DNA from: a virus
Virus record (IMG/VR): IMGVR_UViG_3300006919_000224
Location: 1-32,245 of that record
DNA: 32,245 bases
Strand: one strand, 5' to 3'
The notes below the pieces were generated by a model. That model was not told where the DNA came from and did not search any database. It was given only the letters and a program-made list of their open reading frames with translations. Positions 1 to 32,245 of the stretch are shown here, in pieces (the first letter of the stretch is position 1; each line of letters starts with the position of its first letter). A program made the position numbers and the translations under genes.

Positions 1-324
1 ACGTTCTCCAGCTTTTACTTCGTAATTTTTATCAGTCAGGTTATAAAGTTTAACACCAGCATCGCCACGATAACCTTCGTCGATGATACCTGGATGTGGC
101 ATAATGCCATGCTTAAAACCAAGTCCAGAACGGCCTTCTACCTTAACCCAAAACCCTTCTTCAATATAAGCAAACTTAAGACCAACACCCACAACCGCTG
201 AACCACGTGCAGGAATAGTTACGCTTTCAACTGAAGTAACATCCATACCCGTATCATTATCATGATTTTTTACAGGTAGCACTGCATCAACATGAGTCTT
301 TTCAAACTTTAACTTCATACCCAT
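1..324 (-). CDS. dut: dUTPase (dUTP diphosphatase), 5' part only
   Basis: Hydrolyses dUTP to dUMP and pyrophosphate, keeping uracil out of phage DNA and feeding dTMP synthesis. Only the first 108 residues lie in the window. Trimeric dUTPase motifs are visible: motif 1 TGMDV (25-29), motif 2 RSGLG (65-69), and motif 3 GIIDEGYRGDAGVKL (79-93) with the catalytic Asp at 82. The start is the ATG at 324 (MGMKLKFEK); a second ATG lies two codons in. The gene is divergent from the gp16-like gene. No octamer of the late class is seen at its start, so it may belong to another expression class. Seen: motifs. Known: family function. Confidence 0.93.
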   Translation of the reverse strand, partial: MGMKLKFEKTHVDAVLPVKNHDNDTGMDVTSVESVTIPARGSAVVGVGLKFAYIEEGFWVKVEGRSGLGFKHGIMPHPGIIDEGYRGDAGVKLYNLTDKNYEVKAGER

Positions 325-379
325 ATAATATACTACTAATAAAAAAATTCAACTACAATGTGGATTTTATTAAATGTAG

Positions 380-387
380 ATTAAATA
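380..387 (+). promoter_or_regulatory. late-type promoter octamer ATTAAATA
   Basis: ATTAAATA followed by 5 nt (TATGT) and a GTG codon at 393. This is the same geometry as the other late-class sites here and fixes the start of the gp16-like gene. Confidence 0.6.
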
Positions 388-392
388 TATGT

Positions 393-866
393 GTGGAAGG
401 CTACGATTCATCTTTTGATCCTAATAATGACGTTGACAATGCTGTTGACGATATCATTACACAATTGAGTACGCAAAATCATTCAGTTACCAAAGAAAAG
501 CAATCTGCTGAAGTACCCGCTGCGGATGAACTAGAGGAGTATCTCGTTAAAACTACAGCAAGACTTATCGATACTACCTTAGATGCTGTTGATAATGTTA
601 AAGATTATATATCATCTGCACCTGAAAATAGAGATGTAGCTTCTCTGGCTGAGCTTATGCGTTCTGCTAACGGTGCGATTGAGACTATGCAGAAGATACA
701 TGCTAATAAAGAGAACATTCAATCACGTAAGGATGTTAAGCAGATGGATATCGACTCAAAGAAAGAGCTTAACATGATAGACAATACAACTAAGTTAGTA
801 ATGTCAAGAGAAGATGTTCTCAAAGCTCTTACTAGTGGTGAGGAAGAAGAAGTAATAGATATCTAA
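393..866 (+). CDS. small terminase subunit, gp16-like (probable)
   Basis: Probable DNA-recognition subunit of the packaging motor, partner of the gp17-like terminase at 11738-13438. The 157-residue product starts MEGYDSS when GTG at 393 is used. T4 gp16 is 164 aa, also starts MEG, and has a similar central helical pattern: here RDVASLAELM, then a run ending MQKIHANKENI, compared from memory. The C-terminus is acidic (GEEEEVIDI), like T4 gp16. The reading frame is open back to GTG at 360. I choose 393 because ATTAAATA lies exactly 5 nt before it. It converges with the minus-strand block with 1 nt between stops and no visible terminator. The family call is pattern recognition, not an alignment. 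Confidence 0.55.
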   Translation: MEGYDSSFDPNNDVDNAVDDIITQLSTQNHSVTKEKQSAEVPAADELEEYLVKTTARLIDTTLDAVDNVKDYISSAPENRDVASLAELMRSANGAIETMQKIHANKENIQSRKDVKQMDIDSKKELNMIDNTTKLVMSREDVLKALTSGEEEEVIDI

Positions 867-867
867 A

Positions 868-2754
868 TTAATTCTCAAAACGAGGATCTTCCGGATCGGT
901 CCCTACATCAGGTACCAGAGATTCATCATATGTACCATCTGCTCTAAACGGTGAACCTTCTACTGAATCAATACCATTAGCTTCTTCTGGTATTCCATTA
1001 TTAAGAATATTTTTGATTTCATCTAGATCTCCTAAGCATATTTTAATCTCTAAAGTACCTTTAATTTCATCTTGAGATATTTTAGGGATTTCACTCCAGC
1101 CTGTATCACTAATGAAAGATTTCTCAGAATTATCCATACTTTTGTTGTTAAATGATTCCTTTAATAGATATTGCCACGCTCCTAAAGTAAAATCAGTGAT
1201 AATAGCTAATTGCGAATTAACATCAATAATTTTAAAAAATAACCAGTCGCTAGTACTAGCCGGTCTAACAGCAACAAACGCCTGATTGGCTCTTTGATAT
1301 TTAGCAATACCTGTATCCCTGATAAATTGCTTACGTTCCTTGCTAGTACTTCCTGCTAAAGATCGGCCGAAAAAGAATGCTAATAAACCTGCACTAACTG
1401 CAACACCATCATTGTAAATTTTTTCAGTTTGTGGTTTTAGTTGCTCCATACTTGATTCACTCAAATCATGATCCCAACCATTTGTGACAAACTGAGCAAT
1501 GGTACCAGTCTCAACACCATTCGGATCATTTAAAACTCCAGTTCTTAATGCTTCTCGTCCAGCGTCTGTTCTTGCTATCTTTGAAGGAGCGTATAGATAA
1601 TTTTCACCAATGTTACCTACACCGCCAATAGTTTTAAGATCATCAGGGGTTTTATCGTAAGTATCTATAAAAGCAATCTTATGATGCTTATCGATATAGG
1701 CTGCAAAAATAGTATACCGTGGGTTACCGTTTGGTTTATGCTCTATAATATCTGATATTTTAGTCTCGCCATCTACGTATATATTTATATTTTCACCTTT
1801 AATCCGGGTTTGACTATCAAGTAATGAATTATTATCTTTATAACGTTTAGTTTGTCCTACAGAATTTTCATCTGTAGAAACTCCATTAACATTACCTACT
1901 CTAGTACCAATACTTCTCTTTTTATTATCTCTAGGACTATAAGGATTATACCTAAAGTTATACTCGAAACGTCTAAAACATCCGCCAAGCTCTTGCCGAA
2001 CTTTAGCCAACACATTACTACTAGCCGCGGAGTAATCATAATTAGATCGAACATCCGGTGTATATCTAAATACACTTGCTGGATTTCTTAGAGATTTACC
2101 ACTGTTAATTTTACTATTAATATCGGATATATTTTCCTTACCAGCTAATACCTCCTGTGCTTTACTAAATGCTTGTGTTGAAGTTGCAATAACTTCAGTA
2201 TACGCTCTACTAAATAAGGGTGGTATTTTTTGTATAATAGTCTGATCTATACTACCAACCATATTGCTAAAAGATGCGGATAACTGACCAACTCCAAATG
2301 AATTAGAATTATTCTTGTTGGAAGCTGTTTGGGCTATTCTTGCAATACTATCTGATGTTTCAGCAAATAAGTTACAGGGAGAGTTTAAACAATCTAAAAG
2401 AGCTTTTTCGAATAAAGATTGAAAATCATCAGAAAATAAATTTGGGGTACCCCACCTAGAACGCATCTCTTGTATTGCAGATCCAAATATCGGATTATGA
2501 GTTATTTTAAGTAGATAAAATTCAATTGTTGAACCATCGAGAATGGCGCTATTAAGAGTTAAATCTTGTACTAATTTGGTAGCAGAATCTAGATTACCAT
2601 TAATAGCACTATTGTAGTTTAAAGCTAAGTTAATATCTAACTCCCAATCCGGGTTATCAACCAAATCACAAAACGGAGTATTATACTTTAAGTAATCTTT
2701 ACTTATAGCTAATCCTTGTAACTTCTCATGCAGATTATTTCCATATATGATCAT
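868..2754 (-). CDS. unknown 628-aa protein of the baseplate block
   Basis: I do not recognise this protein. It is the last gene of the minus-strand tail block and overlaps the gp53-like gene by ATGA (2751-2754), so it is translated with baseplate proteins and is probably virion or baseplate material. No transmembrane signal, lysozyme or enzyme motif stands out. The middle (about 240-330) is rich in Asn, Arg and Ser. A more globular segment follows (about 325-420, from NIYVDGETKISD through YTIFAAYIDK), and the C-terminal 40 residues are acidic. Its place next to gp53 might suggest a hub or wedge component such as gp5 or gp6, but no sequence feature supports a specific choice. Confidence 0.8.
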   Translation of the reverse strand: MIIYGNNLHEKLQGLAISKDYLKYNTPFCDLVDNPDWELDINLALNYNSAINGNLDSATKLVQDLTLNSAILDGSTIEFYLLKITHNPIFGSAIQEMRSRWGTPNLFSDDFQSLFEKALLDCLNSPCNLFAETSDSIARIAQTASNKNNSNSFGVGQLSASFSNMVGSIDQTIIQKIPPLFSRAYTEVIATSTQAFSKAQEVLAGKENISDINSKINSGKSLRNPASVFRYTPDVRSNYDYSAASSNVLAKVRQELGGCFRRFEYNFRYNPYSPRDNKKRSIGTRVGNVNGVSTDENSVGQTKRYKDNNSLLDSQTRIKGENINIYVDGETKISDIIEHKPNGNPRYTIFAAYIDKHHKIAFIDTYDKTPDDLKTIGGVGNIGENYLYAPSKIARTDAGREALRTGVLNDPNGVETGTIAQFVTNGWDHDLSESSMEQLKPQTEKIYNDGVAVSAGLLAFFFGRSLAGSTSKERKQFIRDTGIAKYQRANQAFVAVRPASTSDWLFFKIIDVNSQLAIITDFTLGAWQYLLKESFNNKSMDNSEKSFISDTGWSEIPKISQDEIKGTLEIKICLGDLDEIKNILNNGIPEEANGIDSVEGSPFRADGTYDESLVPDVGTDPEDPRFEN

Positions 2755-3131
2755 GATTGATTAGATCTAATTTGTTCCAAAACATTATAAAGAGCTCCAG
2801 GCTTAATATATTTGTATGTGTTATTAGCTTGCGCTTTAAATATATAGTCTGGTTTGTTTAAAAGGTAAACTGACCACCATAGCTGTATCGTACCATACAG
2901 TTCATATGATAAAGTTGTCCAAGGTTTATCACTCAACAAGGTAGTTTCATCTATAAACTCGTCACTAATATTATCAGGAAATGTAACTTTGTTTAACAAG
3001 TTATAAAAATAAAAATCACTATCACTATTATCAACTAAATTTACATTAAAAATATTTTCATACAATTCGCTAGAAAGAGTATTAAGCTCTTCAACTTGAT
3101 TTTGTGTTGTTCCGTTAATTATTGTGCTCAT
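2751..3131 (-). CDS. baseplate wedge protein, gp53-like
   Basis: Probable baseplate wedge component. The 126-residue product has the compact motif YELYGTIQLWWSVYLLNK (about residues 77-94). It resembles the IYGNPQLYWVLLMCN stretch of T4 gp53 and related gp53/LysM-type baseplate proteins, in which a helix ending in aromatic residues precedes an Asn/Asp and a short basic tail. T4 gp53 is longer (196 aa), so this would be a reduced form. The start ATG overlaps the stop of the gp48/54-like gene (TAATG at 3131) and the stop overlaps the next start by ATGA, so it is translationally coupled on both sides. The family assignment is moderate. Confidence 0.6.
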   Translation of the reverse strand: MSTIINGTTQNQVEELNTLSSELYENIFNVNLVDNSDSDFYFYNLLNKVTFPDNISDEFIDETTLLSDKPWTTLSYELYGTIQLWWSVYLLNKPDYIFKAQANNTYKYIKPGALYNVLEQIRSNQS

Positions 3132-4288
3132 TAGTTACCAAATATTACTGTGTTACCTTCTAAAGATGTACTAAAATTATCTCCCAACATTGCATTACCA
3201 TAATCTTTAATTAAGGAAGAAAACGTAATAGATACTTGATATGCATCAGGTACTGGTGTTTCAATTAACTTACTATTAATTGAGCCACTACCATTACCCG
3301 TAGGAACATATACCTTTGACTTTCTAATTGTACCTTGAAACTCTACAGTCATTTCACTAATGTATGCATATGGCATAGAAAATTGACCTGGTACAGAAAC
3401 AGAATATATTTTAGGAGGAGGTGTTCTACCAAACGATGTCTTATAAGGTTTATTCTGAAAAGCCAAAAGCCATAGCAGTTCATAATTTTGCTGGATAGGG
3501 CTAACAGTACCTCTTCTAATAGTATTAGCAAGTGGGAAGGTAACTGTCTCTGAGCGACCTTTAGGTTCTTGAAAGTACATAGGCTTTTCAATATATACCC
3601 CTGGTTGTGCAATATTAACAGCATCGGAAATAGTACGAATAGTTTCCATTGCACCTCCAACAAAATCATTAATTATGCTACCACTAGAACCTCCATCACC
3701 CCAACTTCCAGTTTCGGTAGTTGGGCTCTTATAAATTGGTAATCTATATTGAAATCCAGTAGGACGTGTAAAATAGATACCTTCTAATGATTTAAGATTG
3801 TTTTGACTGAGTAAAGCTCTATCGGAACCAGTACCACTAGTTCGGGCTTGAAATCCATCTAAAAAACTACCAGCCCCTTCAAAGGCTTTTTTCGTTGCGT
3901 CAGACGCATTAATTTTTTTAAGAGTACTTTGAATATAATCGCTTTCTTTAAAAGCTGTAATAGTATTTGCTGTAGCATTAAGATAGTAAAGAGCACCACT
4001 AATTAACGAACTTAGCAATTGCTCTCGCTCTGTAAGAAAAATACACGGTACTTTATCTAGAGCTGCTTGCGTGGATGTAGGTCCTGCATACCAACTAAAG
4101 TCATTTACCACATCTATTACCTTTCTATTAGGTTTAAGTATAGGCTTATTGTCTGCATCTGTTAGTTGTACGCTAAACTTTTTTAATATCTTTTTAACGT
4201 CTGTACCTAGCTGTGTACCGCCACTAACCAGATCTGTTCCTTCTTGAAAACGTGAACCTCCTTGGGTATTAATTAAAACTGTACTCAT
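3131..4288 (-). CDS. baseplate-tail tube junction protein, gp48/gp54-like
   Basis: Probable protein that caps the baseplate hub and starts tail-tube polymerisation. The 385-residue product carries a Gly/Ser-rich middle and a C-terminal half with the tube-like pattern QPGVYIEKPMYF, PPKIYSVSVPG, MPYAYISEMTVEFQG and PDAYQVSITFSSLI. T4 gp48 ends similarly, with a Pro-rich strand and then a final beta hairpin. It sits directly after the tape measure-like gene, as gp48 follows gp29 in T4. The start overlaps the tape-measure stop (TAATG at 4288). Whether it is gp48 or gp54 cannot be told by eye. Confidence 0.55.
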   Translation of the reverse strand: MSTVLINTQGGSRFQEGTDLVSGGTQLGTDVKKILKKFSVQLTDADNKPILKPNRKVIDVVNDFSWYAGPTSTQAALDKVPCIFLTEREQLLSSLISGALYYLNATANTITAFKESDYIQSTLKKINASDATKKAFEGAGSFLDGFQARTSGTGSDRALLSQNNLKSLEGIYFTRPTGFQYRLPIYKSPTTETGSWGDGGSSGSIINDFVGGAMETIRTISDAVNIAQPGVYIEKPMYFQEPKGRSETVTFPLANTIRRGTVSPIQQNYELLWLLAFQNKPYKTSFGRTPPPKIYSVSVPGQFSMPYAYISEMTVEFQGTIRKSKVYVPTGNGSGSINSKLIETPVPDAYQVSITFSSLIKDYGNAMLGDNFSTSLEGNTVIFGN

Positions 4289-5841
4289 TATCTATAAAAT
4301 TCTTGGGTTAGTGTGCTATCAGCATATGAAACATTAGTTGACATAGCGTTTTTAATTGCTTGTACTTCATTTCTTATTGCTACCAAAACATTAAGTTGTT
4401 TAGATTGTATGGCAGAGTTTTGATCAAGCATCTTATCAATAGGACCGCCTGGCTTAGCGGCTAATATACTATCTTCGCTATCAATACGTGTTGCTATACC
4501 GTTACTAGAAATAAATCCATCCTCTAAATTCTTAAGTTTGCTCTGTATTGATTCTGATCGTATAAAGCCTTGACTTGCTAAAAATGCCTGTCTCTCTGCT
4601 ACACTACCAGACATCCTACGTTGAAACTCTTCTGCACCAACTCTAGCCCTAATTGCTGCCATCTGATCGTTAGTCGCGCGCATAGACTTTTTTGAGTAGG
4701 TAACCGGGTCGGCTGCAAATTCGGTAGGTGCTTCATAAGTATCAATACCGAAAAATTCTTTAACTGTATTAAGACCCTCTTCGATCTTACCACTAACCCA
4801 ATCTTTGATTGAAGTAAAAAATGACATAATTCCTTCCCCCATTTTAGTAAATAGGTCGGATATAAAATCTCCAGCATCTGAGAGACCAGTAGAAATCATT
4901 TGCCCAGTTTCTGATCCCATAAATGCTTTTAATGTACCTGAAATCCATTTAACATTATCCCCACTAAGTCCAAACATGTTTGGTAAAACTAGTGCTAAAT
5001 CCTCTAAACCAGCATTTACATCACCACCAATAATATTACCTATAGCCTTACCAAATCTATATAGACCGCTAAAGAAGGGAATATTTCCATCTTTAAGCTT
5101 CTGAAACAGCCATTGTCCTAGTTTAGTAGCCATACTACCTAACCAGTCTCCAAACCCTTGCTGGACACCGTTTTCATCTTCTGTTGCGGTTGACTCGTAT
5201 ATCATCTTTATAGTATCCATACCTAAAGAAATAACTGTACCAACTCCCGGTATAAGACCAGCTATTCCTGAAGTAAGCTCCCATAATCCCTCAACTATGT
5301 TACCGTCTTTGAACGCTTTGAAAGACATACCAAAGTTAATCATAGGCCCTAGAAGAGGAATAAATTTTAACTTTCCTAGGGGTAAAAATTTAGCGAGTTT
5401 AAGGGCCATAGCAGGTAAGGTGCCGATATCAGTTGCTACCTCAGATCCAAAGTTAAGTATATCTCCTACTAAATCATCAAAAGATTCCTGTATACCACCA
5501 ACTAGTCCGGAGATAGCTGCACCAATCCCAGCCACCAATGGAGCTGCCATTCCAAGTATCTTACCTAAAGAGAAACCATCTCCACCACCAGTAGTTTCTT
5601 TTGCAGCTTTAGTTATCTGCTCGACGTTTCCGACAGCAGCAGTTGTACCACCAATATCTCTAGCCTCAGGCCCTGGTGAGATTACTTCCTTCATTATACT
5701 AAAAATATTAGTATAACGTTGTCTTTCAGCAGATGAAAGTACTGGATTGACCTTTTCATCTTCCCTTACACCTTTACCTCCGCCCTTTTTATCAAGAGCG
5801 CCCATTAAAAGTGCAAACGGATTAGATACTGTCTCAGCCAC
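4288..5841 (-). CDS. tape-measure-like protein (gp29 position)
   Basis: Probable tail-length ruler. The 517 residues contain long Gly/Ala/Leu-rich hydrophobic helices in the first 320 residues (for example GKILGMAAPLVAGIGAAISG near 94-113, and IAGLIPGVGTVISLGMDTI). A polar helical C-terminus follows, ending QSKQLNVLVAIRNEVQAIKN. Together with its position before the gp48/54-like gene, this matches a T4 gp29-type tape measure (590 aa). The start is GTG, not ATG: positions 5839-5841 read as GTG on the minus strand, and ATTAAATA sits exactly 5 nt upstream. If the usual length rule holds, the tail would be slightly shorter than that of T4. Confidence 0.6.
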   Translation of the reverse strand: MAETVSNPFALLMGALDKKGGGKGVREDEKVNPVLSSAERQRYTNIFSIMKEVISPGPEARDIGGTTAAVGNVEQITKAAKETTGGGDGFSLGKILGMAAPLVAGIGAAISGLVGGIQESFDDLVGDILNFGSEVATDIGTLPAMALKLAKFLPLGKLKFIPLLGPMINFGMSFKAFKDGNIVEGLWELTSGIAGLIPGVGTVISLGMDTIKMIYESTATEDENGVQQGFGDWLGSMATKLGQWLFQKLKDGNIPFFSGLYRFGKAIGNIIGGDVNAGLEDLALVLPNMFGLSGDNVKWISGTLKAFMGSETGQMISTGLSDAGDFISDLFTKMGEGIMSFFTSIKDWVSGKIEEGLNTVKEFFGIDTYEAPTEFAADPVTYSKKSMRATNDQMAAIRARVGAEEFQRRMSGSVAERQAFLASQGFIRSESIQSKLKNLEDGFISSNGIATRIDSEDSILAAKPGGPIDKMLDQNSAIQSKQLNVLVAIRNEVQAIKNAMSTNVSYADSTLTQEFYR

Positions 5842-5846
5842 CTAAT

Positions 5847-5854
5847 TATTTAAT
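5847..5854 (-). promoter_or_regulatory. late-type promoter octamer ATTAAATA
   Basis: Octamer, then ATTAG (5 nt), then the GTG start of the tape-measure-like gene. The octamer contains the TAA stop of the upstream hub gene, so stop codon and promoter share bases. Confidence 0.6.
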
Positions 5855-6590
5855 CTGCAGAGAGGAAGCTAGCGTCAATTTCTACTAGAACTTCTTCAGA
5901 GAACCTAAGAGCAACGTCAGTTGACTTTTTTATAGCCCCAATATACTCTATAATTTTATTATTTAGCTTTAAAGGTAGGTTATTTACTATCTCCCTACGT
6001 TCATATGCACTTATATCACTAAACGCGACCTCAATATCACCTATTTTAATACTATCAATATACTTAGTTGTTTCATAAGAAACGACAATATCTACACTTT
6101 GTTTAACTTTCTCTTGCTGATCAGCGATCTTGGCCAGCTCTGCTTCAAGCTTTTTATTAACCTCAGTATCTAATGCTAAATTTGGTACTTTGAGCTTTGC
6201 AGTAATATTGTCATATGAAACCGTTTGTGATAGTTTTATATCAGTTTTTTTAATAGAAGGAAGGTCGTTTAAATCGTATGACTCGCCTTTAATATCAAGT
6301 TTAGATCCGATAGATTCTTTCCTAAGGCCGATCAAAATAGCCGGCTTATCTATGATCAAGAAATTAATATCTTCTTTACAGTTATTAATAATAATACTAT
6401 TAAGAATATTTGCACGTTTGATTACACCATCAACACCATCAAAAGCAGAACGTAGAAGCTCTTTTTGCTGGTTAACACTCGCCAATTTAAATGATGCATT
6501 TTTACCTGTTGATGGTACTTTAATTGCAATAGTATTGGCATCATTAATTTCTTGAAGATTATTCAAGAAACTCTTAACATTAGAATCCAT
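5850..6590 (-). CDS. baseplate hub assembly protein, gp26/gp51-like (copy 2)
   Basis: Probable hub subunit or hub-assembly chaperone of the T4 baseplate family. The 246-residue protein shares a diagnostic stretch with its upstream neighbour: VAFSDISAYERREIVNNLP here and VVFSDLTNDERLVVMDNLP in the neighbour. Both are followed by a helix with the pattern IxEYIGAI/IKKFIQTI, so the two are tandem paralogues. The N-terminus keeps the KVPSTGKNASFKLASV strand-turn-strand seen as LPSGKKCRVEELS in the neighbour. A central helix (about 142-165) is charged. The gene has its own late octamer 5 nt before ATG even though it lies only 8 nt after the previous stop. Confidence 0.55.
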   Translation of the reverse strand: MDSNVKSFLNNLQEINDANTIAIKVPSTGKNASFKLASVNQQKELLRSAFDGVDGVIKRANILNSIIINNCKEDINFLIIDKPAILIGLRKESIGSKLDIKGESYDLNDLPSIKKTDIKLSQTVSYDNITAKLKVPNLALDTEVNKKLEAELAKIADQQEKVKQSVDIVVSYETTKYIDSIKIGDIEVAFSDISAYERREIVNNLPLKLNNKIIEYIGAIKKSTDVALRFSEEVLVEIDASFLSAD

Positions 6591-6595
6591 ATTGT

Positions 6596-6603
6596 TATTT
6601 ATC
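6596..6603 (-). promoter_or_regulatory. late-type promoter octamer GATAAATA
   Basis: GATAAATA, then ACAAT (5 nt), then ATG at 6590. It overlaps the end of the upstream hub chaperone gene, whose TAA stop lies inside the octamer. Confidence 0.6.
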
Positions 6604-7414
6604 GCTGATTTTGCTTTTGCAACTTAGCATTTTCATCTTTGACTTTCTTACTATGTGCGTTAAGGATAATTTGTGTTTCAACTGGTGACATTTCAAAAAA
6701 GTAATTTGAACCAGGTAGTATCGTATTTTGAAACATATATATTAATGTATAAAAGCCCTTCAAATCCGTACCGTATAAGCTTGCTATAAAATGCATGACC
6801 CCATTTCCAATAATATTGACACTTAATTTCTGTACTCCTATTGATTTATTCTCGGGTATAATATCAATATCTAGTAAATTGTCTTGAATAGTTTGTATAA
6901 ACTTCTTGATATGAATAAAAATTGTAGCAGGTAAATTATCCATCACTACTAACCGCTCATCATTAGTAAGGTCGCTAAACACGACCACCTCATCAGCGAC
7001 CTTTACCTGCTTGATAGTCGAAATATATAGATCATCTATACTATTGTAGTATGTTACTTGTGGGAGGTCTAATACAATCTCTATACCATTCTCTTCAAAT
7101 TTAGTTTCGAGATCAATATAATTATTTTCTAAGTTATTAAGTAACGATTCTAAACCAATATCAATTGTTCTTTTATTTACATCAAGTGTAATTTTACTTT
7201 CAATAAACAGCATCCTTATATATACTAATAGATAAAATCTATCGAATATATGCATATCTGGTTCAATATACTTATCTTCAAAATATTTGCTCAACCCAGC
7301 ATAATCGCTATTTTGAGCAAATTTAATAATTGATAGGTACTCTCTATTTGAGAGCTCTTCTACTCTACATTTCTTACCTGATGGTAAGGCTACTTCTACA
7401 TTAAATTGCGGCAT
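6599..7414 (-). CDS. baseplate hub assembly protein, gp26/gp51-like (copy 1)
   Basis: Probable T4_baseplate-type (gp26/gp51) protein of 271 residues. It starts with a strand-turn-strand LPSGKKCRVEELSNREYLSI, followed by helices that include RFYLLVYIRMLFIES, a middle strand region, the FSDLTNDERLVVMDNLP motif shared with the next gene, and a basic C-terminal tail ending KLQKQNQR. The N-terminal pattern resembles tail-assembly chaperones that bind the tape measure. The start ATG at 7414 lies inside the end of the upstream tube-like gene (14-nt overlap). Assignment rests on motif pattern, the paralogue and the position before the tape measure. Confidence 0.55.
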   Translation of the reverse strand: MPQFNVEVALPSGKKCRVEELSNREYLSIIKFAQNSDYAGLSKYFEDKYIEPDMHIFDRFYLLVYIRMLFIESKITLDVNKRTIDIGLESLLNNLENNYIDLETKFEENGIEIVLDLPQVTYYNSIDDLYISTIKQVKVADEVVVFSDLTNDERLVVMDNLPATIFIHIKKFIQTIQDNLLDIDIIPENKSIGVQKLSVNIIGNGVMHFIASLYGTDLKGFYTLIYMFQNTILPGSNYFFEMSPVETQIILNAHSKKVKDENAKLQKQNQR

Positions 7415-8132
7415 CTAATACTCCTCTTGGAGTATTTAATTGATAATGTGCAAAGTTAAAGGCTGCTCCTCTATTTAATATATCACTGGCTTGCATATCA
7501 CCATAGCTAATTTGATCACCTTCTACTGTAGTAGGTACACAATCATAAAATGTATGCATTTTACGAATACCAAACTCTACTTCCTCACTGTCTCTACGAC
7601 GTTTATTTGATTCTGCTACTTTATCCGGATAACGTATAGCAGTGCGGGTGTATTGTATAATATCTATATTACATTTAATATCAGGTTCAAAATCATCTTC
7701 AATTAATCCAGCGTAAGATGCTGCTACAATCCAAGGTTGTAAAAAGAAGGAAAATACATCTCTATTGGTTTCTAAAAATTGTACTGATACTTTATTACTA
7801 GAAGTTCTATCATTAGCAACTTGAATGGGTTGAATACCACCAGCTTGATCAATTTTTGGATTAGTGACATCAAATGACTCATCCGGGAGTCGTACATTTT
7901 GCGCTAATAAAAATCCAACTTCATTATCAGATACTCTATCAAACAACCCAGTATCAACTTTAAATGTATTTGGCCTATAAGTGTTTAAATAATATTCGAT
8001 TGCATCTCCAACATTGGACATTGCACCGCTGCCTGTTCGTGCGGAAAAATTAATACCCCAGATATTTTTAATTGGGATATCATTCGTCCAGTCTTGATGA
8101 AGACGTAGACGCTTTCGAATATGATTAGGCAT
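7401..8132 (-). CDS. tail tube-like structural protein (243 aa)
   Basis: Probable tail protein with a tube-like fold, perhaps a tube terminator or a tube-baseplate adaptor. The segment SVQFLETNRDVFSFFLQPWI, then IDIIQYTR, then FGIRKMHTFYDCVPTTV is the strand-helix-strand order seen in gp19-type tube proteins. There, a conserved helix with F..W is followed by an I(D/E)I-YT-R strand and a strand ending in FxxCxP. It follows the gp19-like tube gene by 3 nt and overlaps the hub chaperone start by 14 nt. Length (243) exceeds a standard tube monomer (about 165-190). The specific role is inferred from context only. Confidence 0.5.
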   Translation of the reverse strand: MPNHIRKRLRLHQDWTNDIPIKNIWGINFSARTGSGAMSNVGDAIEYYLNTYRPNTFKVDTGLFDRVSDNEVGFLLAQNVRLPDESFDVTNPKIDQAGGIQPIQVANDRTSSNKVSVQFLETNRDVFSFFLQPWIVAASYAGLIEDDFEPDIKCNIDIIQYTRTAIRYPDKVAESNKRRRDSEEVEFGIRKMHTFYDCVPTTVEGDQISYGDMQASDILNRGAAFNFAHYQLNTPRGVLDAAI

Positions 8133-8135
8133 TTA

Positions 8136-8675
8136 TTAACGCTCTTTAGTATAGAAGTGATAAGATACTGTTGCGTCAATAGCTACAGTTGCACCAGTAC
8201 CACCGGCAATATTATAAGCAATATTGTTTACGGCTCGAAGAGAGGCACCTATAAGTTTATATTCAGCTATTGGCTCAAGATCTTTATCTAATTGAGCTAA
8301 TTGAATAAAGAAATCATCATCAGGAGTACCATACTCACCAGTAGATGTCTGATCATCAAAGAGTGAACGAGAAGCAGTTTCAAAATAATTGCGAAGATTA
8401 CTATCAGCATCAAGATAGAGAGATAATGAGTATGCTTCTGAACCTGGGTAAGTGGCTGTACCAGGAATGTTAAGATTTAGTCCCATATATGGTACCGCTA
8501 CATTAGTAATATTGCGACCAGGTAGAGATGCTGTCTTGACATAAATAAGGTCACCTTCCTCCAGAGCAGGTACACCTTGAAGCTGCATCTGAGTTACACG
8601 GAAAAGAAAATCACGTGAAAAGTCTTTATCAGCAGCTGTGCGATAAAAGTTTTGAATATTCTGATTTACAGGCAT
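8136..8675 (-). CDS. tail tube protein, gp19-like
   Basis: Probable major tail tube monomer, forming the inner tube through which DNA passes. The 179-residue length, the position right after the sheath gene (as 18-19 in T4) and the pattern fit gp19: DFLFRVTQMQL, then a loop with VKTASLPGRNITNVAVPYMG, then a C-terminal beta strand VAIDATVSYHFYTKE. A strong intrinsic terminator separates it from the sheath gene, and it has its own late octamer, so sheath and tube can be made at different levels, as stoichiometry and dosage would need. The start at 8675 is fixed by the octamer 5 nt upstream. Confidence 0.75.
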   Translation of the reverse strand: MPVNQNIQNFYRTAADKDFSRDFLFRVTQMQLQGVPALEEGDLIYVKTASLPGRNITNVAVPYMGLNLNIPGTATYPGSEAYSLSLYLDADSNLRNYFETASRSLFDDQTSTGEYGTPDDDFFIQLAQLDKDLEPIAEYKLIGASLRAVNNIAYNIAGGTGATVAIDATVSYHFYTKER

Positions 8676-8680
8676 ACTAA

Positions 8681-8688
8681 TATTTATG
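8681..8688 (-). promoter_or_regulatory. late-type promoter octamer CATAAATA
   Basis: CATAAATA, then TTAGT (5 nt), then ATG of the tail tube gene at 8675. It lies just downstream of the sheath-gene terminator, so the tube gene has an independent transcript. Confidence 0.7.
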
Positions 8689-8707
8689 CTTCCAACAGTT
8701 AGATTAT

Positions 8708-8736
8708 AAAAAAAGAGGAGGTCTTTCGACCTCCTC
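8708..8736 (-). terminator. intrinsic terminator after the tail sheath gene
   Basis: On the minus strand: 9-bp stem GAGGAGGTC / GACCTCCTC with a GAAA tetraloop, followed by seven U residues (A run at 8708-8714). It is a textbook Rho-independent terminator, 27 nt after the sheath stop. Confidence 0.92.
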
Positions 8737-8762
8737 CTGTAAATTTATTTAAGTTTATTTAA

Positions 8763-11099
8763 TTAAGCTCCGATAAGCTCTTCAAAGCTAGCATCTGTAC
8801 GCGTAGCATAGAAGTTTACCAGGATAAACTCTGCAGTACGTACTGGCTTAAGATAAATGTCAACCACTAGCTCATTCTGATCAATAACTTCAGCTGTATT
8901 ATTACGCTCGTCGCAAACAATCATAAAGTCATATAGACCATCATCCGCTTTAACTCGCTCAAAGAACGGTGTTAAAGTATTAACTACTCGAGTTCTTGTA
9001 AACAATGTATTGTTCTCAAAGAGGAAGAACTGCATTGTCTTCTTAGTAATCTTCTCAAGATATAAGAATGTGCGGCGAACATTAATACGATCAAATGCAC
9101 TTGGCTTTCTTAGCAAGGTTTTCTGTCCAAAGAAAACATTACCTTGATCAGCAAAGTTAGCGATTGGATTGAGATTAGCTGTATAAAGATCATCACGTTG
9201 ACGTTGGTTAGGTGTAACAGCGATGTCAGAAGCATCTGTAACAATACCACGATTAAATCCTGCAGGTGCACCCCACGGCCCAACGGCAGCATCTGTAGCG
9301 GCCATCTTAGCAGCAGCAAATCCGGATGATGGAACCCATACATTTAACCCCGTATAGTTATCATAAACACTCATCCAGTTAGCATATACTGTAGCATATG
9401 ATGTATTGGCTAATTCAAACTGATGTCTAAGAGCCCAGTAAATATCTACGTAGAAGTTTTTAGTAGGATCTTTTTGTACTTTACTATTTGTACCAGTTAC
9501 AACTAACTGACGAATTGGATCAGCAATGAATAAAATATCACCACGACCACCCTCTTTGGCAGGTCCTGCAAATGTAGCAAACTTACTAAAGACGTTCATG
9601 TAAGAACTTCTTGCAAACGTAGTACTCAAATCACCAGATGTTCTTAACGCTTCAATTTCAGTTGTTGTTTTTGTATCATCAAAGTTTGCATCACTTGCTG
9701 ATACGGTCTCCATATAAGTATTAATAGTACCAAGACCAGCTTCAGCAATCATACTAATATCATACTTACGATCATTACGAACTCGGTCAAGAGCACGGTC
9801 AAGCTTACCTGGAATATTGCCAATTACTTTTGTTGAAAGATCAACATCCCCGTAACCACCCAACGGGGCAAGACTATCAGCTCTTGAAATGGTATATTCA
9901 GGAGACTTTCCTGATGCGGAAAGGGCAAAGAAATTCTGTGGCAATCCCGATGCACTAGATAAAATTTCACTTTGTGATACTGCTGCAGATAAAGCAGTTG
10001 AAAAGACTCGTACCTTAAACTTTGGTGTACCATCATCTTTAAGCTGTACCCCAGTGGTAGCATCTGATACAAAAGGATTAACTATTACATCAATATTACG
10101 TGATTTTTCTTCAACCGTATCTAAACTGAAATTAACCGGCGCGCCGCCATTTTCTGAATTACGTTGACGGTATTTACCTATTGAAGCATTATAACCCTCC
10201 TCAAGTAGATAATCAAGTTTATTAGCCTCTTTTGAAAACACTGACTGTCGAAGTTTAAATACACCAACATTTAGAGCATCATCAAACTCGCGCGTTCCGA
10301 TATCGTATCCTTCAATACGATCTTCCATTACCTGTGAAATCGATCCGTTAGCAGGATTATCACCAAATTCAGGTGTAGCAGTAAGAGAGAATTCAAATCG
10401 CGATGCTGGTACTTCTGTAAATGTTGATATACCACTAGTTTGAGCACCCGTAGTAACTGAAAATACACTCTGTATAGATTCAAAACTTGATGCTGGGTTT
10501 AAAAGAGTGTTGTCAGTTAAACCAACATAATATCCATTAAATTGATTATCAATCACTGTTTGACCTTTGTTAGCAACAATTACTGCTGCACCACTAAGTT
10601 CAGTAACACCATTAAATGAAGATAATGGACTACTACCAAACTCAAACAATTGACCATTCTTGAGTTGTATGTATTGCTCATTGGTAAGTTCAAACTGAGT
10701 TGGTCGACCTAATACATATGTACCACTACCAACTGAATACGTTGTTGAGATGGCTGCAGCTGCTTCATCATAAACCACGGCTGGGTAAGCAAGAACACTT
10801 ACTTTAGAGCCAAATCCTTGACCAGAACCAGCGCCATATGGGAGACGGTTAACGAGCAAAGAGCCAGAAGAGTTGAGAGCAGCGCGCGCTGAGTGATAAA
10901 AATATCTTTCTGCTGGAGTCTTTGGAGCACCGTAAATTTGTTCAAACTCAGAAATATTTCCAAGTCCGATAACTTCATCGGTAGGTCCTTCGGAAGCGAA
11001 TCCAGCAATATACGTTGTGGTGCCTGTTTGAGCTGTGCGTAGTGATAAATCACTCTCACGAATCTCGACACCAGGAGATTGAATTGTCCTATTAGCCAT
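8763..11099 (-). CDS. tail sheath protein, gp18-like
   Basis: Contractile tail sheath monomer. The N-terminus SPGVEIRESD and the following TTTYIAGFASEGPTDEV are typical of sheath proteins. The conserved C-terminal domain (about 640-778) runs through INVRRTFLYLEKITKKTMQF, TRVVNTLTPFFERVKADDGLYDFMIVCDE and DIYLKPVRTAEFILVNFYAT. At 778 residues it is longer than T4 gp18 (659); the extra length is in the middle, probably surface-exposed insertions (about 150-420). It is flanked by its own late octamer upstream and a strong terminator downstream, so it is a monocistronic unit, as expected for a very abundant protein. Confidence 0.95.
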   Translation of the reverse strand: MANRTIQSPGVEIRESDLSLRTAQTGTTTYIAGFASEGPTDEVIGLGNISEFEQIYGAPKTPAERYFYHSARAALNSSGSLLVNRLPYGAGSGQGFGSKVSVLAYPAVVYDEAAAAISTTYSVGSGTYVLGRPTQFELTNEQYIQLKNGQLFEFGSSPLSSFNGVTELSGAAVIVANKGQTVIDNQFNGYYVGLTDNTLLNPASSFESIQSVFSVTTGAQTSGISTFTEVPASRFEFSLTATPEFGDNPANGSISQVMEDRIEGYDIGTREFDDALNVGVFKLRQSVFSKEANKLDYLLEEGYNASIGKYRQRNSENGGAPVNFSLDTVEEKSRNIDVIVNPFVSDATTGVQLKDDGTPKFKVRVFSTALSAAVSQSEILSSASGLPQNFFALSASGKSPEYTISRADSLAPLGGYGDVDLSTKVIGNIPGKLDRALDRVRNDRKYDISMIAEAGLGTINTYMETVSASDANFDDTKTTTEIEALRTSGDLSTTFARSSYMNVFSKFATFAGPAKEGGRGDILFIADPIRQLVVTGTNSKVQKDPTKNFYVDIYWALRHQFELANTSYATVYANWMSVYDNYTGLNVWVPSSGFAAAKMAATDAAVGPWGAPAGFNRGIVTDASDIAVTPNQRQRDDLYTANLNPIANFADQGNVFFGQKTLLRKPSAFDRINVRRTFLYLEKITKKTMQFFLFENNTLFTRTRVVNTLTPFFERVKADDGLYDFMIVCDERNNTAEVIDQNELVVDIYLKPVRTAEFILVNFYATRTDASFEELIGA

Positions 11100-11104
11100 A
11101 TCAT

Positions 11105-11112
11105 TATTTATG
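11105..11112 (-). promoter_or_regulatory. late-type promoter octamer CATAAATA
   Basis: CATAAATA, then ATGAT (5 nt), then ATG of the tail sheath gene. The 16-nt string up to and including ATG is identical to that of the tail fibre gene at 17703. Confidence 0.7.
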
Positions 11113-11145
11113 CTTTTCCGGACAAAAATCTGTAACTATTTTAAT

Positions 11146-11724
11146 TTAGTAGTTAATAAGTTTGGAGTGAATTTGTGAGTAGACAAAAGTCATCGATGAA
11201 GTAATTTCATCAGCATTTCTATAGTTATATTGTATTTCTCCTAAAGTTACTGGAAAAGCTTTTGTATAAGTAAATTCAATACGTTTATTATTAAACTCAT
11301 CTAAACCGAATAATGTCATATCAGTCTGATAACTTTTAAAATCTTCATCTGTGACTAAATCAGCAGCATCGTATAGTCCTTCCTTTTGATCGTGCATCAA
11401 ATTGAGCCATTTATAGAGCACCCAATAGTTATTAAACCCATTATCAATAGTAAATTCTACAGTTACTGGCGGGAAAGGCTCTCTTGCATGAGTTGAGTTA
11501 TATAAGTTCGAACCGGCATATGGTATTTGTAATGCTGGAACGTCTAGTGTAGGTACAACAGCACCATACACAGAAAACTGAAAAGCATCTTCATTAACAT
11601 TATATGTTTGTCTATCAGTTTTTGAATCAATCTTACGTAAAGCAGGTGGTAAAGAGAAGACAAGAGTAAACTTATCAGATCTACTTTTATTCAGAAAGGA
11701 TTGGTCGTTTTGGTTTACAGCCAT
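11146..11724 (-). CDS. second tail tube-like protein (192 aa)
   Basis: Structural protein with tube-like features. The C-terminal part FTYTKAFPVTLGEIQYNYRN followed by ITSSMTFVYSQIHSKL matches the closing strands of gp19-type tube proteins (IEITGAFPxxLGxLxLxx...TFxVTFAYDxW). The helix NNYWVLYKWLNLMHD matches the conserved central helix. The N-terminus MAVNQNDQSFLNKSRSDKF resembles that of the gp19-like protein at 8136-8675 (MPVNQNIQNFYRTAADKDF). The frame is open up to 11763. I take ATG 11724 because a late octamer lies 5 nt before it. Which of the two is the main tube subunit is uncertain; the other sits after the sheath gene as gp19 does. Confidence 0.65.
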   Translation of the reverse strand: MAVNQNDQSFLNKSRSDKFTLVFSLPPALRKIDSKTDRQTYNVNEDAFQFSVYGAVVPTLDVPALQIPYAGSNLYNSTHAREPFPPVTVEFTIDNGFNNYWVLYKWLNLMHDQKEGLYDAADLVTDEDFKSYQTDMTLFGLDEFNNKRIEFTYTKAFPVTLGEIQYNYRNADEITSSMTFVYSQIHSKLINY

Positions 11725-11729
11725 ACTGT

Positions 11730-11737
11730 TATTTAAT
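11730..11737 (-). promoter_or_regulatory. late-type promoter octamer ATTAAATA
   Basis: ATTAAATA, then ACAGT (5 nt), then ATG at 11724. The octamer abuts the stop codon of the terminase gene (11738-11740). It decides the start of the tube-like gene against the longer open frame. Confidence 0.65.
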
Positions 11738-13438
11738 CTAAAGTTGTGTAAATCCTTGATCAATTAAATCATAATAATCATCACCCATTTCATCTTCTCC
11801 ATTTGACATGCCCCAATAGACTGGATTAAGATCTGGACTACCTCCCGTGACTTCATTATCTGTATAAATTGAAGTAGGATCTTCAAATAACGATACCCCG
11901 AAGTCTAACGGCTCAATAATCTTTGGTCGACCTGTATCATCTTTTTCGATAATCTCAAAATATTGCTCACATATCTCATTATCTAAAATATAGTAACCAT
12001 ACATCAAAGCCATAACTAGGTCATCATGACACCCATGCCTGGCTTTCCAAGTACCATTAGGATAACGTACAAAATTTCGAAGCTCGTCTAAAGTTTCTGC
12101 GTCCCGCATAACAATTGACTTAAGATCATTCATCCAATATCGCATGTTAATAATGCCGCGGTGCTTGGTATTGGTATGAGCAATCATACCTTGCATACGT
12201 TTCTTTCTATGAGCAGCTTTATTACCATATGAAACAAGCTTTGGATAGCTCATATCATAGGCTAGTCGATCAACGACTTGAGCACCACAATTGTTACGCT
12301 CAACTAAAGCAAGAGGTGATCCATAGTTACGAAGTATCTTATAAACTTTGTTACTAAACTCCATCGGAGAGATTTTATTGTTGCGATATACAGCCACTTG
12401 TCTTACTTCTGCAGGATCGGTAATATCTAGCATCTGTATAATAGAACTATCCTTTCCAACTCCTTCAGCTGTATCAACGCCAGCAGCATATATTCTACCC
12501 TCTTGTGCTTCTTCCCAAACTTTATAGCAACCATCATCAAGTATAACTTTAGGGTCACATATCTGACGCTCCATCATTTCATACAAAGCATCATCAATAG
12601 AAGCTTCTCCAGAATTTATCCACTCGCAACAAAATTCTTGACGCCAAGCTTCATCAGATCCAATCGTTTGTTTTGTAGTAGCAGCCCATTTATCATCTCG
12701 ACCAGGTACTTCATCCCACATTATTTTTCCATATGCCCACCCGTTTTCTTTTGTTTCAGCTCCATTATAAAGTCTATAGAATAAATTCTGCGTACCATTA
12801 GCAGTTGAACATACAAATGCTTTTGATTTTTTCGAAGAAGATATAATTGGAAAGACTGATTTCCAAAACTCATCTACTAAGTGCGGTTCAATAAATGCCA
12901 TCTCATCAACTACCAGACAGTTAACAGACTGTCCTCGAGCAGCTGTACCTGTTGTAGTTGTAATACCAATTCGAGATCCATTCTCTAACGTCATTGACGT
13001 CTTAGCATATTCCTTAACTGGAGGTTTAAGCCAGTTAGGCAACTCTTCATAAGCCATTCTAACACGAGAGAAAATTTCAATAGCAGTTGCCTCTTTGTTT
13101 GCTACGAGAAGAATGCGTTGATCTTTTTGAAAGCATGCTTGCCATAGTAGATAGATTGTCATAAGAGTTGACTTACCAATCTGCCGAGAGGCTAAAAGAA
13201 TATAAAAACGATTATCTCTCATAGCTCTTAATGCTTTCTTTTGAGCAGGGTATAGCTTAATTTTTTCTCTACCTGCATCTAAATTAACAATATAGAAAAA
13301 GTTTTCAGCAAAGTATAGAATATTCTTCTGAGCTTTTTTAAGAGATTTAATTTTATCAGGAGTATACTCTCCTTGCCAGTTACGATTGGGTAGATTGTCA
13401 TTACCCATATAGAACATACCTGTATCCTTTTTTGACAT
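11738..13438 (-). CDS. terminase large subunit, gp17-like
   Basis: ATPase-nuclease of the DNA packaging motor. N-terminal ATPase: adenine-binding YPAQKKALRAM (63-73), Walker A SRQIGKST (84-91), Walker B LVVDE (175-179), coupling motif CSTANG (210-215). C-terminal RNase H-like nuclease: Asp322 in AAGVDTAEG, Glu380 in ALVERNN, and Asp472/473 in HDDLVMALMYG complete the acidic triad. At 566 aa it is close to T4 gp17 (610). ATG 13438 is preceded by an ATTAAATA octamer at 10 nt rather than the usual 5, giving a short leader. It is divergent from the acidic protein gene and is the first gene of the minus-strand tail block. Confidence 0.97.
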   Translation of the reverse strand: MSKKDTGMFYMGNDNLPNRNWQGEYTPDKIKSLKKAQKNILYFAENFFYIVNLDAGREKIKLYPAQKKALRAMRDNRFYILLASRQIGKSTLMTIYLLWQACFQKDQRILLVANKEATAIEIFSRVRMAYEELPNWLKPPVKEYAKTSMTLENGSRIGITTTTGTAARGQSVNCLVVDEMAFIEPHLVDEFWKSVFPIISSSKKSKAFVCSTANGTQNLFYRLYNGAETKENGWAYGKIMWDEVPGRDDKWAATTKQTIGSDEAWRQEFCCEWINSGEASIDDALYEMMERQICDPKVILDDGCYKVWEEAQEGRIYAAGVDTAEGVGKDSSIIQMLDITDPAEVRQVAVYRNNKISPMEFSNKVYKILRNYGSPLALVERNNCGAQVVDRLAYDMSYPKLVSYGNKAAHRKKRMQGMIAHTNTKHRGIINMRYWMNDLKSIVMRDAETLDELRNFVRYPNGTWKARHGCHDDLVMALMYGYYILDNEICEQYFEIIEKDDTGRPKIIEPLDFGVSLFEDPTSIYTDNEVTGGSPDLNPVYWGMSNGEDEMGDDYYDLIDQGFTQL

Positions 13439-13448
13439 AGACTAAGCT

Positions 13449-13456
13449 TATTTAAT
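13449..13456 (-). promoter_or_regulatory. late-type octamer ATTAAATA, 10 nt before terminase
   Basis: Same octamer as the other late sites but with 10 nt to ATG 13438. A +1 placed as at the other sites would leave a leader of about 5 nt. Confidence 0.45.
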
Positions 13457-13503
13457 CTTATATTTTTATTTTACAACTATTCCTAGTTTTTATGACTAGT
13501 TGA

Positions 13504-13511
13504 CATAAATA
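13504..13511 (+). promoter_or_regulatory. late-type promoter octamer CATAAATA
   Basis: CATAAATA, then TTAGC (5 nt), then ATG 13517 of the acidic repeat protein. It forms a divergent promoter pair with the terminase octamer. Confidence 0.7.
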
Positions 13512-13516
13512 TTAGC

Positions 13517-14497
13517 ATGGCTAAAACAAAAGACCTTAAAGATCTCGGTGAGGTTTATGGTAACCTTGGTACAGAGGCTACTGTTGTTGCTGAGAATCTA
13601 GAAGCGCAAACAGTTGGTGATAAGAATGCCAATGTCGGTGATGCAGATATCCAACCTGGCGGACCAACGGCAGAAGGCGGATTTGAAGAATCGGAAGTTG
13701 ATATTAAAAAAGTGGGAGATGATAACCCTTACAATGTAAAAGGACTTTCTTATGGGGATGATAACTGCCCTACTCTTGAGACGGAGCAACCAGAAGAGCA
13801 AGAAGCTGGAGAAAAGAAAGATGATCCGGAAAGCTCAACTGAAGAAGAGGATGAGGAAGAAAGTTCAGCAGAAGTACTTGAAATTGCGCGGGAGGGACTA
13901 AATAAATATATGGCCAATAAATCTATTTTTGATGAACTCTATGCCAAAGTCATTAACGAAGACTTCGGTATGGAAGAAGTTGACGACCTTGATGCTCTCG
14001 GTATTGAAGATGCTACTCCTGATGAGGAGCTTGCTGACGATGAAGATGACGACATGGAAGGTGAAGTTACAGTTACTCTAGACAAAGACATGGCGAAAGC
14101 CCTTTGTGATATTCTCCAAGCAGCTATAGGTGATCATGACGATGACGATGCTGAAGATGGTGATGATGACGATGCTGAAGATGGTGAAATGCATGGGCAT
14201 GAAGATTATGAGGAGATGGAAGAGGATAACGAAGGAGAGCCAACTGCTTTTAACACACATTATAATGATGGTAAAAGTAATAAAGTTGGTAACACTGGAG
14301 ACGGCTTCGGTCAACCTAAAGTTCAACCAATGAACAAAGTACATCACAAGCCAGCTGCTGGACCTTCTGACAAGGATGGTGAGCCTAAGTCCCATTCAGG
14401 AAGCTATAATGATGGAAAGAATAACAAAGTTGGTAACCAAGGGGATGGCTTCGGTCAACCTAAAGTTGAGCCAATGAACAAAGCTGTTAAGGCATAA
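13517..14497 (+). CDS. acidic, low-complexity protein with C-terminal repeat
   Basis: Function unknown; a scaffold, head or decoration protein is possible. The 326 residues are very acidic: Glu-rich near 90-118 and Asp-rich near 163-238, including two DDDDAEDG units. One predicted helical island, EVLEIAREGLNKYMANKSIFDELYAKVI (about 119-146), resembles a core-binding segment. The C-terminus has two near-identical 26-residue units starting YNDGK, each with NKVGN, GDGFGQPKV and PMNK. The gene is monocistronic with a late promoter and a strong terminator, so it is probably an abundant virion or prohead protein. No homologue is recognised. Confidence 0.85.
   Translation: MAKTKDLKDLGEVYGNLGTEATVVAENLEAQTVGDKNANVGDADIQPGGPTAEGGFEESEVDIKKVGDDNPYNVKGLSYGDDNCPTLETEQPEEQEAGEKKDDPESSTEEEDEEESSAEVLEIAREGLNKYMANKSIFDELYAKVINEDFGMEEVDDLDALGIEDATPDEELADDEDDDMEGEVTVTLDKDMAKALCDILQAAIGDHDDDDAEDGDDDDAEDGEMHGHEDYEEMEEDNEGEPTAFNTHYNDGKSNKVGNTGDGFGQPKVQPMNKVHHKPAAGPSDKDGEPKSHSGSYNDGKNNKVGNQGDGFGQPKVEPMNKAVKA
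14261..14338 (+). repeat. 78-bp coding repeat, unit 1
   Basis: Encodes the 26-residue unit starting YNDGKSNKVGN and containing GDGFGQPKV. Unit 2 is at 14405-14482; the two are separated by 22 codons. Confidence 0.85.
14405..14482 (+). repeat. 78-bp coding repeat, unit 2
   Basis: Second copy, starting YNDGKNNKVGN. It is identical at most positions at both DNA and protein level, indicating recent duplication or gene conversion inside the acidic protein gene. Confidence 0.85.
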
Positions 14498-14520
14498 TTA
14501 ACTTAAACATTTAACTTAAG

Positions 14521-14549
14521 AGACTCGTGCAAAGCACGAGTCTTTTTTT
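14521..14549 (+). terminator. intrinsic terminator after the acidic protein gene
   Basis: 10-bp perfect stem AGACTCGTGC / GCACGAGTCT with an AAA loop and a following T tract. It isolates the acidic protein transcript from the next late unit. Confidence 0.93.
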
Positions 14550-14567
14550 GTATATTGATATAACTAG

Positions 14568-14575
14568 CATAAATA
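14568..14575 (+). promoter_or_regulatory. late-type promoter octamer CATAAATA
   Basis: CATAAATA, then TATAC (5 nt), then ATG 14581. It lies 18 nt after the terminator and shows that the open frame upstream of 14581 is not translated. Confidence 0.7.
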
Positions 14576-14580
14576 TATAC

Positions 14581-14922
14581 ATGCAGACATTTAAGGAATA
14601 CTACCAGGGTAATCATATGATGAATGCTAATGCTACATCTGTACGTAAAGGTGGTAAAAGTATTATGCGCTCTGGTCGTAAACATGAGAACTTAACTAGA
14701 AAAGAGTATAAGCATAAATGTCCTCATGTTAAAAACCTTGTAAACGGTGGTGCTGGCTCGATTAATTTATTAGGTCAACCGCTTATGAACTCTCTACAAC
14801 TATATGGTATGGAGTTTGAACCTGGTGCAGTAAAGGGTATAGGTAACTCTGGCGTAGAAATCGAAATGTTTGAAAATGAAGAAGGTCAGCCACAGGCTAT
14901 ACTTCGTAGAAAAAATAAGTAA
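14581..14922 (+). CDS. unknown 113-aa protein preceding gp14
   Basis: Not recognised. It starts MQTFKEYYQGNHMM, the M-x-T-F-K/E-x-(Y/F) opening common to small head proteins of T4-like phages. The N-terminal half is basic (KGGKSIMRSGRKHENLTRKEYKHK), the C-terminal half more hydrophobic, ending in the basic tail RRKNK. A head-completion, neck or DNA-binding role would fit its cotranscription with gp14 (1-nt stop/start overlap, TAATG at 14922). The frame extends to 14527, but the terminator stem lies there and the octamer sits 5 nt before 14581, so the shorter start is used. Confidence 0.75.
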   Translation: MQTFKEYYQGNHMMNANATSVRKGGKSIMRSGRKHENLTRKEYKHKCPHVKNLVNGGAGSINLLGQPLMNSLQLYGMEFEPGAVKGIGNSGVEIEMFENEEGQPQAILRRKNK

Positions 14923-15692
14923 TGGCCTGCAATACTAACAGATTAAATTGTACTCCTGAAGAGGTTATGATGGCCGCAAGCATGCCTTGCGGTGAATTAG
15001 TGAATACTGATAATTTGCAGGCTGAGCAACTGGTGTATGACCTAGCCTATCGAGATTTAATCAACAATCATGGTATTAATATAGACTATTATATTAAACC
15101 GTTTAGTCTATCAGCTGCAAATATGTTATATGGAGAAGATCCTACGGCTGTTTTTGAAGCTGCTTCAGGTATGCAAATGTATGTAGAGTTGTCTCAAGAT
15201 GCACTAGCTCTTACACAGTTTGGTTTTGACCCTGGTGATGAATTTACTGGCTTTATTCATATCGAAACTTTTCGTAATATGATGAGCGCTAGCGACTCAT
15301 ACAATAATTTGGAAGATGTTGAACCTAAATCAGGTGACCTTGTTGAAATAACTGGTCTTGGTTGTGATAGACCTGGTGGCCGGTCAGCAAACATTTACGA
15401 GATAACAGAACGGAGAGATGAAGACATTTCATCTATTAACCCTATACTAGGTCACTACGTATACCGTATAAGAGCTAAGCGGTACGAGTACTCATTTGAG
15501 CCTAACGCTCCTAAAGAATCTAAAAACGAACAAGTATATGATGACTCGCAATTCGGTACACTAAGTACAAATATTAGTACGGATAGTGTATCAGATGCTA
15601 AGACATATGATTGGGATATTGATGAAGATTCCCAGCAGAATGTTTATGATATGGATGTAAATGACAATAGCATTTACGGAGATTATTATTAA
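14922..15692 (+). CDS. neck protein, gp14-like
   Basis: Head-tail connector (neck) protein. At 256 residues it is the same length as T4 gp14. The N-terminal half holds DYYIKPFSLSAANMLYGEDP, matching the YYVPREYVSPDLIFGED stretch of T4 gp14, followed by an aromatic-rich helix and the FGFDPGDEFTGFIHIETFRN strand pair. EPKSGDLVEI matches EPKEGDLIYF of T4. The C-terminal 60 residues are acidic and low-complexity (DWDIDEDSQQNVYDMDVNDN), as in gp14. Its stop is at 15692, inside the A/T run at the foot of the 15691-15730 hairpin. The comparison is from memory of T4 gp14. Confidence 0.75.
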   Translation: MACNTNRLNCTPEEVMMAASMPCGELVNTDNLQAEQLVYDLAYRDLINNHGINIDYYIKPFSLSAANMLYGEDPTAVFEAASGMQMYVELSQDALALTQFGFDPGDEFTGFIHIETFRNMMSASDSYNNLEDVEPKSGDLVEITGLGCDRPGGRSANIYEITERRDEDISSINPILGHYVYRIRAKRYEYSFEPNAPKESKNEQVYDDSQFGTLSTNISTDSVSDAKTYDWDIDEDSQQNVYDMDVNDNSIYGDYY

Positions 15693-15730
15693 AAAAAAGC
15701 CGGTAGGTTAATATATTAACCTACCGGCTT
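15691..15730 (-). terminator. long palindromic terminator between convergent genes
   Basis: Perfect inverted repeat: about 16-bp arms with AGCCGGTAGG/CCTACCGGCT outer part and an AT centre. On the minus strand it is followed by an 8-nt U run, terminating the 15743-15934 operon. On plus the T run is broken (CTTGCTT), so it is weaker but could protect the 3' end of gp14 mRNA. Confidence 0.88.
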
Positions 15731-15742
15731 GCTTAGGTTGTG

Positions 15743-15934
15743 TTATTCTTCGACTGTCTCTTCCTCTGCAGGTTCAGTCTCTGTCCATTGATCTTTAGCT
15801 TGCTCTTGAAGCTTATTAAAAATAACAGTAGCGGCTTCAGCAACCTGAAGGCCTTGTGATTTTACTGCTATATCGATAAGCCTAAAAAGGGCACCAGTTT
15901 CATTTTCGGTCAACGTTAGTTCAATTTCATTCAT
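15743..15934 (-). CDS. small acidic protein (63 aa), unknown
   Basis: Last gene of a short minus-strand unit. Sequence LTLTENETGALFRLIDIAVKSQGLQVAEAATVIFNKLQEQAKDQW suggests a helix-turn-helix-like small helical bundle, followed by a Glu-rich tail (TETEPAEEETVEE). It starts 16 nt after the glycosyltransferase stop. I see no enzyme motif. The absence of a late octamer suggests it is read with the upstream genes. Coding is supported by the clean open frame and its placement before a terminator. Confidence 0.8.
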   Translation of the reverse strand: MNEIELTLTENETGALFRLIDIAVKSQGLQVAEAATVIFNKLQEQAKDQWTETEPAEEETVEE

Positions 15935-15950
15935 GGGTTTATATAATTAG

Positions 15951-16985
15951 TTATTTGTTTGTTTTCTTGCGATTTTTTTTGTTTGCTGCGCGCTTAGCCA
16001 CACCAAATGTATTTTTTACATCTGGTCGTGCTTTAAATTGTGGTACAGATGTATTAGATTTATCTGTTGTTTTGGAGGGTTGTAGGAGTGATTTCAATAT
16101 ACTGTCTACATCAAACATTTGATTCACATCTTGATATGGACACTCATGACCAGCTCCAGTAAAATTATAATCATACAAATACGAATCAATAGTACCTTCA
16201 GGAAATTGCACCGGTGCTTTAATATTTGTATGTAAATCATAACCAAATAGTTCTGGTTGCGTACCTACCCAGACAACTGTTGCTGTTTTTTTCATAGCTG
16301 CTGCTGCATGTTGAAATGATGAATCAACAAATAAGCAACGATCTGCAATTTGAATCATATTAAAAAGAGTTTTCTTAGGTACAACTTTTTCATATCTAAT
16401 GACGCCATTTAGGTTATGATGAAAATCATAACACACATGGATAATCTGATAATGATCCTTTAACTTGTCAACTAGATGTTGTGCCACTTCCGGATGAATA
16501 TCACGCGTCCAAGAGTAGTTATCTGCCTGATGATCTTTACCAGGCCCGCCAAATGGTTGAAAGAGTAATATTGGTTTTGTTTTTTGAATCTTAGACAATT
16601 CCGGATCAATATAATTAGCCTCGCGCATATTCATAGGTAGGTTTGGTGCTTCACCTTTATAGTCGATGCCAATCATCTTGCACCAAGTAAGAATTAGATG
16701 TTTCTGTTTCTTAATATGGCTCGTCTCTTTATAAGGTTCTTGCGAAAACACTACAGTATCTTTTGCGTATATATAATCCTCGTAAAAATAAGGTACATTA
16801 CCTAATCGATATACACGTTCTATATCTTTATTACCTAAATAAATTTCAGGCCATGCACATACTACAATGACTTTTGTTGTTGGGTGATTATTTTTATATG
16901 CCTTTACTACAGCGGTAGAGCATATATGCTTACCGATACCACCCTCTATATTAAAGACTGCAAATTCAGGACTCTTGTCGCTCAT
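15951..16985 (-). CDS. glycosyltransferase, GT9 (heptosyltransferase)-like
   Basis: Probable GT-B glycosyltransferase of family 9, transferring a sugar from an activated donor. N-terminal Rossmann half: FNIEGGIGKHICSTAVVKA (11-29) is the GGIGD-like motif of heptosyltransferases, with Lys-His in place of the usual Asp. C-terminal donor half: LFQPFGGPG (141-149), then D221-SSFQH226-AAAA followed by VVWVGTQPELFGYD (237-250), which is the DxxxxHxAAA...G.T.P..FG signature. A Lys/Arg-rich tail (about 325-344) is unusual. It lies between fibre and neck genes and near RmlB, RmlD-like and TagD-like genes, so it probably acts on a phage-made or host sugar acceptor. Confidence 0.75.
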   Translation of the reverse strand: MSDKSPEFAVFNIEGGIGKHICSTAVVKAYKNNHPTTKVIVVCAWPEIYLGNKDIERVYRLGNVPYFYEDYIYAKDTVVFSQEPYKETSHIKKQKHLILTWCKMIGIDYKGEAPNLPMNMREANYIDPELSKIQKTKPILLFQPFGGPGKDHQADNYSWTRDIHPEVAQHLVDKLKDHYQIIHVCYDFHHNLNGVIRYEKVVPKKTLFNMIQIADRCLFVDSSFQHAAAAMKKTATVVWVGTQPELFGYDLHTNIKAPVQFPEGTIDSYLYDYNFTGAGHECPYQDVNQMFDVDSILKSLLQPSKTTDKSNTSVPQFKARPDVKNTFGVAKRAANKKNRKKTNK

Positions 16986-17028
16986 TACATTAATAATTTA
17001 TATTAAGACGAGCAATAATCAACTACAT

Positions 17029-17703
17029 TTAAGTAGAGATTTTTAAAGTACCGCTAGAATTCCATACAACACCGACCACCCCAGGATCAGATGTTGGTAG
17101 AGTTTTGAGGAATAAACTCTGCGCGTGAAGCATTTCTGCACTTACAGATGCGACGGCAGAACCTCCTGCTATAGCAGCTCTGCAATGACGAAGGTTATTA
17201 GCATTACCACCAACTACAGCACCTTCAGCACCAGTACTAGTAATGACATTATCATCACCTCCACCGATAAATGAAAAGTTAGCATTGGTATCATTATTGT
17301 TACCTCCTGCTACAGCTGAACCACCACCTGCAGCATCGCTATAATATCCACCCAATACGCCTGAATAAGCTCCACAAGCATTTGTATTAAACCCTGATTT
17401 GAGTTTGTTAAATGATTGAGTACCGGTAAATGTATTATCTTGATCTATTTGAGCGAAGTCAGCAGATGTCGTTTGATAAGAAGAATAAACACCATCCCAA
17501 GTGGCGCTTGAAGATTGAACAGTTGTATAAACTCCTGAAGTAGAAGCATATATAGTTTTAGCAACGAACGAATTACTTAAAACATCACCAATATTAGTTA
17601 CTGTTGCTACTTTCGTACTGGAGCTTTGAACTAATGCAAACTGTTCTGTTCCAGCTAATGGTGTAGTTGCTGCTGGGAGATCACTAATTTTAATACCGGC
17701 CAT
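17029..17703 (-). CDS. short tail fibre-like protein with beta-roll repeats
   Basis: Probable receptor-binding or decorating fibre. N-terminal ISDLPAATTPLAGTEQFALVQ is the attachment segment commonly seen in marine phage fibres. The middle (about 105-185) has Gly-rich repeats such as VLGGYYSDAAGGGSAVAGGNN, FIGGGDDNVI and AVVGGNANN, resembling the YadA/Hia-type trimeric beta-roll head in which GG..N turns repeat every 14-16 residues. The C-terminus GVVGVVWNSSGTLKIST is a closing fold. At 224 residues it is short for a fibre. The late octamer plus spacer is identical to that of the sheath gene. Confidence 0.7.
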   Translation of the reverse strand: MAGIKISDLPAATTPLAGTEQFALVQSSSTKVATVTNIGDVLSNSFVAKTIYASTSGVYTTVQSSSATWDGVYSSYQTTSADFAQIDQDNTFTGTQSFNKLKSGFNTNACGAYSGVLGGYYSDAAGGGSAVAGGNNNDTNANFSFIGGGDDNVITSTGAEGAVVGGNANNLRHCRAAIAGGSAVASVSAEMLHAQSLFLKTLPTSDPGVVGVVWNSSGTLKIST

Positions 17704-17708
17704 ATCAT

Positions 17709-17716
17709 TATTTATG
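17709..17716 (-). promoter_or_regulatory. late-type promoter octamer CATAAATA
   Basis: CATAAATA, then ATGAT (5 nt), then ATG of the fibre gene, identical to the sheath promoter-start string. Confidence 0.7.
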
Positions 17717-17764
17717 TCAAAGGTAGTTGATTAATACGAACTTCATTATAATATATTTGTAGTA

Positions 17765-18463
17765 ATGAAAGCTCCTATCACATTTAGAGAAGAAGACCAT
17801 ACTTATACTCATAATGAGACGGGTGAGAGATTCACATCAGTAACAACCCTACTAGGTAAATATAAAAAACCATTTGACGCTGATGGTGCCGCAACACGAG
17901 TAGCGAAACGAGAGGGTGTTACCAAGGAGATGATTCTTGAAATGTGGGAGAATGAAAAAAATAAAGCTTGTGATAGAGGTACAGAGATTCATAAGCTGTT
18001 AGAGGATTATATTACTTTTGGTGATGAAGCAGATAATTGGGGATGGTTATATAAAAGCTATGATAAAACACGTGAGTGGAATATAGATAAATTTGATAAA
18101 GTCTTATGTGAGCAGTTAGTTTGGAGTGAAGATTTTAAAGTATCAGGTTTAGCTGATCTAATCTATGAACATAAAGATGGAACGTTTACGGTTGGAGATT
18201 TCAAGACGAATAAGCGGTATAGATTTGGATCAGATTTTGGTGAGTGGATGCTCGAGCCTCTAGATCATTTATCGGTGTGTGAACACTCTACTTATACTAT
18301 GCAATTATCGCTATATGCTTACTTGTACGAGCAGATGACGGGTAAGAAATGTCGCAAGCTCGTTATTTATTATTTAAATAAAGATAAATTTGTAGCGTAT
18401 CATGGTAACTATATGAAAGCAGAAGTAAAAGAATTACTAAAACACTTTTTTTATAATGGTTAA
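17765..18463 (+). CDS. PD-(D/E)XK exonuclease-like protein
   Basis: Probable RecB-type nuclease used in DNA replication, recombination or host DNA breakdown. The signature is complete: H76 in RGTEIHKLLE (the RecB His motif), D131 in VSGLADLIYE, D145 and K147 in VGDFKTNK (the D-x-K core) and Q180 in TMQLSLYAYLYEQ (QxxxY motif). The 232-residue length is typical of stand-alone phage members. It is the first gene of the plus-strand unit, divergent from the fibre. A TATAAT at about 17748 lies upstream but without the GGAAC element, so the promoter class is unclear. Confidence 0.85.
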   Translation: MKAPITFREEDHTYTHNETGERFTSVTTLLGKYKKPFDADGAATRVAKREGVTKEMILEMWENEKNKACDRGTEIHKLLEDYITFGDEADNWGWLYKSYDKTREWNIDKFDKVLCEQLVWSEDFKVSGLADLIYEHKDGTFTVGDFKTNKRYRFGSDFGEWMLEPLDHLSVCEHSTYTMQLSLYAYLYEQMTGKKCRKLVIYYLNKDKFVAYHGNYMKAEVKELLKHFFYNG

Positions 18464-18465
18464 TT

Positions 18466-18490
18466 AAAAGTTATTAAATAAATAGCTTTT
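18466..18490 (+). other. AT-rich hairpin before a small gene
   Basis: 10-bp stem (one G-U) formed by AAAAGTTATT and AATAGCTTTT around an AAATA loop, just after the nuclease stop and 8 nt before ATG 18498. The loop region overlaps a TTAAATAAATA stretch resembling the late octamer. It could be a weak attenuator or mRNA-end structure. Confidence 0.45.
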
Positions 18491-18497
18491 ATACAAC

Positions 18498-18701
18498 ATG
18501 AAAAAAACAACAATCATTTTTAAATTAGAAAAATGTGTAGACAAATCCCTAGAAGCATTGTATGATGCACGAGATCTATTAGAGGATATAGAGGATATAG
18601 AATTAGATCAATTAATGAATGAAATTGTTGAAGACCTGGAATGTGATATTGCAGATAGAGTAGATACTCTACGAGAACGAATAGATAAAATATTTGAATA
18701 A
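18498..18701 (+). CDS. small acidic coiled-coil protein (67 aa), unknown
   Basis: Not recognised. Almost wholly helical: heptad-like acidic stretches ARDLLEDIEDIELDQLMNEIVEDLECDIADRVDTLRERIDKIF, with a short basic start MKKTTIIFKLEK. Such proteins are often dimeric adaptors. The stop shares its final A with the ATG of the RmlD-like gene (TAATG at 18701), so the two are translationally coupled. A TTAAATAAATA stretch lies in the hairpin upstream, but at a spacing unlike the other late sites. Confidence 0.75.
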   Translation: MKKTTIIFKLEKCVDKSLEALYDARDLLEDIEDIELDQLMNEIVEDLECDIADRVDTLRERIDKIFE

Positions 18702-19555
18702 TGAGAAAAAAAGTACTTATACTTGGTAGAGGTTATGTAGGCGGTTATGTATTAGCCAATATGGCAAAAAATCCTGCAATTGATATTGATGTCTTTTCAA
18801 AAGCAGAATACGATTACACAGATGAATATTATCTACGTGATCTAATTAAAGAGCATCAATATGACTATCTTATTAATGCACAAGGTTTCACAGGTCGACC
18901 GAATGTTGACCAGGCAGAAGCCATGAAAGAGGACTGCTGGAAGTATAACGTACAAGTACCTTTAATGTTTAGTAGAGTATGTAAAGAGTTAAACGTTCAG
19001 CCAATCCATATTACATCTGGTTGTATCTTTACAGGTTACGATAAAGCGTGGAGTGAAGCAGATGAACCAAACTTTGGTGTATTCAATTCCGATGCATCTT
19101 TTTATTCTACTAGCAAACATGCTTTTGAATCAGTGAATGACTTCGGTATTACTATTCGTATTCGTATGCCGTTCTGTAATATTCTTCATGATAGGTCATA
19201 CCTAACTAAAATTCATAAGTATGATAATCTTATTCAAGCTGTCAACTCTAAGACTTATATTCCTGAGCTTGTTGATTTTATAGAGACCTTAGTAGAGGAT
19301 GGTCGAACAGGTACTGATACAATCCACTTTTGTAACCCGGAACCTCTTTCTACATCTGATGTTGTTGATATTATGAGAGGTTTCGAGTTAGAGAATCTAA
19401 ACTGGTCATGGGTAGATATTGAAGATCTTAACCTTGCAGCTGGTCGTTCAAACTGTACGCTTGATACCACTAAAGTAAAGGAAGAATATGGATATACTTT
19501 ATCAACTGAACGTGAAGCGCTACAAAAGAGCCTAGCTGCTATCACAGCTGCTTGA
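18701..19555 (+). CDS. RmlD-like NAD(P)-dependent sugar reductase
   Basis: Extended short-chain dehydrogenase resembling dTDP-4-dehydrorhamnose reductase (RmlD), which reduces the 4-keto group of a nucleotide sugar. Seen: dinucleotide motif GRGYVGG (9-15), DYLINAQGFT (55-64), THE-like active Thr/Ser in HITSGCIFTG (103-112), and catalytic Y135 and K139 in YSTSKHAFES. The C-terminal part (AAGRSNCTLDTTKVKEEYG) matches the substrate domain of RmlD, R-P-x-x-S-x-L-d. It works with the RmlB gene 2 kb downstream, separated by hub and TagD-like genes. No RmlA or RmlC lies in the window, so the sugar made need not be rhamnose. Confidence 0.75.
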   Translation: MRKKVLILGRGYVGGYVLANMAKNPAIDIDVFSKAEYDYTDEYYLRDLIKEHQYDYLINAQGFTGRPNVDQAEAMKEDCWKYNVQVPLMFSRVCKELNVQPIHITSGCIFTGYDKAWSEADEPNFGVFNSDASFYSTSKHAFESVNDFGITIRIRMPFCNILHDRSYLTKIHKYDNLIQAVNSKTYIPELVDFIETLVEDGRTGTDTIHFCNPEPLSTSDVVDIMRGFELENLNWSWVDIEDLNLAAGRSNCTLDTTKVKEEYGYTLSTEREALQKSLAAITAA

Positions 19556-19562
19556 TTAAATA
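19555..19562 (+). promoter_or_regulatory. late-type octamer ATTAAATA, 9 nt before hub gene
   Basis: Octamer directly after the RmlD-like stop (19553-19555), 9 nt before ATG 19572. The spacing differs from the 5-nt rule, giving a predicted leader of about 4 nt. Confidence 0.45.
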
Positions 19563-19571
19563 AGTATGTAA

Positions 19572-21044
19572 ATGAGCTTTAATATTTTTGAGAATACTAA
19601 TCTTGATTTCGACGTATCGTTAATCAAGATGTCACGTACTCGAGGCGCTGATATTATTGAAAGTGTTACTCCTATTGAACCAGCAGCAGTACTTAGTTTA
19701 GATTTACGGGAATCTTCTTTAGCGATGGGATTTGCTGGTAGCATTTCTATAAATAACAAATTTAAAATATTAGATAATTTAGATATTACTACTAATAGCC
19801 CTTACGATATTTACATTGCAATTAAAATAACAGATCTTGATTTGCAACAGGTTGCTGATATACCAGCAGAAGATAAGTGTATCACATTGATTGGATATAT
19901 TAGTAATACATCGTCTGGAACGATTAATATTATTGATACGATAGTTGTATTTGAATTTGAAGAAGCTTTTATAGCTGCTTTAAAACAAACACAGGTATTA
20001 AGTAATTTTTACAACGAGAATAATACTGATGTTATATCTCTTGCAAATCTTTTTAATAAAGGAAACTTCGAACTACAAGACGGTGACGCGATTGTTACTA
20101 AGGATTCCCTTACTCCTAATGTAAAATTTAATATTAAAACAGCTTTTAATAATCATGACGGTAACGATCCTAGCGTGTATGATGCGATGCAAGAAATGCT
20201 AAAAGAAACAACTGCGGGTGAAGAAGGGTACTTAGGTCGAGTTTCTTATTTTAGATTTGTTAACCGTCTTTCTGATTTTGAAGACTCCAATAGCGAAGTT
20301 ATTAGGCAGTTGCAGTATGGACCATTTTTATCAGATAGACATTTACAATTCGTTAGATCAGTTTTAGAAAACAACAATAAAGGTGATTATAGCGATGTAT
20401 ATACTGAAAAATTTACGTTGGGACCTTTCGCTGAAGCAGATGGTGATCCGAATACATCGTTGTATAATAAAATAGAATCATACAATATTAGTCGTGCCAA
20501 TACCGGTGAACTAAAAGACACTATATGGGGAAATTATCGTTTAGATAAAATTATTCCTGGTCAGGACCTATCTATACCTTCTCCCTCTACAGCTGATTTT
20601 TCACAAATACAAAAAGACTTTATTAAAATTAATTTACCGGATTTGCCAGTAGGTTTGAATTTACCTGTTTATACTAAAGAGTTAAAAGATTTTCATATAA
20701 ATTTTAATACTACTTCTAGTAATACTGATGTAAACCGTTCTATAATTCAAAATAAAAACAAAATTGCTAACTTAGTACATAAAAGCTTTTTGACTATAGT
20801 CGAAACGATTACATTTAAGGTCAAGGGGAGTGTAATTAGAAGACCTAATACATTTATTTGGATTGAAAATGGTCAAGAAGAAGAAAATTACAAAAAGTTG
20901 TGGTATGTAAATAGTGTCGAACATGTTTTTGCTAGCGGTAAATACACTACAAAAATAGTAGCAACAAAAATATTTGGAAATGTTACTCTAGAAGATTTTG
21001 GTATTGAGTTGAGCGATTTGATAAATCAATCTGGATTAGCTTAA
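19572..21044 (+). CDS. baseplate hub protein, gp27/gpD-like (probable)
   Basis: Probable central hub of the baseplate, linking spike to tube. The C-terminal part IVETITFKVKGSVIRRPNTFIWIENG, then KLWYVNSVEHVFASGKYTTKIVATKIFG (about 410-470), has the order of the gp27/late-control-D fold. There a strand pair with G..... .PG..i.i is followed by a W-Y-V-x-x-V-x-H-x-F-x-x-G-x-Y-x-T hairpin. The N-terminal half is beta-rich without sequence signals. At 490 aa it is longer than T4 gp27 (391). Its late octamer and its place among sugar genes suggest the tail genes were scattered by rearrangement. Confidence 0.55.
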   Translation: MSFNIFENTNLDFDVSLIKMSRTRGADIIESVTPIEPAAVLSLDLRESSLAMGFAGSISINNKFKILDNLDITTNSPYDIYIAIKITDLDLQQVADIPAEDKCITLIGYISNTSSGTINIIDTIVVFEFEEAFIAALKQTQVLSNFYNENNTDVISLANLFNKGNFELQDGDAIVTKDSLTPNVKFNIKTAFNNHDGNDPSVYDAMQEMLKETTAGEEGYLGRVSYFRFVNRLSDFEDSNSEVIRQLQYGPFLSDRHLQFVRSVLENNNKGDYSDVYTEKFTLGPFAEADGDPNTSLYNKIESYNISRANTGELKDTIWGNYRLDKIIPGQDLSIPSPSTADFSQIQKDFIKINLPDLPVGLNLPVYTKELKDFHINFNTTSSNTDVNRSIIQNKNKIANLVHKSFLTIVETITFKVKGSVIRRPNTFIWIENGQEEENYKKLWYVNSVEHVFASGKYTTKIVATKIFGNVTLEDFGIELSDLINQSGLA

Positions 21045-21082
21045 TAGTTGATTATTTTATATACCTACATTAATATAAACGT

Positions 21083-21652
21083 ATGCATAACCAAGTAGTA
21101 GACTCCCATAAGAGTACTGTCTATAAGAAGCTTAAAGCGCAAGGATCTAAGGATGTGGTTGCCTTTACCGCTGGTAACTTTGATATCATTCATCCAGGTT
21201 ATACAGCTACCTTTGAAGAGGCTAAGAGACATTGTGATAAATTCATTATATTTTTACATGGTGATCCATCCGCTACTCGTAATACAAAGTATAAGCCGGT
21301 AGTACCTTACTATGATCGTTATAAGATGCTCATGTCTATTAAGCATATCGATGAGGTGTATATGTATCAGACAGAAGAAGAGCTCTATGAGCTCATGAAG
21401 ACCTTTGATCTTGATATCCGTATCTTAGGAGAAGATTATCTTGGTAAGTCCTTTACTGGTGATGACTTATACCATGAGGTTATTTACACCACCAGATCAC
21501 ATGAGTGGTCTACTACTAAATTTAAAAATCGTATTGCAGCTATGACTATGATTCAGAATGAAAAGCTACGCAATAGGGTATTAGCTTTACTAAATGATGA
21601 GGATGCATCAGAGGATATACTTAAAGGTAACTTTGCAGAATTAGAGAGATGA
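21083..21652 (+). CDS. TagD-like cytidylyltransferase family protein
   Basis: Nucleotidyltransferase of the glycerol-3-phosphate cytidylyltransferase / RfaE type, which joins a phosphorylated alcohol or sugar to a nucleoside monophosphate. Seen: FTAGNFDIIHPGYTATFEEAK (about 28-48) is the nucleotide-binding start, VVPYYDRYKML aligns with the Y-R..-L segment, ILGEDYLGK with the MGDDWEGK motif, and RSHEWSTTKFKNRI with the R-x-x-x-x-S-T-T motif. Oddity: the HxGH motif reads H37-P-G-Y40, so the second catalytic His is Tyr. Overlaps the RmlB start by ATGA (21649-21652). Confidence 0.75.
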   Translation: MHNQVVDSHKSTVYKKLKAQGSKDVVAFTAGNFDIIHPGYTATFEEAKRHCDKFIIFLHGDPSATRNTKYKPVVPYYDRYKMLMSIKHIDEVYMYQTEEELYELMKTFDLDIRILGEDYLGKSFTGDDLYHEVIYTTRSHEWSTTKFKNRIAAMTMIQNEKLRNRVLALLNDEDASEDILKGNFAELER

Positions 21653-22596
21653 TAATAGATAAATTTAATTATGTTGTAACTGGCGGTGCTGGTTTTATTG
21701 GCTCGCATGTGATTGATGAATTACTTAAGCGTGATGATATCAATAAGATATTTGTTATTGATAAACTTGGTATAGGGTCTGATATTTATAACATTGCTGA
21801 TGATAAACGAGTTAAGTTTATCTTTGAAGATATTGCTAGTGATAGAGCATACGAAGACCTTCCAGGTATTGATTATATTCTCCATCTTGCTGCTGAGTCT
21901 CATGTTGATCGTTCTATTACTGATCCACTTACTTGTGTAACGAGCAATGTAATGGGTACCGCTAAGATCTTAGAACTTACTCGTGTAGATAACGCTCGTC
22001 TAGTTCACATCTCTACTGATGAAGTTTATGGTCACCTGCAGTTAGATGATCCAGCTTTCACTGAAGATACTAAGCTCGCTCCTCGTAGTCCTTACTCTGC
22101 TACCAAGGCGGGTTCAGACTTATTAGTTCAATCATACATTACAACCTTCGGTATCAATGCTTCTATCACTCGTTGCTGTAACAACTATGGACCAAGGCAA
22201 GCATGCGAGAAGCTCATACCTACTGTGATTGGCAAGCTACTTAAAGATAAGCCTATTCCAATCTATGGTAATGGTCAGAACATTCGTGAGTGGATTCATG
22301 TTACAGATCATGCAAAGGCAATCGTCGAAGTACTTCTTACTGGTCATACTGATACAGTTTATAATATTCCTGGTAGTTGTCATTTAACTAACCTTGAAAT
22401 GGTTGATAAGATTATTGAGAAAGTTCTCGAGTTTAATCCTGAGATTAATCCATCTATCGAGTTTGTAGATGATAGGGCAGGACACGACTTTAAGTACTCT
22501 GTCAGTACAAAGCATTCTCTAAGTTCAGTTAGAGATCAACGAATCTTTAATTTAACTGATACAGTAGAGTATTACTTGAAAAAACTAGTTGATTAA
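21649..22596 (+). CDS. rmlB: dTDP-glucose 4,6-dehydratase
   Basis: Converts dTDP-glucose to dTDP-4-keto-6-deoxyglucose, the branch point to rhamnose and other 6-deoxy sugars; NAD+-dependent. Signatures are full: TGGAGFIGSH (11-20), HLAAESHVDRSI (79-90), catalytic T123-D124-E125 in ISTDEVYG, Y149 and K153 in APRSPYSATKAGSD, TRCCNNYGP, GNGQNIREWIHVTDHAKAI and DRAGHDFKYS. At 315 residues it is slightly shorter than bacterial RmlB (about 350). Translationally coupled to the TagD-like gene. With the RmlD-like and GT9 genes it forms a glycan module that may modify virions or the host surface. Confidence 0.95.
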   Translation: MIIDKFNYVVTGGAGFIGSHVIDELLKRDDINKIFVIDKLGIGSDIYNIADDKRVKFIFEDIASDRAYEDLPGIDYILHLAAESHVDRSITDPLTCVTSNVMGTAKILELTRVDNARLVHISTDEVYGHLQLDDPAFTEDTKLAPRSPYSATKAGSDLLVQSYITTFGINASITRCCNNYGPRQACEKLIPTVIGKLLKDKPIPIYGNGQNIREWIHVTDHAKAIVEVLLTGHTDTVYNIPGSCHLTNLEMVDKIIEKVLEFNPEINPSIEFVDDRAGHDFKYSVSTKHSLSSVRDQRIFNLTDTVEYYLKKLVD

Positions 22597-22609
22597 AAAA
22601 TAACAGTAG

Positions 22610-22617
22610 ATAAAATA
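22610..22617 (+). promoter_or_regulatory. late-type octamer variant ATAAAATA
   Basis: ATAAAATA, then TAGGT (5 nt), then ATG 22623. A one-base variant of the late octamer, kept at the same distance. Confidence 0.5.
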
Positions 22618-22622
22618 TAGGT

Positions 22623-22811
22623 ATGGGTAAAAAGACTTTTCCACGTAAGCCTTTTAGATTTGGTAAATTTATTATCGAATACAAAGAGGGTCCAAAGAGC
22701 CCTGTTCATTTTTTGAAAGAAGAAATAAACACAGTGGCTGAAGCAGAGAGTGCAGCTAATCGATTGAAGAAACAGGGATACAACAAGGTATTAATAAAGC
22801 AGGTAGGTTAA
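22623..22811 (+). CDS. small basic protein (62 aa), unknown
   Basis: Not recognised. Basic start MGKKTFPRKPFRFGKFIIEYKEGPKSP, then an acidic helix INTVAEAESAANRLKKQGYNKVLIKQ with beta-alpha-beta character. Its stop shares a base with the next start (TAATG at 22811), so the two are coupled. It begins the small-gene region. Confidence 0.75.
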   Translation: MGKKTFPRKPFRFGKFIIEYKEGPKSPVHFLKEEINTVAEAESAANRLKKQGYNKVLIKQVG

Positions 22812-23095
22812 TGATTGATGGCAGCGAGTTAAAAAACATGACCTGCATACACCGAAAGCATTTTAGCGATATCGGGTTACCAACAGAGGGTACAATAGTT
22901 AGTATATACTATAAATATGATAAGAACTATAACCAGTTGTATGTTAATGATTATTCAATACAATTAGTGGTAAATGGTATAATTGGTGGTAATGTAGCAG
23001 ATAAAGATAATATTATATCAAGTGAAGTTTACGAATTTTTTTTTAAAACAACTTATATGGAACTACTTAAAAACGTTTTAACCCAAATAAAATAA
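22811..23095 (+). CDS. unknown 94-aa protein
   Basis: Not recognised. A mostly beta protein (GTIVSIYYKYDKNYNQLYVNDYSIQLVVNG), ending in an amphipathic helix (EVYEFFFKTTYMELLKNVLTQ). Coupled to the gene before it and followed 2 nt later by the next one, so it is part of a small operon led by the octamer at 22610. Confidence 0.75.
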   Translation: MIDGSELKNMTCIHRKHFSDIGLPTEGTIVSIYYKYDKNYNQLYVNDYSIQLVVNGIIGGNVADKDNIISSEVYEFFFKTTYMELLKNVLTQIK

Positions 23096-23097
23096 TA

Positions 23098-23277
23098 ATG
23101 GAAGCAAATATTAATAACTTTTTATTTAAACTAGATAAGAGTAATAATACTATTGAAATATATTTTGGTTCTGAAGCTGAGAGAGCTTATGGCTTTATCA
23201 GAGTTAAGCCAGATATAACTGAAAAGGAGTTTCATTTTGAAATTTCCGATTGGTTTATTAACAATTCGAATAATTAA
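23098..23277 (+). CDS. small protein (59 aa), unknown
   Basis: Starts ATG 23098, 2 nt after the previous stop. Product MEANINNFLFKLDKSNNTIEIYFG, then SEAERAYGFIRVKPDITEKEFHFEISDWFINNSNN; alternating polar and hydrophobic strands with Glu/Lys pairs. No family is recognised. The clean frame, operon position and codon use like its neighbours support coding. Confidence 0.65.
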   Translation: MEANINNFLFKLDKSNNTIEIYFGSEAERAYGFIRVKPDITEKEFHFEISDWFINNSNN

Positions 23278-23298
23278 TTGCATTTTAAATATACGCAT

Positions 23299-23306
23299 CT
23301 AAAATA
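23299..23306 (+). promoter_or_regulatory. late-type octamer variant CTAAAATA
   Basis: CTAAAATA, then GAGTT (5 nt), then ATG 23312 of the membrane-anchored MORN-like protein. Confidence 0.45.
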
Positions 23307-23311
23307 GAGTT

Positions 23312-23776
23312 ATGAAAATAACCTTAACTATTATTGCTCTAGCAGCAGTGTTCATTGCAGTACCACTTATCGTTAAAAAAGAGCCAATTTTCACAGGTAC
23401 GGAATATGATGGTGAAACACTAACTGCTAATTTATTTAAAAATCCGGTTACATTTACAGATATTAATGGTAAGTTAGTAACTGGTTATGCTGTAAGATAT
23501 TATCCAGGTACCGAGCAATTGTATTCTAAAGCTAGTTTTAAGGATGGAATTATGCACGGACCGTTTGTTTCGTATTGGGAAAATGGTCAAGTTCAAATGA
23601 GTATGGTTTGGGACCAAGGTACACGATACAAAAATATGCGATCGTGGGATCGTGATGGTAAGCGGTTGAAGGGTTCCGGCGACGAACAAATTAAACAGAT
23701 TAAAAGTATGGATAAATTTTTAAACGAGCAAATGGAAGAGGTGGAAAAGATGAGATTAGAACTTACTACCTCTTGA
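23312..23776 (+). CDS. membrane-anchored MORN/YwqK-like repeat protein
   Basis: N-terminal signal anchor (TLTIIALAAVFIAVPLIV, about 3-20), then a beta-hairpin repeat region. TGYAVRYYPGTEQLYSKASFKDG, then MHGPFVSYWENGQVQMSMVWDQGTRY (about 50-107) has the G-x-x-x-x-Y-x-x-G pattern of MORN/YwqK repeats. A charged C-terminal helix (MDKFLNEQMEEVEKMRLEL) follows. Such repeats bind membranes or proteins; in bacteria YwqK-type proteins occur beside toxins, but no toxin is visible here. A late octamer variant suggests expression late in infection. Function is unknown. Confidence 0.7.
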   Translation: MKITLTIIALAAVFIAVPLIVKKEPIFTGTEYDGETLTANLFKNPVTFTDINGKLVTGYAVRYYPGTEQLYSKASFKDGIMHGPFVSYWENGQVQMSMVWDQGTRYKNMRSWDRDGKRLKGSGDEQIKQIKSMDKFLNEQMEEVEKMRLELTTS

Positions 23777-23798
23777 TGATTAGCTAAGTTATTCCAAT

Positions 23799-23815
23799 AG
23801 GAACTCTGATATAAT
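23799..23815 (+). promoter_or_regulatory. GGAAC-N5-TATAAT promoter, copy 1
   Basis: AGGAACTCTGATATAAT; TATAAT is 9 nt before ATG 23825, so a 3-nt leader is predicted. First member of the 15-copy family. Confidence 0.8.
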
Positions 23816-23824
23816 AAAAGAGTA

Positions 23825-24076
23825 ATGAAAATAGTATATTGTGAATGTGGAAGTCTGGTTAGACCTGCGCGGGTAGAAGCTGGTTTTACTAACTGTATTA
23901 GATGTGCTAATGAGAATCCTGTTGAACCACCTAAAGGGGTAATGATTTATTCACATAAGACTGGTGGAGAGCTGGAAGTTCATTCAGCTGAGTCATGGCG
24001 TGAGAAGAAGAAGTATTATGTTCCTAATGGTGCGAGGAGTGCTCTTAAGAACTTTAGTAAGAACGTTTGCGCTTAA
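23825..24076 (+). CDS. small zinc-ribbon-like protein (83 aa)
   Basis: C6-x-C8 and C24-x2-C27 in YCECGSLVRPARVEAGFTNCIRCA form a probable four-Cys zinc site, similar to the DksA/TraR-type or zinc-ribbon fold. The rest is basic and helical (AESWREKKKYYVPNGARSALKNFSKN). Zinc-ribbon peptides in phages often bind RNA polymerase or nucleic acids; that role here is inference. Driven by promoter copy 1, so probably early or middle. Confidence 0.75.
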   Translation: MKIVYCECGSLVRPARVEAGFTNCIRCANENPVEPPKGVMIYSHKTGGELEVHSAESWREKKKYYVPNGARSALKNFSKNVCA

Positions 24077-24092
24077 GGAACTATAGTATCAT
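24075..24092 (+). promoter_or_regulatory. GGAAC-N5-TATCAT promoter, copy 2
   Basis: AAGGAAC, 5 nt, TATCAT, then 5 nt to ATG 24098. One mismatch in the -10 hexamer. Confidence 0.7.
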
Positions 24093-24097
24093 TAGAT

Positions 24098-24352
24098 ATG
24101 AGTGCTAGAAAAGATAAGCAAGCTCGACGGATGGCTTTAGGTCATTATACCAAAGATGCTTTTTTCTTTATGCAAGATCTTCACGAAGCTCTTATGCTTA
24201 ATAGAGTACAAGAGTTCTCTCAGACTGATGCTCGATATGCTCAACGTCTATTAGAAGAGCTTGATGAGATGAGACCTTACCTGCAAGAGCTAGCTAACAA
24301 CCTTGAAGCTAATATGCCTGAAGAACTAATTACTAACTGGAAAGACCTTTAG
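24098..24352 (+). CDS. small helical protein (84 aa), unknown
   Basis: Not recognised. Basic N-terminus MSARKDKQARRMALGHYTKDAFFFM, then helices LHEALMLNRVQEFSQTDARYAQRLLEELDEMRPYLQELANNLEANM with heptad spacing. No motif. Own promoter immediately upstream. Confidence 0.75.
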   Translation: MSARKDKQARRMALGHYTKDAFFFMQDLHEALMLNRVQEFSQTDARYAQRLLEELDEMRPYLQELANNLEANMPEELITNWKDL

Positions 24353-24367
24353 GAACTCCGATATAAT
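24351..24367 (+). promoter_or_regulatory. GGAAC-N5-TATAAT promoter, copy 3
   Basis: AGGAACTCCGATATAAT, then 6 nt to ATG 24374. It overlaps the stop codon of the preceding gene (24350-24352). Confidence 0.85.
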
Positions 24368-24373
24368 ATCATT

Positions 24374-24643
24374 ATGAACCCAACAAGAGAAGATTTAATT
24401 GAACTAGGTTATCTAGAACCAGGTGATACACATTGTAAGATTCCTAAACGTATACGTAAGATTTTTCTTACTGAAGGGGATTTAGAGTACGCTGAGCGTC
24501 ATGGGCTTACTCGTCAAGAGATGAAAGACTTTAAAGAAGAGATGATGATTGAAGACGAGATTATTCGCGATCATCGTATCCTAGCTGCTCGTGAAAAGAG
24601 AGATAATTTGAACTCACCTCAATCTCATTATTTTGCATGGTAA
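24374..24643 (+). CDS. unknown 89-aa helical protein
   Basis: Not recognised. MNPTREDLIELGYLEPGDTHCKIPKRIRKIFLTEGDLEYAERHGLTRQEMKDF resembles a winged-helix or HTH-like order, with acidic MMIEDEIIRDHRILAAREKR following. Overlaps the next gene by 7 nt (24637-24643). A DNA-binding role is speculative. Confidence 0.75.
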   Translation: MNPTREDLIELGYLEPGDTHCKIPKRIRKIFLTEGDLEYAERHGLTRQEMKDFKEEMMIEDEIIRDHRILAAREKRDNLNSPQSHYFAW

Positions 24644-24987
24644 TTAAATCATTTGATTTTGAAACTAAAGAGCGTATAGGTGATTGTGCACCTACATACT
24701 CTAGAAGTTGGGAGCTTGATCTGACTGATGGAGTGTATACTCTAAGTGTAGATGGATATAGTCCTGAAATTTTAGAACAAAATAATCGTGAGATGTACTA
24801 CTTTATATCTAAAGGTAAAAAAAAGCATATTAATGTCCTCGAGAGTAGAGGTTTTAAACAATGGGTATATGCTCAATGGCAGAGTGGTGATGTGTGGGGC
24901 TATGCTCCTTATCTCTGCAAGTTTAAAAGAGATATTTTAGTGTTTGGTAATGCACAATGGGCTGAAATGGATGGATTTGGCGACTAA
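24637..24987 (+). CDS. unknown 116-aa protein
   Basis: Not recognised. Rich in Trp/Tyr (YSRSWELDLTDGVYTLSVDG, FKQWVYAQWQSGDVWGYAPYLCKF). A two-sheet beta protein is likely. Starts inside the preceding gene (7-nt overlap), so it is translated from the same transcript. Confidence 0.75.
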   Translation: MVIKSFDFETKERIGDCAPTYSRSWELDLTDGVYTLSVDGYSPEILEQNNREMYYFISKGKKKHINVLESRGFKQWVYAQWQSGDVWGYAPYLCKFKRDILVFGNAQWAEMDGFGD

Positions 24988-25001
24988 ATAAGAAATACAG
25001 T

Positions 25002-25316
25002 ATGAGTACAACATGGCATGGAGGTAAAGGTGATAAGCCGAGATACACTAATTATAAGCAGTATACAGATAATTATAATAATATCTTTGGTACTAAAGCA
25101 ATAGCTACTAGTGACATCTGGGGTGCATCTGGTGATGTAGATATTATTGAAAGTGATACTGTTACCTATAAGGTTGAAGGTGATAAAGTTAGAGTATGTG
25201 TTATCATCGAGGCTCCATATAAGTTTGGAGAAGCAAGTGGCAATGCTGGTCACCCTTTATATGTTACTCAAGATGTTTTTGATAAAAAATATAAACCATA
25301 TCTAAAAATTATATAA
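25002..25316 (+). CDS. unknown 104-aa protein with GGKGDKPR start
   Basis: Starts MSTTWHGGKGDKPRYTNYKQYTDNYNNIFG. The W-x-GGKGDK(P/S)R motif near the N-terminus recurs in small proteins of many phages, without known function. The rest is beta-rich (VTYKVEGDKVRVCVIIEAPYKFG). A CTAAATA stretch lies 11 nt before the start, too far to fit the late rule well. Confidence 0.75.
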   Translation: MSTTWHGGKGDKPRYTNYKQYTDNYNNIFGTKAIATSDIWGASGDVDIIESDTVTYKVEGDKVRVCVIIEAPYKFGEASGNAGHPLYVTQDVFDKKYKPYLKII

Positions 25317-25328
25317 TGTAGTCTAATT

Positions 25329-25514
25329 ATGGAAATGATGGCCATAGGATTTGCTTTTGCGCTTATATTAGTTGCAGCATTACCATATATGTTATGGAAG
25401 ATTATATCTATACTTCCTAATTTATTATGGACTTGCTCTAAAGTCGCAACGTTTATAATTGTATTTGGAGCTATTGTTTTTTGTATTGGTAAACTTAGCT
25501 TAATGGAAACTTAA
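25329..25514 (+). CDS. two-helix membrane protein (61 aa)
   Basis: Two hydrophobic segments (about 4-24 and 41-58, AIGFAFALILVAALPYMLWK and ATFIIVFGAIVFCIG) separated by a short amphipathic part with Trp and Cys. Size and topology fit a holin-like or other small inner-membrane peptide, but position among early-type genes gives no support for lysis. Function unknown. Confidence 0.7.
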   Translation: MEMMAIGFAFALILVAALPYMLWKIISILPNLLWTCSKVATFIIVFGAIVFCIGKLSLMET

Positions 25515-25520
25515 TAACAA

Positions 25521-25685
25521 ATGGACAAAAATAAAACAACAAACGTATCATTGGGGCGCGATTATTTCTTAAATGCGTTACCGGATGATACAGATATGGT
25601 ACGCGTTGAGGGTACAGACGTAACAGTAGATAAAACAACACTCGAAGAGCTTGAAGCTCTTGGATTAATTAACCAACCTAAATAA
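25521..25685 (+). CDS. small acidic protein (54 aa), unknown
   Basis: Starts ATG 25521, 6 nt after the previous stop. MDKNKTTNVSLGRDYFLNALPDDTDMVRVEGTDVTVDKTTLEELEALGLI: two short strands with a C-terminal helix. Its stop TAA is followed directly by the ATG of the next gene at 25686. Coding is supported by operon fit. Confidence 0.65.
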   Translation: MDKNKTTNVSLGRDYFLNALPDDTDMVRVEGTDVTVDKTTLEELEALGLINQPK

Positions 25686-25937
25686 ATGTACAAACATATT
25701 AAAGATATGCTCCAAAGTGGGCAAGTAATACACGTCGAGTTTACTAAAAAGAATGGTGAAACACGTGAAATGAACTGCACAACAAATCTGGATCTAATAC
25801 CTGAGAGTGCGCATCCTTCTGAGGATCGAATGACATACGTAAAAGAGGATGTTGTTAGAGCGTATGATATTGATGTTAAAGGATGGCGTTCTTTCAGAGT
25901 AGATTCTGTAAATGTTCTAGAGTCAAAGGAACTCTGA
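25686..25937 (+). CDS. WYL_2 / DUF2693-like SH3-fold protein
   Basis: Small Sm/SH3-like beta-barrel protein of the WYL_2 (DUF2693) type found in T4-like phages. Seen: VIHVEFTKKNGETREMNCTTNLDLIP and, at the end, VVRAYDIDVKGWRSFRVDSVNVLE, the V-x-F-T-K-x-(D/N)-G-x-x-R-x-M-x-C-T and GWRSFRVDSV pattern of the family. Known members have no settled function; a WYL-like ligand or nucleic acid binding role is assumed. The last codons (KEL and stop) are shared with promoter copy 4. Confidence 0.8.
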   Translation: MYKHIKDMLQSGQVIHVEFTKKNGETREMNCTTNLDLIPESAHPSEDRMTYVKEDVVRAYDIDVKGWRSFRVDSVNVLESKEL

Positions 25938-25943
25938 TATAAT
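25926..25943 (+). promoter_or_regulatory. GGAAC-N5-TATAAT promoter, copy 4
   Basis: AAGGAACTCTGATATAAT inside the end of the WYL_2 gene (the codons for KEL and the TGA are part of it), then 5 nt to ATG 25949. Confidence 0.85.
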
Positions 25944-25948
25944 TAGGT

Positions 25949-26209
25949 ATGCAAAAGAAAGAAGAAATTCCAGAAGAGGTTATCAACTATTGCATTGATA
26001 ACAAAGTAAGTATTGTAGAGGGTCTCCAAGCAATTGCTGATAGTAAAATTCAAAGTTTGGAAGAGGATATTGCCACTCTCAAGAAAGATGCTCTAGATGA
26101 TATTTTTACATTAAAGAAAGGTATCACACCAGTAGAGAAAATTAGTAAAGGAGATATGGATGATATTGAGTCATTTCTCGATTTTCTAGATAAAAACGTT
26201 ACAGACTAA
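25949..26209 (+). CDS. unknown 86-aa coiled-coil protein
   Basis: Not recognised. Helical: YCIDNKVSIVEGLQAIADSKIQSLEEDIATLKKDALDDIFTLKK with acidic end DMDDIESFLDFLDKNV. The stop shares a base with the next start (TAATG at 26209). Own promoter upstream. Confidence 0.75.
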   Translation: MQKKEEIPEEVINYCIDNKVSIVEGLQAIADSKIQSLEEDIATLKKDALDDIFTLKKGITPVEKISKGDMDDIESFLDFLDKNVTD

Positions 26210-26433
26210 TGATTAATTTAATTAGAAATTTATTCAAAAAGAAGAGTGAGCTTAAGTTCGCAAAATGTCTTAACAGTCAAACATGGCTAGAAAGACAAGT
26301 TGATGATGCTCTCTACAAGAGAGATATGTTAAATCATTTTACTGGTAATAATTTACCGAATAACGGTAAAGATGCTGGCTTTATTTTAAAGCCATCCGAT
26401 AATTGGTATGATAAATATTATGACAATGAATAA
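26209..26433 (+). CDS. unknown 74-aa protein
   Basis: Not recognised. Basic start MINLIRNLFKKKSELKFAKC, then QTWLERQVDDALYKRDMLNHFTG and an Asn/Asp/Tyr-rich end (NWYDKYYDNE). Overlaps the EF-hand gene. Confidence 0.7.
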   Translation: MINLIRNLFKKKSELKFAKCLNSQTWLERQVDDALYKRDMLNHFTGNNLPNNGKDAGFILKPSDNWYDKYYDNE

Positions 26434-26800
26434 GAAACTGACGGCAATTGCAATTGCTGCACTAACACTCACTGCTAACGCAAGTGACCATCATGATGAG
26501 AAAAAAGGGCCTAAAGCTAAACCTGCTAAGGTTGCCGGTAAGCGTAAGCTTCCACCAGCTATGGCTAAGTTCGATAAGAATAAAGACGGAAAGCTTTGCG
26601 AAGTTGAGCGTAAAGCAGCCCGGGACGCTTTTATGAAGCGATTCGATAAGAATAAGGACGGTAAGCTTGACGAGAAAGAGCGTAAAGCTGCTATGGCTGA
26701 GCGCCGTAAAAATGCCAAAAAACCCAAGGGTAAAGGTAAAGGCAAGCTTCCTAAAGGAGCTAAAGGTAAAGTTAAACCTGATCAAAAGAAAGGTAAGTAA
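26426..26800 (+). CDS. secreted EF-hand protein with Lys/Gly-rich tail
   Basis: Signal peptide (MNKKLTAIAIAALTLTANA) leads to a 104-residue exported protein with two canonical EF-hand loops: D50-N52-D54-G55...E61 and D74-N76-D78-G79...E85, both within FDKNKDGKL. The C-terminus is Lys/Gly-rich (GKGKGKLPKGAKGK). Calcium binding is predicted by family knowledge. I chose ATG 26426 because it yields a conventional signal peptide and an 8-nt overlap; the frame also opens at 26408. EF-hand proteins of this composition are common in Planctomycetota and Verrucomicrobiota, so host-derived acquisition is possible. GC is higher than that of its neighbours. Confidence 0.8.
   Translation: MNKKLTAIAIAALTLTANASDHHDEKKGPKAKPAKVAGKRKLPPAMAKFDKNKDGKLCEVERKAARDAFMKRFDKNKDGKLDEKERKAAMAERRKNAKKPKGKGKGKLPKGAKGKVKPDQKKGK
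26570..26619 (+). repeat. EF-hand coding repeat, unit 1
   Basis: About 50 bp encoding FDKNKDGKLCEVERKA; partner at 26642-26691, offset 72 bp (24 codons). Indicates tandem duplication of one EF-hand. Confidence 0.8.
26642..26691 (+). repeat. EF-hand coding repeat, unit 2
   Basis: Encodes FDKNKDGKLDEKERKA; closely similar at DNA level to unit 1, suggesting recent duplication. Confidence 0.8.
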
Positions 26801-27060
26801 TGAACAACGACCTGAGTACGTCCGAAAACTACTCTTTTTTTAATAAAGTGAAAGGGTTCATTCAAGTACACATTATAGCAAAAGATAGAGGGTTTAAATA
26901 TGAAAAGATAGCTGATACTCCGGAATTTCATGATGAGAGTGCTGCTTTAAAATATTGGGAGGCTAATAAAGAACGACTTATTGATACAAATTTTTATAAT
27001 GATAGTTTAGTTATTATTAGAAAAGAGATCCATAATGTATGTACGAAAAAGTTAAATTAG
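26800..27060 (+). CDS. unknown 86-aa protein
   Basis: Not recognised. FFNKVKGFIQVHIIAKDRGFKYEKIADTPEFHDESAALKYWEANKERLIDTNFYNDSLVIIRKEI is an alpha/beta arrangement. Starts with the last base of the EF-hand stop (TAATG) and overlaps the next ORF by 22 nt. Confidence 0.7.
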   Translation: MNNDLSTSENYSFFNKVKGFIQVHIIAKDRGFKYEKIADTPEFHDESAALKYWEANKERLIDTNFYNDSLVIIRKEIHNVCTKKLN

Positions 27061-27206
27061 ATAAACAGGAAAGAGTTATCTATACTAAAACAGTAGAAGA
27101 CGGATTTATTTGTGAGCATTGGTATGAATATACCGATACTGGTGAGCAAGTTTTGGTAAAAGTATTTGAGGAATCAATACCTACAGATTACACTGAGCAT
27201 ATTTAA
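27039..27206 (+). CDS. small protein (55 aa), unknown
   Basis: ATG 27039 in another frame inside the previous gene's end. MYEKVKLDKQERVIYTKTVEDGFICEHWYEYTDTGEQVLVKVFEESIPTDYTEHI: alternating strands with regular Glu/Lys, a beta-sheet domain. It meets the convergent minus-strand gene with a 4-nt overlap of stops. Moderate support: full-length clean frame filling the only gap. Confidence 0.6.
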   Translation: MYEKVKLDKQERVIYTKTVEDGFICEHWYEYTDTGEQVLVKVFEESIPTDYTEHI

Positions 27207-27688
27207 AATAAATATTTGAGAATAAGCTCTTCTTCCGTAAGGATTTTTTCACCTTCATCTTCTTGAACTGAATCAAAACCCTCTTCATATTCCTCATAAT
27301 AAGAGTAAATATCATCTGCATCTGCTTCGTAACTAAATGAAGATGATCCTTTAGATGTTTGTACAACTTCATATTTATCTTTAATACCTGCAACGATTAA
27401 TTGCTTAAGCAATTTAGGGCCTGTTTCTTTTTCTGAACGAGCTAAAAAATCTTTAACTTGGTTACTAGTAAATTTACCTTTGAGGGTTAAAATAGGATCA
27501 TCATAGAGTCCCCAGACGTGTATAGCTAGATATTGCCTTGTAATATCTGCACAATCCCTTATAACATAGTAAGCCGATTTTTTCTTTACTTCTATACCAG
27601 TATCAGGTTTTTTATGAGCTCTTTCTGCGGGACCGTAAAGCTTAGCTATTTGTTCCTTACTATTATCCAAGATTACATCTTCAAACAT
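27203..27688 (-). CDS. unknown 161-aa late-type protein on minus strand
   Basis: Not recognised. Starts MFEDVILDNSKEQIAKLYG. The middle holds a beta segment YYVIRDCADITRQYLAIHVWGLYDD followed by a helical stretch QVKDFLARSEKETGPKLLKQLI, and the C-terminus is very acidic (DADDIYSYYEEYEEGFDSVQEDEGE). The frame is open to 27709; ATG 27688 is preferred since the octamer ACTAAATA is exactly 5 nt upstream. It is the only minus-strand gene in the small-gene region and carries the late promoter class, so it may be a virion or assembly protein inserted among early genes. Confidence 0.75.
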   Translation of the reverse strand: MFEDVILDNSKEQIAKLYGPAERAHKKPDTGIEVKKKSAYYVIRDCADITRQYLAIHVWGLYDDPILTLKGKFTSNQVKDFLARSEKETGPKLLKQLIVAGIKDKYEVVQTSKGSSSFSYEADADDIYSYYEEYEEGFDSVQEDEGEKILTEEELILKYLF

Positions 27689-27693
27689 ACATA

Positions 27694-27701
27694 TATTTAG
27701 T
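27694..27701 (-). promoter_or_regulatory. late-type promoter octamer ACTAAATA
   Basis: ACTAAATA, then TATGT (5 nt), then ATG 27688. It decides this start over the codon at 27709. Confidence 0.65.
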
Positions 27702-27729
27702 CTCTCCACTAAAATTAGTAGATATCCAT

Positions 27730-27747
27730 AAGGAACCTCGATATAAT
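27730..27747 (+). promoter_or_regulatory. GGAAC-N5-TATAAT promoter, copy 5
   Basis: AAGGAACCTCGATATAAT, then 7 nt to ATG 27755 (a TTG codon lies 4 nt after it). Confidence 0.85.
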
Positions 27748-27754
27748 TAGGTTG

Positions 27755-28207
27755 ATGATATTATTAGAACCGTCTCCTGGCATCAAAAAGCATACGAAGA
27801 TTGACTTTGATCTTCTTAGTCAGCTGCTTACTACATTACTAGAATCTAATCATAAGAGAGATATTAATATTGTAGCGAAAGTTCATAAGAGCCGGATCGC
27901 AGGTACATCTCTATGTACTCACGAAGATGGTTGTAGATTTCTTATTAACTTAGACGTCTCAAATATCAAGAGACGTTACATATTCGGTTCTATTTTGCAT
28001 GAACTTCGCCATTGCATACAGAAGAACCTATTTGGATATTGGCCTGATACTCACGCTATGAAGACTTGGAGAGATTACTGGTATTCAAAAGAAGAAATCG
28101 ATGCTCGTAAGATGGAGAAGCTTACGACACAGATGATTAAAGCATACGACTCGATGATTAACATGAGCATACAGTTTAAGAAGTATAATCTAAATAAGAT
28201 TGGATAA
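27755..28207 (+). CDS. HExxH zinc metalloprotease-like protein
   Basis: Probable zinc metallopeptidase of 150 residues. GSILHELRHCIQ contains H82-E83-L-R-H86, and YSKEEIDARKMEKL about 27 residues later supplies the acidic third ligand (E113/E114 or D116) as in M48/M78-like and minigluzincin-type peptidases. The preceding strand CRFLINLDVS runs next to the active site, as in this fold. Early-type promoter directly upstream, so it is made soon after infection and may process a host regulator; that role is inference. TTG 27752 is an alternative start, but ATG 27755 fits the +1 rule better. Confidence 0.75.
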   Translation: MILLEPSPGIKKHTKIDFDLLSQLLTTLLESNHKRDINIVAKVHKSRIAGTSLCTHEDGCRFLINLDVSNIKRRYIFGSILHELRHCIQKNLFGYWPDTHAMKTWRDYWYSKEEIDARKMEKLTTQMIKAYDSMINMSIQFKKYNLNKIG

Positions 28208-28223
28208 GGAACCTTAGTATAAT
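28206..28223 (+). promoter_or_regulatory. GGAAC-N5-TATAAT promoter, copy 6
   Basis: AAGGAACCTTAGTATAAT, then 6 nt to ATG 28230. It overlaps the stop of the metalloprotease gene by 2 nt. Confidence 0.85.
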
Positions 28224-28229
28224 AAGAGT

Positions 28230-28328
28230 ATGAAACAAGAAGATAGACAGTTTTTCGAAAATGTAGTTTTTGGGTGTGTAATTATCCTCATACTAGTTCT
28301 TGTAACTGTATCAATTTTACCAAAATAA
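28230..28328 (+). CDS. 32-aa single-pass membrane peptide
   Basis: MKQEDRQFFENVVFGC, then a hydrophobic stretch VIILILVLVTVSIL (17-30). One transmembrane helix with a charged N-terminus. It sits exactly where the rule predicts: ATG 6 nt after TATAAT. Function unknown. Coding is supported by promoter placement and a stop followed 4 nt later by the next start. Confidence 0.65.
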   Translation: MKQEDRQFFENVVFGCVIILILVLVTVSILPK

Positions 28329-28332
28329 ACAA

Positions 28333-28512
28333 ATGCCCGAGCCAGCAGAATCAAAAAGCAATAAACACTTCCGTATCTCGTTAATTAAATCATTCTTACG
28401 AATAGGTGGATGTGTTGCAACATTAACTCCATTAGGAACTAACGAATCAATCATAGCTCTAGCTGTATCATTCCTCGCAGCTGAGATCTTAGGAATTTTT
28501 GAGGAACTCTAA
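28333..28512 (+). CDS. small membrane protein (59 aa), unknown
   Basis: MPEPAESKSNKHFRISLIKSFLRIGGCVATL, then SIIALAVSFLAAEILGIFEEL: a soluble 12-residue start and a hydrophobic C-terminal half with one or two helices. The closing G-I-x-E-E-L motif follows a Leu/Ala-rich helix. Small proteins of this composition recur in marine phages. Its last codons (EEL and stop) form the GAGGAAC element of promoter copy 7. Confidence 0.7.
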   Translation: MPEPAESKSNKHFRISLIKSFLRIGGCVATLTPLGTNESIIALAVSFLAAEILGIFEEL

Positions 28513-28518
28513 TATAAT
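28501..28518 (+). promoter_or_regulatory. GGAAC-N5-TATAAT promoter, copy 7
   Basis: GAGGAACTCTAATATAAT, then 6 nt to ATG 28525. GAG-GAA-CTC-TAA codes for EEL and stop of the preceding gene. Confidence 0.85.
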
Positions 28519-28524
28519 AACAAT

Positions 28525-28728
28525 ATGAAGTACGACATTGTATTCAAGACTAAAGAAGCATTTACAGCAGCTAAAACCCTACTCACTCATCATTATGCTT
28601 GTCGATTTAATGACCTTAATGATTATAGAATTGAATTCTATCTAGAGGGTAGACGTGAGACAGCTAAAAAAATGCTACAGGATGTAAATGCTGTTGAAGA
28701 AGTTGACATGGAGTTTGTAACTGCTTAA
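28525..28728 (+). CDS. unknown 67-aa alpha/beta protein
   Basis: Not recognised. MKYDIVFKTKEAFTAAKTLLTHHYACRFNDLNDYRIEFYLEGRRETAKKMLQDVNAVEEVDMEFV is a beta-alpha-beta-beta-alpha-beta order, like a ferredoxin-type mini-fold seen in other small phage proteins. Own promoter. Confidence 0.75.
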   Translation: MKYDIVFKTKEAFTAAKTLLTHHYACRFNDLNDYRIEFYLEGRRETAKKMLQDVNAVEEVDMEFVTA

Positions 28729-28744
28729 GGAACTCCAATATAAT
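28727..28744 (+). promoter_or_regulatory. GGAAC-N5-TATAAT promoter, copy 8
   Basis: AAGGAACTCCAATATAAT, then 6 nt to ATG 28751. The AA of AAGGAAC are the last bases of the preceding stop. Confidence 0.85.
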
Positions 28745-28750
28745 AATAAC

Positions 28751-29161
28751 ATGAACAACACCATTAAGCCTCTAGGTAACGGCGACTTCGAAGTACAGAA
28801 AGATGCTCCCTCTTCGGAGATTTTAGAATCAGGGAAGCCCAAATTCAGTAAAGATGATAAGGCAGCAAAGAAGTTGTTCCAGGATATCCAATTAGCCTAT
28901 GATGCTCTTATTATGTCGAAGGTCGATACTATGAGGCCCGGTGCGGTTGTAACACAAGAGCTCTCTGATAAGCATGAGACTCTCTATACTGAGTATGATG
29001 ATCTAGTTGATATCACTGTGAAGGCTACCGGCGGTTATGCTCCAGCATGGTTTACTGACCCGCAGACATGTGATCTATTTGAGATAGCTGGTATTGATTG
29101 TAAAGGTATGACCTACAATGAAATGTGTGAGCTAGAAGGTTCGATGGCGTTTGGAGATTAA
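28751..29161 (+). CDS. unknown 136-aa protein, paralogue of 30498-30806
   Basis: Not recognised. The C-terminal part APAWFTDPQTCDLFEIAGIDCKGMTYNEMCELE is like APASETDPIAWDLFCELGG...GLNYLEMVKF in the gene at 30498, pointing to gene duplication. The middle is helical (AKKLFQDIQLAYDALIMSK) with LSDKHETLYTEYDDLVD. Own promoter of the GGAAC class. Confidence 0.75.
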   Translation: MNNTIKPLGNGDFEVQKDAPSSEILESGKPKFSKDDKAAKKLFQDIQLAYDALIMSKVDTMRPGAVVTQELSDKHETLYTEYDDLVDITVKATGGYAPAWFTDPQTCDLFEIAGIDCKGMTYNEMCELEGSMAFGD

Positions 29162-29167
29162 ATTAAT

Positions 29168-29236
29168 ATGAAACTAAATATACTACTACCACTAATAATT
29201 ATCACTATTGTGTTGATCTTAACTGGATGCACATGA
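29168..29236 (+). CDS. 22-aa lipoprotein-like peptide
   Basis: MKLNILLPLIIITIVLILTGCT: basic start, hydrophobic core and a lipobox L-T-G-C at 18-21, with only one residue after the Cys. This resembles the smallest known lipoprotein leader peptides (colicin-lysis type). It starts 6 nt after the previous stop. The lack of any mature part is odd. Moderate coding support: signal and position only. Confidence 0.5.
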   Translation: MKLNILLPLIIITIVLILTGCT

Positions 29237-29263
29237 AGTACATGCTAGACTCCCAGTTGGGAT

Positions 29264-29281
29264 AAGGAACTCCGATATAAT
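29264..29281 (+). promoter_or_regulatory. GGAAC-N5-TATAAT promoter, copy 9
   Basis: AAGGAACTCCGATATAAT, then 6 nt to ATG 29288. Matches the consensus exactly. Confidence 0.85.
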
Positions 29282-29287
29282 TAAAGT

Positions 29288-29473
29288 ATGAAAAGAGACA
29301 AGTACTTAGTAATCGTAAGTTTTAAAGGACGTGTTGAGCGTATTGTTGTAGAAGCTACTTCTAGACCAGATGCTGAAAATGTTGTTTATGAGAAGAAGAA
29401 GCATTTGTTTGATCATGATGTTATTCACGGTACAAACACCATTAATATTATGTCTTCGCGTAGAATGTCTTGA
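29288..29473 (+). CDS. unknown 61-aa protein
   Basis: Not recognised. MKRDKYLVIVSFKGRVERIVVEATSRPDAENVVYEKKKHLFDH is a beta-hairpin followed by an alpha helix; basic overall. Own promoter. Confidence 0.75.
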   Translation: MKRDKYLVIVSFKGRVERIVVEATSRPDAENVVYEKKKHLFDHDVIHGTNTINIMSSRRMS

Positions 29474-29479
29474 TAATTT

Positions 29480-29497
29480 AAGGAACTTAACTATAAT
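29480..29497 (+). promoter_or_regulatory. GGAAC-N5-TATAAT promoter, copy 10
   Basis: AAGGAACTTAACTATAAT, then 6 nt to ATG 29504. It also supplies the most likely transcript for the tmRNA-like RNA at 29609. Confidence 0.85.
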
Positions 29498-29503
29498 ATG
29501 ATT

Positions 29504-29599
29504 ATGAACATTGAAAAAATAAAGGATAAATTGATTGTATTATGGATTATGTCAGTATCTATCTACATAGGGTTAGATTTACTACAGAAATTTGGTTAA
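29504..29599 (+). CDS. 31-aa membrane peptide upstream of tmRNA-like RNA
   Basis: MNIEKIKDKLIVLWIMSVSIYIGLDLLQKFG: one short hydrophobic segment (10-27). ATG at the exact +1 position of promoter copy 10. It ends 9 nt before the tmRNA-like domain, so both are read on one RNA. Confidence 0.6.
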   Translation: MNIEKIKDKLIVLWIMSVSIYIGLDLLQKFG

Positions 29600-29608
29600 A
29601 ATAACAAA

Positions 29609-29673
29609 GGGGGTGACGTTGGTTTCGACGTAATAAAAAATTACGGATGAGGGTTCAAATCCCTCCACCTCCA
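29609..29673 (+). ncRNA. tmRNA tRNA-like domain without a tag message (65 nt)
   Basis: Folds as the complete tRNA-like domain of tmRNA. Acceptor stem of 7 bp: GGGGGTG (29609-29615) with CACCTCC (29666-29672), third pair G-U, then A at 29673. D-region ACGTTGGTTTCGA has no D stem and matches the tmRNA 5' signature TGGNTTCGACG. T arm GAGGG-TTCAAAT-CCCTC (29649-29665). In tmRNA the P2 helix leads into the message and pseudoknots; here CGTAAT (29629-29634) pairs with ATTACG (29640-29645) around five A residues, so message and pseudoknots are absent. G3-U70 plus A73 are the alanine identity marks, so charging by AlaRS is expected. CCA is not encoded. Function unknown. Confidence 0.8.
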
Positions 29674-29675
29674 TT

Positions 29676-29683
29676 AATAAATA
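29676..29683 (+). promoter_or_regulatory. late-type promoter octamer AATAAATA
   Basis: AATAAATA, then CTAAT (5 nt), then ATG 29689. It begins 2 nt after the discriminator base of the tmRNA-like RNA. Confidence 0.65.
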
Positions 29684-29688
29684 CTAAT

Positions 29689-29841
29689 ATGGCATTTGAA
29701 CATTTACATCTAGATGATTTAGGTAGAATCATTTATAAATTCGCTAGATCGGTTGGATATACCGAAGAATGGTGGTTTTCATACGATAGCCTAAGTAACA
29801 AGACAATCGATAAGTATATTAAAGAGAGAAAGCCATTCTAA
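29689..29841 (+). CDS. small protein (50 aa), late-type, unknown
   Basis: MAFEHLHLDDLGRIIYKFARSVGYTEEWWFSYDSLSNKTIDKYIKERKPF: helical, with a WWF aromatic patch. The open frame runs back to 29647, but that part is the T arm of the RNA. The octamer sets the start at 29689. The stop TAA is immediately followed by the GTG of the next gene. Confidence 0.75.
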   Translation: MAFEHLHLDDLGRIIYKFARSVGYTEEWWFSYDSLSNKTIDKYIKERKPF

Positions 29842-30012
29842 GTGAAGAAGTTATTAAAAGCTTTTAAAAATAAAAAGAATCGTAAAATAAATTATGATCA
29901 AGAGCTGGACAATTTTAGACAAATGGTAATAGATCTACACCTTAAAATAACTAGATTAGAGAAAGAAAATCGTCGTTTGAAACGAGTTATTAAAAATCTT
30001 TCTGAAACCTAA
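29842..30012 (+). CDS. 56-aa basic coiled-coil protein, GTG start
   Basis: Starts GTG 29842, directly after the preceding stop. MKKLLKAFKNKKNRKINYD, then QELDNFRQMVIDLHLKITRLEKENRRLKRVIKNLSET, a leucine-zipper-like heptad helix (L-x6-L with basic residues). A DNA- or membrane-associated homodimer is possible. Not recognised. The stop codon overlaps promoter copy 11. Confidence 0.65.
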   Translation: MKKLLKAFKNKKNRKINYDQELDNFRQMVIDLHLKITRLEKENRRLKRVIKNLSET

Positions 30013-30028
30013 GGAACTTTATTATAAT
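30011..30028 (+). promoter_or_regulatory. GGAAC-N5-TATAAT promoter, copy 11
   Basis: AAGGAACTTTATTATAAT, then 6 nt to ATG 30035. The AA overlap the TAA stop of the coiled-coil gene. Confidence 0.85.
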
Positions 30029-30034
30029 AAGAGT

Positions 30035-30319
30035 ATGAAAAAAGATATTTACAGAGTTCAAAAAAGCCCTAGTTATTCTCTGTATACGAAGAATGGTTCT
30101 AATCATAGAATGCACGGTCCTGCGTTAACTATCGGTAAGGATGATTACTTTTATATTGACGGTAAGAGGTTGACTCTCTCTGGCTATGAAGACTATGTTA
30201 GGTCCTACCTCATTCACAAAGAAGATTATAGGTTGGAAGAGGAATATTTTAATGAGGCGGAGAAATCTTCAGATGGTATTTTTATTCACAACCAAAAATT
30301 AGCTGAAAATGCAGGGTGA
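30035..30319 (+). CDS. unknown 94-aa HRMHGPA-type phage protein
   Basis: NHRMHGPALTIGKDDYFYIDGKRLTLSGYEDYV (about 23-55) has the N-R-x-x-G-P-A ... Y-Y-I-(D/N)-G-K pattern seen repeatedly in small phage proteins, related to MORN-like hairpins. The C-terminus is helical and acidic (RLEEEYFNEAEKSSD). Function unknown. Its end overlaps the next gene by 11 nt. Confidence 0.75.
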   Translation: MKKDIYRVQKSPSYSLYTKNGSNHRMHGPALTIGKDDYFYIDGKRLTLSGYEDYVRSYLIHKEDYRLEEEYFNEAEKSSDGIFIHNQKLAENAG

Positions 30320-30494
30320 AGAACCTCTTTGGTACTTAGAGATCATTCATTTGAATGAAAATTTAATTACAGAGAGCAAACATTTAGAAGGTCCCTTTAT
30401 AACTCAAACAGATGCTGAATATCGTAAAGGAGTAATTCTCACTAAGCATGAAGCTATACGTGATCAATTGACAATTAATTTAATAATGTTATAG
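30309..30494 (+). CDS. unknown 61-aa protein
   Basis: Not recognised. MQGEEPLWYLEIIHLNENLITESKHLEGPFITQTDAEYRKGVILTKHEAIRDQL: a beta hairpin and one helix (KGVILTKHEAIRDQL). Starts inside the previous gene and ends 3 nt before the next start; part of the operon from promoter copy 11. Confidence 0.7.
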   Translation: MQGEEPLWYLEIIHLNENLITESKHLEGPFITQTDAEYRKGVILTKHEAIRDQLTINLIML

Positions 30495-30497
30495 AGT

Positions 30498-30806
30498 ATG
30501 CAAAAATATAAGAAATCAACTAAGAAAAAATGGATAGATAAATCGGAGCGTGTTGCAGAGATAGCCAAGCTAGCGGAGTTAATCAAAGAAGGTGAAGAGG
30601 ATCACCTGGTACACTATAATGAATTAGTACTTAAGTATGCTAAGGATACTAATATGCAGGCTCCTGCTTCTGAGACTGATCCAATAGCTTGGGACTTGTT
30701 TTGTGAGTTAGGAGGTGGAGATCCTGGTAAAATTGTGTATGCAGGAGGTAGGAGAGGGTTAAACTATCTTGAAATGGTTAAATTTAATCGAGGCTACTGG
30801 CGTTAA
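30498..30806 (+). CDS. unknown 102-aa protein, paralogue of 28751-29161
   Basis: Not recognised. Lys-rich start MQKYKKSTKKKWIDKSERVAEIAKLAELIKEG, then LVHYNELVLKYAKDTNMQAPASETDPIAWDLFCELGGGDPG and YLEMVKFNRGYWR. AP-x4-DP-x3-DLF-x2-G and the Y-x-EM close match the gene at 28751. A shared, unknown function is likely. Confidence 0.75.
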   Translation: MQKYKKSTKKKWIDKSERVAEIAKLAELIKEGEEDHLVHYNELVLKYAKDTNMQAPASETDPIAWDLFCELGGGDPGKIVYAGGRRGLNYLEMVKFNRGYWR

Positions 30807-30815
30807 CTAATTAAA

Positions 30816-30899
30816 ATGGATCCTATACCTACTATCACTCTAGCTGTTGTAATTATTGAGCTTGTTATATTAGTATTCCTCTTTAGATCTAATAAATAG
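30816..30899 (+). CDS. 27-aa membrane peptide
   Basis: MDPIPTITLAVVIIELVILVFLFRSNK: one transmembrane helix (about 6-23), Arg-Ser-Asn-Lys end. Short leader after 30806. Its last codons contain the late octamer of the next gene. Coding is plausible but supported only by composition and spacing. Confidence 0.5.
   Translation: MDPIPTITLAVVIIELVILVFLFRSNK
30891..30898 (+). promoter_or_regulatory. late-type promoter octamer AATAAATA
   Basis: AATAAATA, then GTTCT (5 nt), then ATG 30904 of a lipoprotein. It lies inside the end of the preceding ORF, where its bases form the final AAT-AAA-TAG. Confidence 0.65.
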
Positions 30900-30903
30900 T
30901 TCT

Positions 30904-31140
30904 ATGAAGACCTTACTTATATTGCTCGCTTGTTGTCTTATTAGCTGCGAAGGAGGTTATAGCTCGTATACGTACCAATCAGTACCGACTACTACTGTAC
31001 GTACATATAGAACCTATACACCAGCATATTATTATGCTCCTAGGAGAGTCTATTACCCCCCTCCAGTTGTGAGGTATCAATACAGGACACCAAGATTACA
31101 TAGTATTGAAACAAGAAACTATAGGAAGAAGTGTCCTTAA
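30904..31140 (+). CDS. Tyr/Pro/Arg-rich lipoprotein (78 aa)
   Basis: Signal MKTLLILLACCLISC with lipobox L-I-S-C (Cys15), then a mature part of repeated Tyr/Arg/Pro: TYQSVPTTTVRTYRTYTPAYYYAPRRVYYPPPVVRYQYR. Exported and lipid-anchored by prediction. Late promoter class. A role in the cell envelope, such as lysis or exclusion, is possible but unproved. Confidence 0.75.
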   Translation: MKTLLILLACCLISCEGGYSSYTYQSVPTTTVRTYRTYTPAYYYAPRRVYYPPPVVRYQYRTPRLHSIETRNYRKKCP

Positions 31141-31142
31141 TA

Positions 31143-31352
31143 ATGGAATTTGTAGTAGAATGTGAAAATAATCAAGAAATTGCTTCTTTTGATAATAAGA
31201 ACGATGCAATAGATTACGCGTTTGAATATTTTACATCTATTCACGATAATCGAAGTTTGAACCAAGTAAACGTTAAAGATATAGATAACAATATAATATT
31301 TACTAGCTTCCGTACACCTACAACCTATTATTTTTCTGGTCCGATGACATAA
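31143..31352 (+). CDS. unknown 69-aa protein
   Basis: Not recognised. MEFVVECENNQEIASFDNKNDAIDYAFEYFTSIHDNRSLNQVNVKDIDNNIIFTSFR: a strand-helix-strand with an Asn/Asp-rich middle. I take ATG 31143, 2 nt after the lipoprotein stop; the open frame begins earlier with GTG 31131. The stop overlaps promoter copy 12 by 2 nt. Confidence 0.7.
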   Translation: MEFVVECENNQEIASFDNKNDAIDYAFEYFTSIHDNRSLNQVNVKDIDNNIIFTSFRTPTTYYFSGPMT

Positions 31353-31368
31353 GGAACTCCGTTATAAT
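31351..31368 (+). promoter_or_regulatory. GGAAC-N5-TATAAT promoter, copy 12
   Basis: AAGGAACTCCGTTATAAT, then 6 nt to ATG 31375. Confidence 0.85.
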
Positions 31369-31374
31369 AAAAGT

Positions 31375-31572
31375 ATGAAAGAGAGAGTTGAAAGATTAGT
31401 TGAATCTGGTGAGCATGTGTTCCTAGATATCTGCCCTAGACGTGATGGTAAGATGTGGTCTGAAGAAGGGGTTATCAAAAGGCTCGATGCTAATGGTTGG
31501 TTTCAGATTGAATTTATGGGATCGACTAATGGCTGGCATGTCAATCAAATCGTAAATATTAAGACAGATTAA
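31375..31572 (+). CDS. unknown 65-aa SH3-like protein
   Basis: Not recognised. MKERVERLVESGEHVFLDICPRRDGKMWSEEGVIKRLDANGWFQIEFMGSTNGWHVNQIVNI: alternating strands with GWFQIEFMG and a Gly-Trp-His end, consistent with an SH3-like barrel. It is followed by a structured RNA rather than another gene. Confidence 0.75.
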   Translation: MKERVERLVESGEHVFLDICPRRDGKMWSEEGVIKRLDANGWFQIEFMGSTNGWHVNQIVNIKTD

Positions 31573-31694
31573 AAGTTTTCATCCAATAGAGATGCGTCAA
31601 GTGAGTATAAACACGGTTAAGCGAATAGGATAAGACGTTAAATAATGAACTATCGTGGGAGTAAGGGTGCCCTCAGAGAAAGACCCTAAACTTT
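31572..31694 (+). ncRNA. structured region downstream of 31375-31572
   Basis: First part of a 357-nt stretch without a gene. AAAGTTT (31572-31578) can pair with AAACTTT (31688-31694), closing it. Inside: CATC / GATG hairpin (31580-31594), GCGTC (31594-31598) pairing with GACGT (31634-31638), and AGGGT / ACCCT (31664-31687). No open frame of note. It could be the 3' UTR or processed RNA of the gene before it. No named RNA family is recognised, and pairing is by eye. Confidence 0.45.
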
Positions 31695-31712
31695 AAGGAA
31701 CTATAGTATAAT
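31695..31712 (+). promoter_or_regulatory. GGAAC-N5-TATAAT promoter, copy 13 (drives RNA)
   Basis: AAGGAACTATAGTATAAT; predicted +1 near 31719, 9 nt before the acceptor stem of the tRNA-like RNA. The only copy whose +1 is not at or near a start codon of a clear gene. Confidence 0.8.
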
Positions 31713-31727
31713 ATAGAAACAAAATAT

Positions 31728-31910
31728 GGCCCGGTCATCTAACTGGGAAGAACCACCCGGTAGCAATGCTAGCAAGGCTACAACAAGGCGACGGCTAAGT
31801 ATGGGAGGTAATGCAGGTTCAATACCTGCTCGGGCCTGCTCCTAGTAATTAACGAGGCGTCAAAATCTTCACGCCTACAACCCGAAAGGGGGAGGCTAGG
31901 TGGGAGTAGG
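31728..31910 (+). ncRNA. tRNA-like RNA with expanded anticodon region and 3' domain
   Basis: Acceptor GGCCCGG (31728-31734) pairs 7 bp (one G-U) with TCGGGCC (31830-31836). T arm GCAGG-TTCAATA-CCTGC (31813-31829) follows the consensus and directly abuts the acceptor. D arm (31737-31751) has U8, A14, G18-G19 and A21. Between D arm and T stem lie 60 nt where about 23 are normal: CCACCC / GGGAGG form a stem (one A-A mismatch) capped by 44 nt with no usual anticodon loop. After the acceptor, CCTGCTCC (31835-31842) pairs with GGGAGTAGG (31902-31910), enclosing hairpins AGGCGT/ACGCCT (31855-31876) and CCC-GAAA-GGG (31881-31890). No amino-acid identity can be read. Confidence 0.6.
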
Positions 31911-31924
31911 AACTAGAATATAAT
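31908..31924 (+). promoter_or_regulatory. GGAAC-N5-TATAAT promoter, copy 14
   Basis: AGGAACTAGAATATAAT, then 5 nt to ATG 31930. It overlaps the last bases of the RNA's outer stem. Confidence 0.8.
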
Positions 31925-31929
31925 TAGGT

Positions 31930-32199
31930 ATGAAAGAGAGTAAGTATGTTGTTGTAGCCTATACTAAGACAAAGACTAATGTACTTAAAGCTCTCAACCT
32001 CTGCATTCATGAGGTAAAGGATGAAATACAAAATGTATGGGTAGAAAAGGTAGTACCAGTCAATAGAGAGTGTAAAAATGAGATGGTTAATGGATGGACG
32101 CCAGGAACAGAAGAGTTTAATAGTGCATGGCAAGATACAGATCCAAGCGATAGGCCGATCAAATGCATCGTGCATACTGTAAAAGGAACCCGTATATAA
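31930..32199 (+). CDS. unknown 89-aa protein
   Basis: Not recognised. MKESKYVVVAYTKTKTNVLKALNLCIHEVKDEIQNVWVEKVVPVNRECKNEMVNGWTPGTEEFNSAWQDTDPSD: alpha/beta with a Trp-rich middle. The last codons (KGTRI) and stop are part of promoter copy 15. Early-type promoter. Confidence 0.75.
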   Translation: MKESKYVVVAYTKTKTNVLKALNLCIHEVKDEIQNVWVEKVVPVNRECKNEMVNGWTPGTEEFNSAWQDTDPSDRPIKCIVHTVKGTRI

Positions 32200-32200
32200 T
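32183..32200 (+). promoter_or_regulatory. GGAAC-N5-TATAAT promoter, copy 15
   Basis: AAGGAACCCGTATATAAT, then 6 nt to ATG 32207. Embedded in the end of the previous gene; TATATAA holds its stop. Confidence 0.85.
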
Positions 32201-32206
32201 AATAGT

Positions 32207-32245
32207 ATGAACGATACCGTAGGAAAGAACTATATTGCTGTTAAA
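32207..32245 (+). CDS. start of a further early-type gene (cut by window end)
   Basis: ATG 32207 at the exact position set by promoter copy 15. The first 13 codons read MNDTVGKNYIAVK, and the window ends there. Too short to identify. Confidence 0.65.
   Translation, partial: MNDTVGKNYIAVK

Follow-up and report, generated by a model that had tools for sequence, protein, structure and literature searches.

Trans-translation is nearly universal in bacteria, and little is said in the literature searched of phage counter-measures to it. The closest described phage system is the "TLD only" tmRNA of mycobacteriophage DS6A, i.e. a tmRNA with little beyond its tRNA-like domain (TLD), known here through the accounts of Mao et al. 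(2009) given in PMC4131195 and PMC11915505; by the same accounts a molecule similar to the DS6A RNA strongly inhibits E. coli tmRNA whether charged or not, perhaps through titration of SmpB. A curated database of 2025 holds nine "standard, no CDS" sequences among 97,179 tmRNAs, and tag-less mitochondrial tmRNAs are conserved together with SmpB (PMC11915505). A crystal structure cited in PMC3929946 (4ABR) shows a TLD fragment with SmpB and EF-Tu bound to a stalled ribosome. No description of a wider phage family of TLD-only RNAs was found in the literature searched, which left out most subscription papers; what was formerly one TLD-only phage tmRNA, listed as a curiosity, now has more than 100 distinct versions that standard annotation missed.

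The DNA analyzed here (the window), a 32,245-base virus record, encodes a T4-type terminase and T4 baseplate and contractile-sheath proteins. Among isolated phages its terminase is nearest to those of cyanophages, a Pseudoalteromonas phage and Rhizobium phages, with identities of just 32-38%. Among these T4-like genes is an RNA of the DS6A kind, i.e. a phage-encoded TLD with little else, whose features and surroundings are as follows.

29480 to 29497, plus strand: promoter-like unit AAGGAACT-N4-TATAAT, upstream of the 31-codon ORF and the element; one of eight copies in the window
29504 to 29599, plus strand: 31-codon ORF, stop 9 nt before the element; read from the sequence and conserved in the related contigs L005, L037 and L045
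29609 to 29673, plus strand: TLD-only mini-tmRNA, mature 5' end to A73; RF00023 match and family covariation
29609 to 29615, plus strand: acceptor stem 5' strand GGGGGUG, with G3 at 29611; sequence, and covariation of base pairs 4-6
29616 to 29629, plus strand: D-loop region ACGUUGGUUUCGAC; sequence
29624 to 29629, plus strand: UUCGAC, including the equivalents of E. coli U17 and G19; contacts from PMC8363625
29629 to 29645, plus strand: connector (P2) hairpin of 6 bp with an A5 loop, where message and pseudoknots normally sit; sequence
29645 to 29648, plus strand: GGAU, the A at 29647 being the equivalent of E. coli A334; sequence and PMC8363625
29649 to 29665, plus strand: T arm GAGGG-UUCAAAU-CCCUC; sequence, and covariation of T1-T3
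29666 to 29673, plus strand: acceptor stem 3' strand CACCUCC, with U70 at 29670, then A73; sequence
29689 to 29841, plus strand: small ORF (MAFEHLHLDD...) starting 15 nt past the element; no family match

The full element, GGGGGUGACGUUGGUUUCGACGUAAUAAAAAAUUACGGAUGAGGGUUCAAAUCCCUCCACCUCCA, has a 7-bp acceptor (GGGGGUG/CACCUCC) with the alanine identity pair G3-U70 (29611/29670) and A73 at 29673, a D-loop, UUGGUUUCGACG, in which the D-loop GG and UUCGAC are both present, and a T arm of 5 bp with the loop UUCAAAU. Only a 17-nt hairpin, a 6-bp connector stem CGUAAU/AUUACG with its A5 loop, lies between the TLD halves, and there is no tag reading frame, resume codon or stop codon. The Rfam tmRNA model RF00023 matches 29609-29676 end to end (model 1-374) at 65.5 bits (E 1.4e-23), against a gathering score of 47 bits, with 312 of the 374 model positions deleted and the pseudoknots absent from the alignment. 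An earlier note on this DNA had listed the same TLD parts (7-bp acceptor, G3-U70, A73, D-loop signature and T arm), had placed a 6-bp stem and A5 loop where message and pseudoknots would be, and had named the covariance model as a check; sequence and model agree with it on all of these points. ARAGORN calls no tRNA and no tmRNA gene in the window, the anticodon arm and cloverleaf looked for in a tRNA being absent. A chance match and a mis-called tRNA are both ruled out, by the RF00023 E value and by the absence of an ARAGORN tRNA call. In E. coli tmRNA U17 and G19 contact SmpB, and A334 forms with A15 and U17 a pocket for SmpB Trp122 (PMC8363625). CCA is not encoded after A73 of the window element, where UUA follows, so that CCA addition would be needed after 3' processing.

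The element region is shared with contigs L005, L037 and L045, whose flanks are 84-89% identical to those of the window and whose acceptor, GGAU and T arm are identical to it. The L037 and L045 elements differ from that of the window solely by one A in the loop; in L005 two changes fall in the D-loop region, and the connector is symmetrically reduced, 4 bp in place of 6, and still paired. The folding energy of the window element is low (z = -3.0 vs dinucleotide shuffles). Folded on its own, the window RNA reaches its lowest energy with a rival D-loop hairpin in place of the connector stem, at -24.6 vs -22.9 kcal/mol, and this preference of 1.7 kcal/mol for a non-TLD fold counts against the decoy reading that is set out below; in L005, which lacks the rival hairpin, the tmRNA-like fold has the lowest energy, and the connector of the window element is supported despite the rival by covariation in the family. 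The promoter-like unit at 29480-29497 probably drives the transcript that holds the mini-tmRNA. Its eight plus-strand copies lie at 24075, 25926, 28727, 29264, 29480, 30011, 31351 and 31695, the first with TATCAT for TATAAT, and most of them a few nt 5' of an ATG; if the box serves as a -10 element, these small genes would give mRNAs with hardly any leader.

Relatives of the element were sought in viral contigs by pattern. A first pattern of D-loop signature and T arm separated by a short gap matched 48 contigs, about 27 of them with a full acceptor. Broader scans with gaps of 9-39, 40-70 and 71-101 nt, in which TTCGAC and U70 were fixed, gave at least 145 loci and at least 119 distinct elements (gap up to 45 nt) of 59-87 nt, and among the matches listed 89 of the 119 are 77-80 nt long. 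The longer-gap scans yielded far fewer elements than the short-gap scan among the matches listed, so that the short form appears as a discrete class and its length is not an artefact of the search. Most members combine a connector of 7-8 bp with an asymmetric loop and a short hairpin, for example CCGCAYGCGG; a bare connector hairpin is found in the window element and about a dozen others. A CCA end is encoded in 36 of the 119 distinct elements among the matches listed. None of these 119 family members is found by ARAGORN, and the RF00023 gathering score is exceeded in 21 of the 23 phage records searched. A Pistol ribozyme match (50.7 bits, gathering score 34.5) lies on the minus strand of L021 at 5916-6012, about 2.2 kb from the mini-tmRNA there.

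The stems of the mini-tmRNA covary strongly across relatives. Real and shuffled pairing were compared in 92 representatives less than 88% alike, the pairs being counted by segment with a script, as MAFFT put the family's 5' acceptor strand out of register, and positions fixed by the pattern being left out. Acceptor base pairs 4-6 are paired in 100% of the representatives (44-68% shuffled), connector base pairs 1-6 in 80-97% (41-46%) and T-arm base pairs 1-3 in 100% (39-61%), with four to six standard pair types at each of these covarying pairs. G3-U70 occurs in 119 of 119 distinct elements among the matches listed, although the pattern also permitted A3-U70. The main scan required U70, so controls with C70 and with A/G70 were run on their own; each added one further distinct element with a full acceptor (L507 for C70; for A/G70 a U3-A70 element on the three contigs L530, L532 and L542), and the invariance is thus not a search artefact. 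The mini-TLD on these three contigs is identical, GGUUGUG/CACAACC, and with U3-A70 is not expected to accept alanine. The equivalent of A334, the adenine before the T arm, which the pattern left free, is likewise present in all 119 elements among the matches listed; TTCGAC was fixed in the main scans, and its conservation there is no independent evidence.

An integration site would retain the 3' part of a tmRNA gene only. Both TLD halves are intact and covarying in this family, which rules out an integration-site fragment. tmRNA genes are frequent integration sites of genomic islands and prophages (PMC11915505), which would speak for a decayed tmRNA gene or integration-site remnant; this origin can nevertheless be given hardly any credence, as the pairs covary across intact halves, the lengths cluster at 77-80 nt, and the one of 23 phage records with a full tmRNA (G010) has the mini form too. 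Also considered was a full tmRNA gene elsewhere in the phage, from which the element would have decayed: there is no full tmRNA in the window record or in the 76-kb relative L005, both of which are possibly incomplete, and for the family such decay is refuted by the covariation. The relatives thus bear out the earlier note, which had looked to them for compensatory stem changes (found in acceptor, connector and T arm) and for retention of G3-U70, and had weighed a decayed copy of a full tmRNA as the contrary outcome.

Among isolated phages the element is carried by Streptomyces phages LuckySocke and GiJojo, where it is identical to L201, with relatives at 78-81% identity in Streptomyces phages pSt2308, Alone3 and BRock and one at 74% in Pontimonas phage phiPsal1, upstream of the capsid gene. 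It is nearly always unannotated in these carriers; in the four Streptomyces phages examined it lies unannotated within a tRNA array, adjoining tRNA-Val, and in GiJojo a hypothetical-protein call overlaps the match. BLAST of five further elements against isolated phages added no isolate with a full-length match. Since isolated Streptomyces phages, which have laboratory hosts, carry the element, deletion and tagging assays are feasible. A tRNA lies within 300 nt of 26 of the 145 loci, and within 3 kb of 33, among the matches listed. In the 23 phage records searched with the tmRNA model, a full tmRNA accompanies the mini form in G010 alone (123.6 kb); it is 392 nt long (L543 189-580), has an ARAGORN tag reading frame, SPEYRIRLLTNTKW, and lies 31 kb from the mini-tmRNA (L544/L184). 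SmpB was found in none of the 23 phage records checked. Of 794 genomes from two bacterial phyla, three contained a match to the pattern, two without an acceptor partner and the third on the Mycobacterium MAG contig that seeded the search, from a MAG that also has its own full tmRNA; with the mini-tmRNA on this one seed contig alone across the 794 genomes, a bacterial origin was rejected.

The placement of the window element, 9 nt past one ORF and 15 nt before the next, and of the phiPsal1 relative upstream of a capsid gene, is what would be seen if the TLD merely let RNase P and 3' processing cut a transcript between two genes, i.e. if it were a cis-acting processing signal. This is very improbable: an ordinary tRNA-like hairpin would suffice for such cutting, the invariant G3-U70 and the SmpB contacts would not be expected, and other copies sit among tRNA genes.

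The window RNA is probably a phage TLD-only tmRNA that is processed, completed with CCA and charged with alanine, and that binds SmpB and inhibits host trans-translation. An anti-rescue decoy appears to be the best reading, and it is a function that we infer for the window phage. The processing, charging, SmpB binding and inhibition that we infer in this phage's host would run as follows. RNase P and 3' tRNA processing would probably cut the mini-tmRNA from an operon transcript; its CCA would be completed and alanine charged by AlaRS through G3-U70; the D-loop and the variable-region adenine would bind SmpB, and the acceptor and T arm would bind EF-Tu. The RNA would compete with host tmRNA for SmpB, and the alanyl-TLD-SmpB complex may enter stalled ribosomes, offering no message to resume on, for a net inhibition of trans-translation during infection. 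Of the earlier note's anti-rescue reading, what stands is a TLD-only tmRNA with experimental precedent in the DS6A-like RNA, as related in PMC4131195 and PMC11915505; the novelty that it implied does not, DS6A having been known before.

The reported inhibitor needed no charging, so that the invariant G3-U70 is in tension with a pure SmpB sponge and challenges the titration model, in which charging should not matter. Judging from the sequences, charging must matter for something, and the perfect G3-U70 appears to favour either a charged decoy or a tag-free acceptor. The latter would be a form of rescue in which the charged mini-tmRNA and SmpB enter the stalled ribosome and take the nascent chain, with drop-off or hydrolysis to follow and phage proteins left untagged, i.e. 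a phage-favourable replacement of host tmRNA such as has been guessed for the message-less mitochondrial tmRNAs. We know of no step, however, by which a ribosome whose peptide has passed to a message-less TLD would be freed. Charging is apparently selected, given G3-U70 in all 119 listed elements together with A73, and pure SmpB titration needs none of it; the conservation of the tag-less mitochondrial tmRNAs with SmpB also fits (PMC11915505). Tag-free rescue nonetheless seems unlikely, since what such an RNA is reported to do in E. coli is to inhibit tmRNA (by the accounts in PMC4131195 and PMC11915505).

A separate scan with the D-loop left free gave 84 distinct RNAs, in 20 of which TTCGAC directly follows GGT, and in many of which CGAC is shifted or altered; 45 of the 84 have no CGAC nearby, and 29 of these 45 have a connector helix of at least 6 bp. 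Such RNAs (L571 and others, e.g. GGGGGUGAUUGGUAAGCC...) are TLD-like, with G3-U70, T arm and connector stem, and lack the CGAC D-loop signature. They may form a second class, one without SmpB binding; given their existence SmpB binding is possibly non-uniform in the wider class and may not be what unites its members. A tentative and somewhat doubtful extension is that message-less alanine-identity RNAs are a large and diverse phage class, with the DS6A-like SmpB decoys as one branch and a second branch that lacks the SmpB-binding D-loop signature and keeps G3-U70, T arm and connector. If true, the two-branch class would be a general alanyl-RNA tool for manipulating stalled ribosomes or tRNA-sensing enzymes, and not a mere SmpB sponge.

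That the acceptor, the T arm and the alanine identity vary least, that the wider set keeps them without CGAC, and that some copies lie within phage tRNA arrays would also suit a decoy for AlaRS, EF-Tu or a host defence tRNA nuclease, i.e. a mimic of charged tRNA without an anticodon. This target is decidedly unlikely for the window RNA, since a generic tRNA mimic needs neither the D-loop GG and UUCGAC of the window nor the A334 equivalent of the 119 listed elements. Viral contigs also hold an intermediate tmRNA-like class, about 136 nt long, that falls between mini and full tmRNA (L391 1623-1759, L451 11477-11613, L488 2097-2233, L490 10689-10823, L382 4026-4161, L433 272-407 and L466 3220-3356); in L391, L451, L488 and L490 it has a short frame that opens GCA AAT ACG and stops at the same place.

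The window element shares with standard bacterial tmRNA (ssrA, RF00023) the G3-U70 acceptor, D-loop signature, variable-region GGA and T arm, and differs in having no message, stop codon or pseudoknots and a length of 65 rather than about 360 nt. The message-less mitochondrial tmRNAs (RF02544; jakobids) and the ~65-bp CDS-less plastid tmRNAs of Mallomonadaceae likewise keep the TLD without a tag frame (PMC11915505); unlike the phage RNA they are organellar, the mitochondrial ones usually permuted, and they are thought to serve the organelle's own translation with SmpB. Artificial TLD fragments (4ABR, as cited in PMC3929946) show that such a fragment fits the stalled ribosome with SmpB and EF-Tu, but are engineered. 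The DS6A RNA, by its published description, is closest, being phage-encoded with little beyond the tRNA-like domain and neither tag nor pseudoknots; it is the single known phage case and comes from a mycobacteriophage, whereas the window element belongs to a T4-like tailed phage and has a bare A5-loop hairpin as connector. The TLD-only kind of tmRNA is thus already known from DS6A, and what is added here is the size of the family, its covariation, the conservation of its alanine identity and its spread.
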